Shown here piece by piece: positions 1-64,000 of a stretch of DNA of 64,000 nt. The DNA lies in NCBI GenBank assembly GCA_002729695.1, contig PBYQ01000016.1:1-64000 (forward strand), given 5' to 3'. The notes under the pieces are model-generated. The model was not told the DNA's origin. It was given only the letters and a program-made list of their open reading frames with translations, and ran no database searches. Position numbers and translations under genes: made by a program. Position 1 is the first letter of the stretch; every line of letters starts with the position of its first letter. The stretch is from Citromicrobium sp. (GTDB lineage: Bacteria; Pseudomonadota; Alphaproteobacteria; Sphingomonadales; Sphingomonadaceae).

Positions 1-695
1 CGATGGCGCGCGAGGCGGACCTGCTGCTGCCGATCCACGCGGGGCCGGAAATCGGCGTCGCCTCGACCAAGGCGTTCACCTGCCAGCTGGCGGTGCTCGC
101 CGCGCTCGCCGCGAAGCTCGCGGTGGTGAAGGGCGGAATGGACCGGGCCGAGGAACAGGAGGTGGTGCGCCACCTGCTCGAAGCGCCCGCCGCACTCAAC
201 AGCGCCCTCGATCACGACGACGATATTGCCGCGATGGCCCACCTGATCGCGCCCGCGCGCGACGTGCTCTATCTCGGGCGCGGGCCGGACTATCCGATGG
301 CGATGGAAGGTGCGCTGAAACTGAAGGAAATCAGCTACATCCACGCCGAAGGCTACGCCAGCGGCGAGATGAAGCACGGGCCGATCGCGCTGATCGATGA
401 GCATGTGCCGGTGATCGTGATCGCGCCGTCTGGCCCGCTGTTCGAAAAGACCGTGTCGAACATGCAGGAAGTCCGCGCGCGCGGCGGCAAGATCGTGCTG
501 ATTTCAGACCGTGAGGGGCTGGAGGAAGCGGGCGAGGGCTGCCTCGCCACGATCGAGATGCCCCGTGTCCACCCGCTGATCGCGCCGCTGGTATACGCCG
601 TACCGGTGCAACTGCTGGCCTATCATGTGGCGCTGGTGAAGGGTACGGATGTCGATCAACCGCGCAATCTCGCGAAATCGGTGACGGTCGAATAA
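1..695 (+). CDS. glmS: Glutamine--fructose-6-phosphate aminotransferase, C-terminal part (5' truncated by window edge)
   Basis: GlmS makes glucosamine-6-phosphate from fructose-6-phosphate and glutamine, the first step to UDP-GlcNAc for peptidoglycan and LPS. Only the last ~230 residues are present, covering the end of the first SIS (sugar isomerase) domain and the second. Visible family motifs are STKAFTCQL, the region EGALKLKEISYIHAEGYASG followed by EMKHGP, which carries the isomerase acid/base glutamate, and the conserved C-terminus LAKSVTVE. The reading frame is open from base 1, so the true start lies outside the window. The gene stops at TAA 693-695, 62 bp before the next gene on the same strand. 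No riboswitch or ribozyme can be judged because the 5' end is missing. Confidence 0.95.
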   Translation, partial: MAREADLLLPIHAGPEIGVASTKAFTCQLAVLAALAAKLAVVKGGMDRAEEQEVVRHLLEAPAALNSALDHDDDIAAMAHLIAPARDVLYLGRGPDYPMAMEGALKLKEISYIHAEGYASGEMKHGPIALIDEHVPVIVIAPSGPLFEKTVSNMQEVRARGGKIVLISDREGLEEAGEGCLATIEMPRVHPLIAPLVYAVPVQLLAYHVALVKGTDVDQPRNLAKSVTVE

Positions 696-757
696 AAAAT
701 CTGACAAGTCGCTTGGGTTTTACCCGGACCTAACCATTTATCGATACGCCCCCGTGG

Positions 758-3115
758 GTGAGCGATAACACAGCATTGGAAGACCCGGCCTTGCGCCAGC
801 GGTTGCCGGTGACGGCAGTGTTCGGCCTGAAGGCCGGGCCGGGCCTCGATTGGCCACGCCTGTGGCTGCTCCAGCATCGCGAACTCGCAAGGCTCCGCGG
901 CCCTCGGATCGCCGGACATGTCGCTGGCGCACTGCTCGCGCTGGTGATGTTCGCGGATGATCTCCCGCTGCCGCTGATGGCCTGCTGGGTCACCTGGATT
1001 GCCGTCAGCCTGTACATCTACACCCGACGCGACGCGTACATCCTTCAGATCGACGAGCCCGCCCTGACCGTGCGCGAGGCACGCTCTCACCTCCTCGGCA
1101 GCATCATGCTGGGGGTGGGCTGGGCCAGCCTGATGCCCTTGCTGCACCTCGTGGCAGGATCGGAAATGGCAATTCGCGGGCTGGTGCTGGGCGCCGGTAT
1201 CGCGATCGGGGGTGTCGTCATGATGGGGGTGGTGCCGCTGAGCGCCTATGCCTTCATCACCTTGCTGGCGGCGGGTGCTGCCACGGGCTTCTGGCTCGCG
1301 GGGCACGACGACATGATCGTATTCGTCGCGTTTTTCACGTTCTTCGCTTACGGATCGGTGTGGATCAGGGCGACGGACTTCCTGCGCTTTGCGGTCGCGG
1401 AAGGCTTGCTGCTCGAAAAAACCCACACGGTTTCGCTGCTCCTGAGAGAATTCGGAGAGAACGAGGCCGACTGGCTGTGGCAGATCGACCCGAGCCGGCG
1501 CGTGCGCTCGGCATCGCCGCGCTTCGCCTATGCGATGGGCTCCACCGCTGCCGAGCTCGAACGACAACCCTTCTTCAGCCTGATTGCCGGCAATATGGCG
1601 GAGACCGACCCTGCGGCGATGCGACTTCGCGATCTCGCTGACCATATCAAGTCGCGAGAGAGCTTTTCCAACCTGCTGGTCCAGGTCGAAGTGCGGGGCG
1701 AGCGTCGCTGGTGGGAATTGTCCGGCACACCGATCGTGGGCGAAAAGGGCGAATATCTCGGCTATCGCGGCGTCGGCTCCGACGTGACGGCGCAGCGCAA
1801 TTCGTCCGATAAGATCGCCTACCTGGCGCGATACGACACGCTGACCGCACTGCCCAATCGGCTGATGCTGCACGAGGCGCTGAATACGGCGATGGACGAA
1901 GCGCGCGAATCCCGCCGGCGGTGCGCATTCCTGATGGTCGACCTCGATCGGTTCAAGGCGGTCAACGATTCGCTGGGCCACCACATCGGCGACAAATTGC
2001 TGGAACAGGTCTCGCAACGTTTGCGCCAGGTCGTCGGTGAGGCGGATATCTGTGGCCGGCTGGGCGGCGACGAGTTCGGCATCGTTCTTCACGAAGTACG
2101 TGACTACGGCGAAGTCGACGCGATCGCCTGCAGAGTGATCGAACGCCTCTCTCAGCCCTACGAGGTGGATAACCACACCCTCTTCGTTGGTGCCAGCGCA
2201 GGCTCCGCCCTCGCGCCGCGCGACGGCAAGACGGTGGACGAGCTGATGCGCAATGCCGATCTGGCGCTCTACCGTGCGAAGGATGACGGGCGCGGCGTCC
2301 ACTTCGCTTACCAGCCTTCGCTCCACGCCGATGCGGAGGAACGCCGCCAGCTCGAATTCTCGCTCCGCAAGGCGCTCGAAAGAGACGAGCTGATGCTCAA
2401 TTTCCAGCCGGTGGTCGACGCGAAGACCGAAAAGGTCGTCAGCTTCGAAGCACTGGTGCGATGGCACAGCCCCGAACACGGGCTGGTCAGCCCCGCAAAG
2501 TTCATCCCCGTGGCCGAAGATACCCGTCTGATCGTGCCCATCGGCACCTGGGTGATGCAGAACGCCTGTCGCGAGGCAATGCTCTGGCCCGATCACGTGA
2601 AGGTCAATGTCAACGTCTCGCCCGAGCAGCTCGTCCAGCCTGATTTCGTCGAATCGGTGGTCGAAGCCCTGTCGCACAGCGGGCTCGACCCGCACCGGCT
2701 CGAGATCGAGGTGACGGAAAGCATCTTCCTGAACGATACCGAAGTCGCGCGGGTTGCGCTCAGCAAGGTCATGTCGCTGGGCTGCCAGGTCGCGCTCGAC
2801 GATTTCGGAACGGGCTATTCCTCGCTCGGCTATCTGCGCAAGCTGCAATTCTCCACGATCAAGGTCGACCGCAGCTTCGTTCAGGGGGCCGCGCAGGGCA
2901 GCAGCGAGAGCTTGGCGATCGTGCGCGCGGTGGTCGCGATGGCGCAAAGCCTGGAGATGAAGACCACCGCCGAGGGCGTAGAGACCGAGGAAGAGGCGAA
3001 GCTGGTGCGCGACATGGGCTGCGACCGGATTCAGGGTTTCCATTTCGGACGCCCGATGACCAGCGTCGACGCGTGCGCCCTGTTCGATCGCGACTATCAG
3101 GCCCTGCGCGCCTGA
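758..3115 (+). CDS. Membrane PAS-GGDEF-EAL cyclic-di-GMP signalling protein
   Basis: This 785-aa protein should make and/or break cyclic di-GMP at the inner membrane. The start is GTG. Residues ~60-215 hold about five hydrophobic segments, followed by a PAS/PAC-type region (~230-345), GGDEF (motif at 436-440) and EAL (motif at 564-566). The EAL domain keeps the usual phosphodiesterase residues: NVNVSPEQ, EVTES, DDFGTGYSSL, IKVDRSF, AEGVE and the Q of IQGFHFGRP. The GGDEF domain has an intact active-site loop, but the inhibitory I-site RxxD is GEAD here, so product inhibition is probably absent. It is a paralogue of the protein at 42184-44589. Phosphodiesterase activity is likely from the residues; cyclase activity is possible. 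Confidence 0.93.
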   Translation: MSDNTALEDPALRQRLPVTAVFGLKAGPGLDWPRLWLLQHRELARLRGPRIAGHVAGALLALVMFADDLPLPLMACWVTWIAVSLYIYTRRDAYILQIDEPALTVREARSHLLGSIMLGVGWASLMPLLHLVAGSEMAIRGLVLGAGIAIGGVVMMGVVPLSAYAFITLLAAGAATGFWLAGHDDMIVFVAFFTFFAYGSVWIRATDFLRFAVAEGLLLEKTHTVSLLLREFGENEADWLWQIDPSRRVRSASPRFAYAMGSTAAELERQPFFSLIAGNMAETDPAAMRLRDLADHIKSRESFSNLLVQVEVRGERRWWELSGTPIVGEKGEYLGYRGVGSDVTAQRNSSDKIAYLARYDTLTALPNRLMLHEALNTAMDEARESRRRCAFLMVDLDRFKAVNDSLGHHIGDKLLEQVSQRLRQVVGEADICGRLGGDEFGIVLHEVRDYGEVDAIACRVIERLSQPYEVDNHTLFVGASAGSALAPRDGKTVDELMRNADLALYRAKDDGRGVHFAYQPSLHADAEERRQLEFSLRKALERDELMLNFQPVVDAKTEKVVSFEALVRWHSPEHGLVSPAKFIPVAEDTRLIVPIGTWVMQNACREAMLWPDHVKVNVNVSPEQLVQPDFVESVVEALSHSGLDPHRLEIEVTESIFLNDTEVARVALSKVMSLGCQVALDDFGTGYSSLGYLRKLQFSTIKVDRSFVQGAAQGSSESLAIVRAVVAMAQSLEMKTTAEGVETEEEAKLVRDMGCDRIQGFHFGRPMTSVDACALFDRDYQALRA

Positions 3116-3124
3116 TCGGACGGG

Positions 3125-3799
3125 TCACGCCGTTGCGGCGAGGCCTTCCATGACAGCCTGGAACAGACGCCGTCCTTCGGTACCGCCATGTGCGGGGTCG
3201 ATGGCGCGTTCGGGATGCGGCATCATGCCGAGCACGTTCCCGCCCGCGCTGACGATCCCGGCGATATCGCGGCGCGAGCCGTTGGTCGCCTGCGTGTAGC
3301 GGAAAACCACGCGGCCCTCGCCTTCCAGCGCGTCGAGCGTGGCCTCGTCGGCGAAATAATTGCCGTCGTGGTGGGCGACCGGAATGGTGATCGTCTCGCC
3401 GGCATCATAGGCGGCGGTGAACAGCGTCTGCGCGTTCTCCACCTTCAGCGCGACATCGCGGCACACGAAATGCTGCCCCGCATTGCGCATAAGCGCGCCG
3501 GGCAGCAGGCCTGCTTCGGTCAGCACCTGGAAACCGTTGCAAACGCCCAGCACGGGCACGCCGCGCTCCGCCGCCGCTTTCACTTCGCGCATGATCGGGC
3601 TGTTCGCCGCCATCGCGCCCGAACGCAGGTAATCCCCGTAAGAGAAACCGCCGGGCAGGGCAATGAAATCGAGGTTGTCGGGCAGCGCGGTGTCGCGGTG
3701 CCACACCTGCGTCGGTGCCTTGCCGAACACGTCGCGCAGCGCGACCATCATGTCGCGGTCGCAGTTGGAGCCGGGGAAAGTGATGACCGCGCTGTTCAT
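3125..3799 (-). CDS. purQ: Phosphoribosylformylglycinamidine synthase, glutaminase subunit
   Basis: PurQ hydrolyses glutamine and passes ammonia to PurL in the FGAR to FGAM step of purine synthesis. The 224-aa length is typical of the stand-alone subunit. It is a class I glutamine amidotransferase: the N-terminus [11 protein letters not shown] is characteristic, the nucleophile is Cys87 in LGVCNGFQ, and His195/Glu197 sit in MPHPERAID. It lies 3 bp downstream of purS and in the same direction as purC, so the three are probably co-transcribed. The large PurL subunit is not in this window. Confidence 0.96.
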
Positions 3800-3802
3800 G
3801 GC

Positions 3803-4036
3803 TCAGGCCGCATCCTCGATCCGGTAATTTTCGATCACCATGTTGGCGAGCAGCTTCTCGCACATCTCGGCGATCGTCTCGTCAGAAACGTCGTCCGCCA
3901 CGTCGAGCTCGATCAGCCGACCGATCCGCACGTCGTTGACGCCGGCATAGCCGAGCCCGTCGAGAGCGTGGTGAACCGCGCGGCCCTGCGGGTCGAGCAC
4001 GCCGGGCTTGAGGGTCACGAAAATGCGCTTTTTCAT
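3803..4036 (-). CDS. purS: Phosphoribosylformylglycinamidine synthase subunit PurS
   Basis: This 77-aa small subunit bridges PurQ and PurL in the three-part FGAM synthase. The start chosen is the ATG at 4036, giving MKKRIFVTLKPGVLDPQGRA, which is how the family begins; the frame stays open further upstream, but that extension is Arg/Pro-rich and unlike the family. The pattern of a beta strand, 'KPGVLDPQG', then 'IGRLIELDV' is diagnostic. The gene is followed after 3 bp by purQ. No clear Shine-Dalgarno sequence precedes the ATG. Confidence 0.93.
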   Translation of the reverse strand: MKKRIFVTLKPGVLDPQGRAVHHALDGLGYAGVNDVRIGRLIELDVADDVSDETIAEMCEKLLANMVIENYRIEDAA

Positions 4037-4139
4037 CGGCAGGGGCTTTCGTCGTCCGGTAAGTGAATGCGACCCGTCGCCTAGCGTCGCCCCGCGTGAA
4101 GCGCAACGCGGCCGAAGCGGATGCTCACGACTTCTGGCG

Positions 4140-4943
4140 CTATTTCTTCTTCGGGGCGCCGGTCCGCATGCGGCCACGGTGGGCCGACAGGTCGAAGACT
4201 TCGCCCGGCGCGTTGTCGTCGTTCTGGAGCACGCCCAGGCGCCGGGCGACTTCCTGGTAGGCCTCTTCCTCGCCGCCCAGATCGCGGCGGAAGCGATCCT
4301 TGTCGAGCTTTTCGCCCGAGTTCATGTCCCACAGCCGGCACCCGTCGGGGCTGATCTCGTCGGCCAGGATCACGCGGCTGTAGTCGCCGTCCCACAGGCG
4401 GCCGAACTCGAGCTTGAAGTCGACCAGCCGGATATCGACCGCGGCGAACATCCCGGCGATGAAATCGTTGATGCGGATCGCCATCGCGGCCATGTCCTGC
4501 ATCTCGTCCTGGCTCGCCCAGTTGAAGCAGGCGATGTGCTCTTCGGCGACCAGCGGATCGCCCAGCGCATCGTCCTTGTAGTAATATTCGATCAGCGAGT
4601 GCGGCAGCGGCTCGCCTTCTTCCAGGCCCAGCCGCTTGCAGATCGAACCCGCCGCGACGTTGCGCACGACCACTTCGAGCGGGATGATCTCGACCTGGCG
4701 GATCAGCTGTTCGCGCATATTGAGTCGGCGGATGAAGTGCGTCGGGATGCCGATATTGCCGAGGCGGGTGAAAACGTATTCGCTGATGCGATTGTTGATC
4801 ACGCCCTTGCCGTTGATCGTGCCCTTCTTCTCCGCGTTGAAGGCGGTCGCGTCGTCCTTGAAATACTGGATCAGCGTGCCCGGCTCGGGCCCTTCGTAGA
4901 GGATCTTGGCCTTGCCTTCGTAGATCTGGCGGCGACGGGACAT
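4140..4943 (-). CDS. purC: Phosphoribosylaminoimidazole-succinocarboxamide synthase (SAICAR synthetase)
   Basis: PurC joins aspartate to CAIR with ATP in purine synthesis. The 267-aa protein starts [19 protein letters not shown], the usual ATP-binding N-terminus, and contains [16 protein letters not shown] and [10 protein letters not shown], both strong family signatures. The C-terminus is extended relative to the shortest PurC proteins and ends in a basic tail (GAPKKK). An AAGGT sequence precedes the ATG. The gene is the first of purC-purS-purQ; the 103 bp to purS holds no recognisable element. Confidence 0.96.
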
Positions 4944-5060
4944 GGGCTTACCTTGCGCAATTTAGCAAAAATGACTGCGCCCCGGCATCGCGAACGGCAC
5001 CTGCGCGGCGCGTCCCTGCCGGGGCGGATCGGCTCGCCGTACAGCCAAACGCGTGTCGCT

Positions 5061-6365
5061 TCAATCCGCGCCGCGCCCGCTCCCGTCCATCACGGGGGAA
5101 TGCGCGGCCTTGAGGCTATCGATCAGCTTGCCCAGCGTAGTGCGCTGGACGAGGACGGAGAACAACACTGCCGCAAAGGTCGCCGCCAGCAGCAGGTCGC
5201 GCGTGCTCCCCGCGGGTAGCGACAGCGCGAGTGCGACCGAGATGCCGCCGCGCAGGCCGCCCCACCACAGCACGCGGCCCGAACCCGGGGTAGAAAGGCG
5301 GGCCGCAGGGATCGCCTTGATCGCGCCGCCCACCGCGATGGCACGCGCGACAAGCGTGATCACGATCGCGGCAAGGCCGAAGAGCAGCTCTCGCACGCCG
5401 GGGACCAGTGCGATCACCTCCAGCCCGATCAGCAGGAACAGGACCGAGTTGAGCACCTCGTCGACCAGCTCCCAGAACTTGTTGACGTAGTCGAGCGTCA
5501 GGTCGCTCATCGCCAGATTGGCACCGTGGTTGCCGATCAGCAGTCCGGCAACCGCCATCGCCAGCGGGCCGGAGACATGCAGCTGGGTGCACAGCGCATA
5601 GCCGCCCATCACCACCGCCAGCGTGATCAGCACTTCCAGCGTGTACTCATCCATCGACCGCAGGGCGCGAAAGCCCAGCCAGCCGATCACGAGCCCCATC
5701 GCCACGCCGCCGCCAGCCTCGATCACGAACAGCCGCGCGCCTTCGCCGAGGCTGAAATCCGCACCCGTCACCGCCGCGCCCAGCAGGATGGTGAAGACCA
5801 CGATGCCCACGCCATCGTTGAACAGGCTCTCGCCCGCGACCGCGCTCTGGAGCGAGGCGGGCACGTTCTCTTCGCGCAGCACGCCGAGGACAGAGACGGG
5901 ATCGGTGGGAGAGATCAGCGCGCCGAACACGAAGTACCAGATCGGCGCGATTGGCACGCCGAGCAGCATCCCCACGCCCCACGCCGCCGCGCCGACCACG
6001 AGGGTAGAGATGATCACGCCCACGGTGGAGAGCAGTAGCACCGGCAGCCAGTCCGCCTTAAGCCGCTCCAGATCGACATGCAGCGCGCCCGCGAACAGCA
6101 GGAAGCTCAGCATCCCCTGCAACAGCGTCTGGGTGAAATTCATCTGCTCGAGCAGGCCGGAAACCGTCTCGTCCAGCGTGATGCTGGGCACCAGCGCGTT
6201 GAGAACCGTCAGCACGACCGACGCCAGCGCGCCCATGATCGTCAGCCCGATGACATGGGGCAGGCGGATATAGTGATGGTTGATATAGCCAAAGACCGCC
6301 GCCGCCACGACGAGGATCGCAGCGATGTCGAAGGGCGAAAGCGCGGTTGCGGCGGCGGTGTGCAT
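5061..6365 (-). CDS. CPA1-family sodium/proton antiporter
   Basis: This 434-aa inner-membrane protein has about 11-12 hydrophobic segments spread from residue ~12 to ~410. It carries the cation/proton antiporter core motifs SPTDPVSV (TDP at 154-156) and GESLFNDGVGIVVF (Asn-Asp at 183-184), where the Asp is the ion-binding residue in NhaP/NHE-type exchangers. It is expected to export Na+ (or K+) in exchange for H+. There is no cytoplasmic regulatory tail beyond residue ~420. It stands alone between purC and the winged-helix operon, on the same strand as both; the ion preference cannot be read from sequence. Confidence 0.9.
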   Translation of the reverse strand: MHTAAATALSPFDIAAILVVAAAVFGYINHHYIRLPHVIGLTIMGALASVVLTVLNALVPSITLDETVSGLLEQMNFTQTLLQGMLSFLLFAGALHVDLERLKADWLPVLLLSTVGVIISTLVVGAAAWGVGMLLGVPIAPIWYFVFGALISPTDPVSVLGVLREENVPASLQSAVAGESLFNDGVGIVVFTILLGAAVTGADFSLGEGARLFVIEAGGGVAMGLVIGWLGFRALRSMDEYTLEVLITLAVVMGGYALCTQLHVSGPLAMAVAGLLIGNHGANLAMSDLTLDYVNKFWELVDEVLNSVLFLLIGLEVIALVPGVRELLFGLAAIVITLVARAIAVGGAIKAIPAARLSTPGSGRVLWWGGLRGGISVALALSLPAGSTRDLLLAATFAAVLFSVLVQRTTLGKLIDSLKAAHSPVMDGSGRGAD

Positions 6366-6418
6366 GCACCCTGCCTAGCCGCGTGCGAGACGGGCGGGAA
6401 GGGGCGAGGGCTTTGCCG

Positions 6419-6733
6419 TTACTCCGCGTCGTCCCCGAACAGCATGGCCTTCATCCGGTCGAGATAGACGATCCACGCCTCGCGCCCCGCGTCGGTCAGG
6501 CATGCGGTGGTGACGGGCTTCTTCCCCTCGAAGCGCTTCTCGATCGTCACGTAGCCCGCATCCTCCAGCTTGCGCAGGTGGACCGAAAGGTTGCCGTCGC
6601 TCACCCCGGTGCGTGCGCGCAGATCCGCGAAATCGGCGCATTCCGCGCCCGAGAGGTAGGCCATCGTGGCCAGCCTGACGCGCCCGTGGATCGTGTCGTC
6701 GATCGCCCGGTAATCGAGCGGCGGATCAGCCAC
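6419..6733 (-). CDS. Winged-helix transcriptional regulator (MarR/ArsR-like HTH_34 type)
   Basis: This 104-aa DNA-binding protein is almost entirely one winged-helix domain. The pattern LATMAYLSG..ADFADLRARTG followed by VSDGNLSVHLRKLEDAGYV and the wing IEKRFEGKKPVTTACLT is typical of the small 'winged helix DNA-binding' family. It starts with GTG inside the end of the upstream membrane-protein gene (8-bp overlap) and is the last gene of a three-gene operon. It probably autoregulates that operon; a palindrome at 7824-7840 over the likely promoter is the best operator candidate. The signal it senses is unknown. Confidence 0.85.
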   Translation of the reverse strand: MADPPLDYRAIDDTIHGRVRLATMAYLSGAECADFADLRARTGVSDGNLSVHLRKLEDAGYVTIEKRFEGKKPVTTACLTDAGREAWIVYLDRMKAMLFGDDAE

Positions 6734-7367
6734 GGGCCACCCTCTCGCGCTTGAGCAGCATCAGCCCGGGCAGCACCGATACCACCACTGCGCCCGCCGC
6801 CATGACGACGAACTGGATCGCGGTCCCCGCGGTCAGCGCGCTGGCGACCACGAACACCATCGCGAGGGCGGCGTAGGCTTTCAACGCAGGCACGCGCCCG
6901 GCGGCTGCGCTGGCGGCCAGCGCGGTGGCGTAAACGCCGAAGGTGATCGGCGCGATCATGCTCATCAGGAAGAAGGTCATCGTCTCCCCCGACTGTTCGA
7001 GCCTCAGGTAGGCGAGGGCAAGCGTCGAAAGCGACACCACGCCCAGAAAAGCACCGCCTGCCTGCCAGACCGCCTGTTCCACCTTGTTGCCAATCGTCTG
7101 CGGACAGTCGCCCGGGGCGGGTCGCCACACGCGGCTCGCGATTACGGCGGGAGTGATCAGGCCTAGCCAGATGATCGGCAGGGCAACGGGCGGCCAGGCG
7201 AAAATGCCTGCCAGCACAGCCCCGTGCAGCAGGCTCGCCAGAGCGATCGCCGCGCCGAACACCAGCAGGTGGCGGCCGGAGAGGAGCGGGCGGCTGCGCC
7301 CTTCCTCCGCCAGTTCGCGCATCATGCGCAGATCGTCCTGCGCGGTTGGGGCCGATGCGGCGGTCAT
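6726..7367 (-). CDS. Uncharacterised multi-pass membrane protein
   Basis: The 213-aa protein has a soluble N-terminal ~35 residues (acidic and basic, RMMRELAEEGRSRPLL) and then about six hydrophobic helices to residue ~205, ending in the short basic tail LLKRERVARG. No catalytic motif is visible. The start ATG overlaps the stop of the DUF2141 gene by 4 bp (ATGA), and its stop overlaps the regulator by 8 bp, so the three are translationally coupled. Membrane proteins next to small HTH_34 regulators are common in sphingomonads; its function is unknown, possibly a sensor or anti-repressor partner (inference). Confidence 0.8.
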   Translation of the reverse strand: MTAASAPTAQDDLRMMRELAEEGRSRPLLSGRHLLVFGAAIALASLLHGAVLAGIFAWPPVALPIIWLGLITPAVIASRVWRPAPGDCPQTIGNKVEQAVWQAGGAFLGVVSLSTLALAYLRLEQSGETMTFFLMSMIAPITFGVYATALAASAAAGRVPALKAYAALAMVFVVASALTAGTAIQFVVMAAGAVVVSVLPGLMLLKRERVARG

Positions 7368-7798
7368 TGGCTATCCTCCGGGTAGTGTACGCGTTCGGTA
7401 AGCGAGGCGTTGCCTGACAGTGAGAAGCTGTTCTTCGCGAATGTCGGCATCCCGCGCAGATCGTCCGCGCCGATCATCGACCAGCCATCTGCGGGGCCTT
7501 GCGGGCCCATGTTGAACGTGCCGTCGCCGTTGATGTCGTGCCACACCGACATGGCGTAGCGGCCATCGGGGACATCGCGGAAGGTCACCGTCACCGTATC
7601 GGTCTGCGGGTTGACCACCTTCTCGCCCGCGACGGCTGCGGCCTGCATGAACTGATCTTCGCTTTGCAGGCTGATGTAGAGGTCGCCCGCGTCCGGTCGC
7701 ACATCGGTCAGCGTGACGGTTACATCGCCCGCGAGGGAGGGGCCGGCAGCGGCGAGCGCGGCGAACGCAGTTACGGCGCAGAGGGATCGGCGAATCAT
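7364..7798 (-). CDS. Secreted DUF2141-family protein
   Basis: This 144-aa exported protein has a clear signal peptide (MIRRSLCAVTAFAALAAAG, cleavage near residue 24 after LAG). The mature part matches the DUF2141 pattern: an Ig-like beta fold with VTVTLTDVRPDAGDLYISL, then PDGRYAMSVWHDINGDG, where the DxNxDG loop resembles a calcium-binding EF-hand loop. The frame is open 17 codons further upstream, but the ATG at 7798 has a strong Shine-Dalgarno (AAGGAG, 7 nt away) and begins exactly at the signal peptide. It heads the operon with the membrane protein and regulator, probably under control of the palindrome at 7824-7840. Function unknown. Confidence 0.87.
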   Translation of the reverse strand: MIRRSLCAVTAFAALAAAGPSLAGDVTVTLTDVRPDAGDLYISLQSEDQFMQAAAVAGEKVVNPQTDTVTVTFRDVPDGRYAMSVWHDINGDGTFNMGPQGPADGWSMIGADDLRGMPTFAKNSFSLSGNASLTERVHYPEDSQ

Positions 7799-7823
7799 GT
7801 CACTCTCCTTTGTTACGACGCGC

Positions 7824-7840
7824 ACTTTAAAACATAAAGT
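7824..7840. promoter_or_regulatory. Candidate operator: ACTTTA-N5-TAAAGT palindrome
   Basis: A perfect 6-bp inverted repeat with a 5-bp spacer lies 26-42 bp upstream of the DUF2141 start. On the minus strand a weak sigma70-like promoter can be drawn: TTGCCA at 7854-7849 and TTTAAA at 7831-7826, with a 17-bp spacer. The palindrome would cover the -10 element. A second, overlapping 8-bp palindrome, AAGTACTT (7837-7844), adjoins it. It is a plausible repressor site for the operon's own winged-helix regulator. Confidence 0.5.
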
Positions 7841-8079
7841 ACTTGGCATGGCAAGGGAGTGTGGGTTGTCTCACCGCAAGCTGTCCTAAAGGCGTGGAGA
7901 TTCGCTAGCTTGGGAGAATGGCGTCCTCCGCAGCCGAGCTCTGGCCGTGCCCGATCGACGGGCAGTGGCTGGCTCGGTTTTTCGCGGCAGGACAGCGTGT
8001 CAGGTGTGTCACGCCTTCGTCCGAAACAGGCGCGGCGCGGCCCGCGAGGGCGAGCCGCGCCGTCCTGTCCGATTCGCAA

Positions 8080-8682
8080 TCAGCCGTGCAGTTTGGCCGC
8101 CGTCTGCGCGACCCGCTTGCCGAGATAGCGCGCGCCGTCCAGCTCGGTCGTGCTCGGCTGGCGGCTGCCGTCTCCGCCTGCGATCGTCGTCGCACCGTAG
8201 GGCGCGCCGCCCTTGACCTCGTCGACGCCCATCTGGCCCTGGAACCCGTAATCGAGCCCGACGATGGTGCAGCCCATGTGAAGCAGGTTGGTGAGGATGG
8301 AGAGCAGCGTCGTCTCCTGCCCGCCGTGCTGGCTGGCGGTGGAGGTAAATGCCGCGCCGACCTTGCCCACGAGCGCGCCTTTCATCCACAGTCCGCCAGT
8401 CTGGTCCCAGAAAGAGGCCATCTGGCTGGTCATGCGGCCGTAACGGGTGGGGCTGCCGACCACGATACCGTCGTACTCGGTCAGCGCGTCCGGACCCTCG
8501 ATCTCGTCGTGCCCCGGCATCCCGGTGAACCCAGCGTTCTTCGCGACTTCTTCAGGCGCGGTTTCGGGCCCGTGGCGGATCACGGCTTCGCCGCCGCCGT
8601 CGCGCACGCCTTCGGCCACGGCTTCCGCCATCGCAGATGTGTGGCCGTAGGAGGAGTAATAGAGGACGAGGATCTTGGTCAT
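8080..8682 (-). CDS. wrbA: NAD(P)H:quinone oxidoreductase, WrbA type
   Basis: This 200-aa flavodoxin-like protein reduces quinones with two electrons, using FMN. The N-terminus [20 protein letters not shown] is the FMN phosphate loop, and the family motifs [20 protein letters not shown], '[16 protein letters not shown]' and '[16 protein letters not shown]' are all present. The start is the ATG at 8682, preceded by AAGGGA; upstream in-frame codons run into non-coding sequence. It stands alone, 281 bp from the DUF2141 operon and 463 bp from tRNA-Phe. Confidence 0.94.
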
Positions 8683-9145
8683 GGGTTTCCCTTTGCGTGT
8701 GTTCGATGTGTGATCGAACAATGCGTGGGAAGCGTGGGTGTTTCGGGAGGGCGGCGTCCCGATTTTCCTACAGCCTGCCGATCCGCTAGGCCCGACGTGC
8801 TCATTCTCACCGTCGGGCACCTGCTGGAAGGCCGCGCCGTTCCGCCTTTGCGCGGGGACGCGCTTGTGCGAAGCTGATCCGCATGGACGTGCTGCGTGAC
8901 GCCCGAGAAAAACGCCGAAAAAACGCCGATCTGTCACCCTGACGGGTGAGCGTTCCTCGTAAGATATTGAAAAATAGAGTGCCTTTTCCCCGGCTGGCAG
9001 GGTGACACCTGGGTGACACGTGTCACCCTGTCGCTCTTTGCACGCCGCGGATAGGACGCAGCGATCGCGTGCCGGGGGCAAGACGCGATGCCTGCATCGA
9101 CATCTGCTGCCGCTTGGCGACGTGTTGGTCTGGAAGGAAGGGGCG
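8683..9145. other. 463-bp spacer between wrbA and tRNA-Phe, no gene
   Basis: No convincing coding sequence is seen here on either strand. The part near wrbA (to ~8700) supplies its ribosome binding site. The most structured part is 8932-9028, with four copies of an octamer and one 18-bp palindrome (separate entry). An A-rich stretch lies around 8970 (GATATTGAAAAATAG). The rest is unremarkable GC-rich sequence. Confidence 0.6.
8932..9028. promoter_or_regulatory. Cluster of four GGGTGACA/TGTCACCC octamers, including an 18-bp perfect palindrome
   Basis: The octamer GGGTGACA occurs at 9000-9007 and 9011-9018, and its complement TGTCACCC at 8932-8939 and 9021-9028. The last two flank CG to give a perfect 18-bp palindrome at 9011-9028 (GGGTGACACGTGTCACCC). 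The two direct copies are 11 bp apart, about one helical turn. The 8934-8949 copy can also form the small hairpin TCACCC-tgac-GGGTGA. This arrangement suggests a binding site for a dimeric regulator or nucleoid protein. It is ~320 bp upstream of wrbA and ~120 bp downstream of the tRNA, so the controlled gene is unclear. Confidence 0.45.
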
Positions 9146-9220
9146 TGGTGCCCAGGGGCGGAGTCGAACCACCGACACGACGATTTTCAGTCGTCTGCTC
9201 TACCACTGAGCTACCCGGGC
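9146..9220 (-). tRNA. tRNA-Phe (GAA)
   Basis: The minus strand folds into a complete 75-nt cloverleaf. The acceptor stem is GCCCGGG/CCTGGGC with one G-T pair, the D arm GCTC-AGTGGTA-GAGC, the anticodon stem GACGA/TCGTC with loop CTGAAAA (anticodon GAA at 9188-9186), and the T arm GGTGG-TTCGACT-CCGCC. The 3' CCA is encoded. It lies about 100 bp downstream of the yacG stop and reads the same way as the infA-maf-RNase-yacG run. Confidence 0.97.
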
Positions 9221-9323
9221 GTCGCCACGACGACGGACCTGCCTTGGCGGCGGATGGTCCGGCGAGCGAATGAGTGCGCGCCTATGGCGAAGCCTCGGGC
9301 GCTTGGCAAGCCCTATCCCGCGC

Positions 9324-9515
9324 TCAATCCTGTTCGCGGGCAATCTCTTCGGGATCGGCAGGCCTGCCGGGCACGCTGTAGCCGTCGTTGAACCAGCGGT
9401 TCAGGTCCTTGTCGCGGCAGCGTGCGGAGCAGAACGGCGCGTATTCGTCGGTCTGGCGAGGGGACTTGCAGATGGGGCAGGGGCGCTTGGAAAGGGGGCG
9501 TGTGGCTTCGCTCAT
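9324..9515 (-). CDS. yacG: Zinc-ribbon DNA gyrase inhibitor YacG family
   Basis: This 63-aa protein has a four-cysteine zinc site, CPICK near the start and CSARCRDKDLNRW further on, which is the YacG/DUF329 signature. In E. coli YacG binds GyrB and inhibits gyrase. The ATG at 9515 overlaps the stop of the RNase E/G-like gene by 4 bp (ATGA), which favours this start over longer open frame upstream. It is the last gene of the infA-maf-RNase-yacG run, followed by tRNA-Phe. Confidence 0.9.
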   Translation of the reverse strand: MSEATRPLSKRPCPICKSPRQTDEYAPFCSARCRDKDLNRWFNDGYSVPGRPADPEEIAREQD

Positions 9516-10468
9516 GATGCAAGGACTTGGGCGTGCCCCGCATCGAGTGCAAGCATCGCGTCGCGTTCGACCTCGACCTTGCGTCCGCTGCGACGGGCCA
9601 ACTCGGCGAGCCATTCGGGGGCGAGTCGGTCCGCGACCGCCGGGTGCGCGCGCAGCAGCAGGCGCGGGCCTGCGCCTTCGGCCAGTTCGCCGCGCCGCAG
9701 CAGCATCCGCGCTGCCGCTCCTGCGCGGTGAAAGTGGAAGCGGTGGAGCAGCGAGGGTCCTTCGAGGCGGGCGACAAGCTGGACGAAGCCGAAGCCGTTG
9801 ATCGCCGTGCGCTCGTGAGGCCAGTCGTCCAGCGCCTGCCCGAGCGCATCATCCACCGCCCGCCGGTGCGCCTTTTCGGAAAGGGTGGGGAAGTCGATCC
9901 CGATCGACCCCGCCAGATCGAATCGGCGCAAGGTACTCGCAATCGCCGGAACCGCGGCCAGCGCCAGTTCGGGCGCGGGCAGGTCGCCGTCGATATCGAT
10001 GACGCACATCGCAGGCGTCGGGCTGACGATCAGAGATCCACCCGCGAAGGCGACCTCGCCGGTCCACGCGTCGGCCCACACGTCCTCCCACGCACCGGCG
10101 GGGAAGCGGTGGACCGTGGTGCCGTCGGGAATGAAGGAGGGCGAGGCCGCGTCGCTCGCTCCGTCGCGGAGCTGGGTGCCCTGCGCGCGCTTCAGGCGGC
10201 CGCTTTCCGCGATCGGAGCACGGGTGATGCGCACCGCAATTTCGCGCCCCTCGCTCGCGTCGCGGGCCAGGCCCGAGACATTGATCTCGGTGCCCTCGGC
10301 GGTGCGCGCGACTCCGCGCCGGGCCCCTGCGCGGCGCTGGATCAGCCGTGCGGTCGTCACGCCAAGCTCGATATCGCCGGGCCATTGCAGCCTTGCGGCG
10401 CGAACATGCTCGCCTTCGACCAGGATGGCGCGGGTCTCTGCGATCCCGCGCTCGACCAGCCAGGTCAT
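9512..10468 (-). CDS. Short RNase E/G-like protein
   Basis: The 318-aa protein resembles the catalytic part of RNase E/G, which cleaves single-stranded RNA in rRNA maturation and mRNA decay. MCVIDIDGDLP and GSIGIDFPTL match the two acidic metal-binding segments of the DNase I-like subdomain. It is much shorter than RNase G (~490 aa) or RNase E. The N-terminal part is only weakly S1-like, and the Zn-link CPxCxGxG motif is absent; the only cysteine seen is in MCVID. It overlaps yacG by 4 bp and follows maf by 9 bp. RNase activity is inferred from family and context. Confidence 0.82.
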   Translation of the reverse strand: MTWLVERGIAETRAILVEGEHVRAARLQWPGDIELGVTTARLIQRRAGARRGVARTAEGTEINVSGLARDASEGREIAVRITRAPIAESGRLKRAQGTQLRDGASDAASPSFIPDGTTVHRFPAGAWEDVWADAWTGEVAFAGGSLIVSPTPAMCVIDIDGDLPAPELALAAVPAIASTLRRFDLAGSIGIDFPTLSEKAHRRAVDDALGQALDDWPHERTAINGFGFVQLVARLEGPSLLHRFHFHRAGAAARMLLRRGELAEGAGPRLLLRAHPAVADRLAPEWLAELARRSGRKVEVERDAMLALDAGHAQVLAS

Positions 10469-10477
10469 GGCCGCCGC

Positions 10478-11053
10478 TCAGCCAAGCGCGATACCCGCCG
10501 CCTTCAGCAGGGCACGCGTTTCGAACAGCGGCAGTCCGACGACGCCCGAATGGCTGCCGGAGAGAAAGTCGATGAGGCCCGCCGCGCGTCCCTGGATCGC
10601 ATACCCGCCGGCCTTGCCGATGCCTTCGCCACCGGCGGCATAGGCAGCGATCTCTTCGTCGGAAAGCTGCTTGAAACGGACCTGCGAGGCGGCGCAGCGC
10701 GTGCGCTGGGTTCCACTCGCGTCGATGACCGAGATGCACGAATAGACCCGGTGGCGGCGGCCCGAAAGCAGTCGCAGGAAGCGGGTAACGTCGGCTTCGG
10801 AGGCTGCTTGCGGAAGGATGCGTCGTCCGACCGCGACGGTGGTGTCTCCGGCGAGGATAACCTCGTCCTGCGATCGCGGCACGGCGAGTGCCTTCTCGCT
10901 CGCCATACGCTCGGCATAGGGGCGGGGCAGCTCGCCCTTTCGCGGGACCTCGTCGATGTCGGGTGAGCGGATATCGTCCGGGATCACGCCGATCTGCGCG
11001 AGCAGGTCGCGTCGGCGCGGGCTGGAACTGGCGAGAATCAGGCGCGGCGTCAC
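10478..11053 (-). CDS. maf: Maf-family nucleoside triphosphate pyrophosphatase
   Basis: Maf proteins remove non-canonical or excess nucleotides (dTTP/UTP or m7GTP, depending on subgroup) by pyrophosphate hydrolysis. The N-terminus LILASSSPRRRDLLAQIG holds the signature SxSPRR, and the catalytic region EVILAGDTTVAVGRRIL has an acidic residue in 'AGDT'. The middle GKAGGYAIQGRAAGLIDFL and the end 'SHSGVVGLPLFET' are also typical. The start is GTG at 11053. It sits 22 bp after infA. The 191-aa length is usual. The substrate subgroup cannot be fixed by eye. Confidence 0.94.
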   Translation of the reverse strand: MTPRLILASSSPRRRDLLAQIGVIPDDIRSPDIDEVPRKGELPRPYAERMASEKALAVPRSQDEVILAGDTTVAVGRRILPQAASEADVTRFLRLLSGRRHRVYSCISVIDASGTQRTRCAASQVRFKQLSDEEIAAYAAGGEGIGKAGGYAIQGRAAGLIDFLSGSHSGVVGLPLFETRALLKAAGIALG

Positions 11054-11075
11054 GATCCGCTCTACATGTGGTGGA

Positions 11076-11336
11076 TCAGGAAGGCGGGTTGTTCTGCGGG
11101 CCAGGTCCGCCGCGACCCGGCATGAACCGATAGGTGATCCGCCCCTTGGTCAGGTCGTACGGAGTCAGTTCGACCAGCACTTCGTCGCCGGTCAGAACGC
11201 GGATGCGGTTCTTGCGCATCTTGCCCGCGGTGTGACCGAGGATTTCGTGGCCGTTTTCGAGCTCGACCCGGAACATTGCGTTGGGCAGCAGCTCGACCAC
11301 CTTGCCACGCATTTCGAGGAGCTCTTCTTTAGCCAT
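11076..11336 (-). CDS. infA: Translation initiation factor IF-1
   Basis: IF-1 binds the A site of the 30S subunit during initiation. This is an S1-like OB fold: residues 1-72 match bacterial IF-1 closely ([46 protein letters not shown]). It is 86 aa rather than the usual ~72 because of a Gly/Pro/Asn-rich tail after MPGRGG. It heads the infA-maf-RNase-yacG run on the minus strand. There is no clear Shine-Dalgarno before the ATG. Confidence 0.96.
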
Positions 11337-11532
11337 GAATTGGTCGTGTCCTTATGCAGTTCGTCGAATTTTGCGGCGATTTAGCGATCATGGCGCGAAA
11401 AGGAAAGTGCGCGTCAGCAATGGGAAAGGAACGGGCGACAATCCGTTACGCACCGAAGATTGCAATTCGCTCTTTCGCCTGCAACCCAATGCCCCGGGGC
11501 GGATGCAGGATAATTCAGGAACTACGCCCAAA

Positions 11533-14496
11533 ATGACGTCTCTTCCCCGCCTTGCTACCCGGGTTTCCGCGGTTGCGCTCGCCACGGTCATCTGCATGCC
11601 TGCCCTCGCGCAGGACGCTGTTGGCGATGGCCCCGCCATCGACCAGGCCGCCGAGCCCGAACAGAGCGGCGACCAGACCGAAATCGTCGTGACGGCCCAG
11701 CGGCAGCGCGGTTCGGTCGACACCGATGTGCCCCCGGTCATCGAACTGACCGAGGCCGATATCGCATCCTACGGTGCCGATTCGCTGGCGGACCTGATCG
11801 CCCAGCTGGGCCCGCAGACGGGATCGGGTCGGGGACGTGGGGACGGACGCCCGGTGATCCTAGTCAATGGTCAGCGGATCGCCAATTTCAGGGAACTGCG
11901 CCGATACCCGCCCGAAGCGATCGAGAAGGTCGAAGTCTTCCCCGAAGAGGTTGCGCTGCAGTACGGCTATCCGGCCGATCAGCGCGTTATCAATTTCATC
12001 CTGAAGGACAATTTCAAGGCCCGCGAAATCGAAGTCGAATATGGCGGCTCGCTGGAAGGTGGCACCGATAACGGCGAAATCGAGGTGTCGCAGCTTTCGA
12101 TCAGCGGCCCGCAACGGATCAATATCGCCGCCGAGTTCAACACCACCAGCATGCTGACCGAGGCGGAGCGGGATATCGTGCAGACGCCGGGCACCCAGCC
12201 CACGGTTGCAACCGATCCGGATCCGGCCACGTTCCGCAGTCTGCAAGGCGGGTCGGAAAGCTACGAGCTGGAAGGGTCGTTCAACACCGCGATCGGCGAA
12301 GGCGCGGATGCCAAGGCGATATCGGCGAACCTTTCGGCGGCGCGAAACTATTCGCGCTCTCTGTCGGGGCTGGAAATCGTCACACTGACCGACGGAACCG
12401 AGAGCGAGGTTCGCACGGTCGATGCGGACCCGCTGACCCGTCGTACGCGAAGTACCACGATTTCCGGCGGAGGAGCCTATCGCCAGAGGATCGGCGATTT
12501 CGACTTCGATGCCACGCTCGACGGCACATACAGCGACAGCCAGACCGATATCGATCGGCGCCGCGACCTCTCGATATTGCAGGACCAGGTCGATGCAGGC
12601 CTGATCGAGATCGACGGCCCGCTGCCGGTCATTCCGGGTACCGGAGCGGACCGTTCCAACAGCACGACCTACACGATCGATTCGCTTGCCACGCTACGCG
12701 GCACGCCGCTTCTGCTGCCGGGCGGCGAAGTGAACATGACGCTGGATGGCGGTTACAAATGGAACCGTATCGAAAGCGACGACACGCGTACTGCCCTTGG
12801 CGGGGTCCAGCTGACTCGCGGGCGTATCAATGGCGGGATCAACCTTGGAATTCCGCTGACCAGTCGGCGAGAAGGCTTCCTCGATGCGATCGGCGACCTG
12901 ACGCTGAATGCAGCATTCGGCGTCGATCAGCTTTCCGACTTCGGCACGCTGACCGACCTGACGCTGGGCCTGACATGGAATATCACCGACCGGCTGACCT
13001 TGGGCGCGACGTGGGTCAACCGCGATGCTGCCCCCAGCCTGACCGAACTCGGCGCTCCGAATGTGCAGACGTTCAACGTGCCGGTGTTCGATTTCGCGAC
13101 CGGCGACAATGTGCTGGCGACCGTTACGACCGGCGGCAACGCCGCGCTGCCCGCGTCAAACCAGAACGACTTCAAGCTGAGCGCGAATTACGATCTCGAC
13201 CTGTTCGAACGGGCGAGCATTCTGGTCGAGTTTTTCGACAATAACGCGCGCAATACGACCGAGAGCTTCCCCCTCCTCACTGCGGACATCGAGGCGGCAT
13301 TCCCCGATCGCGTGACGCGTGACGGTGCGGGAACGCTGATTGCGGTCGACCAGACGCCGATCACCTATGCCAAGCGGAACAGCCGTCGCCTGCGCTATGG
13401 CATCAACCTGTTCGGCAAGGTCGGCAAGGCTCGGCCAGAGGAGGAATCGCGCGGCAGCGGTGGTGGACGCCCCGGCGGCGGCGGTTCCGGTGGTCCTCCC
13501 GCAGCGGGTGCGAGCGGCCCGCCCGGCGGCGCAGGGCGCATGGGGCCCGAACAGTTCCAGCAGATGCGGGAGCAATTCTGCGCCAGCGAACCTGGCACGG
13601 TGCCCGACCTGTCGCAGCTTCCGCCCTTCATTCGCGACCGGCTGACCAACGAAGATGGTTCGGTCAACCCGGAACGACTGGCACAGGCGCGCGAGCGAAT
13701 CTGTACCGCCGATGGCGCCGGTGGCCCCGGCGGCCCCGGTGGTTTCGATCCGCAGCAGGTTGCGGCGATCCGCGAAGCGCTGTGCGCGGCACCCGATACG
13801 CCCATCGACCTTGCCAAGCTGCCCGAGGGCCTCCGCCAGAGGCTGACCAACGATGACGGGACGGTAAACGAAGAACGTCTTGCCCGGTTGCGCACGGCGA
13901 TCTGTCAGGCGGAGGGTTCGCAAGCTGGCGAAGGCCAGCGGCGCGGCGGCGGTGGCGGCGGTCGTCGCGGCGGTGGCGGTGGCGGGCCGTTCGGCGGAGG
14001 CGACGGTCAGGGCCGCTGGAGCCTGAGCCTCTATCACTCGATCGAATTCCAGAACACGGCATTGATCGCGGCGGGCGTGCCCGAACTGGACTTCCTCGAT
14101 GGCGATGCCTCCGGCCAGTCGGGCGGGGTGGCGCGCCACCAGGTCGAACTGGAGGGCGGGCTGTTCTACGAAGGCGTTGGCGCGCGCCTTAGCGGCAAAT
14201 ACCAGGGGCCGACCCGGGTCGACGGCAGCGACACGACCGGTGCGCAGGATCTCTATTTCGGCGATCTCGTGACGTTCGACCTGCGGCTGTTCGCGAACCT
14301 GGAGCAGCAGAAATGGCTTACCGGCGAGACACCGGGCTTCTTCAAGGGTGCGCGCCTCTCGCTGAGGGTCGATAACCTCTTCAACACGCGTCAGGATGTG
14401 GTCGACGGCAACGGGGTTACTCCCACCCGCTTCCAGCCGGCACTGATCGATCCGCTCGGGCGAACGGTTTCCTTAGAGTTTCGCAAGCTGTTCTGA
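11533..14496 (+). CDS. TonB-dependent receptor-like outer-membrane protein with Gly-rich repeat insert
   Basis: This ~987-aa protein starts at ATG 11533, which begins a signal peptide (MTSLPRLATRVSAVALATVI, cleavage after PALAQ). An in-frame ATG at 11503 is possible. Residues ~50-150 look like a plug domain: ELTEADIASYGADSLADLIA, then GRPVILVNGQRIANFRELRR and IEKVEVFPEEVALQYGYP. A long beta-rich barrel region follows, and the end VSLEFRKLF fits an outer-membrane C-terminal strand. No clear TonB box is seen. Residues ~640-830 hold Gly-rich linkers and two copies of a ~55-aa module (separate entry), which interrupt the barrel. It stands alone, divergent from infA; substrate unknown. Confidence 0.85.
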   Translation: MTSLPRLATRVSAVALATVICMPALAQDAVGDGPAIDQAAEPEQSGDQTEIVVTAQRQRGSVDTDVPPVIELTEADIASYGADSLADLIAQLGPQTGSGRGRGDGRPVILVNGQRIANFRELRRYPPEAIEKVEVFPEEVALQYGYPADQRVINFILKDNFKAREIEVEYGGSLEGGTDNGEIEVSQLSISGPQRINIAAEFNTTSMLTEAERDIVQTPGTQPTVATDPDPATFRSLQGGSESYELEGSFNTAIGEGADAKAISANLSAARNYSRSLSGLEIVTLTDGTESEVRTVDADPLTRRTRSTTISGGGAYRQRIGDFDFDATLDGTYSDSQTDIDRRRDLSILQDQVDAGLIEIDGPLPVIPGTGADRSNSTTYTIDSLATLRGTPLLLPGGEVNMTLDGGYKWNRIESDDTRTALGGVQLTRGRINGGINLGIPLTSRREGFLDAIGDLTLNAAFGVDQLSDFGTLTDLTLGLTWNITDRLTLGATWVNRDAAPSLTELGAPNVQTFNVPVFDFATGDNVLATVTTGGNAALPASNQNDFKLSANYDLDLFERASILVEFFDNNARNTTESFPLLTADIEAAFPDRVTRDGAGTLIAVDQTPITYAKRNSRRLRYGINLFGKVGKARPEEESRGSGGGRPGGGGSGGPPAAGASGPPGGAGRMGPEQFQQMREQFCASEPGTVPDLSQLPPFIRDRLTNEDGSVNPERLAQARERICTADGAGGPGGPGGFDPQQVAAIREALCAAPDTPIDLAKLPEGLRQRLTNDDGTVNEERLARLRTAICQAEGSQAGEGQRRGGGGGGRRGGGGGGPFGGGDGQGRWSLSLYHSIEFQNTALIAAGVPELDFLDGDASGQSGGVARHQVELEGGLFYEGVGARLSGKYQGPTRVDGSDTTGAQDLYFGDLVTFDLRLFANLEQQKWLTGETPGFFKGARLSLRVDNLFNTRQDVVDGNGVTPTRFQPALIDPLGRTVSLEFRKLF
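13549..13908 (+). repeat. Two-copy ~55-aa module inside the receptor, set in Gly-rich linkers
   Basis: Copy 1 covers residues ~673-725 (13549-13707) and copy 2 residues ~739-792 (13747-13908). They share the pattern R-E-x-x-C-A ... D-L-x-x-L-P ... R-x-R-L-T-N-[ED]-D-G-[ST]-V-N-x-E-R-L-A-x-x-R-x-x-I-C-x-A. Each copy has two cysteines, one near each end, so each could close a disulfide in the periplasm or at the surface. Gly-rich linkers lie before (13453-13548), between (13711-13746) and after (13918-14010). Confidence 0.85.
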
Positions 14497-14513
14497 CCGG
14501 CGCATCCCGGAGT

Positions 14514-14545
14514 CCCCCGCGATACTCGAAAGGATCGCGGAGGGG
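14514..14545 (+). terminator. Possible terminator hairpin after the receptor gene
   Basis: CCGCGAT (14517-14523) pairs with ATCGCGG (14534-14540), extended by CCC/GGG with one bulged A, around a 10-nt loop. It starts 18 bp after the receptor stop codon. There is no T-run after it, so it may be Rho-assisted or only an mRNA-stabilising hairpin. Confidence 0.45.
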
Positions 14546-14650
14546 CCGGGGTGGCCGAACCGACGGGGTTTCCGACCGAACGGACGGCCTGCGCGGATAA
14601 CCCGCCCCGCGCGCTGGCAAGCAGCGAGCGGGCCGCCTATCTAGCGGGCC

Positions 14651-16612
14651 ATGTCGGACAGCAAGGCCAACCGTCCCCACGACCCGCGTGGCAAGGAGCG
14701 TTTCAACGAGGAACGTGCCGCCTATACGGTCGCGAGCGCGCAGCCCGATCTGGAAGCCGGAGTCAAGGCGATCCGCGAGACGGTGAAAACGCTGCCGCCG
14801 CGCCCGGGCGTGTACCGCATGCTCGATGCGCGCGGCGACGTGCTCTATGTGGGCAAGGCGCGCAGCCTGAAGGCGCGCGTGGCGAACTACACGCAGATCA
14901 ACGCGCTCACCAATCGACTCCAGCGGATGGTCAGCCAGACGCGCAGCATGGAGATCGTGACGACGAACAGCGAGGCGGGCGCGCTGTTGCTCGAAGCGCA
15001 GTTCATCAAGCGCTACCGCCCGCCGTTCAACGTGCTCCTGCGCGACGACAAGAGCTTTCCCTTCATCCTGCTTCGCGCCGATCATGCCTTCCCGCGCATC
15101 CACAAGCATCGCGGGGCGCGACGTGCCAAGGGCAATTACTACGGGCCGTTCGCCAGCGCGGGTTCGGTCAACAAGACGCTTAATGCGTTGCAGAAGCTCT
15201 TCCTGCTAAGATCCTGCACAGACAGCTTTTTCTCCAATCGCGACCGGCCCTGCCTGCTCTACCAGATCAAGCGCTGCTCGGCCCCCTGCGTCGGGCGGAT
15301 CGACGAGGCCGGGTACGAAGAGCTGGTCCAGCAGGCCAAGGATTTCCTCGGTGGCAAGTCCTCTGCCGTCCAGCAGGACCTCGAAAAGCAGATGGCAGAG
15401 GCTGCGGAGAAGCTCGACTTCGAAACCGCCGCGATACTGCGCGACCGGCTGCGCGCGGCGACCTTCATTCAGGGCGCGCAGGCCGTGAACGCGACCGGGG
15501 TGGGCGATGCGGACGTCTTCGCGCTCGCTGCCAAGGGCGGGCAGATCGCGGTGCAGGCGTTCTTCATCCGCGGCGGGCAGAACTGGGGCCACCGCGCGTT
15601 CTTCCCCACGCACACGCAGGATGTCGACAAGGACGAAGTCCTCGCTCGCGTCATCATGCAGTTCTACGAAGAAGTGCCTCCGCCGCGCACCGTGCTGGTC
15701 GACCGGGCGCTGCCCGAGGGCGATTTGCTGGCGCAGGCGCTGTGCGAGGCGGCAGAGCACAAGGTCGAGATTTCGGTGCCCCAGCGTGGCGACCGGCGGC
15801 GGCTGATGGAGCAGGCGCAGCGCAACGCGATCGACGCGCTGGATCGGCGGCTCGCGGAGTCGGGCACCAAGGCGAAGCTCAACCGCGATCTGGCCGAATT
15901 CCTCGAACTCGAAGAGCCGCCGCAGCGCATCGAGATTTACGACAACTCGCATATCCAGGGCGCCAAGGCGGTGGGCGCCATGGTCGTGGCGGGGCCGGAG
16001 GGGTTCGAGAAAGGCCAGTACCGCAAGTTCAACATCAAGACTGCGCAGACCAACGACGATTTCGGCATGATGCGCGAGGTGATGCAGCGCCGCTTCCGCA
16101 ATCTCGCCGAAAATCCCGATGGCGAGGAGGGCAAACGCAACAGCCACGAGACCGTGTGGCCCGATCTCGTCCTGCTCGATGGCGGCAAGGGGCAGATGTC
16201 GACCGTGCGCGATACGCTGGCCGAAATGGGGATCGACAACGTACCGCTGATCGCCATCGCCAAGGGGCCGGACCACGGGCGCGAGGGGCGCGAGGTGTTC
16301 CACTTCCCCGACGGGCGCGAGAAGACGCTGCCGGTCAATTCGCCGCTGCTGTTCCACCTCCAGAACCTGCGCGACGAAGTCCACCGCTACGTGATCGGCG
16401 CGCACCGCGCCAAGCGGAGCCGCGCCATCACCGCCTCACCGCTGGACGAGATTTCCGGCATCGGCCCGGCGCGCAAGCGCGCGCTGCTGCTGCATTTCGG
16501 CACTGCGGGCAAGGTCCGCGCGGCGGCGCTCGACGACCTCAAGCGTGCCCCCGGGATCAGCGATGCCGTGGCGCAGCAAGTGTTCGATTTCTATCACGCC
16601 GGAGCCAGCTGA
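14651..16612 (+). CDS. uvrC: Excinuclease ABC subunit C
   Basis: UvrC makes both incisions around damage recognised by UvrAB in nucleotide excision repair. The 653 aa contain a GIY-YIG nuclease (from ~50: GVYRMLDARGDVLYVGKARS), a cysteine-bearing region (SCTDSFFSNRDRPCLLYQIK then RCSAPCVGRI), the UVR motif binding UvrB (EKQMAEAAEKLDFETAAILR), a C-terminal RNase H-like nuclease with IEIYDNSHIQGAKAVGAMVV and DLVLLDGGKGQ, and helix-hairpin-helix repeats near the end (LDEISGIGPARKRALL). All domains look intact. The first ~45 residues are a charged extension. It is preceded by 154 bp with a hairpin and followed by an unrelated gene. Confidence 0.96.
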   Translation: MSDSKANRPHDPRGKERFNEERAAYTVASAQPDLEAGVKAIRETVKTLPPRPGVYRMLDARGDVLYVGKARSLKARVANYTQINALTNRLQRMVSQTRSMEIVTTNSEAGALLLEAQFIKRYRPPFNVLLRDDKSFPFILLRADHAFPRIHKHRGARRAKGNYYGPFASAGSVNKTLNALQKLFLLRSCTDSFFSNRDRPCLLYQIKRCSAPCVGRIDEAGYEELVQQAKDFLGGKSSAVQQDLEKQMAEAAEKLDFETAAILRDRLRAATFIQGAQAVNATGVGDADVFALAAKGGQIAVQAFFIRGGQNWGHRAFFPTHTQDVDKDEVLARVIMQFYEEVPPPRTVLVDRALPEGDLLAQALCEAAEHKVEISVPQRGDRRRLMEQAQRNAIDALDRRLAESGTKAKLNRDLAEFLELEEPPQRIEIYDNSHIQGAKAVGAMVVAGPEGFEKGQYRKFNIKTAQTNDDFGMMREVMQRRFRNLAENPDGEEGKRNSHETVWPDLVLLDGGKGQMSTVRDTLAEMGIDNVPLIAIAKGPDHGREGREVFHFPDGREKTLPVNSPLLFHLQNLRDEVHRYVIGAHRAKRSRAITASPLDEISGIGPARKRALLLHFGTAGKVRAAALDDLKRAPGISDAVAQQVFDFYHAGAS

Positions 16613-16710
16613 CTGGCGGCGCCCGGTCGTTCTACTCTCCGTGATTTCGCGGGGTCGTCAGGCGCATAGTTTTGTGTATTCTCGAACATGATTTCTTGGG
16701 GGAGAAAGTC

Positions 16711-18420
16711 ATGCTCAATCGACGCAATTTCATGGTCGCATCAAGCGCGGCAACACTTGGTGGGTGCGTTAGCTGCAAGTTTCCGGATTCTTTGCCGGTT
16801 AGCCGCCCTATCTCTGATGCTCACGCGCATTTCTTCAACGGCGCGGATCTGCCGGTCCATAATTTCGTCCGCTATGTCATCGTGCCTGCATACGCACCGA
16901 ACCTGCCCGAGGTTGTGCTGGCGCTCGCCGACATGGCCCTTTGGATTGCCAAACGCCTGTCGGTCTCGGCTTCGTCGGAGATCAAGCATTTGCGATCGGG
17001 CGAGTTGCTTGGCCGCGATGAAGTCCGCGAAGAAGAGTTCGGGCGCACGGCTGCAAAACGGCAGGAGCAGGTGATCAACGAAGCCGGCTCGAAGACGTTT
17101 GCCGAGCGTAAGCCGATCGAGAGCCTTGCGGACAGTTATTTCTATCTCGCCACGCTGCTCGGCGCTTTCGACATCGGAACGCGCCGTGCCCTGGATGACG
17201 GTAAGGTCAGGATCGACCCGCAGGTGTACGAAGATATCGCGCGGCAGGGCAGGGATGCGTCGCAGCGCACCTTGCCCGACTCGCTCGATTTACCGGAAGC
17301 GATGGTCACGTACGCGGCGCAGTCTTCGGTCGACGTCAAAGCGATCATCAAATGGGTTTTCGTGATGTGCCAGTCGCGCTGCTCGCACGTGCGGAGGTAT
17401 TTGAACACTATTCCTTCCGGTGGAAGCCAGGTGACGCATGTGACCAACCTGCTGGTGGACTATGATCGATGGCTCGGCGATCGTCCGCTGGGTAATTCTA
17501 CACATGCGCAGCAGGTGGAATTCTGGACGGCCTATGCCGCGCGTACCGAATCCATTCCCGGCTGGCCGCGCCTGCACACCTTTGCCGGCTTCGATCCTCT
17601 CAAGGATGCGGGCGAGAGACTTTCGAGCGGGAAGGGGACCACGTTCGAGACCATGAAGGAATGGTATCGTGCTGGCCGTGATCCCGGTTCGAATGCGACG
17701 CACAAGATCGCTGGTTTCAAGGTCTATCCCCCGATGGGATTTCAGCCGGATAAGAACGCCGAACCCGTGCTGCCGACGAACGAACCGCCGAAGCAGCGGG
17801 CGGAGATCGAGGTACAGCGCTGGTGGAGCGACAATGGCTGGCCGCTGGACAAGCTCGGCACCAGTCTGGACGAGTCGCTCGACCTGTTCTTCGAGTTCTG
17901 CGCGGAGCAAGACGTGCCGATCATGGCGCACGCCTCACCGAGCAATGATGCCATGAGCAATTCTGCGAGGAAGGCGCTGATCAGCAATTGGGTGCCAAGG
18001 GTCGAACAGACGTTCACCAAGTTCGGTCGCCCACTCAGGCTTTGTCTCGGTCACTTCGGATACTACGTCTACGATCTAAGCGCCTTCAAAGACCTGATGA
18101 AACTGAATGTCGAGCAGGTCGGAGGGGAGCCAAAGGCGCGCGTCTACTTCGACCTCAGCTACGACGTCGACATCCTGGAGGACAATCAGGGTGTGCTGCG
18201 GTATTTCCTCAATGCGCTGGAACGCGTCTGCAAGGATGTAGGTGACGAGGGCAATTTCCTCACCTTCGGCTCGGACTGGATCATGCTCGGGCAGCAGCCT
18301 GGAGCCGGTCGCTATCTCGACAATTTCAAGCGCGCGCTCGACGCATCCGAATTCTGGCGGAAGAACGCAGACAAGGTACTGCGGACCAATTTCCTCGATT
18401 TCATGCAGGTACCCCACTGA
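16711..18420 (+). CDS. Exported amidohydrolase-like metal-dependent hydrolase (Tat/lipoprotein signal)
   Basis: The chosen ATG 16711 has a strong Shine-Dalgarno (GGGGGAGA) and gives MLNRRNFMVASSAATLGGC, a twin-arginine-type leader with a possible lipobox at Cys19. The ~569-aa protein resembles amidohydrolase-2 TIM barrels: PISDAHAHFFNG (HxH metal ligands) at the start, 'PIMAHASPSND' and 'LCLGHFGYYVYD' in the second half, and the late aspartate in FGSDWIMLG. There is an insert between the first strand and the rest of the barrel (~residues 60-290) that I do not recognise. By eye the gene is less GC-rich than its neighbours. It stands alone between uvrC and a convergent serine hydrolase. Substrate unknown. 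Confidence 0.78.
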   Translation: MLNRRNFMVASSAATLGGCVSCKFPDSLPVSRPISDAHAHFFNGADLPVHNFVRYVIVPAYAPNLPEVVLALADMALWIAKRLSVSASSEIKHLRSGELLGRDEVREEEFGRTAAKRQEQVINEAGSKTFAERKPIESLADSYFYLATLLGAFDIGTRRALDDGKVRIDPQVYEDIARQGRDASQRTLPDSLDLPEAMVTYAAQSSVDVKAIIKWVFVMCQSRCSHVRRYLNTIPSGGSQVTHVTNLLVDYDRWLGDRPLGNSTHAQQVEFWTAYAARTESIPGWPRLHTFAGFDPLKDAGERLSSGKGTTFETMKEWYRAGRDPGSNATHKIAGFKVYPPMGFQPDKNAEPVLPTNEPPKQRAEIEVQRWWSDNGWPLDKLGTSLDESLDLFFEFCAEQDVPIMAHASPSNDAMSNSARKALISNWVPRVEQTFTKFGRPLRLCLGHFGYYVYDLSAFKDLMKLNVEQVGGEPKARVYFDLSYDVDILEDNQGVLRYFLNALERVCKDVGDEGNFLTFGSDWIMLGQQPGAGRYLDNFKRALDASEFWRKNADKVLRTNFLDFMQVPH

Positions 18421-18441
18421 TCGGGCGGCGTGTGAACATGT

Positions 18442-18474
18442 GGCGGGCTAGCCCCACAGAGGAGCCGGCCCGCC
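18442..18474. terminator. Probable bidirectional terminator hairpin
   Basis: GGCGGGC (18442-18448) pairs with GCCCGCC (18468-18474) around a 19-nt loop that can itself partly pair. It lies in the 61-bp gap between two convergent genes, 22 bp after one stop codon and 7 bp before the other. No strong T-run follows on either strand. Confidence 0.5.
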
Positions 18475-18481
18475 TTCCACA

Positions 18482-20110
18482 TCATTTCGCGACGCGCGTC
18501 AGATCGAGATCGTGGAAGTCGTAGGAGAAGTCGGTCAGGTCCGAGATCGCCTTCATTTTCATTCCCGTCACCTTGCCGTTCTCGACCGAGAAATCGACGA
18601 AGGCGTCGGCCTTGAGTGAGCTGTCGGGCCAGAATGCCGCGAACCTGTCGCCATCGTAGTGGGTCAGCTCGCCATCGAGAATCTCACTGCGGCCCATGTC
18701 GATGAACAGGCGATCCGGGCCATCCATGCGGATGATGACATCCCCGTACCACTGGTCGCGATAGGTGCCGACATAGGCGGACAGCGGAAGGCTGGGCGGT
18801 GCCGCGTTTTCGGGCGCGCTCGCCGAGGTATCGGCCATCAGCTGCGTGCCTTCGGCTTCTGCCTTGGCGAATGCGCCACCCCAGTCGGTGATGAAATCGT
18901 ACTCGGGGTGGCCGAGCAGTGCCGCAGCGACGTGGAAATTGAAGGTCGACGGCGCGCCGCGATAATCGTTGGTGGCGCTGAACAGGACCAGCTTTTCTTC
19001 AGGGATAATCATGAAGTTGCTGACCACGCCGGGCGCCCCGCCGCCGTGGCTGACCAGCAGCCTGCCGGCGAAATCCTGCGTGCCCCAGCCCAATGCGTAG
19101 GCCGAGAGATGGGAGAGGCCTGCCGCGCGCAGTCTGCCGTTGACGCCGGTGGGTGTGACGCCCTGCCACACTTCGCGCACCTGCTTTTCATCGAGCAGGC
19201 GCTGACCGGTTTCTGTGACGCCCCCGTCGAGCCAGAAATTGCCCCACTTCATCATGCCTGCGGTATCGCACCAGATGCCGCCTGCGGCGTTCCATGTTTC
19301 GGAGAAGGCGAGCCGCTCGTCGATCGGAACGCCTGCATCCGCGCCTGCCGCGCGTTCATGCCCGGTGACGAAGCGCGCACCTGCCGGGATGCGCGTTTTC
19401 TCCGCAACGCAGCGCTCCATGCCGACCGGCTTGAGGATTTCGTCCGTAATGAAGTCGGCCCAGCTTTTCCCGGACACACGCTCGACGATCTCGCCCGCGA
19501 CGACGTACAGCAGATTGTCGTAGGCATATTCGGACCGGAACCCGGCGGTCGGCCGCAGCAGCGGCAGGGCCTTGATCACGTCTTCGGGTTCGGCGTTGCC
19601 ATCGGGCCAGATCAGCAGGTCGCCTGCACCCAGCGGCAGGCCAGAGCGGTGCGTCAGCGCATCGCGCACGGTGAAGTGCTCGCTGACCCACGGATCGTAC
19701 ATCGCGAATTCGGGAATGTAGGTGCGGATGGGTTCGTCCCACTTCACCTCTCCACGCTCCACGAGCATGGCGAGTGCGGTCGTCGTGAACGCCTTCGAGA
19801 TGCTGGCGATGGGGAACAGCATGTCCTGCGTAACCGGTCGGTCGGTGCCTTCCTCGGCGAGACCGTCCGCGCCCTGCCAGATGGTTGTGCCGTCCTTCGA
19901 AACGGCAGCGACCATGCCGGTCGAATCGTAGGCCTGCGTCGTCCGGGCCAACGCAGCGTCGAAGTCGATCGGCCCCGTTTCGACCGGGGTGGCAACCGGT
20001 GCTTCGGCAGCCACGGTCTTTTGCGGCGGTACTTCGTCCGCGGCGAGATGCGCGCAGGCGGACAGGACGCAGGGCAGGAGCAGCAGAGCTCCGGTCTTGG
20101 CAAACTTCAT
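18482..20110 (-). CDS. Serine hydrolase lipoprotein, beta-lactamase/class C PBP-like
   Basis: This 542-aa protein has a lipoprotein signal (CVLSAC, lipid-anchored Cys19) and a beta-lactamase-fold domain from ~50 to ~400. The nucleophile motif is S103-I-S-K106 in FPIASISKAF, followed by YxN in AYDNLLYVVAGE and an HGGGAPG loop in place of KTG. Residues ~430-540 form a separate beta-rich C-terminal domain (LPLSAYVGTYRDQWYGDVI), as in many esterase/peptidase members. It is likely a periplasmic esterase or D-amino-acid peptidase rather than a resistance enzyme. It lies 72 bp downstream of the EcsC gene. Confidence 0.88.
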   Translation of the reverse strand: MKFAKTGALLLLPCVLSACAHLAADEVPPQKTVAAEAPVATPVETGPIDFDAALARTTQAYDSTGMVAAVSKDGTTIWQGADGLAEEGTDRPVTQDMLFPIASISKAFTTTALAMLVERGEVKWDEPIRTYIPEFAMYDPWVSEHFTVRDALTHRSGLPLGAGDLLIWPDGNAEPEDVIKALPLLRPTAGFRSEYAYDNLLYVVAGEIVERVSGKSWADFITDEILKPVGMERCVAEKTRIPAGARFVTGHERAAGADAGVPIDERLAFSETWNAAGGIWCDTAGMMKWGNFWLDGGVTETGQRLLDEKQVREVWQGVTPTGVNGRLRAAGLSHLSAYALGWGTQDFAGRLLVSHGGGAPGVVSNFMIIPEEKLVLFSATNDYRGAPSTFNFHVAAALLGHPEYDFITDWGGAFAKAEAEGTQLMADTSASAPENAAPPSLPLSAYVGTYRDQWYGDVIIRMDGPDRLFIDMGRSEILDGELTHYDGDRFAAFWPDSSLKADAFVDFSVENGKVTGMKMKAISDLTDFSYDFHDLDLTRVAK

Positions 20111-20182
20111 ATTGGTTCGGGCTCCCGATTACGGGGCCCTTATGCAGCGATTGGGCTGCGGATCAAACCTTGGCTGGGTGGT

Positions 20183-20908
20183 TTATGCGTCGCCCGCACG
20201 CAGACGGCGTTCCTGGAAGGCGAAACGCGCGGCTTCGCCGACATCGCCCTGGAACGACACGTTGACCGCGCCGCCGATCACCGAGCCCACCAGCGGAACG
20301 ACCGCACCCACACGCCGGCGAAACAGCGCGATGGCGAGGGCACGAGAGACGCGCTCGATCGCCTGCTCGATAACCGGATCGATTTCCTCAGGCGGCATTT
20401 CCGACAGGTTGCCGCTGGGCCCGATCCCGGCTTCAAGAGCGGCGATGCGTTCGGCGCGCTGTTTCTTCTCGTTGAGGCTCGCCAGTTCGAGCACTTGTAG
20501 GCGGAACAGCCGCTCTCGCGCGCCTTTGCCGTCATAGCCATACGCGCGGCCGGTATCGCGGATGCAGCGCAGGGCAAGCGCGATGGTCGCCGGAATGTCG
20601 AGCCCCATCGTGAGGATTCCGCCGATCCCCGATGCCGCACCCGTTGTGCCGCTGATCGCGCGGGTGGCGATGGCGACACGCTCGGCTGCGTCGTGACAGG
20701 CCTTCAGGTCGGTCAGATCGTGGTCGAACTTGACCAATTGCGGCGTACCCACTGCGCGGTCGATGCCCTGCAAGACCCCGCGAACGAGCCCGTTGGGCAC
20801 GAACGCGGCGACCGCGCCACCCACGGGACTGGTGATTTTCTCGAACCCGCGCCCGATCAGGGATGGGCTGCTGGTGCGAAAGGCCTGCTGCTGTTTTTCA
20901 AAATCCAT
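20183..20908 (-). CDS. EcsC-family protein
   Basis: This 241-aa protein matches the EcsC family by its small-residue-rich central segment (SGTTGAASGIGGILTMGLDI) and the following ALALRCIRDTGRAYGY, then a charged helix region and the C-terminal VGAVVPLVGSVIGGAVNVSF. The two Gly/Ala-rich segments could associate with membrane. EcsC is encoded with the EcsAB transporter in Bacillus, but no ABC transporter is here, so the name carries no clear function. It lies 43 bp downstream of tesB. Confidence 0.82.
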   Translation of the reverse strand: MDFEKQQQAFRTSSPSLIGRGFEKITSPVGGAVAAFVPNGLVRGVLQGIDRAVGTPQLVKFDHDLTDLKACHDAAERVAIATRAISGTTGAASGIGGILTMGLDIPATIALALRCIRDTGRAYGYDGKGARERLFRLQVLELASLNEKKQRAERIAALEAGIGPSGNLSEMPPEEIDPVIEQAIERVSRALAIALFRRRVGAVVPLVGSVIGGAVNVSFQGDVGEAARFAFQERRLRAGDA

Positions 20909-20951
20909 GAAGTGCGAACGGGGTTGGAAGGCACCCGTTCCGCAATCGCCA

Positions 20952-21893
20952 TTAGTTGGATTTGGACCGCCGCTTTCGCATCATGCCTTCCTGCGCAACA
21001 CTTGCCACCAGCGTGCCGCCTTCGGTGAATATCCGACCACGATTGTAACCGCGGCCATTGCCGGACCAGGGGCTGTCGGTATCGTAGAGCAGCCACTCGT
21101 CGGCGCGCGCAGGCGCGTGGAACCAGATCGCATGATCGAGGCTGGCCCCGACAAGCTCGCCGCGCATCCAAGAAAGCCCGTGGGCGATCGCCGCCGTGCC
21201 GAGCAGCGTGTAGTCGCTTGCATAAGCGATTATCGCCCGATGCAGCGCCGGATCGTCGGGCAGCTTCCCGACCGTCTTGAACCATGTCTGCGACTTCGGT
21301 TCGCGCGGAGTAGTGCTCATCCAGTGCAGCCCCTCGGTTGGGCGCATTTCGATCGGGCGGGGGCGGACCATGAAGCGGCGCTGGCCTTCGCTCATCAGGT
21401 GTAGCTTGTCGGCAAAGATTTCGCGGCGCAGCTGGTAGTCCGATTTGAGCGTTTCGGGGTCGGCGACGTGGGGGAAGGGCATGTTCTCATGCGCGAGCCC
21501 TTCTTCGGGTGTCTGGAAACTGGCGGTCAGGTTGAGGATCGGGGTACCGTCCTGGCTCGCCACGGCACGGCGATTGGCGAAGCTGCGCCCGTCGAAATCC
21601 CGCGCAATCGCGTAGTCGATCGGGGGGCCTTCCTCGCCGCCACGCAGGAAGTAGGCGTGCAGCGAATGCGCCACCTTTCCGTCGCCGATGCTTGCCTGCG
21701 CCGCCTGCAATCCCTGCGCGATCACCTGCCCGCCGAAGACGCGGCCGATTCCGTCCACCTGCGGCCTGCCACGAAACTTGTCGTTGTCGATCTTCTCGAC
21801 TGTCAGCAGGTCGACAAGCTGCGCGGTCAGTTCTGCGGGAGTGGGGCGCTCGACATTATCGAAATCGAGTTTTTCGGAAGCATTATCTGTCAT
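20952..21893 (-). CDS. tesB: Acyl-CoA thioesterase II
   Basis: TesB hydrolyses medium- and long-chain acyl-CoA to free fatty acid and CoA. The 313-aa protein is a double hotdog: the first half has GRVFGGQVIAQGLQAA and SLHAYFLRGGEEGPPIDYAI, the second has AIIAYASDYTLLGTAAIAHG (catalytic Asp) and SLDHAIWFHAPARADEWLLY with the Thr/Gln site near RGRIFTEGGTLVASVAQEG. The ATG at 21893 is preferred over the GTG two codons earlier. The stop is 43 bp from EcsC. An ordinary TesB with all expected motifs. Confidence 0.95.
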   Translation of the reverse strand: MTDNASEKLDFDNVERPTPAELTAQLVDLLTVEKIDNDKFRGRPQVDGIGRVFGGQVIAQGLQAAQASIGDGKVAHSLHAYFLRGGEEGPPIDYAIARDFDGRSFANRRAVASQDGTPILNLTASFQTPEEGLAHENMPFPHVADPETLKSDYQLRREIFADKLHLMSEGQRRFMVRPRPIEMRPTEGLHWMSTTPREPKSQTWFKTVGKLPDDPALHRAIIAYASDYTLLGTAAIAHGLSWMRGELVGASLDHAIWFHAPARADEWLLYDTDSPWSGNGRGYNRGRIFTEGGTLVASVAQEGMMRKRRSKSN

Positions 21894-21938
21894 CCGCACG
21901 TCTGTGCGACGCCTTTACGTTCAGGTCAACGTGAGACC

Positions 21939-22826
21939 TCAGCGGATAATCCCGAGCTTGCGGATGGCGCGGAAGGCGAAGGCCTTCGACCGATTGCTTG
22001 CGGGCCAGCGACCCGGCGCACGCGGATTGAGGCCGAGCCGCCGCAATTCCCGATTGAAGCCACGCGCGTCCGCTTCCGCATAACTCCAGTCCGAACGCCA
22101 TGTAATGCTCAGCGAGATCGAACTTTCGGGCCCATTGCGCACGAAGTGCGGTGCCATGACGGGCACGAACAGGGCCTGCCCGGCGGCTATGCCGTATTCC
22201 ACTCCGCCTTGCGCCAGATCGTCTTTCCAGATCAGTTCGCGCGGTCCGCCCAGATGATAACCCTCATGCACCTCGTCGGGCGCATAGCGTGCGTCGCCGG
22301 CGGGGAACTGCGTCATCGTCTTGCTGCCGCGCAGCTGCATCAGGATGTTGTGCTCTGGGTCGAAATGGTAGGGCGTGACCGCGTTCGGGCTCGAAATGAA
22401 CACGAAACCCTGCGGAGTGAGCATTTCGCCTGTCTTCGCCTCGATCTTGGGTCGCAGTTCCTCCAGCAGATCGTGGAGGAGCACGCGATAGCGATCGTCT
22501 TGCTCTATGTTCTTGAGCACGGCCCAGCTGTTCGCCTCGGCGATCCGGCGGATCGTGTCGGCAATGGAGAGGCCGGTCTGGCCCGGCTTGCCATCGACAC
22601 CGATCGGGAGATCGCCACGATTATACTCGATCGAACTCTCCGGCAGGCGTCCGGCAAGCTTGGCAAGCGCGTCCAGCCGCAGCAGCGGATTATCCTCCAG
22701 CCGATGTTCGAGCACATGCGGCTGCTCCGGATAGGCCGCGGCAAAGGTTTCCAGCGCGTTGTCGGGAAAGACGCGAATGGGCTGCGGCGAGACGTTGTCC
22801 TGCGGGAAGCTGCTTACGGCATTCAT
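21939..22826 (-). CDS. Cupin_8/JmjC-like Fe(II)-2-oxoglutarate oxygenase-type protein
   Basis: This 295-aa protein contains a JmjC/cupin_8 double-stranded beta helix. The metal triad is visible as H154-x-D156 in TPYHFDPEHN and H227 in VMAPHFVRNGPES. 'RGSKTMTQFP' with the conserved Lys may contact 2-oxoglutarate. The N-terminal ~110 residues are helical and resemble no domain I know. Family members hydroxylate proteins, peptides or small molecules; the target here is unknown. It is translationally coupled to the upstream GNAT-type gene by a 1-bp TAATG overlap, so the two probably act together. Confidence 0.85.
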   Translation of the reverse strand: MNAVSSFPQDNVSPQPIRVFPDNALETFAAAYPEQPHVLEHRLEDNPLLRLDALAKLAGRLPESSIEYNRGDLPIGVDGKPGQTGLSIADTIRRIAEANSWAVLKNIEQDDRYRVLLHDLLEELRPKIEAKTGEMLTPQGFVFISSPNAVTPYHFDPEHNILMQLRGSKTMTQFPAGDARYAPDEVHEGYHLGGPRELIWKDDLAQGGVEYGIAAGQALFVPVMAPHFVRNGPESSISLSITWRSDWSYAEADARGFNRELRRLGLNPRAPGRWPASNRSKAFAFRAIRKLGIIR

Positions 22827-23980
22827 TACGATCTACTCTCCGTGGTCTTCGGTACCGCGTGTCTTGCGGATTCGAAGGCGATCAGGCGGTTACCCAGCGC
22901 GCGGCGGAGGCCGCCGCCGATGGCGATGTTTCGTGACACGACGCTGCGCTGTTCCCGCCAGAAATGGTCGATCATCGGGTGGTCGGGCGCCGCACAGCTG
23001 TCGCACCACGCGATTTCCCCACGTTGCAGCAGGTCGAGGTTCTCCTTCTGGAGGAGAACGCCTGGCGAATATCTGGCGAAACGTTCGTCGAAGGTGGTCT
23101 TGAAGCTGAATGCGCCCGGGGAAGTAAGGAAGGTCGCCAGCATCGCGATGGGCTCGCCATCGAGGCGCAGGGACAGGCCTTCGACGCGCCCTGTCTGTGC
23201 TGCGCCCAGCAGGCTCTCGCGAAAGAATCGCGCGCACGCCGGATCGTTTGCGAGCGAAGAACCGGCACGGCCTTTCCAGCTTTGCGCTTCGAGGGCGAGG
23301 AATGTGTCTGCGAAGGCGCCGATTGCCTCGGGAGTTTCGGCGCGGTCCACCGACAGCTCACCATGTTCTGCAAGACGACGCGCCTGCCGCCGCAATTCCT
23401 TGCGCTTCTTGGTCGAGAGCGATTGTTCGAAATAGTTCTCGGGCGAGAGTTGTGATGCAAGGAGCGCACGGACATCGCGTTCGACCACGCCGTTTGCGCG
23501 GTTATCCTCCTGCGTCAGGACAGTCAGCGCCGCGTCCGGGGCACAGCTTTCCGGTATGCCCGGCAGGTGCAGAAAGGCGGCGAGACCTGAGTTCTGGTCC
23601 ACCCAGCGCAGCAACATTGACCAGAAGATCGTTTCGAAGCCGCGCGCGATCAGTGGCACGCCGCAAAAGGCATTGTCGTGCAGCCAGCTGGCAACATGCG
23701 GAATGGGGCGCCCGTAGTACGCACGCGCATTGTGCAGCGGGAGAAGCCCGGCGAGCTTGCCATCGATCCTCAATAGCGCGAGCTTGACCTTGCCCTGCGA
23801 ATCGAAGGCTTCCAGCGAAGCGCGCAGAAAAGGCCGTTCGAAGAAGGGGTTGGGCTCCGCCGCGCTGGCTGCCAGCGTGTCCCATTCGGCGTCGGCGAGC
23901 TCTGCGTCGCGCCATGGCGCGACGAACAGCCGCGGCGCCGAGCCGCTGGCATCGTCGAATTCCGTGTCAATCAAGACCAT
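22826..23980 (-). CDS. GNAT-type acyltransferase (CelD/BioF2-like, Acetyltransf_6)
   Basis: The 384-aa protein shows the two-lobed GNAT arrangement of the CelD/FemAB-like 'acetyltransf_6' family. The first lobe ends in GLLPLHNARAYYGRPIPH; the second has the basic hinge STKKRKELRRQARRLAEHG and the acyl-CoA-binding half SLRLDGEPIAMLATFL, then 'FKTTFDERFARYSPGVLL' and a late Asp-rich segment WCDSCAAPDHPMIDHFW. Such proteins transfer acyl or aminoacyl groups to sugars, lipids or peptides. It precedes the cupin_8 gene and overlaps it by 1 bp. Acyl donor and acceptor are unknown. Confidence 0.83.
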   Translation of the reverse strand: MVLIDTEFDDASGSAPRLFVAPWRDAELADAEWDTLAASAAEPNPFFERPFLRASLEAFDSQGKVKLALLRIDGKLAGLLPLHNARAYYGRPIPHVASWLHDNAFCGVPLIARGFETIFWSMLLRWVDQNSGLAAFLHLPGIPESCAPDAALTVLTQEDNRANGVVERDVRALLASQLSPENYFEQSLSTKKRKELRRQARRLAEHGELSVDRAETPEAIGAFADTFLALEAQSWKGRAGSSLANDPACARFFRESLLGAAQTGRVEGLSLRLDGEPIAMLATFLTSPGAFSFKTTFDERFARYSPGVLLQKENLDLLQRGEIAWCDSCAAPDHPMIDHFWREQRSVVSRNIAIGGGLRRALGNRLIAFESARHAVPKTTESRS

Positions 23981-24091
23981 CGCAGCCCAGTGCCCTTCCC
24001 AGCGATCAGCCCTTACCGTGGCGTTAAGCCTAAGCAGGATTCACTAGGATTTGCTTAAATCGGTGCCTGAAATGGAAGGCTGGAAAAGGAA

Positions 24092-24121
24092 GGGGCGCGG
24101 TCCCCGTCGGAACCGCGCCCC
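24092..24121 (-). terminator. Strong hairpin terminator of hppA
   Basis: GGGGCGCGGT (24092-24101) and ACCGCGCCCC (24112-24121) form a perfect 10-bp stem with a 10-nt loop. On the minus strand it begins 31 bp after the hppA stop and is followed by the T-rich TTCCTTTTCC, which fits an intrinsic terminator. Confidence 0.85.
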
Positions 24122-24151
24122 TTGTATCTTTCGACAGTCAGACGTCGCTTA

Positions 24152-26323
24152 TCAGGCGGCCCCTGCCGCCAGCGCAGCAAGCAGCAGCAGCGCGACGATG
24201 TTGGTGATCTTGATCATCGGGTTCACCGCCGGTCCCGCCGTATCCTTGTACGGATCGCCCACGGTATCGCCGGTCACGGCGGCATGGTGGGCATCGGAAC
24301 CCTTACCGCCGTGGTTGCCATCCTCGATGTACTTCTTCGCATTGTCCCACGCGCCACCACCGGCGGTCATGGAAAGCGCGACGAACAGACCGCCGACGAT
24401 CACACCCAGCAACAGCGCGCCGAGAGCGGCGAAGCCGTTGGCCTGACCTGCGATCAGCGTGATGACGAAGTAGACCACCACCGGTGCCAGCACCGGCAAG
24501 AGCGACGGAACGATCATTTCCTTGATCGCTGCGCGCGTCACCAGGTCAACGGTGCGGGCATAGTTAGGGCGGCTGGTGCCTTCCATGATGCCCTTGTCCG
24601 CAGCGAATTGCTCGCGCACGTCTTTCACCACGTCACCCGCTGCACGGCCCACGGCAGTCATGCCCATTGCGCCGAAAAGGTAGGGCAGCAGCGCCCCCAG
24701 CAGCAGCCCGACGATCACGAACGGGTTCTTCAGGCTGAAGTCCACCGTTACGCCCGGGAAGAACTCGGTGAGGTCGGTGGTGTAGGCGGCAAACAGCACC
24801 AGCGCGGCGAGGCCAGCCGAACCGATCGCGTAGCCTTTCGTGACGGCCTTGGTGGTGTTGCCCACCGCATCCAGCGCGTCGGTCTTCTCACGCACGCTGT
24901 CGTCCAGCCCCGCCATTTCGGCGATGCCGCCTGCGTTGTCGGTGACCGGGCCATAGGCGTCCAGCGCCACGACCATGCCCGCCAGCGCCAGCATCGCGGT
25001 CGCCGCATAGGCGATCCCGACGAGGCCTGCGAGCAGGTAGGCGATGATAATCCCGGCAACGATCACCAGCGTCGGCAGCGCGGTCGCTTCGAGGCTGATG
25101 GCAAGACCCTGGATAACGTTGGTGCCGTGGCCGGTTTCCGAAGCCTTGGCGATCGAGCGAACCGGGCGGTACTCGGTCCCGGTATAGTATTCGGTGATCC
25201 AGATGATCAGCCCGGTGATGACGAGGCCGAGCATCGAGCACCAGAACAGGTCCATCCCGGTAAAGCCGCCGACGACCTCGGCAGCGCCTTCGGTCACCAG
25301 CGTGTCACCCAGTGCGACCGTCGCAGTTTCGCTGACGACGTTCGCCCCGATCAGGGCGTTCATGTCGCCCAGAGCCCAGGTCATCACGGCGTAGATCGCC
25401 GGGATCGAGAGGACCGCGGTGACGATGAAACCCTTGTACATCGCTCCCATGATGTTCTGCTTGCTACCAAGCTTCACGAAGTACGTGCCGATGATCGAGG
25501 TGACGATGCACGCCCCGCCGATCAGCAGCGGCAGCGACATCATCGGCAACAGCAGCTCGCCCAGCGTGCCACCGAGAAGCAGTGCGGTGAGCACCATCGT
25601 CGCGCCGACGGTGACGACGTAGGTTTCGAAAAGGTCGGCAGCCATGCCCGCGCAGTCGCCCACGTTGTCGCCCACATTGTCCGCGATAACGGCCGGGTTG
25701 CGGGGGTCATCCTCGGGAATGCCAGCCTCGACCTTGCCGACGAGGTCCGCACCGACGTCCGCCGCCTTGGTGAAGATACCGCCGCCCAGACGCGCAAAGA
25801 TCGAAATCAGCGAAGCACCGAAGGCGAGGCCGACCAGTCCGTCGACCACTTCGCGGCTGTTCGCCTCGAAGCCCAGCGCACCGGCGAGGAAGTAGAAGAA
25901 GCCCGCTATGGCGAGCAGCGCCAGGCCGGCCACCAGAAGTCCGGTGATCGCACCCGCGCGGAACGCCAGCGTCAGGCCCTGCTGCAATCCGCTTTGCGCG
26001 GCTGCGGCGGTGCGGACGTTTGCCTTCACCGAGATGTTCATCCCGATATAACCAGCTGCGCCCGATAGCACCGCGCCGATCAGGAAACCGGCCGCCGCGA
26101 TCCAGTTGAGGAGGAAGAACACAAGCGCACACACCACGACGCCGACGATGGCGATGGTCGTGTACTGGCGGTTCAGGTAAGCGCGCGCGCCTTCCTGAAT
26201 GGCGCCCGCAATTTCCTGCATCTTCTCGTTGCCCGCTCCGGCACCGAGAACCTGTCGGCTCGTAAATATTCCGTAGATTATGGCCAACAGGCCAAGTCCA
26301 ATAGCGACCAGAACAAGTTCCAC
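24152..26323 (-). CDS. hppA: Membrane proton-pumping pyrophosphatase, K+-independent type
   Basis: HppA couples hydrolysis of pyrophosphate to proton export. The 723-aa protein has about 16 membrane segments and the substrate-site motifs [20 protein letters not shown] (from ~210) and [16 protein letters not shown], plus the C-terminal [11 protein letters not shown] and [20 protein letters not shown]. The motif [10 protein letters not shown] has Lys (residue 492) where K+-dependent enzymes have Ala, so it should be K+-independent. The start is GTG with a strong Shine-Dalgarno (GGGGGAGG, 7 nt). It lies 151 bp downstream of thiL and has its own terminator. Confidence 0.97.
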
Positions 26324-26474
26324 GCCTTACCTCCCCCAGGTTATGTACCGAACAGCATTCGGATGCTCGCCCTTATTGTGGGCAATTGAAGGGGAGTAGG
26401 GCTATAAGGGCGTGCGTGAAGGCGCAAGCCCCCGTAGCGTTTCTGCACACTTCACAGGTGTGGCGCGGCGCTAT

Positions 26475-27344
26475 TCAGTGCTGGTAGCCGAGCCCCTCGG
26501 GGCCATCGATGGCCTTCGTGTCGAGCACGAGGGGTTCGGGCCCGCCTTCCATCACGGTACCGATGCGGGTCGCCGGGACCGGCAGATGGGCATCGCTGGG
26601 CGCGGTGAAGAGGAGGGCAAAGTCCTCCCCCCACCGCAGGGCCTCGTCGCGGCGACTCTCGGGTGCTGCTATCGGAATACTCGCGCTGTCGATGGCAAAT
26701 CGGGCACCGCTCGCTTTCGCCATGCGCCACGCGTCGAGCAGCACGCCGTCCGAAACATCCATCATCGCGGTCACGTGCGGGGCCAGCGCGCTCCCCTCTG
26801 CCAGGCGCGGTGTCGGCCGGGTGAACGGCCTCTCCTCTGCATCGACCCACCCGTTCACCGCATCGAACCCCATCATCGCGCCGCCGACCGATCCGCTTAG
26901 CCATACGTGATCGCCGGGCCGCGCGCCGCTGCGCGATGGCACGGGCGTATGCGTCGCGCGGCCAAGCGCGGTCAGGCTGAAGGTGCGCGTATTTTCGACC
27001 GCCACCGTGTCGCCGCCCAGCAGCGGCACATCGAATGCGTCAAGCGCTGCCTCGAGCCCTTTAAGAAACGCAGAATTATTGGCCCCGAGCGAATAGCCGA
27101 GCATGACGCCCACCGGTTCTGCGCCCTTGGCGGCGAGATCGGACAGGTTCACCGCCACCAGCTTCCACGCGACATCGGCGAGCGATTGCTGCGGGAGCCA
27201 GTGCACGCCCTCGACCATCATGTCCTTGGTGAGGATGAGGGTCTCAGTGCCGAATTCGATCACAGCGGCATCATCGGCCAACCCGCGCGCGGCTGGCTGC
27301 GTGGCCAGCGCGCGAAGGGCGGCGATGAAATCGAGCTCGGTCAT
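26475..27344 (-). CDS. thiL: Thiamine-monophosphate kinase
   Basis: ThiL phosphorylates thiamine monophosphate to thiamine diphosphate. The 289-aa protein is of the PurM/AIR-synthetase fold: LTKDMMVEGVHW (Asp metal ligand), WKLVAVNLSDLAAKGAEPVG, LLGGDTVAVENT and MMDVSDGVLLDAWRMAK are diagnostic. The length is slightly short of the ~320 of E. coli but covers both domains. It is separated from nusB by 105 bp that hold a REP-like inverted repeat. No TPP riboswitch is seen upstream. Confidence 0.95.
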   Translation of the reverse strand: MTELDFIAALRALATQPAARGLADDAAVIEFGTETLILTKDMMVEGVHWLPQQSLADVAWKLVAVNLSDLAAKGAEPVGVMLGYSLGANNSAFLKGLEAALDAFDVPLLGGDTVAVENTRTFSLTALGRATHTPVPSRSGARPGDHVWLSGSVGGAMMGFDAVNGWVDAEERPFTRPTPRLAEGSALAPHVTAMMDVSDGVLLDAWRMAKASGARFAIDSASIPIAAPESRRDEALRWGEDFALLFTAPSDAHLPVPATRIGTVMEGGPEPLVLDTKAIDGPEGLGYQH

Positions 27345-27360
27345 CCAACCTCCTAACCGC

Positions 27361-27433
27361 TCACCCTGAGCCTGTCGAAGGGTCGCCCTTTACTTCAAGA
27401 AGAACGATGCTTCGACAAGCTCAGCATGAACGG
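27361..27433. repeat. REP-like inverted repeat between thiL and nusB
   Basis: Two 15-bp arms, CTGAGCCTGTCGAAG (27366-27380) and CTTCGACAAGCTCAG (27410-27424), are inverted with one mismatch (14 of 15 pair). They are flanked by CACCC and ATGAACGG. The core TGTCGAAG/CTTCGACA resembles repetitive extragenic palindromes found many times in sphingomonad genomes. The element sits within an otherwise tight operon and could form a stable mRNA hairpin with a 29-nt loop. Confidence 0.75.
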
Positions 27434-27449
27434 TCTTTTGGTAGCAAAA

Positions 27450-27908
27450 TCACCGAACAGCCTTGGCCACCGCATCGAGCACGCCGTTGGCAAACTTCGC
27501 CTCGCGATCGTCGAAGAACGCTTTCGCGACATCGACATATTCGCTGATGACCGCACCGGTCGGAATGTCCGCGCGCGCGATCAGCTCGTAGGCGCCGCAG
27601 CGCAGCACCTGCAGCATCGTCTTGTCGAGCCGCTTGAGGTTCCAGCCCTCGGCCAGCTTCTCGCTTAGCTGCAGGTCGATTTCCTCGCGTCTTGCATCCA
27701 CGCCGCGCACGACATCGTCGAAGAAGGGAATTTCGGCGTCGGCGTAGGTGTCGCCTTCGATTTCACGACCCAGACGGTGCTGGTGAAATTCGTCGAGCAG
27801 CTTGGGAAGGCCGGTGCCCTCCATGTCGCGTTGGTAGAGCGCCTGGACGGCGGCGAGGCGCGCGGCAGAGCGGCCAATGGAACGGGCTGGGGATCGTTGG
27901 TGGGACAT
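27450..27908 (-). CDS. nusB: Transcription antitermination factor NusB
   Basis: NusB binds boxA RNA with S10 in rRNA antitermination. The 152-aa helical protein begins SARLAAVQALYQRDMEGTGL and ends with the family motif LRCGAYELIARADIPTGAVI then SEYVDVAKAFFDDREAKFAN and GVLDAVAKAV. The start ATG overlaps the hisD stop by 1 bp (TAATG), so it is translated with the his genes. Confidence 0.96.
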   Translation of the reverse strand: MSHQRSPARSIGRSAARLAAVQALYQRDMEGTGLPKLLDEFHQHRLGREIEGDTYADAEIPFFDDVVRGVDARREEIDLQLSEKLAEGWNLKRLDKTMLQVLRCGAYELIARADIPTGAVISEYVDVAKAFFDDREAKFANGVLDAVAKAVR

Positions 27909-29197
27909 TACTTCAATCGCAATCTGATGGACTGGGCATGGGCCGGAAGCCCTTCGGCGCCGGCAAGGGCGATGGCAGCGGGGCCGATCTGGGCGAGCGC
28001 GTCGGCATTCGCCTCGATGAAACTGGTCCGCTTCATGAAATCGAGCACGGAGAGGCCGCTAGCAAAACGCGCGCGGCGCCCGGTGGGCAGGACGTGGTTC
28101 GGGCCGGCGACGTAATCGCCGACCGCTTCGGGCACCATCCGGCCGAGAAACACGCTGCCCGCATGGCGCAGCTTGGCGAACAGCGCTTCGGGGTCGTCGA
28201 CCGCCAGCTCGACATGTTCGGCCGCGAGCCGGTTGGCGAGCGGGATCGCGTCGTCGAGCGAGGGCACCACGATCAGCGCGCCATGCGCATCCCACGCGGC
28301 GCGCGCGGTCTTGCCGGTGGCAAGCATCGCGGCCTGCACGTCGACCTGGTCTTCCACCTGCGCGGCAAAGTCGGCGCTGTCGGTGATGAGGATCGATTGC
28401 GAGCTGGGATCGTGCTCGGCCTGGCTGAGCAGGTCGGCGGCGATCCATTCGGGATCGTTCTTGTCGTCCGCGATGACGAGAATTTCGCTTGGTCCTGCAA
28501 TCATGTCGATGCCGACCGTGCCGAACACCTGCCGCTTTGCTTCCGCGACCCAGGCATTGCCGGGGCCGGTGATGACGTCGACCGGCGCGATTCTGTCGGT
28601 GCCGTAGGCCAGCGCGGCGATCGCCTGCGCACCGCCGACGCGCCAGATCTCGTCGATACCGGCAATATGCGCAGCGGCGAGAACCAGCGGGTTCGACTCG
28701 CCCTTCGGCGTGGGAGTGACTGCGACCAACCGCTCGACTCCCGCGACCCGCGCCGGGATCGCGTTCATCAGCAGCGACGAAGGATAGGCAGCGCGCCCGC
28801 CGGGGACGTAGAGACCCGCAGCATCGACCGCGTTCCACCGATGGCCGAGCCGGACACCCGCATCGTCGGTATAATCGCGCGGATTGGGTTTCTGCGCCTC
28901 GTGATAGGACCGGATGCGCGCGGCTGCGAGGTCGAGCGCATCGCGCAGCTCGCCGTCCAGCTCGTTGTAGGCCTGCTCGCACCGCCAGGATGGGATGCGC
29001 CAGTCGTCTTCCGAGGACAGCGTGTGACCATCGAAGCGGATGCTCAGTTCCGCGAGCGCCTTGTCGCCTTGCGCACGCACCTTGGCGATGATGTCGGCCA
29101 CATCGCGGGTGACATCATTGCCGCTTTCGCGACGGGCGTGAACCAGCCGCTCGAAACTCGCCGCGAAATCGGGCGCGGTAGCGTTCAGGACCTGCAT
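27908..29197 (-). CDS. hisD: Histidinol dehydrogenase
   Basis: HisD oxidises L-histidinol to L-histidine in two NAD-dependent steps with bound zinc. The 429-aa length is standard. Visible signatures are PGGRAAYPSSLLMNAIPA, VGGAQAIAALAYGTDRIAPV, IDMIAGPSEILVIADD and EHDPSSQSILITDS, the last with zinc ligand and catalytic residues. The start is the ATG at 29197 ([11 protein letters not shown]), which overlaps the hisG stop by 1 bp (TGATG); the longer open frame upstream is the shadow of hisG. Confidence 0.96.
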   Translation of the reverse strand: MQVLNATAPDFAASFERLVHARRESGNDVTRDVADIIAKVRAQGDKALAELSIRFDGHTLSSEDDWRIPSWRCEQAYNELDGELRDALDLAAARIRSYHEAQKPNPRDYTDDAGVRLGHRWNAVDAAGLYVPGGRAAYPSSLLMNAIPARVAGVERLVAVTPTPKGESNPLVLAAAHIAGIDEIWRVGGAQAIAALAYGTDRIAPVDVITGPGNAWVAEAKRQVFGTVGIDMIAGPSEILVIADDKNDPEWIAADLLSQAEHDPSSQSILITDSADFAAQVEDQVDVQAAMLATGKTARAAWDAHGALIVVPSLDDAIPLANRLAAEHVELAVDDPEALFAKLRHAGSVFLGRMVPEAVGDYVAGPNHVLPTGRRARFASGLSVLDFMKRTSFIEANADALAQIGPAAIALAGAEGLPAHAQSIRLRLK

Positions 29198-29865
29198 CAC
29201 GCGGCTGCCTTCGCTTGCAGACGTGCATCGGCTTCGCGCCGGAAGCTCTCGACCAGATCGGCAACGCGGCCATCGGTTTTCAGCGCAGCACGGTTCACGA
29301 TCAGGCGGGCGGTAATGTCGAGGATAGGCTGGGTTTCGACCAGGCCGTTCTCCTTGAGCGTGCGCCCGGTCGAGACGAGATCGACGATCCGCCGCGCCAG
29401 CCCGAGAGAGGGGGCCAGCTCCATCGCACCATTGAGCTTGACGCATTCCGCCTGCACTCCCTGCTTTTCGTAATAGCGGCGGGTAATGTTGGGATACTTC
29501 GTCGCAACGCGCACGTGGCTGCTGATCGGCTCGTCTTCCTCACCGACAGCCTGTGCCACCGCCAGATGGCAATGCCCGATGTCCAGATCGACCGGGGCGT
29601 AGAGGTCCGAGTAGTCGAATTCCTCGATCACGTCGGAGCCGACGATCCCGATCTGCGCTGCGCCATGCGCGACGAAGGTCGCCACGTCGAACGCGCGCAC
29701 CCGGATCAGGCGCAGGTCGGGGCGTTCCGTTGCGAAGCATAGCGCACGGTTGGCCTTGTCGTGGAAGCCCGCCTCGGGCACGACGCCCGCGCGCTCCATG
29801 ACGGGCAGGGCATCGTCGAGCAGTCGGCCCTTGGGCACGGCAAATGTCAGGTCGCTTTGCGGCAT
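29197..29865 (-). CDS. hisG: ATP phosphoribosyltransferase, short form
   Basis: HisG catalyses the first step of histidine synthesis, joining ATP and PRPP. Starting at ATG 29865 the protein is 222 aa: [20 protein letters not shown] at the N-terminus, [11 protein letters not shown], then [20 protein letters not shown], the PRPP-binding loop. This is the short form, lacking the C-terminal histidine-binding domain of long HisG, so it should need HisZ as regulatory partner; hisZ is not in this window. It is the first gene of hisG-hisD-nusB-thiL, only 49 bp from a divergent gene. Confidence 0.95.
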
Positions 29866-29914
29866 GGAGCGCCAGATAGGGCGAGCGAGACGAAAGGGCA
29901 ATTGCGCGCGAGTT

Positions 29915-31018
29915 ATGGCAGCCGGCAAAGCGAAATACGAACTGGTCGATCCGCAGGCAAAAGGCTTCGAGGCGGTGCAGCGCGCTTTCGCCAACCAGGT
30001 CGCCTATTGCCGCGATAACGGCGCGCCGGTGACGGCCACGATCTGTCAGGCGCTGGGCGAGCTGCTGGAGGCCGAGCGGGGCGGGGCGGTCATGCGCCGC
30101 GTGCGCAAATGGGCGGGGCCGCCGCTGGCCGATGCCCTTCCGCTGCGGATTGCGGGTGGACTGCACGCGCTGCATCTGGCCGACCAGGATCCCGCGCTTT
30201 CGGCGATCTACCTCGAACAGAGAGTCAGCAATCCCGCAGAATTGGTCGCCGATGCGATCGAGCGGCACGAGGCGTTCCTGATGCCGTGGCTCGACGGGCC
30301 GCCGCAGACCAACGAAGCCGGCCGCAGCTGGGCTTATGCCGCCGCGATGCTGTGGCTGGTCGACAAGGGTCTCCCGGCAAAATTCGCGCTCAACGAGATC
30401 GGATCGAGCGCAGGTATCAACCTGATGATGCGCCGGTATTTCTTCGACCTGGGGGGAGTGACCGCCGGTCCGAAGGGCGCGCAGATGCGGCTGGTGCCCG
30501 AATGGCGCGGATCGCCGCCGCCCGACACCAGTTACGGCATCGTTGCGGCGCGCGGGTGCGACATTGCCCCGGTCGACCTGACCGATCCGGCGCAGGCATT
30601 GAGATTGAAGGCCTATATCTGGCCCGAGTTTACCGAGCGATTCGCCCGCATGGATGCCGCCATCGCGGCTGCCAACACCATGCCGCCCGAGGTGGCGCGC
30701 GAAACCGCCGATATCTTCGTGGAGCGCCTGCTTTCCGAACCCGCCGAGGCGGGCGTCACCCGCGTCATCATGCACTCGGTCGTCTGGCAATATGTGCCCG
30801 AATATCAGCGTGAGAAGGTGACCGAGGCGATCGAAGCAGCGGGTGCGAAGGCAACCGCAGAAACACCTCTGGCGTGGATTTCGCTCGAAGCGAATCGAGA
30901 CACCCACCGGCACGAGCTGTCCGTTCGCTACTGGCCCAATAATGAAGCGGGCGGTGAGGAGTGGCAGCGGCTCGGCGTTGCCCATCCTCACGGCGCATGG
31001 GTCGAGTGGGAAGGCTGA
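29915..31018 (+). CDS. DUF2332-family protein
   Basis: The 367-aa protein (start ATG 29915) matches the DUF2332 family: [35 protein letters not shown], and the final [29 protein letters not shown]. The [11 protein letters not shown] segment looks like a methyltransferase-type glycine loop, but the function of the family is not established to my knowledge. It is divergent from hisG (49 bp between starts) and ends directly against the convergent alpha/beta hydrolase gene with no gap. Confidence 0.85.
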
Positions 31019-31924
31019 CTAGGCGGTTCGCGCCAGAAAGGCATCCATCGCTGCGTTGAACTTTTCCGGAGCTTCCCACGGGACAAAGTGACCGCAGCCG
31101 CTGACCTTGTCGATGGTCAGGTCGTCGATGATATCCTCCATCCCGACCATATTGCCCGGCGGCAGTGCGATGTCGTCCATCGCCCAGATCACGAGGGTCG
31201 GGATTGCGAGATTGGGCAGCTGGGGCGGCTGGTAGTCAGCAGGCAGTTCGAATGGCGCATCCATCGGCGGCACGATCATCGGGCTCGCGCGATACCAGTT
31301 GAGCATCCCGAAGGCGGCTTCGCGATCCTGCCAGTCCTGCAAGAGCGCCTCACGCTCCTCCGGCTCCATCGCGCTGGGCCGATCCCATTTGATCTCCTTC
31401 ATCAGGATCGCGGCAAGCCCGTGCTCCTGCACCAGAGCATCATTGTCGGTGTTGCGAAATCCTCGGATGTACTGGCTGCTCTCGCGCTGATGCGGGTCGG
31501 TAAACAGCAGCTTCTGGAAGATCGCAGGGTGGGGTGCATTGGCGATCACCGCGCGAGTGACGCGGCCAGTGCCGATCCCTTTCTGCCCCATCAGAGCGAT
31601 ACCCCACGAAATTGCGCCACCCCAGTCGTGGCCGACGATGGTGAACTCGTCGATGCCCAGCTCGGTCGCCAGCAGGAAAATGTCGCCGATCAGCTTGTCC
31701 GGCCTGTAAGCTTCCACCTCCTGCGGCTTGGACGATCCGCGATAACCGCGCTGGTCGGGCGCGATACAGCGGTACCGATCCGAAAAGTGCGCGATCTGGT
31801 GCCGCCAGGTACGGTGGCTTTCGGGAAAGCCGTGGAGGAACATCAGGGCTGGAGCGTCCTTCGGACCTTCGTCGACCACGTCCAGTTCGATACCGTTGGC
31901 CAGTTTCACGCGCTTCTGTTCCAT
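31019..31924 (-). CDS. Alpha/beta hydrolase, epoxide hydrolase/haloalkane dehalogenase type
   Basis: The 301-aa soluble enzyme has the oxyanion HGFPESHRTW, the nucleophile elbow VGHDWGG (Asp100) and the catalytic His in GCGHFVPWEAPE, plus a helical cap from ~125 to ~220. An Asp nucleophile in HDWGG followed by a Trp is typical of epoxide hydrolases and dehalogenases rather than Ser esterases. It is the last gene of the bolA-GST-pirin-SDR-hydrolase operon, 2 bp after the SDR stop. The substrate is unknown. Confidence 0.88.
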   Translation of the reverse strand: MEQKRVKLANGIELDVVDEGPKDAPALMFLHGFPESHRTWRHQIAHFSDRYRCIAPDQRGYRGSSKPQEVEAYRPDKLIGDIFLLATELGIDEFTIVGHDWGGAISWGIALMGQKGIGTGRVTRAVIANAPHPAIFQKLLFTDPHQRESSQYIRGFRNTDNDALVQEHGLAAILMKEIKWDRPSAMEPEEREALLQDWQDREAAFGMLNWYRASPMIVPPMDAPFELPADYQPPQLPNLAIPTLVIWAMDDIALPPGNMVGMEDIIDDLTIDKVSGCGHFVPWEAPEKFNAAMDAFLARTA

Positions 31925-31926
31925 AG

Positions 31927-32742
31927 TCAGCCCTCCGCCTCGATTTTTTCCATGTAGCCATTCGCGACCATCGTCGCGACCTGATCGAACAGGTCGTCGG
32001 GGGTGCGGCGCTGCTCGCCCCAGCTGCTTTCACCTCCGCGAGCGACGATGATCTCGCGCTCGCCGCTGGCTACCCCGTCGAGGATGCGACGGGCGGCTTC
32101 TTCCGGTGGCATGCCATTGTCGATCACGCTGTCGCTGCGCCCGCGCGGCGAACCGTCGGCGCTCAGCGCGTTGCGGCTGACATTTGTTGCGACCGACCCG
32201 GGGCACGCGACATGCACGGACACGCCCGATTGCGAAAGTTCGGCGCGCAGAGCGTCGGCATATCCGACGAGCCCGTGCTTGGCCGCGCAATAGGCGGTGC
32301 GCAGAGGAATGCCGATCTTGCCTGCGACCGAGGACACGAAGACGAGGTGCCCGCTCCCGCGCCCGGTGAAGTGAGGCAGCAAAGCCTGCGAGGCGGCGAT
32401 CTGGGCAGTCAGGTCGATGTCGATGATGTAGCGATAGACCTGCATCGCGGTCTCGGTAGCGCGACTGCGCTGGGAGATGCCCGCATTGGCGACGAACAGG
32501 TCGACGCCGCTTTGCCACGCGGTGGCCTTCTCAGTCGCGGCACGCATCGTGCCTTCGTCGCGCACATCGAAGGGCAGCAGCAGGGTCTCGCCCTCGCAAT
32601 CCTGCGCCACTTCCGCCAACCGAGCTTCGTCACGGCCCGACAGGATGACCCGCGCGCCATCGTTGCTCAAGGCTCGCGCGAGCGCTGCGCCAATGCCGGA
32701 GGATGCGCCGGTGATCCACGCGGTCTTTCCGTAAAAGCTCAA
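31927..32742 (-). CDS. Short-chain dehydrogenase/reductase
   Basis: This NAD(P)-dependent oxidoreductase has a Rossmann start GKTAWITGASSGIGAALARA, the structural 'VANAGIS' and the catalytic Ser and YxxxK (SSVAGKIGIPLRTAYCAAKH). The start is uncertain. I chose TTG at 32742 (MSFYGKTAWITG), overlapping the pirin stop, because it gives the normal family N-terminus. An ATG at 32784 adds 14 residues, overlaps pirin by 46 bp and has a GGAGG placed too close. The C-terminal ~70 residues (MPPEEAARRILDGVASGERE) are usual. The substrate cannot be told. Confidence 0.88.
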   Translation of the reverse strand: MSFYGKTAWITGASSGIGAALARALSNDGARVILSGRDEARLAEVAQDCEGETLLLPFDVRDEGTMRAATEKATAWQSGVDLFVANAGISQRSRATETAMQVYRYIIDIDLTAQIAASQALLPHFTGRGSGHLVFVSSVAGKIGIPLRTAYCAAKHGLVGYADALRAELSQSGVSVHVACPGSVATNVSRNALSADGSPRGRSDSVIDNGMPPEEAARRILDGVASGEREIIVARGGESSWGEQRRTPDDLFDQVATMVANGYMEKIEAEG

Positions 32743-33629
32743 GGGTATGTCACCGTCTTGGGTTTTTCGGGCAGCGGAATCCATTCCTCCTCGTCGCCGG
32801 GTACCTTGGGGAAATTACCGGCCTTCCAGTCTTTCTTGGCCTGGTTGATCCGTTCGCGGTCGGAGCTGACGAAGTTCCAGAACACGTGGCGTTCGGTCTT
32901 GAAGCTTTCCCCGCCCAGCAGCATTACGCGCGCTCCCTTTTCGGATCTCAGCGCTGGGCAATCGCCCGGCTTGATGACGACCAGCGTGTAGAGCGGCAGG
33001 GTCATGCCATCGAGCGTGGCCTCGCCATCGACCACCATCAGCGCGCGCTCGTCTGCAGGCGAGTCGATCGGCAGCTGGCCGCCGGGGGCGAGGACTATCT
33101 CGGCATAGATCGTGTCGGCATAGGTCGTGGTCTTCGCGCTCGCACCCCACAGATCGCCCATGATCACGATCGCGCGCGCGCCGCCATCCTCGACGACGGG
33201 CAGGTCATCGACCGCTTCGAAGGCGGGGTCGATTTCCTCGCGTCCGTCGGGCAGCGCGAGCCAGGTCTGCATGCCGAACATGCGCGGTCCGCCCATGCGC
33301 TCGCTCTCGGGGGAGCGCTCGGAATGCACGATCCCGCTGCCCGCAGTCATCAGGTTCACCGTGCCGGGGCGGATGGTGGAGAAGGTGCCGATACTGTCGC
33401 GATGATCGATCGCGCCTTCAAACAGCCAGGTGACCGTGGCGAGATTGATGTGCGGGTGCGGGCGAACATCCATCCCTCCGCCCGACGGCAGGTGCGCGGG
33501 GCCGAATTCATCGACGAAAATGAAGGGCCCGACCATGCGCCGCTGCTTCGATGGCAAAGCGCGCCGGACCTCGAAATCGCCGAGGTCGTGATTTGTGGGC
33601 GTGATGGTGGCTTCGATGGGACCAGTCAT
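32739..33629 (-). CDS. Pirin-family protein
   Basis: Pirins are bicupin metalloproteins; some oxidise quercetin, others act as redox-sensing partners. The 296-aa protein begins at ATG 33629 (MTGPIEATITPTN) and has the N-terminal cupin signature FIFVDEFGPAHLPSGGGMDV then RPHPHINLATVTWLFEGAID with the metal-binding histidines, and GIVHSERSPESE. The second cupin ends in ALMVVDGEATLDGMTLPLYT. Its start overlaps the GST stop by 4 bp (ATGA), and its stop overlaps the SDR start. Confidence 0.92.
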   Translation of the reverse strand: MTGPIEATITPTNHDLGDFEVRRALPSKQRRMVGPFIFVDEFGPAHLPSGGGMDVRPHPHINLATVTWLFEGAIDHRDSIGTFSTIRPGTVNLMTAGSGIVHSERSPESERMGGPRMFGMQTWLALPDGREEIDPAFEAVDDLPVVEDGGARAIVIMGDLWGASAKTTTYADTIYAEIVLAPGGQLPIDSPADERALMVVDGEATLDGMTLPLYTLVVIKPGDCPALRSEKGARVMLLGGESFKTERHVFWNFVSSDRERINQAKKDWKAGNFPKVPGDEEEWIPLPEKPKTVTYP

Positions 33630-34333
33630 TGGGCGTCGAGCTCCGGGTAGTGGCGGAAGATGCCGTCTTCGTTGAACGCGATGCGGCGATCCGACGCAAG
33701 GTAGTCCTTGATTTCGGCAAGCTCGGCCGCCGCGTCGTGGCAGGCAATCAGGCGCGGATACTCGCTCTCGATCGCCTTCATGCGAATGGGGAAGGCGTAG
33801 CGCAGCCCCTCGATAAGTTGGAACAGCGAGGTGTCGACGTGGCTCCACTTGCCACCGAGCACGAAGGGGCCGTCATGGGCCGACAGCGCATCCTCGAAAT
33901 AGCGGAAGAACTTCGGGATACGTTGCTCGCGAAAGTTCTCCGCTGCACGCACCGCTGCATCCTTCTGCTCCTCGTAGTAGAGGTCGCCCGCGATCGGGTG
34001 GTGGACGTTGTGCGCTTCGGCGACGATGTCGCTGATGGTCAGTTGCAGCATGATGAGTTGGAGATCGCCGTCGAGATTGCCTGCACCGAACCCATGCTTC
34101 TCACTTGCCCACGCAAGGATATGCGCGACCTGCGCGATGCAGAAATCGCCATCGACGAGGTATGGCGGGGCGTAGGGGCGAATGCCGCTGCGCGCGTCCA
34201 GATCGTCGACCAGCGCCTGCGCGCCTTCGTTGCGCGCGCGATCGCGGTATTCGACGCCCGCAGCCTCAAGCGCGAGCCGCACGAATTCGCCGCGACCCTG
34301 AATGCCCGGCCAGTACCAAAGATCGTACGCCAT
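33626..34333 (-). CDS. Glutathione S-transferase-like protein
   Basis: This 235-aa protein has a thioredoxin-fold N-terminus with YDLWYWPGIQGRGEFVRLAL, where Tyr near the start could be the catalytic residue as in sigma/alpha GSTs, then APPYLVDGDFCIAQVAHILA, the cis-Pro and glutathione-Ser region in variant form, and a helical C-terminal domain (WSHVDTSLFQLIEGLRYAF). It follows bolA by 4 bp and overlaps pirin by 4 bp. It is most likely a cytosolic detoxification or thiol-handling enzyme. Confidence 0.85.
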   Translation of the reverse strand: MAYDLWYWPGIQGRGEFVRLALEAAGVEYRDRARNEGAQALVDDLDARSGIRPYAPPYLVDGDFCIAQVAHILAWASEKHGFGAGNLDGDLQLIMLQLTISDIVAEAHNVHHPIAGDLYYEEQKDAAVRAAENFREQRIPKFFRYFEDALSAHDGPFVLGGKWSHVDTSLFQLIEGLRYAFPIRMKAIESEYPRLIACHDAAAELAEIKDYLASDRRIAFNEDGIFRHYPELDAQ

Positions 34334-34337
34334 CGGA

Positions 34338-34616
34338 TCAGCCGGGATGGCTCGGCGCGGTGGCCTTTATCGCCAGCGCGTGGACCCGGTCGCCGGGAAT
34401 GTCGCCTAGCGCCCCATTGACCATCCGCTGCCGCTCCAGCCGCGACTTTTCGACGAAGGCCGGAGCCTCGATCACAATCGTGAAATGCGATTCTCCGGTG
34501 CCATCGTCGCCGGTGTGGCCGCGGTGCTTGGCGCTGTCATTGACGATCTCCAGCTTCGTCGGGGAGAACGCCTCGCGCAGCAGCTGCTCCATCTCCTGAG
34601 CTACGGATTGTGCCAT
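34338..34616 (-). CDS. bolA: BolA-family protein
   Basis: The start is ATG 34616, giving 92 aa (MAQSVAQEMEQLLREAFSPT). BolA fold: KLEIVNDSAKHRGHTGDDGT, where the His/Gly loop is the site that bridges an Fe-S cluster with monothiol glutaredoxins, then SHFTIVIEAPAFVEKSRLER and VHALAIKATAPSH. BolA proteins act in Fe-S trafficking and stress morphology. It is the first gene of the bolA-GST-pirin-SDR-hydrolase run and divergent from the J-domain gene with 54 bp between starts. Neighbouring bolA and dnaJ-like genes are common in alphaproteobacteria. Confidence 0.92.
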   Translation of the reverse strand: MAQSVAQEMEQLLREAFSPTKLEIVNDSAKHRGHTGDDGTGESHFTIVIEAPAFVEKSRLERQRMVNGALGDIPGDRVHALAIKATAPSHPG

Positions 34617-34670
34617 TTTATCGTTCGATCCCTTTGCAATTTGCGTCTGCGCTGCCCATCCTAAAGCGCT

Positions 34671-35264
34671 ATGCGTCAGACCCGGTTCCATGGTCGCTAC
34701 GAAGCGAACGGCAGACTTTGCGCCCACCCCACATGCGACGAGCCGGGCGAATTTCGCGCCCCCGGCGTTTACGGCAACAGTTTCGACGGGCCGGGCCAGT
34801 GGCGCTGGTTCTGCCTCGATCACATACGCGAGTTCAACGCCGGGTACGACTGGTTCGAAGGGATGAGCGCGGAAGAAATCCTGCGCGCGCAATCGCCTTC
34901 GGCCGGATGGCAGACCGAATCGCCAGCCTTCCGCGCGAGCGGCCCGGTCGACGGGATGCCGCGCTGGGGCGATTTCGACGATCCGCTCGATGCGATTTCC
35001 GCGCGTGCGGGCGGGATCAAGAGCCGGGCCAGGCGCGAAGCCGAAATGGCGATGGACGGGCGCTTTTCAAAGGAAGAGGCGAAGGCGCTGGACGTTCTGG
35101 GGCTCGGCGTGGAGACCGACCGCAAGCGTTTGCGCCAGCGCTATTCGGAACTCGTGCGCCGCTACCACCCGGATCGCAACGGGGGCGACCGCAGCCACGA
35201 GGCGCGGCTGGGCCGGGTGGTGGAGGCGTATCAGTTGCTCAGGAAGAGTCGCGTTTTCGCCTGA
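34671..35264 (+). CDS. J-domain protein with N-terminal cysteine-bearing region
   Basis: This 197-aa protein has a C-terminal J domain (~135-195): ALDVLGLGVETDRKRLRQRY then ELVRRYHPDRNGGDRSHEAR, with the HPD tripeptide needed to stimulate DnaK. The N-terminal ~60 residues hold LCAHPTCDEPGEFRAPGVYG and WRWFCLDHIREFNAGYDWFE, a Cys/His set that may bind zinc. The order J domain last, with no G/F or substrate domain, marks it as a specialised co-chaperone. It is divergent from bolA. Confidence 0.9.
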   Translation: MRQTRFHGRYEANGRLCAHPTCDEPGEFRAPGVYGNSFDGPGQWRWFCLDHIREFNAGYDWFEGMSAEEILRAQSPSAGWQTESPAFRASGPVDGMPRWGDFDDPLDAISARAGGIKSRARREAEMAMDGRFSKEEAKALDVLGLGVETDRKRLRQRYSELVRRYHPDRNGGDRSHEARLGRVVEAYQLLRKSRVFA

Positions 35265-35370
35265 TGGTTTCAGTCGCGGTCGGGAGCGCCAAGCGGGAAG
35301 AAATCCCGGAATGCGCTCGATCCAATCGGCGTAGAGGTTAAGTGGAAAAAGGGGTGACCCTAGAGGTACA

Positions 35371-36045
35371 TTACCAGATTCCTTGCGCGATCTTCTCGCG
35401 CCGTTCCACCTCGCGATCGCTGAGGATCGGGATTGGCGCTTCGTCCGGATAGGGGGGTTGCGTGCCGCCGGGCGTGTATGTCGCGATGACGGTGCCTTTG
35501 GCGGTCACGCGATGATCGGTCATCTCCAGCTTGTCGACCGGAGTGCCTTCGCCGAACAGCCGCTTCCCGCCGCCGAGGATCACCGGGTAGGTCATGGTGA
35601 TCAGCGTATCGATCAGCCCTGCGGCGAGAAGCGGGGGGTAGATCTCGCTCGATCCCTGGATGACGATATCGGCACCTTCGGTCTGCTTGAGCGCTGCAAT
35701 ATCTTCGACACCGCGCATCCGGTGGCTGTTCTGCCATTCGAGCGGCTGGTCGCCGCGCGTCATCACGTACTTGTTGGCCGCGTCGAATGCCTCGCCCATC
35801 GGCTTGTTGTCGCCATCGGCATAGGGCCAGTAAGCGGCGAAGATATCGTAGGTCCGCCGCCCCAGCAGCAGATCGTAGGGTGGCGTGAAAAGCGCGCCGA
35901 GCGTCTCTTCGATCCCTTCGTCCCACAGCTTGAACACCCAGCCGCCCTGGTCGAACCCGCCGGTCGGGTCTTCGTCAGGCCCACCCGGAGCCTGCATTAC
36001 CCCGTCGAGCGACAGGAACGCCGCACCGGTGATATTTCGCGCCAT
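35371..36045 (-). CDS. Dihydrofolate reductase/RibD C-terminal-family protein
   Basis: The 224-aa protein has the RibD-C/DHFR-like fold: FLSLDGVMQAPGGPDEDPTG, LLLGRRTYDIFAAYWP, DIVIQGSSEIYPPLLAAGLI and PVILGGGKRLFGEG (NADPH loop). It is unlikely to be the housekeeping FolA; this family usually occurs beside VOC, DUF1428 and SRPBCC proteins. It is the last gene of the seven-gene VOC/GST run, 1 bp after the preceding gene. Substrate unknown, probably NADPH-dependent. Confidence 0.88.
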   Translation of the reverse strand: MARNITGAAFLSLDGVMQAPGGPDEDPTGGFDQGGWVFKLWDEGIEETLGALFTPPYDLLLGRRTYDIFAAYWPYADGDNKPMGEAFDAANKYVMTRGDQPLEWQNSHRMRGVEDIAALKQTEGADIVIQGSSEIYPPLLAAGLIDTLITMTYPVILGGGKRLFGEGTPVDKLEMTDHRVTAKGTVIATYTPGGTQPPYPDEAPIPILSDREVERREKIAQGIW

Positions 36046-36046
36046 G

Positions 36047-36529
36047 TCAGTCTCCTCTTCGTGCAGCTTCGATGGCTGCGTGATCGATCTTCACCATGCC
36101 CATCATCGCCTCGTAGACGCGCTTGCGCGCTGCCGGGTCGGGGTCGGCAAGTCCCTCGGTGAGAGCGCGCGGCACGATCTGCCAGCGCATCCCGAAGCGG
36201 TCGAAGCACCAGCTGCACGCCATCTCGCCGCCGCCATCGGCGGTCAGCGCGGCCCAATAGCGATCGGTTTCCTCCTGCGTGTCGGTGAAGACCTGCATCG
36301 AGACCGCGTCGGAGAACTCACCGGGATTGCCGTTGAGAGCGAGCGCCTGCATCCCCAGCAAGGTGAAGTTGGCAAGGAGCACGTCGCCTTCCTTGCCGCC
36401 GGGGTAGTCCGACGGGGAACGTTCGATGCTGCCCATCGCGCTGTCGGGGAACAAATCGCAATAGAATTGCGCGGCTTCGTCTGCCCGGTCCTTGAACCAC
36501 AGGCACAGCGCGGATCGGGCGTCAGGCAC
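36047..36529 (-). CDS. VOC-family protein, PhnB/3-demethylubiquinone methyltransferase-like
   Basis: The 160-aa protein carries the '3-dmu-9' VOC pattern: LCLWFKDRADEAAQFYCDLF, ALNGNPGEFSDAVSMQVFTD, TQEETDRYWAAL and CSWCFDRFGMRWQIVPRAL. Despite the family name, no SAM-binding motif is present. The start is GTG 36529 and lies 8 bp inside the end of the GST gene. VOC proteins bind metals and act on small electrophiles or antibiotics; the substrate here is not known. Confidence 0.88.
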   Translation of the reverse strand: MPDARSALCLWFKDRADEAAQFYCDLFPDSAMGSIERSPSDYPGGKEGDVLLANFTLLGMQALALNGNPGEFSDAVSMQVFTDTQEETDRYWAALTADGGGEMACSWCFDRFGMRWQIVPRALTEGLADPDPAARKRVYEAMMGMVKIDHAAIEAARRGD

Positions 36530-37166
36530 TGGCCGCTTCCCGCTCTGCGATCAGGTCTGCGTCCACCTTCTTGGCGGCCTTGTACGCGTCGCGCTGCTTC
36601 AGCCGGGCGGCATAGGCTTCGAATACGTCGCGCTTGGGCAGCGATCCGAACTGCATGCCCCAATCGACATGCGAACCGACGTATACGTCCGCCATCGTGA
36701 AGCGGTCGCCGCACACGTAGTCGCGACCGGTCAACATGGCTTCGAACGCGTCGACCGTGCGCTCGAAACTGCCGTAGCCGAGCATGCCCTGCTTCTGCGG
36801 GTCGTCGCCCGCGCTCCAGCCCATGCTGTTCGCGACCACCGCCTGCTCCACCGGCCCGGCGGCGAAGAACAGATAGCGGAAATAGTCCGCCTTCTCGTGC
36901 GCGTCGGGCAGCAACCCTGCGTCGGGGTGCATTTCGGCGAGGTAATGGCAAATGGCTGCGGCTTCGGTCACCACATGGTCATGCCCGCCGTGATGATGCA
37001 CGAGCGTGGGGAATTTGCGCATCGGATTGGCCTTCACGAAGGCCTCGGGCTGATCGGGGCCGTACTCGACGATCACCTGTTCGTAATCGGCACCCGCCTC
37101 GTGCAACGCCCAGCGGGCGATCTGCCCGCGGCTCATGGGGTTGGTGTAGAACGTATAGCTGGCCAT
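36522..37166 (-). CDS. Glutathione S-transferase
   Basis: The 214-aa protein has a thioredoxin-fold N-terminus, YTFYTNPMSRGQIARWALHE, with Ser in the catalytic position, then NPMRKFPTLVHH (cis-Pro) and VVTEAAAICHYLAEMHPDAG, the glutathione gamma-Glu-binding 'EAAA' loop, and a helical C-terminal domain with GDRFTMADVYVGSHVDWGMQ, the N-capping box. It is co-transcribed with the VOC genes on both sides. Confidence 0.92.
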   Translation of the reverse strand: MASYTFYTNPMSRGQIARWALHEAGADYEQVIVEYGPDQPEAFVKANPMRKFPTLVHHHGGHDHVVTEAAAICHYLAEMHPDAGLLPDAHEKADYFRYLFFAAGPVEQAVVANSMGWSAGDDPQKQGMLGYGSFERTVDAFEAMLTGRDYVCGDRFTMADVYVGSHVDWGMQFGSLPKRDVFEAYAARLKQRDAYKAAKKVDADLIAEREAASA

Positions 37167-37187
37167 GATCAGCCTCCCTTGTGCCTC

Positions 37188-37991
37188 TTAGTTTCTTGGC
37201 CCGACGAGACCGATGGTCGCGCCCTGCGGATCGTGAGCATAGACCGAGTATTCGCCGCCGGGAATCTGCTGCGGGTCACCCAGCAGTTTGCCGCCGTTCT
37301 CGGTCACTGCCTTGCAGGCGCGGTCGATATCGTCGACGCCCGCAAAAAACTGCCAGCGTGAACCTTCGCCATCGGCCTGGGCCTTCCCGATCGCGCCGAT
37401 TCCGACATCGTCGTTCTGGATGAAGAGGTAGTCGCCCATCGGCCCCATCGGCATCGCGCCTTCCTGCGTCCAGCCGAACAGGTCGGTGTAGAGCGACACG
37501 GCAGCGTCCGGGTCGGTGGTCCACAGCTCGTTCCAGCGCATGTGCTGCGCCTGATCCACCGAGAAGACATCGCTGGTCGCATCGGGATTGTCGGCGGGCG
37601 GGGTAGGGCTCATGACGTAGAGAACCGCGCCCTGCGGGTCGGAGACCATCGCCATGCGGCCGACGCCGGGTATGTCCATCGGCGGCATGTGCACCGTGCC
37701 GCCAGCGTTCTTCAACGCCGATACGGCACCATCGACATCCGGGTGGTGGATGTAGCCGAGCCATCCCGGGCTCGCGCCGCCCGCCTTCATGTCGGGCGTG
37801 ATTTCGAGAGCGCCCCCGGCAAAGCCGCCGTCCGATCGACCAATCATGCGGTAACTCGAACCGGTAGGCATTGCCTGTCCCTCTGCCTCGATCTCCCAGC
37901 CGACAACCGCGCGATAGAAGTCGCGCGCGGCTGCCGGATCGTCGGTCATCAGCTCGTACCAGATGAAGGCACCGCGTTCGCTATCGGTCAT
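37188..37991 (-). CDS. Two-domain VOC (glyoxalase-like) protein
   Basis: The start ATG 37991 has a good Shine-Dalgarno (GAGGAGG, 6 nt), giving 267 aa. Two VOC half-proteins follow each other: residues ~8-125 (FIWYELMTDDPAAARDFYRA ... VSDPQGAVLYVM) and ~148-265 (WNELWTTDPDAAVSLYTDLF ... AHDPQGATIGLVGPRN). Together they could form one metal site or a cofactor-free binding cleft. Similar two-domain proteins are found in actinobacterial hydroxylase and bleomycin-resistance relatives. Substrate unknown. Confidence 0.9.
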   Translation of the reverse strand: MTDSERGAFIWYELMTDDPAAARDFYRAVVGWEIEAEGQAMPTGSSYRMIGRSDGGFAGGALEITPDMKAGGASPGWLGYIHHPDVDGAVSALKNAGGTVHMPPMDIPGVGRMAMVSDPQGAVLYVMSPTPPADNPDATSDVFSVDQAQHMRWNELWTTDPDAAVSLYTDLFGWTQEGAMPMGPMGDYLFIQNDDVGIGAIGKAQADGEGSRWQFFAGVDDIDRACKAVTENGGKLLGDPQQIPGGEYSVYAHDPQGATIGLVGPRN

Positions 37992-38002
37992 GTCGGTCCT
38001 CC

Positions 38003-38356
38003 TCAGGCGTGTTCTTCGACGATCGCGTCGAACCCGCCGAAGATCATGCGCTTGCCGTCGAAGGGCATATCGCCGAACTCTTCCATCCGCGGATCTTCCA
38101 TCATCTTGCCGTGCGCGGCGTCGGCGGTTGCCTTGTCGGGCCAGATGACCCAGCTGAACACGATCTTCTCGCCATCCTCGGCCTTGGTGGCGCGGCGGAA
38201 ATCGGTGGTGTGCCCGTCCTGCACATCGGCTTCCCAGCATTCGACCTGGCTCAGCGCGCCGAAATCCTTGGCCAGCGGCCAGAACTTCTTTGCGACATCG
38301 ACATAGGCGGCCTTGTTGCTCTCGGGCACGGCGAGGACAAATCCATTCACGTACAT
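38003..38356 (-). CDS. DUF1428-family protein
   Basis: This 117-aa protein matches DUF1428, a dimeric ferredoxin-like alpha/beta barrel family (E. coli YbaA type): MYVNGFVLAVPESNKAAYVD at the start, ECWEADVQDG, the conserved IVFSWVIWPDKATADAAHGK and MPFDGKRMIFGGFDAIVE at the end. No catalytic function is established. It is the third gene of the run, 2 bp after the upstream GST stop and 11 bp before the next start. Confidence 0.9.
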   Translation of the reverse strand: MYVNGFVLAVPESNKAAYVDVAKKFWPLAKDFGALSQVECWEADVQDGHTTDFRRATKAEDGEKIVFSWVIWPDKATADAAHGKMMEDPRMEEFGDMPFDGKRMIFGGFDAIVEEHA

Positions 38357-38358
38357 TC

Positions 38359-39042
38359 TTACTCTCCCATGGATGTCGGTGGATCGTGGCGGTCGAAGGC
38401 CGCAAGCTGGTCGTTCATCGCCTGCTGGAATGCCGGGCGGGCTTCCCCGCGCGCGACGTAGGCTTGCGTCGCCGGATGGTCGGCAAGCAGTTGGCTGCCG
38501 CCGATGGCGCGCAGCACGGTGACCATGGCGATATCGGCAATGGTGAAGCTCTCGCCGAGCCAGTCCTGCCCGCCCAGCAGTTTTTCGAGCGGGGCGAGGC
38601 GCTTGGCGATGAATTCTTCAAGGCTCGGGCGGCGAAGCTTGGCCCATTCCTCGTCGCGCGCAAACGCGGTGACGTTGACCCATTCGAACAGCCACGGTTC
38701 GACCGAGTTGAACGCACCCAGAACCCACGAGATCGCAGCCGCGCGCTGCTGCGGGCCGCGCGGGAGCAGGGTCTCGCTCTTCTCGCCGAGATGGAGCAGG
38801 GTCGCGCCGCTTTCGAACAGCCTGATGTCGCCATCGCGCATGATCGGGACCTGACCCCAGGGTTGCGCATCGAGCAGCCAGCCTGGCTTGTTGGTCACAT
38901 CGGCAAGCCGTTCGCGATAGGGAATGCCCGCTTCCTCGCACGCCCAGCGCGGGCGCAGGTCGCGCACAAAACCTCGCGCAAACGGTGGCACCCACTGATA
39001 GCCGGCAATCTCGATTTCGGCGTCGGACGTCATCATCGACAT
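38359..39042 (-). CDS. Glutathione S-transferase-like protein
   Basis: The 227-aa protein has VPPFARGFVRDLRPRWACEE at the thioredoxin-fold start, AQPWGQVPIMRDGDIRLFES (cis-Pro and E-S glutathione site) and a C-terminal GQDWLGESFTIADIAMVTVL N-capping box. The Arg-rich first helix region and the absence of an obvious Ser/Cys/Tyr in the usual place make the catalytic class uncertain. It lies 12 bp downstream of the VOC gene that heads the run. Confidence 0.88.
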   Translation of the reverse strand: MSMMTSDAEIEIAGYQWVPPFARGFVRDLRPRWACEEAGIPYRERLADVTNKPGWLLDAQPWGQVPIMRDGDIRLFESGATLLHLGEKSETLLPRGPQQRAAAISWVLGAFNSVEPWLFEWVNVTAFARDEEWAKLRRPSLEEFIAKRLAPLEKLLGGQDWLGESFTIADIAMVTVLRAIGGSQLLADHPATQAYVARGEARPAFQQAMNDQLAAFDRHDPPTSMGE

Positions 39043-39054
39043 GGTGCCGGTGCC

Positions 39055-39495
39055 TCAGGCGTCGACAGCCGCTTCGGCGGGCGGACCCTCGGTCGCCATC
39101 GCCGGGTTCATCCACATCGGTTCCCACACATGCCCGTCGGGGTCTTCGAAGCTGCGACCATACATTATGTCGCCGAATTCCTGCTTCGGATTGATGTCGG
39201 CCTTGCCGCCGTGCTTTCCTGCAGTTTCGGTAATCTCGTCGACCGCCTCACGGCTTTCCATGCTGACGCACAGCGCGACTTGCGCGGCCGAATGCGCATC
39301 GACGATGGGCTTGCTGGTGAAGCTCTTCCACTTGTCGTGGCTCAGCAGCATCACTTTGATGGTATCGCTCCACTCCATGCCGCTGGCGGTCTCGTCCGAG
39401 AACATGTGGTTCTGGGTAAAGCCGAGCGCGGAATAGAACGCGGTAGAGGCGGCCAGATCGGCTACCGGCAGGTTTACGAAAATCATTCTGGTCAT
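39055..39495 (-). CDS. VOC-family (glyoxalase-like) protein, first gene of a detoxification-type operon
   Basis: The 146-aa single-domain protein has MIFVNLPVADLAASTAFYSA at the start and RSFEDPDGHVWEPMWMNPA at the end, both standard VOC signatures of the 'lactoylglutathione lyase-like' group. Length and motifs match proteins often found beside DUF1428 and GST genes. Its start faces the HxlR regulator gene across 69 bp containing an inverted repeat. Substrate unknown. Confidence 0.9.
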   Translation of the reverse strand: MTRMIFVNLPVADLAASTAFYSALGFTQNHMFSDETASGMEWSDTIKVMLLSHDKWKSFTSKPIVDAHSAAQVALCVSMESREAVDEITETAGKHGGKADINPKQEFGDIMYGRSFEDPDGHVWEPMWMNPAMATEGPPAEAAVDA

Positions 39496-39533
39496 GGCGC
39501 TGTCCTCTCCTTGCCCCCGACTCGATGTTGAAT

Positions 39534-39558
39534 CTTATGATCTTCGGAATTACATAAG
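39534..39558. promoter_or_regulatory. Candidate HxlR operator: CTTATG-N13-CATAAG
   Basis: A perfect 6-bp inverted repeat (39534-39539 and 39553-39558), with centres 19 bp apart, lies in the AT-richest part of the 69-bp gap between the divergent HxlR gene and the VOC/GST operon. It ends 6 bp before the HxlR start codon. Position and symmetry fit a dimeric winged-helix repressor site controlling both directions. Confidence 0.5.
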
Positions 39559-39564
39559 GCAACA

Positions 39565-40227
39565 ATGAAGTTACAAAAAGAAACCAATCTGCACGGTCGG
39601 TGGTACGACGATGCGTGCGGCACTGCGTTTGCGCTCGAACTGGTGGGGGAGCGGTGGTCCCTGCTGATCATCCGCGAATTGATGCTCGGCCCGCGCCGCT
39701 TTTCCGATCTGCGTGCGACGTTGCCGGGGATCAGTGCGAAGGTACTGACGGAGCGGCTGGCGACACTGGCCAATGCGGGCGTGCTGACCCGCCACAAGCT
39801 GCCGCCGCCTGCGGCTTCGCAGGTCTATGAACTGACACAGTGGGGCTATTCCGCCGAGACGATCCTGCAGGAGCTGGGCCGTTGGGCCGCGACCTCGCCG
39901 CTCCACGATCCGACGCTCCCGCTGTCTGCGGTGTCCTTCATGATCTCGCTGCGCACCATGCTCGATCGGGGCCGGGCGGGGCAGTGGAGCGCGACGATCG
40001 GTTTCCGGATCGGCGAGGACGGCTTCGTCGCGCGTCTTGCCGACGGCGAACTGCCGATCGAACGGGGCGATCCGGATGGTGCGGAAAGCATCTTCATCGC
40101 CGCCGAGGCACCGCAGCTGGCGGCGGTGTTCTACGGCAAACAACCTGCTGGCGCAGTCGGCGCGACGATCGAAGGCGATGCGAAGGTGGCGGATCGTTTC
40201 ATAGACCTGTTCCACCTGCCGCGCTGA
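39565..40227 (+). CDS. HxlR-family regulator with C-terminal ligand-type domain
   Basis: Residues ~1-110 are an HxlR winged helix: ALELVGERWSLLIIRELMLG, then PRRFSDLRATLPGISAKVLT and ERLATLANAGVLTRHKLPPP. Residues ~120-220 are a separate alpha/beta part (VGATIEGDAKVADRFIDLF) resembling an SCP2/sterol-carrier-like fold, so the protein may sense a hydrophobic ligand. Such fusions occur in alphaproteobacteria. It is divergent from the seven-gene VOC/GST operon and is its likely regulator, an inference from arrangement and the inverted repeat between them. Confidence 0.88.
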   Translation: MKLQKETNLHGRWYDDACGTAFALELVGERWSLLIIRELMLGPRRFSDLRATLPGISAKVLTERLATLANAGVLTRHKLPPPAASQVYELTQWGYSAETILQELGRWAATSPLHDPTLPLSAVSFMISLRTMLDRGRAGQWSATIGFRIGEDGFVARLADGELPIERGDPDGAESIFIAAEAPQLAAVFYGKQPAGAVGATIEGDAKVADRFIDLFHLPR

Positions 40228-40232
40228 GAACG

Positions 40233-41087
40233 CTACTGCCGCATGGCCCAGCGCAGGGTCCGCCCGAGCGCGCGCGTGGTCGCGCGGGCGGGAAGGGCGG
40301 CTAGGCCGGGCCGGTGCAGGCCAAGCATAGATCGCGCGAAGGGCGGCAATAACATGACCGCCTCCGCCGCAATTGCTTGCTGCAAGGCCACCGGAAAGCC
40401 TTGGGGACGGATCGCGAGCACGAATTGCGCGACCTCGCGTGCTTCCTTCGATGTGGTGAGGTCGTTGCGCAGATCGCGCAGGATCGCTTCGGCTTCGGCG
40501 ACGCTGGTCGGCACGGGATCGGCCCCCAGCGCGCGTCCGATCACGGCCATTTGCGCATAGTACTCATCCTGCTCGGCGTGCGGCATGCCGGGCCGCGCAT
40601 GGCGCAGATAGCCCGCAAGGAAGCTTGATGCTTCGGCAATGTGGACCCACGCCGCGGTGCGTGGATCGCTTGCGGCGTAAGGCGTTCCGTCGGGGAGCGT
40701 GCCGGTAATCTTGCGATGGATTTTGTTGACCCGCGCGATGGCTTCCTGCGCGCGGTCGCGATGGCCGAAAGTGGTCACCGAAATGAACTGGGCGGTGCGA
40801 TGAAATCGCCCCTGCGCATCTTCGCGGAAGTTGGAATAGTCGAGCACGCCCTGCAGCGCCGCAGGGTGGAGCATTTGCAGAAATAGTCCGCGAATGCCGC
40901 CGATCATCATTCCCATCACATCCGCGTGGACCATGCGGATGGGCGAATCCTTCGCAAACAGTGCTTCGTCAGAGGGCGGAATGCGCGTTTCGGGCACCTT
41001 CCCGTGATTGAACGCGGCGCGCACCTGGTTGACGATCGCGTCACGCACCGGGTTGAGCAGGGGGTCGAGAGGATCGCCGTGCGCCAT
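40233..41087 (-). CDS. DUF2236 (MpaB-type oxygenase-like) protein
   Basis: The start ATG 41087 gives 284 aa ([20 protein letters not shown]). The family pattern is clear: [20 protein letters not shown], then [20 protein letters not shown] and [20 protein letters not shown], with several conserved His residues. DUF2236 includes the latex-clearing and MpaB proteins, which bind b-type heme; the substrate here is unknown. It ends 5 bp from the convergent HxlR gene and overlaps nothing. Its start is divergent from cobS, 91 bp away. Confidence 0.88.
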
Positions 41088-41178
41088 CGTACCGAAATAT
41101 AGCCTATTGCCGAGGATTGGAAATCCATCGCCCAAGCCGTCTTGCGAGGGCTGCGCAACCTCTCTAGTCCCGCCTGCG

Positions 41179-42165
41179 ATGACCGACAGCAAGACCTTCA
41201 ATCCGACCGAGAGCACCGTGCTCGCCGCGCCCGACACCAAGATCGACGTGCGCGAGACCTTCGGCGTGGATATCGACTGGCAGGTTCCCGCCTTCAGCAA
41301 GACGGACGAGCGCGTGTCCGATCGCGACGACAGCTATGTGTTCGATCCGGACACGACGATGGCGATCCTAGCCGGTTTCGCGTTCAACCGGCGCGTGATG
41401 GTGCAGGGCTATCACGGCACGGGCAAGTCGACGCATATCGAACAGGTCGCGGCGCGGCTGAACTGGCCGTGCGTGCGCATCAACCTGGACGCGCATATCA
41501 GCCGTATCGACCTGGTCGGGCGCGACGCGATCGTATTGCGCGACGGCCTGCAGGTGACCGAATTCCGCGAAGGCCTGCTGCCGTGGGCGCTGCAGCATCC
41601 CGTCGCGCTGGTGTTCGACGAATACGACGCGGGCCGCCCCGACGTGATGTTCGTGATCCAGCGCGTGCTTGAAGCCGAAGGCAAGCTGACCCTGCTCGAC
41701 CAGAACCGCGTGATCCGCCCGAACCCCGGCTTCCGCCTGTTCGCGACTGCCAACACGGTCGGTCTGGGAGACACGAGCGGCCTCTACCATGGCACGCAGC
41801 AAATCAACCAGGGCCAGATGGACCGCTGGAACGTGGTCGTTGGTTTGAACTATCTGCCTGCCGAGACCGAAGGCGCGATTGTCGCGACCAAGGCTCCCGA
41901 AATGGATAAGAAGACCATCGCCGACATGATCAAGGTGGCCGATCTTTCCCGGCAGGGCTTCATGAACGGCGATATCTCGACCGTGATGAGCCCGCGAACC
42001 GTCATCACTTGGGCGCAGAATACCGCGATTTTCAAGGATATCGGCTTCGCCTTCCGCGTGAGCTTCCTCAACAAGTGCGACGAGGCGGAGCGTATGCTGG
42101 TCGCGGAATACTACCAGCGCGTGTTCGGCGAAGATCTGCCCGAAAGCGTCGTGGGTTCGGCCTGA
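41179..42165 (+). CDS. cobS: CobS-like AAA+ ATPase (cobaltochelatase subunit type)
   Basis: The start ATG 41179 gives 328 aa. It is an AAA+/MoxR-type ATPase: Walker A in [20 protein letters not shown], Walker B in [20 protein letters not shown], sensor-1 [20 protein letters not shown] and a C-terminal helical region. It matches alphaproteobacterial CobS, which with CobT drives cobalt insertion by CobN in aerobic B12 synthesis. The partner cobT, often next downstream, is not here; the next gene is convergent. It may serve another chelatase or MoxR-like role. Confidence 0.9.
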
Positions 42166-42183
42166 CGCCTGAGCAACCGATCA

Positions 42184-44589
42184 TTAGCCTGTCCGACGGT
42201 TGATTTCCTTTTCGCGCCCGGGTTGGCTTTTCGGCGATCTTGAACCGAGCCGTTCGACCGATGGTGCCGCGACCTTTCGTGCCGGCACCCGGTGGACCAG
42301 CTGCGCGGCGGGGACCGCCCGGCTGAAAAGATAGCCCTGCATCTGGCTGCATTCGGTCGCACGCAGAAGCTCCATCTGCTCGGCGTTTTCGATACCCTCG
42401 GCAGTCGTACTCATGTTCAGGCGGGTCGCCAGTGCGATCACCGCCTTGACGATCGTATCGCTATCTTCCCGCTCGGCCATGTCGCCCACGAAGCAGCGGT
42501 CGATCTTGATCTTGTCGAACGGGAAGGCGCGCAGGTAGTTGAGCGAGGAATAGCCCGTGCCGAAATCGTCGAGCGCGACACGCACGCCGAGTGCGCGGAT
42601 CTTGTGCAGCAGGGCGATGGTTTCATCGCATTCGCGCATCAGGACGGTTTCGGTAATCTCGAGCTCGAGCCGATGTGCCGGCACCGCGCTCGCCGCGAGT
42701 GCGTGCACGATGGTGCCGTAGAGTTCCTTGTCCATCGTCTGCACCGGCGACAGGTTCACCGACACTGTGAGATGGTCTGGCCAGCGGGCGGCCTCCGCCA
42801 GCGCCTCGCGCAGCACCCATTCGCCGATCTGGACGATCTGGCCGGTTTCTTCCGCGATAGGAATGAACTGGTCGGGACTGACCGGGCCGCGCGTGGGATG
42901 GTTCCAACGGAGCAAGGCCTCGTACCCGACGGTCTGCATGGTCTGCGTCGCCACAAGCGGCTGGTAGTGCAGTTCCAGTTCGCCATTCACGAGAGCATCA
43001 CGCAGCTCGAGTTCGAGCTGACGGCGCTCCTGCACCTCCTCGTGCATCCGCAGGTTGAAGATGCTGGCGGTCTTTCGACCTCGCGTCTTGGCGTCGTACA
43101 GGGCGAGGTCGGCGGCGTAGATGGCTTCGTCGCTGGTGCAACCGTCATCGGGGCCGAAGGCGATGCCCACGCTGGCCCCGACACTTGCTTTCTGGCCCTC
43201 GATCTCGATCGGGCTGTCCATCGCATCTACGATCCTGTGCGCCACTTCGATCACGCGCTCTCGGCAGAGGGGATGTTCGATGAGTACGGCGAATTCATCG
43301 CCGCCAAATCTCGCCACCATTGCGCCGGGAGGCACGCATTTCTCGATCCTGCGTGCCGCTTCCTTCAGCACCACATCTCCGCCTGTATGGCCGAAGGTGT
43401 CATTGATCGCCTTGAAGTGATCGAGATCGATCGCGAGGATCGCAACCATTCCGTCCGAGCCCAAACGATCGAAGGCACGCTTGATGGTCGTGTTGAAAAG
43501 GGCGCGGTTGGGCAGATCGGTCAATACGTCGTAATGCGCCATGTACTTGATCCGCGCCTCTGCCTCGCGCGTGGTGGTCACATCGGCGACGAAACCCCGC
43601 CAGTAGCGTCGCGTCTCGTCATCGTTCGAAGTGACCTTGCGTGCGGAAATGGACCACCAGCGCTGCTCGCCCCGGATCCTGAGCGGTACGACAACCCGCT
43701 GAAAACTTTCGTCCTGCCCGCCCATGTGGCGCAGCTCTGCGCGTTCGGGTGAGTCGTAGAACAGGTCGAGCAGCTGCATCCCCTCCAGTCGCTCGGCACT
43801 GCGCCCGGCAGCATCGCAAAAGCGACGGCTGGGGCGCATGATGTGCCCATCTTCAGTGCACTCGAACAGCCAGTCGCTGCCATCCTGGTCGTACTGGTTG
43901 AGCAGCAGCTGGATCGTTTCGTTCGCCTCGGTCAGCTTGCGCGTGCGCAGCCGGCGGGTGGCGAACATGTAGTTCAGGTGGAAGACGAGCCAGTGAAGGG
44001 CGAGGAAACTGCCGAGCGCCACTGCCGTCCCACCGACAGCGACCGCGTCGCCAATCGGCACGACCGCGATTGCGATGGTCGATCCATTGATCGCGGCATT
44101 GAGGACTGCCACGCGAGGGACGGCGATCAGCGCAACCGATTCGATCCACATCACCATGATGGCTGTGGGCAGCAAAGCGGGCAGGTATTCGATTGGGGCA
44201 TGGCTCAATGCGATCGCGGCGAATGTGCCCCACAGGATCGTGCGGAGCACGACCACCCGTCTGACCAGCGTGAGCGTGTCGGAGTGTGGATGCACCTGCG
44301 TCTTGCAGCGCCGGTCGATCACCATCTGGCACACACCGATCACGATGCCCGACAGTACGAAAAGGTCGACGAAAGTCAGCGACATGAACGTGCTGAAGAC
44401 GAGGGCTGCTATAGACGTTCGCAGGATGTCGTAGGCGAGGTACGGCGTAACGCAGATGTGCTCCAGCCGACACCGCGCCCACCACTCGATGTCCTTCTCT
44501 TCGGGCTGGTGATCGATCAGCTGCAAATGGAAGAGCCTGTATAGCAGGCTGCCGCGCCTGATCAGGGGAGCATGTCCATTGTCGCTCAT
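42184..44589 (-). CDS. Membrane PAS-GGDEF-EAL cyclic-di-GMP signalling protein
   Basis: Starting at ATG 44589 the protein is 801 aa (a GTG at 44616 is possible; neither has a good Shine-Dalgarno). Residues ~40-210 hold about five to six hydrophobic segments, followed by PAS/PAC (~235-345), GGDEF (429-433) and EAL (557-559). The EAL motif set SVNLSPVQ, EITET, DDFGTGYSSL, IKIDRCFV, AEGIE and MQGYLFSRA is complete for phosphodiesterase activity. The I-site position is PPGA instead of RxxD. It shares the architecture of the 758-3115 protein, and the two are probably paralogues. It is divergent from the PBP gene. Confidence 0.92.
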   Translation of the reverse strand: MSDNGHAPLIRRGSLLYRLFHLQLIDHQPEEKDIEWWARCRLEHICVTPYLAYDILRTSIAALVFSTFMSLTFVDLFVLSGIVIGVCQMVIDRRCKTQVHPHSDTLTLVRRVVVLRTILWGTFAAIALSHAPIEYLPALLPTAIMVMWIESVALIAVPRVAVLNAAINGSTIAIAVVPIGDAVAVGGTAVALGSFLALHWLVFHLNYMFATRRLRTRKLTEANETIQLLLNQYDQDGSDWLFECTEDGHIMRPSRRFCDAAGRSAERLEGMQLLDLFYDSPERAELRHMGGQDESFQRVVVPLRIRGEQRWWSISARKVTSNDDETRRYWRGFVADVTTTREAEARIKYMAHYDVLTDLPNRALFNTTIKRAFDRLGSDGMVAILAIDLDHFKAINDTFGHTGGDVVLKEAARRIEKCVPPGAMVARFGGDEFAVLIEHPLCRERVIEVAHRIVDAMDSPIEIEGQKASVGASVGIAFGPDDGCTSDEAIYAADLALYDAKTRGRKTASIFNLRMHEEVQERRQLELELRDALVNGELELHYQPLVATQTMQTVGYEALLRWNHPTRGPVSPDQFIPIAEETGQIVQIGEWVLREALAEAARWPDHLTVSVNLSPVQTMDKELYGTIVHALAASAVPAHRLELEITETVLMRECDETIALLHKIRALGVRVALDDFGTGYSSLNYLRAFPFDKIKIDRCFVGDMAEREDSDTIVKAVIALATRLNMSTTAEGIENAEQMELLRATECSQMQGYLFSRAVPAAQLVHRVPARKVAAPSVERLGSRSPKSQPGREKEINRRTG

Positions 44590-44737
44590 CGCGTGATCTG
44601 GAGAAAATTTCGCCACATTTGCTGGTGTTACAGACGAGTGGTAAATCGGAGGTTTCTAATTCCCGAGTATAGTTGCGCCCACGTACAGGGCCCGCTTGCC
44701 GCTGGTGCTGGCCCGGTGGTTGGAGTAAGGACGAAAC

Positions 44738-46879
44738 ATGGCACGGCGGGGCTCCGGAGACGACGACTGGACCGGACACGGGGCAGCTCCCGTGGGCCAT
44801 AGCGGCTACTATTCTACCCACGAAAGCATGCTGGAAGACCCGTGGGACGGGGACGATAGCGACTTCGATTACAAATCGACCGGGCCGGGCATCGGCCAGC
44901 GCGCGCTCGACATCCTGCGCTCTCACGAAACCCGTTACTGGGCTGTCCGCGCGGCCGCGGCGTTTGCCCTGCTGCTGATCCTGATCATCGCATGGCTGAC
45001 GATTACCGCGCCGCTTTCCAAGTCGCTGGAACCGATTGCCCCTCCGCAGGTCACGCTGCTCGCCGCCGACGGTACGCCGATCGCGCGAAACGGGGCGGTG
45101 TATGACGAACCGGTCGAGATAGACCGCCTGCCTGATCACGTGGTCGATGCGTTTCTGGCGACCGAGGATCGCCGGTTCTACGATCACTGGGGCGTCGATC
45201 CCCGCGGTCTTGCGCGGGCGACGTGGAACAACATGACCGGCGGGCCGACGCAGGGCGGCAGCACGATCACCCAGCAGCTCGCGAAGTTCACCTTCCTGAC
45301 GCCAGAACAGTCGCTGTCGCGCAAGGCGCGTGAGATGCTGATCGCGTTCTGGTTGGAAACCTGGCTGACCAAGGACGAAATCCTCGAACGCTATCTCTCG
45401 AACGCGTACTTCGGTGACAATACCTATGGCTTGCGCGCGGCCAGCCTGCACTATTTCTACCGGCAGCCCGAAAAGCTCACGCCCGGTCAGGCTGCGATGT
45501 TGGCGGGGCTGCTCAAGGCTCCCTCCGCCTACGCACCATCGCAGCATTACGACCGCGCGGTCGATCGGATGCAGGCGGTGAAGGCAAGCCTGGTTTCGGC
45601 CGGATTCATGACGTCGGAAGAGGCGGAAGCAATGCAGCCGCCCAAGCTCGACATGCGGCTGACCAACGATCTGCCCACCGGCACCTATTTCGCCGACTGG
45701 GCCCTGCCCGAGGCGCGCGATCGCACTTCGCCCGGCTATGCCTTGCAGGCGCTGACGACCACGCTCGACTCGCGTCTCCAGAGCATCGCGAGTGACGTGA
45801 TCGCGAAGGCACCGCTGGGCGATGCGCAGGCGGCGTTGGTCGCGATGCGACCCAATGGAGAAGTCGTCGCGATGATCGGCGGGAAAGACTACTCCAAAAG
45901 CGCCTTCAACCGTGCGACGCAGGCGCAACGCCAGCCCGGGTCCACGTTCAAGACCATCGTCTATCTCGCGGCGCTGAAGGACGGATACGAGCCGGACGAT
46001 CCGGTCAGCAACAGGCCGTTCACCGAAGGCAGCTACCGGCCTGAGAACTACGACGGCAAATACTCCGATTTCCTTACGTTGGAGCAGGCATTCGCGCGAT
46101 CGAGCAACGTGGCGGCGGTGCGCATGTTCAACGAGGTGGGCAGCGGCAAGGTGATCGACCTGGCCCGCGATCTGGGCATAACCAGCCCGATCCCCCGCGG
46201 CGACCCGAGCGTTGCGCTGGGCACGGCTGGGATGTCGCTGATGGAGCTGACCGCCGCTTATGCAGGGATCGCCGGCAATTCCTACCCTGTGCGGCCGACC
46301 GCGTTCCTGCGCGAGCCGCGCGGATTGTGGGATAGCATCTTCAACGCACCGCGCAGCACCTCCAACTCCACGCACCGCGAGATCGAGCAGCTTCTGCGCA
46401 CTGCGGTGAACGAGGGGACCGGTCGCAACGCACGGCTGCCGGGGGTCAATTTCGGGAAGACCGGGACGACGCAAAACAATCGCGATGCGCTGTTCGTCGG
46501 TTACGCCGGCGACCTGGTGGTGGGCGTTTGGATAGGCAACGATGATAACACGCCGCTCAGGGGTGTCAGCGGCGGCGGCCTGCCTGCGAAAATCTGGAAA
46601 AACTTCATGCTGCGCGCCCAAGGCATCGGTCCCGGCGAGCGGACGCGTCGCCAGAGCCCGACTGCGCCGGTCCAGCCGCTCGACGTTCCCGACGCGAGCG
46701 ACATTCCCGCGCCTGCTGCGGAGGACAATGTCGAGATCACGACGGATGCCAGCGGCATCACGATCCGCGAAGAAACGCCCGACAGGGAAGCGCCCCCGAT
46801 CGATGCCCCGCCGGGAGAACCGCGCGCTGCGCCGCCGTTGCCCGCTGCGCGAGAGACCGAAGCGGCGCCAGCGAACTAG
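44738..46879 (+). CDS. Class A penicillin-binding protein (peptidoglycan glycosyltransferase/transpeptidase)
   Basis: This bifunctional enzyme polymerises and cross-links peptidoglycan in the periplasm. The 713 aa comprise an acidic cytoplasmic ~65-residue N-terminus, one membrane helix (~70-92), a GT51 domain with the catalytic Glu143 in EDRRFYDHWGVDP and QGGSTITQQLAK, and a transpeptidase with S402-T-F-K405, SSN at ~455 and K574-TGTT. A ~80-residue Pro/Ala/Glu-rich tail follows, probably disordered. A Shine-Dalgarno (GGAG/AAGGA) precedes the ATG, and TATAGT at 44668-44673 could be a -10 element. It is closest to PBP1a/PbpC-type in length. Confidence 0.94.
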   Translation: MARRGSGDDDWTGHGAAPVGHSGYYSTHESMLEDPWDGDDSDFDYKSTGPGIGQRALDILRSHETRYWAVRAAAAFALLLILIIAWLTITAPLSKSLEPIAPPQVTLLAADGTPIARNGAVYDEPVEIDRLPDHVVDAFLATEDRRFYDHWGVDPRGLARATWNNMTGGPTQGGSTITQQLAKFTFLTPEQSLSRKAREMLIAFWLETWLTKDEILERYLSNAYFGDNTYGLRAASLHYFYRQPEKLTPGQAAMLAGLLKAPSAYAPSQHYDRAVDRMQAVKASLVSAGFMTSEEAEAMQPPKLDMRLTNDLPTGTYFADWALPEARDRTSPGYALQALTTTLDSRLQSIASDVIAKAPLGDAQAALVAMRPNGEVVAMIGGKDYSKSAFNRATQAQRQPGSTFKTIVYLAALKDGYEPDDPVSNRPFTEGSYRPENYDGKYSDFLTLEQAFARSSNVAAVRMFNEVGSGKVIDLARDLGITSPIPRGDPSVALGTAGMSLMELTAAYAGIAGNSYPVRPTAFLREPRGLWDSIFNAPRSTSNSTHREIEQLLRTAVNEGTGRNARLPGVNFGKTGTTQNNRDALFVGYAGDLVVGVWIGNDDNTPLRGVSGGGLPAKIWKNFMLRAQGIGPGERTRRQSPTAPVQPLDVPDASDIPAPAAEDNVEITTDASGITIREETPDREAPPIDAPPGEPRAAPPLPAARETEAAPAN

Positions 46880-46889
46880 CGCCCTCCGA

Positions 46890-47312
46890 TCATGCGCCCT
46901 CGGGCGTGGCTCGCTGGATCATGACGTTCATTACCGCGCTCGCCCGGGGCCGGTCTCGCTGGTCCTGCCACGCCTCGATGGTCACATTGGCGCTGCGTCG
47001 CCCGAGCTTGGTGATCCGCGCCTTGGCGAACAGCGGCGCTTTCTTGGCTGCGGCGAGAAACTGGACGGTGATGTTGATCGGCTTGAGCTGCGCCTCTTGG
47101 CCAGCCTCGCTCAGGGCAACGCGCAATGCTGCATAGCCGGCCGTTTCCATCAGGCCGCTGGTCGCTCCGCCGTGAAAATGGCCGGGGCGGCCTTCGATGG
47201 CGTCAATTCCCGAGACCCAGAGCACGGGCACGCCGTCCTCGAACTCGGCGACCTCGATGCCGAGCGAGCGGGCGTAATTGGAAAGCAGGTCGGGGCGCGA
47301 TTGCTCAGCCAT
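46890..47312 (-). CDS. PaaI-type hotdog thioesterase
   Basis: The 140-aa protein has the single-hotdog PaaI pattern: VLWVSGIDAIEGRPGHFHGG with the His/Gly entry to the long helix, then 'TSGLMETAGYAAL' and the strand region LKPINITVQFLAAAKKAPLF. The 'HGG' in place of the usual 'HGGxxxxLxD' shows the general-acid Asp/Glu is probably the Glu in LMETAG. It hydrolyses an acyl-CoA or aryl-CoA, unknown which. It is downstream of and overlaps (8 bp) another PaaI-like gene. Confidence 0.86.
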   Translation of the reverse strand: MAEQSRPDLLSNYARSLGIEVAEFEDGVPVLWVSGIDAIEGRPGHFHGGATSGLMETAGYAALRVALSEAGQEAQLKPINITVQFLAAAKKAPLFAKARITKLGRRSANVTIEAWQDQRDRPRASAVMNVMIQRATPEGA

Positions 47313-47784
47313 TCCTGGATGCTCCCCCGCCAGAGTTGCCGATCGTCATGTAAACCGCAGCCATGGTTGCGACAGGGTCGTCCGGATCGCCATCATGCGC
47401 GATGCCCCGCACGAAAGCGGCCGATCGCGTCGTACGGAAGCACTCGCAGCGTCCGATCACATCGGCCCGCTCCCCGGCGGGGCGCTGGTAGTCGACCCGC
47501 ATGTCGAGCGTGGCAACGGCGACGAAGCGATTTTCGCGAGTCCAGATCGCCATCCCGCCCGCCATGTCGAGCATCGAGAAGATCGGTCCCGAGGCGATCA
47601 CACGGCGAACATCGTCGCCAACCAGGTCTTCGCGCCAGGGCAGGGTGAGTTCGCTCCAATCGTCACCATGGCCGCGATAGGTCAGGCCCAGCCAGCCGGG
47701 ATGCCCCCCGGACAGCAGGAATTGCGCGGCACCTTTCGGGTCGAACCTGGCGGACGGATCTCTGGGCGAGGTCTGTTTTTCCAT
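47305..47784 (-). CDS. PaaI-type hotdog thioesterase
   Basis: This 159-aa relative of the next gene begins with ~45 unconserved residues, then GLTYRGHGDDWSELTLPWRE and DVRRVIASGPIFSMLDMAGG, where the catalytic acid is probably the Asp in SMLDMAGG, and ATLDMRVDYQRPAGERADVI. The two thioesterases overlap by 8 bp and are co-transcribed, suggesting a hetero-oligomer or sequential action. It is divergent from the 53-aa peptide gene, with 127 bp between. Confidence 0.85.
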   Translation of the reverse strand: MEKQTSPRDPSARFDPKGAAQFLLSGGHPGWLGLTYRGHGDDWSELTLPWREDLVGDDVRRVIASGPIFSMLDMAGGMAIWTRENRFVAVATLDMRVDYQRPAGERADVIGRCECFRTTRSAAFVRGIAHDGDPDDPVATMAAVYMTIGNSGGGASRNG

Positions 47785-47911
47785 GGTCGGTCATCTGTGC
47801 GGTGCGCGGCGCGATGACAATATTTTAATTCGCCTGCCCGGGGCCTTTGCAGGAACGATGCCCCGGCGCGGTGGGGGTGCCGCGCGCACAGCAAGGGGAG
47901 GCCTAGCGCCC

Positions 47912-48073
47912 ATGAATCTGCCAAATATTCTGCTCGAAAACCTGCCGGGGCTCGCCGATGCGCCAGGCCTGGTGGGCAGCTTCTTTCAAGCCGACACGCC
48001 CGGTATCGACGACCGGATCGTGTACCTGATGGTGTATCTCTACGAAGTGCTCCCGCCCGACGCGATGCTCTGA
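47912..48073 (+). CDS. Small hypothetical protein (53 aa), first gene of an uncharacterised trio
   Basis: I do not recognise this 53-residue protein. It has MNLPNILLENLPGLADAPGL at the start and IDDRIVYLMVYLYEVLPPDA near the end: Leu- and Asp-rich, no cysteine, no signal peptide and no clear membrane helix. The ATG has an AAGGGGAGG ribosome site about 10 nt upstream, and the stop is only 12 bp before the next gene, so it is probably real and co-transcribed. A role as small partner protein or substrate peptide of the two following proteins is a guess. Confidence 0.65.
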   Translation: MNLPNILLENLPGLADAPGLVGSFFQADTPGIDDRIVYLMVYLYEVLPPDAML

Positions 48074-48085
48074 GGCTGGCGAAAC

Positions 48086-49042
48086 GTGCACATCGACCCT
48101 GCACTCCGACATTACGCCAGCGATCACGCAGCGATCGTCGGGGCGCAGGGTCGTGTGAATTTGGCCAAGGCGCGGTGGCAAGCGCGAGACGATACCGGGA
48201 AGATACTCAAAGACTGCTCGACCTTCGCCCAAGGGGCGGCGCTTGCCGAATGTGCCCTATTATCGGAACTGATGGCGGGCGCCGCAGCCGCGGATTTCGC
48301 TGGCGAGTGGCTCACGGCGATGGTCGAAGCATGGCGCGCCGATCCGCTCGCGCAGGTGCCTTTCCGGCACAGCCGTTCGGGCGGGGTCGGCACGATCCAG
48401 CTGCACAGGGTTGGTCGGGTAACGTTATCGCTGATTGCCATTGAACCGCAGCTCGACGCACCTGCAAGGACGATCGCTTTCACCGATTGCGAGCGGCACG
48501 AAGTCGTTCTCGCGGGCACGGGCAGGGGAATCGCCTATGCGTTCGAAGCGAACCGGCCTTTGCGGGGTTCTCCGCTGCCATTGCGGCCTGGAACACGCTT
48601 TAGCGGCGACAAGGATCATGCACGCGCGATCCTCGCGCTCGATGCGCCGCTCGTCCTGCTCCGGCTCGTCCGCGAACCCGAATATCCTGCACCGACCCGA
48701 CAGGTCGATATCGCGACTGGCGCAATCGTACATCGCGCGTCCGCCAGCCCGGCAGAAGGCCGCGCGGAGCTTGCCGCCGCATTGCTGGGGGCAATGAAGC
48801 GCGAGGACGCTGCACCGGCGCTCGCGAGCTACGCCTGTGGACAAACTGGAGAGGGTGCGCGCTGGCAGGCGCTGAGGAACGCGCTTGCGCTAGATACGCG
48901 CGTGGGATTCGAGGCTCTCTGCCGAATTGCGGACCGAGGCGCCGATCCGCTGGCTGGTGAGGCGGACACTTTGCGCGAGAGGTTGTGCACAGCTTATCCA
49001 CAGCTTGCCAACCTGCAGGATCAGCTATGCCTCGCGAACTGA
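48086..49042 (+). CDS. Uncharacterised protein, second gene of the trio
   Basis: The GTG at 48086 starts a 318-aa protein with no motif I can name. The first ~110 residues look helical (FAQGAALAECALLSELMAGA). The middle ~110-215 is beta-rich (HRVGRVTLSLIAIEPQLDAP, GRGIAYAFEANRPL, LDAPLVLLRLVREPE). The last ~100 are helical and repeat-like (GRAELAAALLGAMKREDAAP; WQALRNALALDTRVGFEALC), like a solenoid. No membrane or export signal is seen. It overlaps the third gene by 16 bp, so it is coupled to it. Confidence 0.75.
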   Translation: MHIDPALRHYASDHAAIVGAQGRVNLAKARWQARDDTGKILKDCSTFAQGAALAECALLSELMAGAAAADFAGEWLTAMVEAWRADPLAQVPFRHSRSGGVGTIQLHRVGRVTLSLIAIEPQLDAPARTIAFTDCERHEVVLAGTGRGIAYAFEANRPLRGSPLPLRPGTRFSGDKDHARAILALDAPLVLLRLVREPEYPAPTRQVDIATGAIVHRASASPAEGRAELAAALLGAMKREDAAPALASYACGQTGEGARWQALRNALALDTRVGFEALCRIADRGADPLAGEADTLRERLCTAYPQLANLQDQLCLAN

Positions 49043-49821
49043 ACGTGGTCGCCCCCGCGCCACTCTCGCTCGATGAGTGCGTCGCGCGTCTGGATGAGGA
49101 GGGCTTCGATCCGCGCGACGAACGGTCGCTTGCCAATGCTGCCGAACTGCTCGCCGGTCTTGCGGCCAACCGCACGTTTCTGGGCGACATCCTGATCGGG
49201 GAGCTCGGCGGGGCGAGCGCTAGGCAGGAAGCGACTGCCTATGGCCCGCAGGCGATCATGCTCAGGCCTCCCGCAAGGGGATACTTCCTGCGCGCCAACA
49301 TCTGGCCTGCGCGCGGCGACCCCGCTTGCCAATCCAGCGGCGCGTCGAGCTTCGTCTACGGTCTGCCGCACGATCACAATTTCGACTTCCTGACAGTCGG
49401 CTATTTCGGGCCGGGCTATGTCAGCGACTACTACGAATACGACTACGAGAGCGTCGCGGGCGAGGAGGGCGAAGCGGTGGATCTGCGTTTCGTCGAGAGG
49501 TCCGCGTTGAGCGAAGGCCGCGTGCTGCACTACCGCGCGCGCCGCGACGTGCATTGCCAGCACCCGCCCGAAAGCCTCTCTGTCTCGCTCAACATCTGCG
49601 CGGCCAACCCGGCGCAGGGATGGTTCGACCAGTACCGATTCGAAGTTGATCGTGGGCGGATTGCGGGCGTACTCAACGCCAGTGCGAACGAGGTGATGCT
49701 GCGGCTTGGCGTGGCACTGGGGCACGAGGATGCGCGGGCGCTCGCGGCGGATTTTGCCGACCACCACCCGAGCGCTGCAATGCGGAGAGTGGCAGGGGAA
49801 CTGGTCGCGCGCGTCAGCTAA
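49027..49821 (+). CDS. Uncharacterised protein with cupin-like histidines, third gene of the trio
   Basis: ATG 49027 gives 264 aa, starting in the end of the previous gene. After a helical N-terminus (~1-75) comes a beta-rich core: RGYFLRANIWPARGDPACQS, then VYGLPHDHNFDFLTVGYFGP with H115-x-H117, DYYEYDYESVAGEEGEAVDL, and RRDVHCQHPPESLSVSLNIC with H176 and H179. An HxH pair with a distal histidine in this layout is typical of cupins, including thiol dioxygenases and other non-heme iron enzymes. That assignment is by pattern only; I do not know the family. The end is a short helical tail. Confidence 0.75.
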   Translation: MPRELNVVAPAPLSLDECVARLDEEGFDPRDERSLANAAELLAGLAANRTFLGDILIGELGGASARQEATAYGPQAIMLRPPARGYFLRANIWPARGDPACQSSGASSFVYGLPHDHNFDFLTVGYFGPGYVSDYYEYDYESVAGEEGEAVDLRFVERSALSEGRVLHYRARRDVHCQHPPESLSVSLNICAANPAQGWFDQYRFEVDRGRIAGVLNASANEVMLRLGVALGHEDARALAADFADHHPSAAMRRVAGELVARVS

Positions 49822-49852
49822 GAGACCGCCCGAGGAAAGCGGAAAGCGGTAG

Positions 49853-50341
49853 CTATAGGAGCGGCGAACCCGTCGCCGCATCGATCGCGGCCTGCAATAT
49901 GACCGTGGCCGCTTCGGCATCGATCCGCTCCGCGCGCTTGCGGCGGCTGACGTCCAGCCCGATCATCGCTGCCTCGGCGCTCTGGGTCGACCAGCGCTCG
50001 TCCCACAGCAGCACCGGCAGCCCGAAAGCCTCCGCCAAATTGCGCGCATAGGCGCGGCTTGCCTGCGCGCGCGGGCCTTCGGTGCCGTCCATGTTGCGCG
50101 GCAGGCCGATCACGATGCCGCGAACGCTGCGCGCTTCGATCGTCTTGCGCAGCTCGTCCCGGTCGCGCCCGAACTTGCCGCGTGGCAGCGTCTTGAGCGC
50201 GCTGGCAAAGCGCCAGCCCGCATCGCACACGGCAATGCCGATGGTCTTGGTGCCCAGATCCAGCCCGATCAACGCGCCGCCATCGGGCAGCGCCTCGGCC
50301 AGTCCCGCAGCACTCTCGCCTACGAGTTCGCCGCCGCCCAT
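49853..50341 (-). CDS. ruvX: Holliday junction resolvase-like RuvX (YqgF family)
   Basis: RuvX/YqgF is an RNase H-fold nuclease tied to 16S rRNA 5' processing and proposed Holliday junction cleavage. The 162-aa protein has ALIGLDLGTKTIGIAVCDAG (catalytic Asp), VIGLPRNMDGTEGPRAQASR, LLWDERWSTQSAEAAMIG (Glu) and the late Asp in RIDAEAATVILQAA. The first ~22 residues extend beyond the family core and overlap the upstream hydrolase gene by 22 bp; a later start is possible. It ends 31 bp from the convergent trio. Confidence 0.93.
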   Translation of the reverse strand: MGGGELVGESAAGLAEALPDGGALIGLDLGTKTIGIAVCDAGWRFASALKTLPRGKFGRDRDELRKTIEARSVRGIVIGLPRNMDGTEGPRAQASRAYARNLAEAFGLPVLLWDERWSTQSAEAAMIGLDVSRRKRAERIDAEAATVILQAAIDAATGSPLL

Positions 50342-51540
50342 TCGCGCACGCGTGTGACGACGTCTTCCTGCACATTCCGCCAGAAAAGCGGGATGTCATA
50401 GACGTGGTAATTCTCGCCTGGCAGCACGGCGGAGCCCATTGCGGGCGGGTCGCCGATCCGCAGGATGCCCTGCTGGTCGCAGCGCGCGCCGACCGCGCCC
50501 GCGACGAGCTCGCCCGAGGTGAGGTCTTCGCTCGGCACCAGAGTGCCCTTGTTGTCGTCGGCCGGGGCGGTGCTGTTGGCGAAGCCGGTGATCGGGTTCA
50601 CGCACAGGATCGGGGTATCGCCGCGCGGTTTGCCATCGAAACCGGGGCTGGCGCGGAAACGTTTGAGCAGCTGCGTCGGGTCGCCGTCGTCGGCGAAGCT
50701 CGACCAGCTGAGAATGCAGCCCGATTCATTGGCGCGCTCGCACGCGGCAAGCGGCAGAACCGGCAGGTCGTGATCGAGCGAGATCGGCCAGCCTACCGCG
50801 TAGACCGCAGCGATGCGTTTCTCGACCGGGCGGCCCTTGATCCGCTCGCGCAGCAGTCGCAGCAGCTGCAGTGAGCCTTGGCTGTGCCCTGCGAGGACGA
50901 TCGGACGATCCTTGTCGACGCTTTCGAGGAAGTAGTCGAATGCCTGTTCGACATCGCCGTAGGCCGCGTCGATCGCCTGCTCCGCTTCGGGCTTGTCGGT
51001 CAGAAAGGCGCCGACGGTTGCCTGGCGATACTTGGGCGCCCAGATCTCCGCCGCCCGGTTGAAGGGGCTGGCGAGGCCGCGCAGGAACAGACGCGCGCGA
51101 TCCTCGGTCTCCTTATCGCCCAGCCGCGCGTTCCACTGGATGTCGCGGTCGAGGTTGGTTGGGATGTAGCTCGTCGGATGGACGAAGAAGACCGCGAAGG
51201 GCGGGGCTTTCTCTTCTTCTTCGGAGGTGATCCGGCGCGAACCCGCCTTGCTCGCCTGTTCGACCAGCGTGTCTTCGTTCTCGCTGCGCGGCAGGGGGTT
51301 CTTGGTTTCGGCGATCGCGGGCTGGTAGCGCGAGGGATCGGCCGTGCCGATGCCGGGGCGCGAATACCACATGTCGGGGTCGGCATAGGCATTGTCTGCC
51401 AGCGGGTCCTGCTCGACGAATTCGGTGTTGGGGACGAAGGCGATTTCGGTCGCCTTGTCGGACCAGTAATTCAGCGCGAACATGCCGATGATGACAAGCA
51501 CGATCATCGTCGCGACGAAGTACAGAAATGCGCGAACCAT
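50320..51540 (-). CDS. DUF3089-family alpha/beta hydrolase, membrane-anchored
   Basis: ATG 51540 (preceded by GGGGAG) gives 406 aa. An N-terminal membrane anchor (FLYFVATMIVLVIIGMFALN) is followed by an exported-side hydrolase domain with FAVFFVHPTSYIPTNLDRDI and the nucleophile elbow VLAGHSQGSLQLLRLLRERI (Ser in GHSQG), 'YAVGWPISLDHDLPVLPLAA' and the final His region YHVYDIPLFWRNVQEDV. This is the DUF3089 pattern. Its substrate is unknown. It lies 10 bp after the AI-2E permease gene and runs into ruvX. Confidence 0.87.
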   Translation of the reverse strand: MVRAFLYFVATMIVLVIIGMFALNYWSDKATEIAFVPNTEFVEQDPLADNAYADPDMWYSRPGIGTADPSRYQPAIAETKNPLPRSENEDTLVEQASKAGSRRITSEEEEKAPPFAVFFVHPTSYIPTNLDRDIQWNARLGDKETEDRARLFLRGLASPFNRAAEIWAPKYRQATVGAFLTDKPEAEQAIDAAYGDVEQAFDYFLESVDKDRPIVLAGHSQGSLQLLRLLRERIKGRPVEKRIAAVYAVGWPISLDHDLPVLPLAACERANESGCILSWSSFADDGDPTQLLKRFRASPGFDGKPRGDTPILCVNPITGFANSTAPADDNKGTLVPSEDLTSGELVAGAVGARCDQQGILRIGDPPAMGSAVLPGENYHVYDIPLFWRNVQEDVVTRVREWAAANS

Positions 51541-51550
51541 CGGTTCTCCC

Positions 51551-52699
51551 CTATGCGGCCCCGGACCTGGCTTTTTCTGCCTCCTCGGCAGCCTGCATCG
51601 CGCTGTTCGCTTCGGAACGGCGGACCAGCGCGACCTTGAGCATGGCAAGCAGGGGGTCGGCCAGCAGCAGGCCGATGATCCCGAAAAGCAGGCCCATGAT
51701 CAGCTGCGCGCCCAGCACCAGGGCGGGCGGCAGGTCGACCGTTTTGCGGGCGATCATCGGGATCACCACGTATCCGTCGAAGGTCTGGACGACGAAGTAG
51801 ATCACGACCGCGGCAATCCCCGTCTCGACCCCGGCAGAAAAACCGACGATGGCCATCAGCAGGCCGGAAATGACCGCGCCGATATTGGGAATGAATGCCA
51901 GCAGCCCGGTCAGGATGCCCAGCAACGCCGCCATGGGCACGCCGAACATCTCCAGCGCGATCCATGTGAAGAAACCTTCGAAGACCATGCCGACGATCCT
52001 GCCGGCCATCAGGCGGCGAAGCGTCTGGGCCATCTCGGCCAGCGTCTTGCGAAGCTCGCTGCGTTCGCCGCGCGGTGCCATCCACTCGACGCCGCGCTCG
52101 TAGAGGTTGGGTTCAAGCGCGACGTAAATGCCGATGATCAGGATCACCGCACTGGTGCCGATGACGCCGGCGATCCCGCCGATCGCGCGGGTGACGGTGC
52201 CTACGCCGCTGACGACCTGGTTCAGCATCGACTGCGCGTCCGACAGCGAAACCTGAACACCATTGTCCTGCGCCAGGTCGATGAGCTCGTTGAGCTGTTT
52301 TTCGACGATTGCGGGCAGGGTGGCCGCCTGCGCGGCTATCTGCGATCCGGCGAAATAGCCAAGCCACACGAGGAAGGCGACCGCCAGCAGCAGCACCATG
52401 GCAATCCGCAGGGTGCGGGGAATCGCGAGATAGCGGCCGATCAGCCGCGCGCCGCCGTCGATCATCGAGGCGAAGACCAGCGCGGCAAAGATCACCAGCA
52501 ACGACTGGGATATGTAAACCGTCAGCGCGGCGAGCCCGATCACTCCGACCCAGATCAGAGCCTTCTGGGCTTCCACCCTCAGCCTTGGGCTGGAGATATA
52601 GGTCGGGCTCGCGTCGTCCCAGCCTTCGTATTGCGCATCGGTCGTCGAGGAAGCCTGCTGCCCCGATTCGCCTGTGCCTGAGGTGTCAGACTGCCCCAT
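51551..52699 (-). CDS. AI-2E family transporter
   Basis: The 382-aa membrane protein has a polar, Ser/Asp-rich N-terminal ~45 residues, three early helices (AALTVYISQSLLVIFAALVF), a soluble loop (~130-200) and a five-helix C-terminal half with GVPMAALLGILTGLLAFIPN and IGAVISGLLMAIVGFSAG, the family signature 'IP.IG'. Members export autoinducer-2 in some species or act as Na+/H+ exchangers in others; the role here is not readable. It is 11 bp downstream of lepB. Confidence 0.9.
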   Translation of the reverse strand: MGQSDTSGTGESGQQASSTTDAQYEGWDDASPTYISSPRLRVEAQKALIWVGVIGLAALTVYISQSLLVIFAALVFASMIDGGARLIGRYLAIPRTLRIAMVLLLAVAFLVWLGYFAGSQIAAQAATLPAIVEKQLNELIDLAQDNGVQVSLSDAQSMLNQVVSGVGTVTRAIGGIAGVIGTSAVILIIGIYVALEPNLYERGVEWMAPRGERSELRKTLAEMAQTLRRLMAGRIVGMVFEGFFTWIALEMFGVPMAALLGILTGLLAFIPNIGAVISGLLMAIVGFSAGVETGIAAVVIYFVVQTFDGYVVIPMIARKTVDLPPALVLGAQLIMGLLFGIIGLLLADPLLAMLKVALVRRSEANSAMQAAEEAEKARSGAA

Positions 52700-52710
52700 G
52701 TCCCCCTGCG

Positions 52711-53589
52711 TCAGTCCTGCTTTGCCGGCGTGTCGGTGTGGGTGGGCCGCAGCGTGGTGAACGCCCGGTCACCGCGCATCGCGCCGAACCAGCTGAACGG
52801 GTTCCAGGTGGCCGTTCCGTCGAGCGAGAACGTGATGAACTCCGCGCGCCCGCCGATATTGGCGAGCGGCACCGGGCCGCCAAGGCCCTGGCGCGCGATC
52901 GACGCGCGGCTATCCGCCGAATAATCGCGGTTGTCGCCCATCACGAAGACGGCATCGTCGGGCACAAGAATCTCGTCGTAGTTGTCCAGCGGCTGATCGG
53001 GCAGGGCATCGATGATAGAATAGCTGACGCCGTTGGGCATCGTTTCACGCGTCACCGGCACCTTGCACTTCTGTACACCCTCGGGCGTGGAGACGACCTC
53101 GAACCCCGCTTCCGTGCAGGGCGAATTGATGTCGTAGGGCAGCAGCAGGTCGGGTTCGACCTTCTGCGGCACCGGCTTGCCATTCAGGATGATCTGCCCG
53201 TCCTTCACTGCGATCCGGTCTCCCGGCAGCGCTACCACGCGCTTGATGTAATCCTCGCTGCGTTCGGGGTGAACGGGAATTACGATGTCGCCATATTCGG
53301 GCGTGCCGCCGAACAGCCGCCATTTGCCGCGCGGCAGCAGGTGGAAGGTGATCGACGCCCACGAGTAACCATAGGGATATTTGCTGACGATCAGCCGGTC
53401 CCCGACCAGCAGGTTGGGCATCATGCTGGTGGAGGGGATGTAGAACGGCTTGGCGACGAAGCTGTGGAAGGCCAGCACCGCGAGCAGCATCAGCGCAAGG
53501 CCGCGGAACTCGGCGAACCAGTTGACCTTTTCGTCTTCGCTGGTGGATTTGGCGGTGTCGATGTTGCTCATGCCGGTCGTGTTGCTCAT
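52711..53589 (-). CDS. lepB: Signal peptidase I
   Basis: LepB cleaves signal peptides of exported proteins at the periplasmic face. Start ATG 53589 overlaps the acpS stop by 4 bp; the protein is 292 aa. One membrane segment (~29-48) precedes the catalytic site: Ser55 in [10 protein letters not shown] and Lys116 in [13 protein letters not shown], then [20 protein letters not shown] (box E). A Cys pair in [18 protein letters not shown] and VQKCKVPVT may form a disulfide. rnc and era, which often follow lepB, are absent here. Confidence 0.95.
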
Positions 53590-53987
53590 TGCGGGAAGGC
53601 CTCGATGATCACGAAGGCCTGCGCCCATGGATGATCGTCGGTGAGGGTAAGGTGAACGTGGGCCACATGGCCCTGCGGCGTGATTTGCGCAAGCGCCTTG
53701 GCCGCGCCGTGTGCCAGTTCGAGAGTGGGCGCACCCGATGGCGCGTTAACCACGCCGATGTCTTTCATATAAACGCCGCGCTTGAATCCAGTGCCGACGG
53801 CTTTGGAGAACGCTTCCTTCGCCGCGAACCGCTTGGCGTATGTGCCTGCGATGGTGAAGGGGCGCTTCCTCGCTTTGGTCCGCTCAATCTCGGTAAAGAC
53901 GCGGTTCTCGAACCGCTCGCCATACCGGTCGAGCGAGTGCTGGATGCGTTCGATATTGCAAAGGTCCGATCCGAGGCCGATGATCAT
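53586..53987 (-). CDS. acpS: Holo-[acyl-carrier-protein] synthase
   Basis: AcpS transfers 4'-phosphopantetheine from CoA to acyl carrier protein. ATG 53987 gives 133 aa starting [20 protein letters not shown] with the metal-binding Asp8. The second site is [20 protein letters not shown] with the catalytic Glu, and the strand motif [18 protein letters not shown]. It overlaps lepB by 4 bp and the small membrane protein gene by 4 bp. Confidence 0.96.
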
Positions 53988-54259
53988 GAAGCACGCACCA
54001 ACAGCGTAATGAGAAGAACAAGAGCGATATAGTGCAGGACCACCTGCACCTTCACCAGATCGTGCGCGGCATCGCCCTTCGCCATTCGCAGCGTCATCGC
54101 GTAGCCAAATATCTGCAGGATCGGCCATCCGACGGAGAAAGCGGTCAATGCACCTGTCGAGAACGAAACGCCCAACACCAGAAAGCTGAGGAGGAAGGGG
54201 ATCGCGCCTGCGATGAGCCAGAAGTGCTGGGCTTTCGTAATCTGCACTTGCCCGCTCAT
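53984..54259 (-). CDS. Small three-helix membrane protein
   Basis: This unrecognised 91-aa protein has hydrophobic segments at ~13-33, ~40-56 and ~70-89, a short cytoplasmic-looking loop [10 protein letters not shown] between the second and third, and no signal peptide. It overlaps both pdxJ and acpS by 4 bp (ATGA at each end), so it is certainly translated as part of the operon if real. Function unknown. Confidence 0.72.
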
Positions 54260-54987
54260 CGCGCGTCGTCCATCAGGTCGCGCATCCGGCGGATCGCGGG
54301 TTCAAGCCCTGTGAAGATCGCCTCACCCACCAGGTAATGTCCGATGTTTAACTCGGCGAGCTGCGGAATGGCAGCGATCGGCTGGACATTCTCGAAGGTC
54401 AGCCCGTGGCCTGCGTGAGGCTCGATCCCGTTCTTCACCGCCAGGGCCGCCATATCCGCGATCCGTTTCAGCTCCACCGCGCGCTGTTCGCCAGTGGCAT
54501 GCGCATATTCGCCTGTATGGAACTCTACCACGGGCGCGCCGAGGCGCATCGCGGCTTCGAGCTGGCGCGGGTTAGCTTCGATGAACAGCGATACGCGAAT
54601 GCCCGCATCGGTCAGCCGTGAAACGATGGGCGCCAACTGGTTGTGCAGTCCCGCCGCGTCGAGCCCGCCTTCGGTCGTGCGCTCCTCGCGTTTCTCGGGC
54701 ACGATGCACGCGGCGTGCGGTTGGTGGCGCAGCGCAATCGCCAGCATCTCCTCGGTTGCCGCCATTTCGAGATTGAGTGGCAGGTCGGTCGCGTCCTGAA
54801 TGCGCTTGAGATCGTCGTCGCGGATATGGCGGCGGTCCTCGCGCAGGTGCGCGGTGATCCCGTCGCCGCCCACCGCCGCGACGATCTCCGCCGCGCGCAC
54901 CGGATCGGGATGATCGCCGCCGCGCGCGTTGCGGATGGTTGCGACGTGATCGATATTGACGCCGAGGCGAAGTCTGCTGGTCGTCAC
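54256..54987 (-). CDS. pdxJ: Pyridoxine 5'-phosphate synthase
   Basis: PdxJ condenses 3-amino-2-oxopropyl phosphate and deoxyxylulose phosphate in vitamin B6 synthesis. The start is GTG 54987 ([13 protein letters not shown]), overlapping the upstream stop by 4 bp; 243 aa. TIM-barrel signatures: [57 protein letters not shown] and the C-terminal [17 protein letters not shown]-type region. The longer ORF upstream is the shadow of the hydrolase gene. Confidence 0.95.
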
Positions 54988-56075
54988 GGGCACGCCACCG
55001 CGCTCAGCGTCTCGTACATCGCGCCGGACCCCGACCATATTTCGCCGAAGTCGAAATTGCCGTCTTCCGTCGCCAGAGAGATCGTCGTGTCGCTATCCGG
55101 GAGGATGATATTGCGCACCTGATACTTTCCTATGTTGCCACGCCGCTCGACGATCTTCACCGGCGTGTCGCAGCCCTTCAGCGGCGCTTCGAACACCCAC
55201 TGGCCCAGCGCCATAAAGCCGAGCGCGGGGTCGCTATCCCAAAGGCTCGCGCGCGCTTCCGGAGTAAGCAGCTTCCCCGACATCAGGGCACGGTCGAAGC
55301 GCACCATGTCTTCCAGCGGGCCCACCAGCGCGGCCGAAGAACCGTAGCGGGCGATCCGGGTGGTGTAGGTGGGATCGCGGCCCTGGAAGTCGCGGGCGCT
55401 CCCTTTACGCAGCAGCGCGGTATCGCTCCAGCCCGAAGGCGTGCCGATTCGTTCTTCGAGAAGTACCTCGACCGGCGAACCCGTTACCTTTTCCAGGAGC
55501 GCACCGAGGACGATGTAGTCGCAATTATTGTAACGCCACTCTTCGGTCGGGGCCGTCCGGTCGGCGATGCACCAGTCGGTGCCCGTAGGACCATCGGAAT
55601 AGAACGACGGGAAGCCGGTCGCATCCGCCGGGCTGTCGTCCGGATTGCGCAGGCCGGAGCGATGCTGGAGCAGCTGGCGGACCGTGGGGGAGGGGGCGTC
55701 CGCGGCGAGATCGGGGAGATAGGTATCCGCCGGGGCGTCGAGATCGAGCGTACCGGCTTCGACCTGTTGCATCACCAGCACCGCCATCACCTGCTTGGTG
55801 ACCGAGGCCCACGGCCATTTTTCCTGCGATGATGGAGGGCGGAGCGCGAAGATGTGTACGCTTCCATCGCGCCTGCTGACGGCGAAATCTCCTTCGAAAT
55901 CGCTCTTCTCAAGTACGTTGATCGCCCGAGAATCGTCGTCCGCGCGATATCCCCATGACGACAGGCCGGACGTTTCGGCGTCGGTGGTTGCAGGGATGCT
56001 CTCGGCAGTTCGGATAGCGGGCTGGCCCGCGCATCCCGCGATCAGAAACGCGAGCGGCGCGAGCAGCCGGATCAC
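54984..56075 (-). CDS. Serine hydrolase lipoprotein, beta-lactamase/D-Ala-D-Ala peptidase-like
   Basis: The start is GTG 56075; 363 aa with a lipoprotein signal (APLAFLIAGC, Cys15). The active-site Ser91-x-x-Lys94 is in WPWASVTKQVMAVLVMQQ, YxN is in EWRYNNCDYIVLGALLEKV, and the third motif HxG/KTG is replaced by VERRGNIGKYQ. The C-terminal ~60 residues complete the fold. It sits between pyrE and pdxJ, overlapping both by 4 bp, an unusual place for a serine hydrolase. Substrate unknown; likely periplasmic. Confidence 0.87.
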   Translation of the reverse strand: MIRLLAPLAFLIAGCAGQPAIRTAESIPATTDAETSGLSSWGYRADDDSRAINVLEKSDFEGDFAVSRRDGSVHIFALRPPSSQEKWPWASVTKQVMAVLVMQQVEAGTLDLDAPADTYLPDLAADAPSPTVRQLLQHRSGLRNPDDSPADATGFPSFYSDGPTGTDWCIADRTAPTEEWRYNNCDYIVLGALLEKVTGSPVEVLLEERIGTPSGWSDTALLRKGSARDFQGRDPTYTTRIARYGSSAALVGPLEDMVRFDRALMSGKLLTPEARASLWDSDPALGFMALGQWVFEAPLKGCDTPVKIVERRGNIGKYQVRNIILPDSDTTISLATEDGNFDFGEIWSGSGAMYETLSAVACP

Positions 56076-56650
56076 TTCCGGCTCCCGGGCTTCGTGATCG
56101 GCACGGCCTTCAGTTCGGCGGGAACGTCTTCCTCCGCATAAGTCGGGAAGGAAAGCTGGATCAGCGGGAAGAAGGGCACGCCCATGTCGGCCTCGCCCGA
56201 AGAGCGGTCGACCAGCGCGACCTCGGCGATCACCTCGCCACCTTCGCGCGCGATTGCTTCGATCGCCTCGCGGCTCGATATGCCGGTGGTGACGACGTCT
56301 TCCACCATCAAAACCTTGGCGCCTTTCTCAAGCGCGAAGCCGCGGCGCAGTTCGAACGTGCCTTCTGGGCGCTCGAGGAACATGGCATTTTTCCCCAGCG
56401 CGCGGCCCATTTCATGGCCGATGATGAGGCCGCCCATCGCCGGGCTGACTACGACATCGATCTGGCTGCGAATTTCACGGGGGATCTTTTGCGACAGGGC
56501 AAAGGCCATCCGGCCCGCCCGGTCCGGGTTCATCAACACCCGCGCACATTGCAGGTAATGCGCCGAATGCCGGCCCGAACTCAGGAGGAAATGACCCTCG
56601 AGCAAGGCGTCGCAACCGCGCAGTTCCCCGATGATTTCTTCGTCCGTCAT
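56072..56650 (-). CDS. pyrE: Orotate phosphoribosyltransferase
   Basis: PyrE makes orotidine-5'-phosphate from orotate and PRPP in pyrimidine synthesis. The 192-aa protein has HFLLSSGRHSAHYLQCARVL, DVVVSPAMGGLIIGHEMGRA and the PRPP motif VLMVEDVVTTGISSREAIEA. It heads the minus-strand run pyrE-hydrolase-pdxJ-small membrane protein-acpS-lepB-AI-2E-DUF3089-ruvX and is divergent from coxB (203 bp). Confidence 0.96.
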   Translation of the reverse strand: MTDEEIIGELRGCDALLEGHFLLSSGRHSAHYLQCARVLMNPDRAGRMAFALSQKIPREIRSQIDVVVSPAMGGLIIGHEMGRALGKNAMFLERPEGTFELRRGFALEKGAKVLMVEDVVTTGISSREAIEAIAREGGEVIAEVALVDRSSGEADMGVPFFPLIQLSFPTYAEEDVPAELKAVPITKPGSRK

Positions 56651-56853
56651 ATCAGCAGCTCGACCCTGTAACTTATAATGTGTTGTGATAGCCGTTGCGA
56701 CGAACGCATTGGACGACCCGTGAATTCCCGTCTAGAGGCGCTTGAGAGTCGCGGCAAGCGCCCCTATAGGGCGAGCCCAGTGTGTAGCGCTGACCCCATG
56801 CGAATGGCGGTTATGCGCGGATTTCTTCAGGTTCGAAGGAAAGCAGTCCGACA

Positions 56854-57981
56854 ATGCCAATTGCCGCCGCCTATCGCGATATCCGCCGTCTTGTGTTCGG
56901 TGTCCTTGCCCTCGTGGGCCTTGCATTCGCCGTTCAGGGCGTATCCGCAGCCGCGCCTGCCGCCGCTGCGCCTGAGGCTTCGGCTCCCGCCGCGGCGCAG
57001 GCCGACGCAGCACCTGCCGATGGCGAGCCTGCCGTCGGTGCAGACGCCGCCGCCGATACGGATGGCGGCTACGAGCACCTCGGACCGGAATGGATCAAGG
57101 GGCAGCCGACTTCGTTCGAGGACAGCCCGCTCAAGTCGATGACTTTCCAGGACCAGTACACCGACGATGGCCAGTTCGCGCTGGGGATGAACGACTACAT
57201 CCTCGCGCCGGTGATCGTCGCAATCAGCGCTTTCGTGTTCTTCCTGCTGCTCGTCGTGGTGGTCCGCTATCGCCGCCGCGAGGGTCGCGAGCCTTCGCGC
57301 ACGACGCACAACACTCTGATCGAGGTCATCTGGACGATCGTTCCGGTCCTGATCCTGATCGTTATCGCGGTGCCTTCGATCACGCTGCTGGCGCGTCAGT
57401 ACAAGACTGCGCCCGCCGATGCGATCACCATCAAGGCGACCGGATATCAGTGGTATTGGGGCTACACCTATTCGGATAACGGCGGGTTCGAGGTCATTTC
57501 GAACATGCTGCCGGTCGAAGAAGCGGAAGCGCGCGGTCTGCCCGGGCATCTCGCGGTGGATAACCGCATGGTCGTGCCTGCAGGCGTGCCGCTGCGCATC
57601 CAGACGATCGGCGCGGACGTCATCCACTCGTTTGCGGTGCCGAGCCTTTGGTTCAAGATGGACGCCGTCCCTGGTCGCCTGAACGAGCGCGTTCTGACCA
57701 TCCAGGAGCCGGGCATCTATTACGGCCAGTGCTCCGAACTATGCGGTGCGCGCCATGGTTACATGCCGATCGCGATCGAAGCGGTGCCGATGGATAAGTG
57801 GCGCCAGTGGGTCGCTTCGAAGGGTGGCAGCTTCGGCGATGAAGCCGAAGTGAGCGAAGCTGCCGACATCCAGGCCCCGGCCAGCGCGACCGAGGGTGCG
57901 CCGGCTGCGGGCGACGGCCCGACCGCGGCGGACGACGGCAATGCGCCGTCGGTTCCGCTCGACGCGACCGAGCCGGCCTAG
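56854..57981 (+). CDS. coxB: Cytochrome c oxidase subunit II
   Basis: Subunit II of the aa3-type oxidase accepts electrons from cytochrome c at its CuA centre. 375 aa: a signal peptide (~1-32), an Ala/Pro/Glu-rich linker (~33-70), two membrane helices (~112-135 and ~155-178), then the cupredoxin domain with GYQWYWGYTYSDNGGFEVIS, VIHSFAVPSLWFKMDAVPGR and the CuA site C293-SEL-C297-GARH301-GYM304. The C-terminal ~60 residues are an acidic Ala/Pro tail. It begins the coxB-coxA-ctaB-coxF-ctaG-coxC-DUF983-SURF1 operon. Confidence 0.96.
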   Translation: MPIAAAYRDIRRLVFGVLALVGLAFAVQGVSAAAPAAAAPEASAPAAAQADAAPADGEPAVGADAAADTDGGYEHLGPEWIKGQPTSFEDSPLKSMTFQDQYTDDGQFALGMNDYILAPVIVAISAFVFFLLLVVVVRYRRREGREPSRTTHNTLIEVIWTIVPVLILIVIAVPSITLLARQYKTAPADAITIKATGYQWYWGYTYSDNGGFEVISNMLPVEEAEARGLPGHLAVDNRMVVPAGVPLRIQTIGADVIHSFAVPSLWFKMDAVPGRLNERVLTIQEPGIYYGQCSELCGARHGYMPIAIEAVPMDKWRQWVASKGGSFGDEAEVSEAADIQAPASATEGAPAAGDGPTAADDGNAPSVPLDATEPA

Positions 57982-57988
57982 TCCCTAA

Positions 57989-59779
<1,791 letters not shown>

Positions 59780-59793
59780 GCAATCGACTGACA

Positions 59794-59823
59794 GACGGGG
59801 CGCGAGCGAGCTTGTGCCCCGTC
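59794..59823 (+). terminator. Hairpin between coxA and ctaB (attenuation or processing)
   Basis: GACGGGGC (59794-59801) and GCCCCGTC (59816-59823) form a perfect 8-bp stem with a 14-nt loop, starting 14 bp after the coxA stop. No T-run follows, so full termination is unlikely; it may lower expression of the assembly genes or stabilise the coxBA mRNA. Confidence 0.5.
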
Positions 59824-59882
59824 CTCCGTCCCCGACTTCCGGCGCGCAGGTGCCCGACCCGCGCGAGGACCGACCGAATATA

Positions 59883-60821
59883 ATGACCAGCACGACGACC
59901 CTTTTTACGCCGACCGCAGCGACGCCGATGTCGAGCCATTGGCGCGACTTCCTCGCGCTGGCGAAGCCGGGCGTGGTGCGTCTGGTCGTGTTTACGGGCC
60001 TGTGCGGCATGCTCGCCGCGCCCGGCAGCATCAATCCGGTGCTCGGTTTCGCAGCGATCCTCTCGATCGCGCTCGCCGCTGGCGGCGCGGCTGCGTTCAA
60101 CCAGTGGTACGAGGCCGATCTCGACGCCCGGATGAAGCGCACCGCGCGGCGTCCGATCCCCGCCGGGCGCGTGGCGCCCAAGGATGCGCGCGACTTCGCC
60201 GCGTTGCTGTGCGGTGCGTCGGTGCTAGTAATGGGCCTCGCGATCGGGTGGCTCGCCGCCTCGATCCTCGTCGTATCGATCTTCTACTACGTCGTAATAT
60301 ACACGATGTGGCTCAAGCCGCGGACCCCGCAGAACATCGTCATCGGGGGCGGGGCGGGTGCGTTTCCGCCGCTGATCGGATGGGTTGCCGTCACCGGCGA
60401 CATCACTCTGACGCCGATCCTGCTGTTCGCGATCATTTTCTTCTGGACGCCGCCGCATTTCTGGGCGCTCGCGATGTTCGTGAAGAGCGATTACGCCAAG
60501 GCTGGCATTCCGATGATGCCGGTTGTCCGCGGAGAGCGCGCGACCCGCTGGCAGATCCTCGCCTACGCGCTGTTTATGGTCCCGCTTGCCGCCGCGCCCT
60601 GGTATCTCGGCACGGCAGGGATCGTATACGGTGTGGCGTCGCTCGTCCTGACCGGTCTGTTCGCGCTTCTCGCGGTGCCGGTGGGGCTGCGGACGTCGGG
60701 CGCGCAAGATACCATGAAGCCCGAAAAGCGTCTTTTCGCCTATTCGATCATCTACCTGTTCGCGCTGTTCGGCGTGCTGGTGATCGACAGGGTGTTGCAA
60801 AATGCCGGAGTGATCGGATGA
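59883..60821 (+). CDS. ctaB: Protoheme IX farnesyltransferase (heme O synthase)
   Basis: CtaB attaches a farnesyl group to heme B to give heme O, the precursor of heme A for the oxidase. ATG 59883 gives 312 aa with about eight to nine membrane helices. The prenyltransferase motifs are [20 protein letters not shown] (Asp-rich, Mg/prenyl-PP binding) and the later [20 protein letters not shown] with [18 protein letters not shown]. It overlaps the next small gene by 4 bp (ATGA). Confidence 0.96.
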
Positions 60822-60967
60822 ACGAGAACGGATCCAACCGGATGACGCCCGAAGAGGAAGAGCGCTTCAAGAAGGCGCGCAAGGGCCGCAATCTCGCAAT
60901 CGGAGGCGCGCTGCTGTTTCTTGCGCTGCTGTTCTACGCGATCACGATCGTCAGGATGGGCGACTGA
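60818..60967 (+). CDS. Small membrane protein of the cytochrome oxidase operon (CoxF-like)
   Basis: This 49-aa protein has a charged N-terminus ([20 protein letters not shown]) and one membrane helix ([20 protein letters not shown]). A tiny single-helix protein in this exact place, between ctaB and ctaG, is common in alphaproteobacteria and is usually labelled CoxF or cytochrome oxidase assembly factor. It overlaps ctaB by 4 bp and ctaG by 1 bp. Its precise role is not established here. Confidence 0.85.
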
Positions 60968-61548
60968 TGGGCACGACTGTATCATCCGGTATCGAGAACA
61001 AGAATCTGCGCCTTGCGATGATGGCGTTCGGCATCGCGCTGGCGATGGTCGCGCTCGGCTTTGCATCCGTGCCGCTGTACCGGATGTTTTGCCAGGTGAC
61101 AGGCTTTGCAGGTACCACGCAGGTGGGGACAGAGAGCGACGCCGCGATCGCCGCGAATCTTGCCAAGAGTGCCGGTACTCCGCCGATCTCGATCCGTTTC
61201 GATGGCAACACCGATCCCGGTTTGCCGTGGGACTTCGCGCCCGAGCGGACCACGGACACGGTGCAGATCGGCATCCGCGAACTCGCCTTCTTCACCGCGA
61301 AGAACAATTCGAGCAAGCCGATCACGGGAACTGCGACCTTCAACGTCGAGCCCGAGCAGGCGGCGCCGTATTTCAACAAGATTCAGTGCTTCTGCTTTAC
61401 CGAACAGACCCTGCAGCCGGGCGAAGAAGTCCGCATGCCGGTGCTGTTCTACGTCGATCCGGCGGCACTCGATGATCCGAACATGGATGGGGTGGAGCAG
61501 ATAACCCTGAGCTACACCTTCCACGCGAAACCACCGCAAGATAGCTGA
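60967..61548 (+). CDS. ctaG: Cytochrome c oxidase assembly protein CtaG/Cox11
   Basis: CtaG delivers copper to CuB of subunit I. The 193-aa protein has one N-terminal membrane helix (AMMAFGIALAMVALGFASVP), then LYRMFCQVTGFAGTTQVGT and the copper-binding KIQCFCFTEQTLQPGEEVRM on a periplasmic beta domain. All conserved cysteines are present. It is coupled to the upstream small gene by a 1-bp TGATG overlap. Confidence 0.96.
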   Translation: MGTTVSSGIENKNLRLAMMAFGIALAMVALGFASVPLYRMFCQVTGFAGTTQVGTESDAAIAANLAKSAGTPPISIRFDGNTDPGLPWDFAPERTTDTVQIGIRELAFFTAKNNSSKPITGTATFNVEPEQAAPYFNKIQCFCFTEQTLQPGEEVRMPVLFYVDPAALDDPNMDGVEQITLSYTFHAKPPQDS

Positions 61549-61610
61549 CCCACTGGACCACGGCGAGCCGCCTCGGTATGGGCGGAGCCGCTGAAAAGGA
61601 AAGACGACCT

Positions 61611-62480
61611 ATGGCCGGCGCCAAGAACCACGATTATCACATTCTCGCCCCCGATATCTGGCCGTTCGTCGGCGCATTGTCGGCGCTGACTTTCACCACC
61701 GGCATGGTGTTCTACATGCACAATGATGTGCTGTCGGGCTGGCAGGTGATCATGGGGCTGGGCATTGCCGGTCTGATCGCGACCTTCTGGGGCTGGTTCT
61801 CCAAGATCGTCAACGAGGCGCAGGCGGGCGATCATACGCCTGTCGTGCAGCTGCACATGCGTTACGGCATGATCCTGTTCATCCTTTCCGAGGTGATGTT
61901 CTTCGTCGGATGGTTCTGGAGCTGGTTCGATTTCGCGCTGTTCCCCGCACCGCTGCAGATGGTTGCGGAAAACACCTGGCAGAACCTGATCGGCCAGGAT
62001 GGCGCAACCGCCTTCGCCAAGTTCCCGGCCGACGGCATCCATGTGATCGACGCGTTCGACCTGCCGCTGATCAACACGCTGATCCTGCTGTGTTCGGGCA
62101 CCACGGTGACCTGGGCGCACCACGCGCTGATCAACGGCGACCGCGAAGGGCTCAAGCTCGGCCTGTGGGCGACCATCGGCCTCGGCATCCTGTTCACCTC
62201 GATCCAGGCGTACGAATACATGCACGCCCCGTTCGGCTTCGGATACGTGAACTATACCAGCGCCTTCTACATGGCGACCGGCTTCCACGGGTTCCACGTG
62301 TTGATCGGTACGATCTTCCTGATCGTCTGCCTGCGTCGCGCCTACCTGGGCCACTTCACCCCGCGCCAGCACTTCGGCTTCGAAGCAGCTGCGTGGTACT
62401 GGCACTTCGTCGACGTCGTGTGGCTGTTCCTGTTCATCGTCGTCTACGTCTGGGGTGGCTGGGGCGCCGAAGTTCACTGA
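61611..62480 (+). CDS. coxC: Cytochrome c oxidase subunit III
   Basis: ATG 61611 (after AAAAGGAAAG) gives 289 aa with seven membrane helices. Signatures: YHILAPDIWPFVGALSALTF, LRYGMILFILSEVMFFVGWF-type (RYGMILFILSEVMFFVGWFW), and the C-terminal FHGFHVLIGTIFLIVCLRRA and ALRAYLGHFTPRQHFGFEAA-type WYWHFVDVVWLFLFIVVYVW. Subunit III stabilises the core and its proton uptake path. It overlaps the next gene by 1 bp. Confidence 0.96.
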   Translation: MAGAKNHDYHILAPDIWPFVGALSALTFTTGMVFYMHNDVLSGWQVIMGLGIAGLIATFWGWFSKIVNEAQAGDHTPVVQLHMRYGMILFILSEVMFFVGWFWSWFDFALFPAPLQMVAENTWQNLIGQDGATAFAKFPADGIHVIDAFDLPLINTLILLCSGTTVTWAHHALINGDREGLKLGLWATIGLGILFTSIQAYEYMHAPFGFGYVNYTSAFYMATGFHGFHVLIGTIFLIVCLRRAYLGHFTPRQHFGFEAAAWYWHFVDVVWLFLFIVVYVWGGWGAEVH

Positions 62481-62878
62481 TGACGGATGACGGCCGCAAG
62501 GCCCCCGATTCCCCGAGCAACACGAAGGGGCAGCCCGCGCTTGGCGAGGCTGCCCTTTTCGGTCTGTGCCCGCGCTGTGGCGAACGGACGCTGTTTGCCG
62601 GATGGGTGGCCTTCGCGCCGCGCTGCCGAGCGTGCGGGCTTGCGTTCGACCGGTTCAATGTCGGCGATGGCCCGGCCGCTTTCCTGACCTTGATCATCGG
62701 GGCGATCCTTGTCGGGCTTGCCGCGTGGCTCGCGGTCGCGGTGTCGCCACCCTGGTGGCTTCATGTTTTGCTGTGGGTGCCGCTGGGCCTTGCCCTGACG
62801 ATTGGCGGTCTGCGCGCTGCCAAGGCGGCGCTCCTGTGGTCCGAATACCGGCAGAAGGCGGGTGAGGCAGGGCAATGA
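62480..62878 (+). CDS. DUF983-family membrane protein
   Basis: The 132-aa protein has a zinc-ribbon-like start, LCPRCGERTLFAGWVAFAPR then CRACGLAFDRF (two CxxC), followed by two membrane helices (ILVGLAAWLAVAV; VPLGLALTIGGL). This is the DUF983 pattern, consistently found between coxC and surf1 in alphaproteobacteria, so a role in oxidase biogenesis is likely but unproven. Starts in the coxC stop (TGATG) and overlaps surf1 by 4 bp. Confidence 0.88.
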   Translation: MTDDGRKAPDSPSNTKGQPALGEAALFGLCPRCGERTLFAGWVAFAPRCRACGLAFDRFNVGDGPAAFLTLIIGAILVGLAAWLAVAVSPPWWLHVLLWVPLGLALTIGGLRAAKAALLWSEYRQKAGEAGQ

Positions 62879-63480
62879 AGTATTTGCGTCAACTCCCGCT
62901 CATCTCGACGATCGTGGTCGTTCTTGCGGCTGCGATCATGGTCGGGCTCGGCTTCTGGCAGCTTGGTCGGGCGGACGAGAAGGAAGAACTGCTAGCCCGA
63001 TATGCGGCGGCGGGTGACGATCAGGAACTGGTCGCATGGCCGGGGGACGACAAGGACCTGCTCAAGAAGCGGCTCTATCGTCGTAGCGAAGTCGATTGCA
63101 CCAGGGTGACCGAACTGACCGCCGTGGCGGGTACCAACGCGAAGGGTTCACCAGGCTGGGCGCAGATTGCCGAGTGCGAGATCAAGGGTGGTGGCACTGC
63201 CCGGATCGCGCTCGGATGGACCCGGGTGCCCGATGGCCCGATCTGGAACGGCGGCGAAGTGACGGGGATTCTCGCGCCGGGCCCGCGTCTGGTGGCCGAT
63301 CCGCCGCGCGCCGGGCTCATCCCGCTCGAGCGACCCGATCCCTCGGACCTGCCGAACAACCACATGGCCTATGCGTGGCAGTGGTTCCTCTTCGCCCTGA
63401 CCGCGCTGGTGATTTACGGGCTGGCGGTGCGCAAGCGGATGCTGGGAAGCGATTCCGCTGAGCAGGACGGGGAGGGCTGA
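62875..63480 (+). CDS. SURF1-family cytochrome oxidase assembly protein
   Basis: SURF1 helps insert heme A into subunit I. The 201-aa protein has a membrane helix at each end (ISTIVVVLAAAIMVGLGFWQ with the typical LGFWQLGRADEKEELL, and the last QWFLFALTALVIYGLAVRKR after the HMAYAWQW signature), with a periplasmic beta domain between. It is shorter than many SURF1 (~240), and the middle has two Cys (EVDCTRVTEL; IAECEIKGG) that could pair. It overlaps DUF983 by 4 bp and is 2 bp from thrC. Confidence 0.93.
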   Translation: MKYLRQLPLISTIVVVLAAAIMVGLGFWQLGRADEKEELLARYAAAGDDQELVAWPGDDKDLLKKRLYRRSEVDCTRVTELTAVAGTNAKGSPGWAQIAECEIKGGGTARIALGWTRVPDGPIWNGGEVTGILAPGPRLVADPPRAGLIPLERPDPSDLPNNHMAYAWQWFLFALTALVIYGLAVRKRMLGSDSAEQDGEG

Positions 63481-63482
63481 CG

Positions 63483-64000
63483 ATGCGCTACATATCTACT
63501 CGCGGCGGCGCCCCGGTGCTCGATTTCGAAGGCGTCACGCTCACCGGGCTGGCGAGCGACGGGGGCCTCTACCTGCCGCAGGAGTGGCCGCACTTCTCGA
63601 GCGACGAGATCGCCGCGCTGCGCGGGCTTCCCTATGCCGAACTCGCTGTGCGGATCATGGCACCCTTCGTGGGAGAGAGCCTTTCCGAACACGAGCTGCG
63701 CGATCTCTGCGTACAGGCCTACGAGTCGTTCGATCATGCGGCTGTCACTCCGCTGGTTCAGCTCGACCAGCAGCACTGGCTGCTCGAACTGTTCCACGGG
63801 CCGACGCTTGCGTTCAAGGATGTGGCACTGCAACTGCTCGGGCTGCTGTTCGAGCGGTTTCTGAAGAAGCGCGAGCGCCCGCTGACGATCATCGGGGCGA
63901 CTAGCGGCGATACGGGCTCCGCGGCGATCCATGCGGTCGCCGGGCGCGAGGGCGTGGAGATCTTCATGCTCCATCCCGAAGGCCGGGTGAGCGAGATCCA
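63483..64000 (+). CDS. thrC: Threonine synthase, N-terminal part (3' truncated by window edge)
   Basis: ThrC converts O-phosphohomoserine to threonine with PLP. The first ~172 residues are present and open to the window end. The N-terminus MRYISTRGGAPVLDFEGVTL and TLTGLASDGGLYLPQEW are typical of the long-type (fungal/gram-negative) enzyme, and the PLP lysine is in LFHGPTLAFKDVALQLLG, followed by TIIGATSGDTGSAAIHAV. It starts 2 bp after surf1 and may share its transcript. Confidence 0.96.
   Translation, partial: MRYISTRGGAPVLDFEGVTLTGLASDGGLYLPQEWPHFSSDEIAALRGLPYAELAVRIMAPFVGESLSEHELRDLCVQAYESFDHAAVTPLVQLDQQHWLLELFHGPTLAFKDVALQLLGLLFERFLKKRERPLTIIGATSGDTGSAAIHAVAGREGVEIFMLHPEGRVSEI

Follow-up and report, generated by a model that had tools for sequence, protein, structure and literature searches.

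A candidate minimal RiPP-like cassette in Citromicrobium sp.: a short peptide gene coupled to two proteins with predicted thiol-dioxygenase folds

The described systems that come closest to the locus reported here are the thiol dioxygenases, a cupin-type hydroxylase of a RiPP pathway, and the double-glycine-leader peptides with their C39 ABC transporters. A Ser-His-Tyr (SHY) motif belongs, according to the extracts of PMC10966181, to the small-molecule thiol dioxygenases (cysteine dioxygenase and 3-mercaptopropionate dioxygenase; PF05995). ADO and the plant cysteine oxidases (PCOs) oxidise N-terminal cysteine; extracts of PMC10966181 and PMC8503633 describe them as acting on peptides and as being without the SHY motif, and the extracts of the latter have the metal of human ADO held by two histidines from a loop and one from a strand. 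PbsQ, of the pbs cluster, is presented in extracts of PMC12257519 as a cupin-type hydroxylase that acts on a ribosomal precursor.

The locus that we compare with these lies in a stretch of 64,000 nucleotides from Citromicrobium sp. (assembly GCA_002729695.1, contig PBYQ01000016.1, positions 1 to 64,000), the whole of which we refer to as the window, and consists of a peptide gene followed by two larger genes, B and C. C resembles the small-molecule thiol dioxygenases in its predicted fold along residues 11–217 and has an HxH motif and a distal histidine in the same order, but it has an asparagine for the histidine and a cysteine or methionine for the tyrosine of SHY, is without a PF05995 match, has relatives with extra C-terminal helices, and is partnered with a probable pseudo-enzyme and a peptide. 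The fold predicted for C is also that of the N-terminal cysteine oxidases (Z 10.6 to 12.0 among the matches listed), which likewise have three histidines, and the ligand placement given for human ADO resembles the model of C, with two histidines before a strand and one within it; however, the window's peptide is without an N-terminal cysteine, and the SHY position is X-Asp-Leu in ADO and the plant PCOs and Ser-x-Asn in C. PbsQ, as far as the extracts describe it, is like C in its proposed role, being cupin-type and acting on a ribosomal precursor, but is JmjC-related (Cupin_8) and works with MNIO, arginase and radical-SAM enzymes, whereas C has HxH, a predicted thiol-dioxygenase-like fold, and stands alone with B. 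The double-glycine-leader systems find a likeness in some distant relatives, namely locus L118, with a leader-like peptide N-terminus and genes for C39 and HlyD proteins, and loci L180, L183, and L185, with a Gly-Gly site; the window's peptide has G-S instead of G-G, and no C39 protein was found in its genome (G000, 93% complete).

RiPPs and thiol-dioxygenase-fold enzymes are both known kinds, and what appears to be new is the combination, the trio being a proven member of neither family; in the openly licensed literature searched we found no description of a peptide with paired thiol-dioxygenase-fold proteins. We propose, with a probability of roughly 0.6, that the trio is a minimal RiPP-like cassette whose precursor peptide is oxidised by a complex of C and B.

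Layout and conservation of the trio

The original prediction described three forward-strand frames separated by a 12-bp gap and then a 16-bp overlap, and the coordinates agree with this (Table 1). Two proteins with thioesterase domains are encoded upstream and RuvX downstream (Pfam assignments), all on the opposite strand. Neither Pfam, NCBIfam, PHROGs nor PADLOC provided a usable match for any of the three products: the window's peptide and B have none at all in Pfam, NCBIfam, or PADLOC, the single family match of the peptide is to phrog_8900 (E 0.011), and that of C is to DUF693 (E 0.26).

Table 1. Features of the peptide-B-C locus, in window positions
Feature	Coordinates	Strand	Description
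Ribosome-binding-site-like AAGGGGAGG	47893..47901	+	strong; 10 bases 5' of the peptide ATG; read from the sequence
Peptide gene	47912..48073	+	53 aa, putative precursor peptide
B gene	48086..49042	+	318 aa, GTG start, probable pseudo-cupin partner
C gene	49027..49821	+	264 aa, predicted thiol-dioxygenase-fold cupin

The three genes are conserved as a unit, and the peptide is a gene family under selection. Of 60 related genomes sampled, the window's own among them, 16 have C: nine of the ten from its genus (the exception being G005), seven of the 26 from the remainder of the family, and none of the 24 from the order's other families. In a GTDB contig set 137 stretches encode C relatives, and for locus counts we kept the best 80 of these 137. 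A frame of at least 200 codons ends no more than 160 bases from the start of C in 79 of the 80 (the exception starts at a contig edge), and B itself is recognised in all 80 by a B profile and in 78 by tblastn with the window's B. The peptide is found at 78 of the 80 loci, a figure that requires an iterated profile; plain tblastn with the window's peptide at E 0.01 finds it at 50. Conserved synteny, which had been predicted from the window, is thus observed at nearly every one of these best 80 of 137 loci. When 17 partly duplicate loci from the genome search are added, the resulting 97-locus set has a frame in the B position in 95 and a peptide by iterated profile in 93.

The peptide-B-C arrangement exceeds what is expected by chance. 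Under a strict filter, 83 of 106 B genes have upstream of them a Shine-Dalgarno-preceded open reading frame of 25–80 codons with a strongly hydrophobic stretch, against only three of 488 control frames in the same loci; with a loose filter the counts are 88 of 106 and 58 of 488. The controls are mechanical open reading frames of at least 250 codons, not curated genes. The iterated profile finds no peptide in L017, L042, or L056, and L017 has a peptide of another type. The B profile finds no B in L114 (at a contig end), L116, or L128, and the preceding frame in the latter two is called B by position alone. In L003 (genome G004, of the window's genus) the peptide is lost together with residues 1–243 of B; we note that positions 1–1530 of this locus have another open frame in place of the peptide and the start of B, and that its C is open and 79% identical.

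Four recurrent clusters of open reading frames lie downstream of the trio, each common to 57 to 64 of the 80 loci, and a thioesterase-like cluster (labelled by likeness to the window's gene) lies upstream in 46, several of the 80 loci being short contigs. Because the gene order and these flanking clusters are kept across loci, the trio is a long-lived chromosomal resident in the window's lineage, in agreement with the chromosomal, order-conserved location first suggested for it. In a wider reading, to which as a whole we give slightly less than even odds, the peptide-B-C system would have been domesticated in this lineage into a vertically inherited, and possibly intracellular, peptide factor.

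A phage or mobile origin was considered for the window and set aside, as viral contigs searched with the window's C protein gave no relative. With the C alignment as query there is a single relative among them, L114, at the end of its contig, where positions 3–2600 hold the C homologue near integrase-like and replication-like genes (labels by eye); because of its contig-end position near an integrase-like gene, this homologue may be host DNA flanking a prophage. Plasmid relatives of C in a protein search occur only in Alteromonas stellipolaris and Vibrio sp. ED002, both gammaproteobacterial.

Predicted folds of C and B

An AlphaFold2 model of C, built from a 44-row alignment, has a pLDDT of 93.3 and a pTM of 0.88. 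The first 38 rows of a Foldseek search with it are thiol dioxygenases, the best being 4tlf (E 1.5e-8), and VIA-align 2 superimposes the model on 4tlf with Z 13.7 and an rmsd of 3.1 over 157 residues (model range 11–217). On the strength of these models C can confidently be assigned a cupin fold of the thiol-dioxygenase (CDO) type, and the non-heme-iron cupin layout that had been suspected from its histidines takes the shape of this predicted fold. H115, H117, and H176 are invariant in all 97 aligned C sequences (89 of them distinct) and in 46 diverse C sequences with identities down to 21%; in the model the first two stand just before the strand 121–127 and the third lies within the strand 174–179. 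The four histidines lie in the 264-aa frame where the original prediction put them. That prediction had also named H179 for the site, and this part of it does not stand, as H179 is not among the conserved positions of the 97-sequence alignment.

The position of SHY is occupied in C by S187-x-N189-x-C/M, where S187 and N189 are invariant and residue 191 is mostly a cysteine or a methionine. Evidence from sequence for kinship with known thiol dioxygenases is weak for C and absent for B, and the case for this kinship rests on the predicted folds: by hhalign against six PF05995-type proteins (one of which, L137, is below the family cut-off; a seventh match, the longer protein L138, was left out), C gives a weak match (P 0.023, probability 1) and B none (P 0.69). 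The weak match sets the S187/N189 stretch opposite T/S-L-H-I/V-Y of the six proteins, and P74 of C opposite the arginine of their Tyr-x-Arg, which we take to be the substrate-carboxylate arginine, Arg60, of CDO. PF05995 does not match C at E values up to 1 and finds nothing in the window's own genome. The metal triad of JmjC/Cupin_8 2-oxoglutarate hydroxylases is HxD...H, and C, which has HDH and not HxD, is not matched by PF13621 (Cupin_8/JmjC).

A PDB sequence search with C alone found nothing, and one with a 46-row C profile gave only weak hits: its N-terminal helices were matched, most strongly by TFIIF chains (E 0.008), and a TatC chain was hit once (E 1.2). A winged-helix, RRE-like domain was considered for these helices but not retained, since they also fall within the alignment to cysteine dioxygenase (model range 8–219). 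C is 260–265 residues long in the window's genus and has a median length of 300 in 75 other loci, the difference being C-terminal; at window positions 49690–49821, C of this genus ends some 30–40 residues earlier than its relatives, apparently without the last helices.

The AlphaFold2 model of B (pLDDT 95.1) has cysteine dioxygenases as its best VIA-align matches (6u4l, Z 11.5, rmsd 3.4 over 156 residues), and auxin-binding protein fills the first rows of its Foldseek search (E 1.4e-6). The thiol-dioxygenase (cupin) fold is common to the models of B and C, and only C keeps the three invariant histidines: among 33 B sequences the invariant residues are R259, W260, and A293 alone, with no histidine. 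Profiles of B and C align colinearly over 231 columns with E 2.6e-4, a modest match given that its probability is only 42. B is probably a pseudo-enzyme partner of C, and the simplest inference is that it is a duplicated C that has lost its metal site and serves as a partner. B had at first been taken for a repeat-like protein; it is a degenerate cupin according to the model, and the description holds only for the C-terminal end of relatives, where HEAT_2 is matched in L115 (an Alteromonas homologue, E 5e-9) and L118 (E 1.4e-8). The window's B has no Pfam match, and the last third of its model is helical.

The peptides and their surroundings

The peptide of the window's lineage is conserved along most of its length, its commonest residues being roughly MNLPKIDLSSLPDLDTxTGLFGSL...DDRIVVIMVYVYE.PP. 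Purifying selection on the small frame, a check set by the original prediction, is evident: pooled pN/pS is 0.47, and pN is below pS in 32 of 33 non-overlapping close pairs. These pairs replace a first dN/dS pass over 1961 pairs that was near saturation (median omega 0.55, with some listed pairs above 1). By part, pN/pS is 0.36 up to the conserved G-S, 0.69 in the linker, and 0.49 from DD onward, so that the first part evolves more slowly than the last by a small difference. The peptide could be divided into a leader of about residues 1–23, ending in the conserved G-S, and a core of about residues 24–53 with a DD-hydrophobic-YE-PP motif. No precursor or RiPP family model of Pfam or NCBIfam matched the peptides tried. 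Cysteine is unlikely to be a general target of modification, because it occurs in only 15 of 93 peptides of the window's family, one of 28 homologues mostly from the genus of G281, and six of 17 more distant peptides, leaving 116 of the 138 collected peptides without it.

Profile searches place C relatives well beyond this lineage, in 15 of 398 phylum-wide genomes, two of 369 in the class of G185, five of 337 in the window's class, six of 149 in the family of G360, and 59 of 201 in the genus of G281 (centre genomes counted throughout). Of 37 distant loci (L139–L175), 35 have a recognisable B beside C and 31 have a short hydrophobic frame upstream, of which one (L171) is doubtful; the six without a convincing peptide are L143, L146, L151, L173, L174, and L175, and a peptide is present in L194, a wider region of the genome of L151. 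The short peptide that precedes many distant B-C pairs is of another kind, and ends in a hydrophobic stretch that is often rich in Val/Ile. A hand-picked set of 28, mostly from the genus of G281, is homologous to the window's peptide family (hhalign probability 97.5, E 6e-12), and most of its members keep DD or DE and a hydrophobic stretch, often with YE..P. What the 17 more distant peptides have in common with these 28 is no more than a motif at the N-terminus (P 0.0014, probability 17) and a Val/Ile/Gly-rich end. Inspection by eye finds three peptides in each of L176 and L186, several of which begin with a similar motif but end differently. It also finds Gly-Gly or Gly-Ser/Ala sites, and in L180, L183, and L185 the site is Gly-Gly and only a short hydrophobic end comes after it. 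A possible peptide in L130 is without the Val/Ile stretch, none was seen in L184, L187, or L189, and none in L128 or L129 is convincing.

Export genes accompany some of the distant trios. The five loci described here were picked for study, and they are not a measure of frequency. In L118 a C39-peptidase ABC transporter (PF03412, E 3.8e-30) and an HlyD protein are encoded divergently from the trio. Upstream, L115 has genes for HlyD and for a protein annotated as a macrolide ABC transporter ATPase, together with one more frame, and downstream it has genes for another ATPase and an ABC-2 permease; beside B-C in L176 lie genes for an ABC transporter, HlyD, and an ATPase; and L186 and L187 have HlyD and MacB-type genes, L187 being the one without a visible peptide. 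Such surroundings are as expected of a processed, exported peptide. No exporter or protease gene adjoins the window's trio.

Explanations of the trio and divergent versions

In the RiPP-like reading, the 53-residue peptide would be a precursor with a recognition leader in its N-terminal half and, in its C-terminal half, a core running from DD through the hydrophobic strand to YE and PP. C would bind Fe(II) through H115, H117, and H176 and use O2 to oxidise one or more non-cysteine residues of the core, and B, its metal site lost, would be a pseudo-enzyme that pairs with C to bind the substrate or to serve as a scaffold. Some relatives may then cleave the product behind a Gly-Gly or Gly-Ala/Ser site and export it; since no exporter or protease adjoins the window's trio, the product made there may stay in the cell to act, or unlinked genes may take care of it. 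In position and in selection the peptide gene is what is looked for in a short precursor gene adjoining an enzyme gene, and the early suggestion of a substrate-enzyme pair is strengthened by the distant trios with leader/core-like peptides and exporter-type genes. Against the RiPP-like reading, most of the peptide's length is conserved in the lineage, unlike typical antibiotic RiPPs with their variable cores; its trio is without adjoining export or processing genes in a genome without a C39 match; the peptides tried match no precursor or RiPP model of Pfam or NCBIfam; the likeness of fold to thiol dioxygenases has no counterpart in sequence; and some B-C loci have no convincing peptide.

The same conservation over most of the peptide (pN/pS 0.47) and the same lack of an adjacent exporter in the window's lineage would suit a peptide that is a small structural or regulatory subunit, its hydrophobic strand joining one of the barrels in a B-C enzyme acting on a small molecule; B and C are almost always together, and a three-part complex would be natural. 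Such a three-subunit enzyme is possible above all for the window's lineage, and unlikely as the general explanation: a structural subunit needs neither leader nor export, yet one peptide lies beside a C39 exporter, two loci have three peptides each, and the peptides of distant trios have little in common beyond the N-terminal motif and hydrophobic end. A reading of C as a conventional thiol dioxygenase whose substrate is a free thiol metabolite, with the peptide frame as a regulatory upstream ORF and B as a stabiliser, agrees with the Foldseek rows and VIA-align 2 superposition of C, but seems very improbable in view of the replacement of Ser-His-Tyr, the failure of PF05995 to match C or anything in its own genome, and selection on the amino-acid sequence of the peptide, which a purely regulatory frame would not need. 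We attach similarly little weight to the peptide being an antibacterial or membrane-active bacteriocin with B-C as a self-protection or activation module; the hydrophobic C-terminal stretches, the C39 and MacB-type exporter genes, and the several peptides per locus in some divergent trios speak for it, but the window's lineage has a conserved peptide in a stable setting of housekeeping genes, with no local exporter.

If the RiPP-like reading is right, a fold that serves sulfur oxidation in the thiol dioxygenases has here been redirected, together with a pseudo-enzyme partner, to the modification of peptides. The trio would then be an undescribed bacterial route to modified peptides and a RiPP-type pathway missed by the family models searched, with its enzyme in more than a quarter of the genomes sampled from one genus. 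Having just three genes in its minimal form, it lends itself to a direct test.

Some divergent versions have further components. Upstream of B-C in L129 (positions 2765–5900; genome G622) is a Cupin_8/JmjC protein (PF13621, E 4e-41), possibly a second hydroxylase in that version. On the Vibrio sp. ED002 plasmid, L128 (positions 6201–7757) encodes a short C homologue with HNHDF and EIHEQ and a preceding frame in the B position; the region, in which the peptide was not identified, is flanked by Tn3 transposase/recombinase and restriction-modification genes. In L176 and L179 (G1223 and G1234) the B-C pair occurs in tandem copies separated by about 3 kb, and several peptides are present; G1223, G1234, and G1300 have three C matches each.
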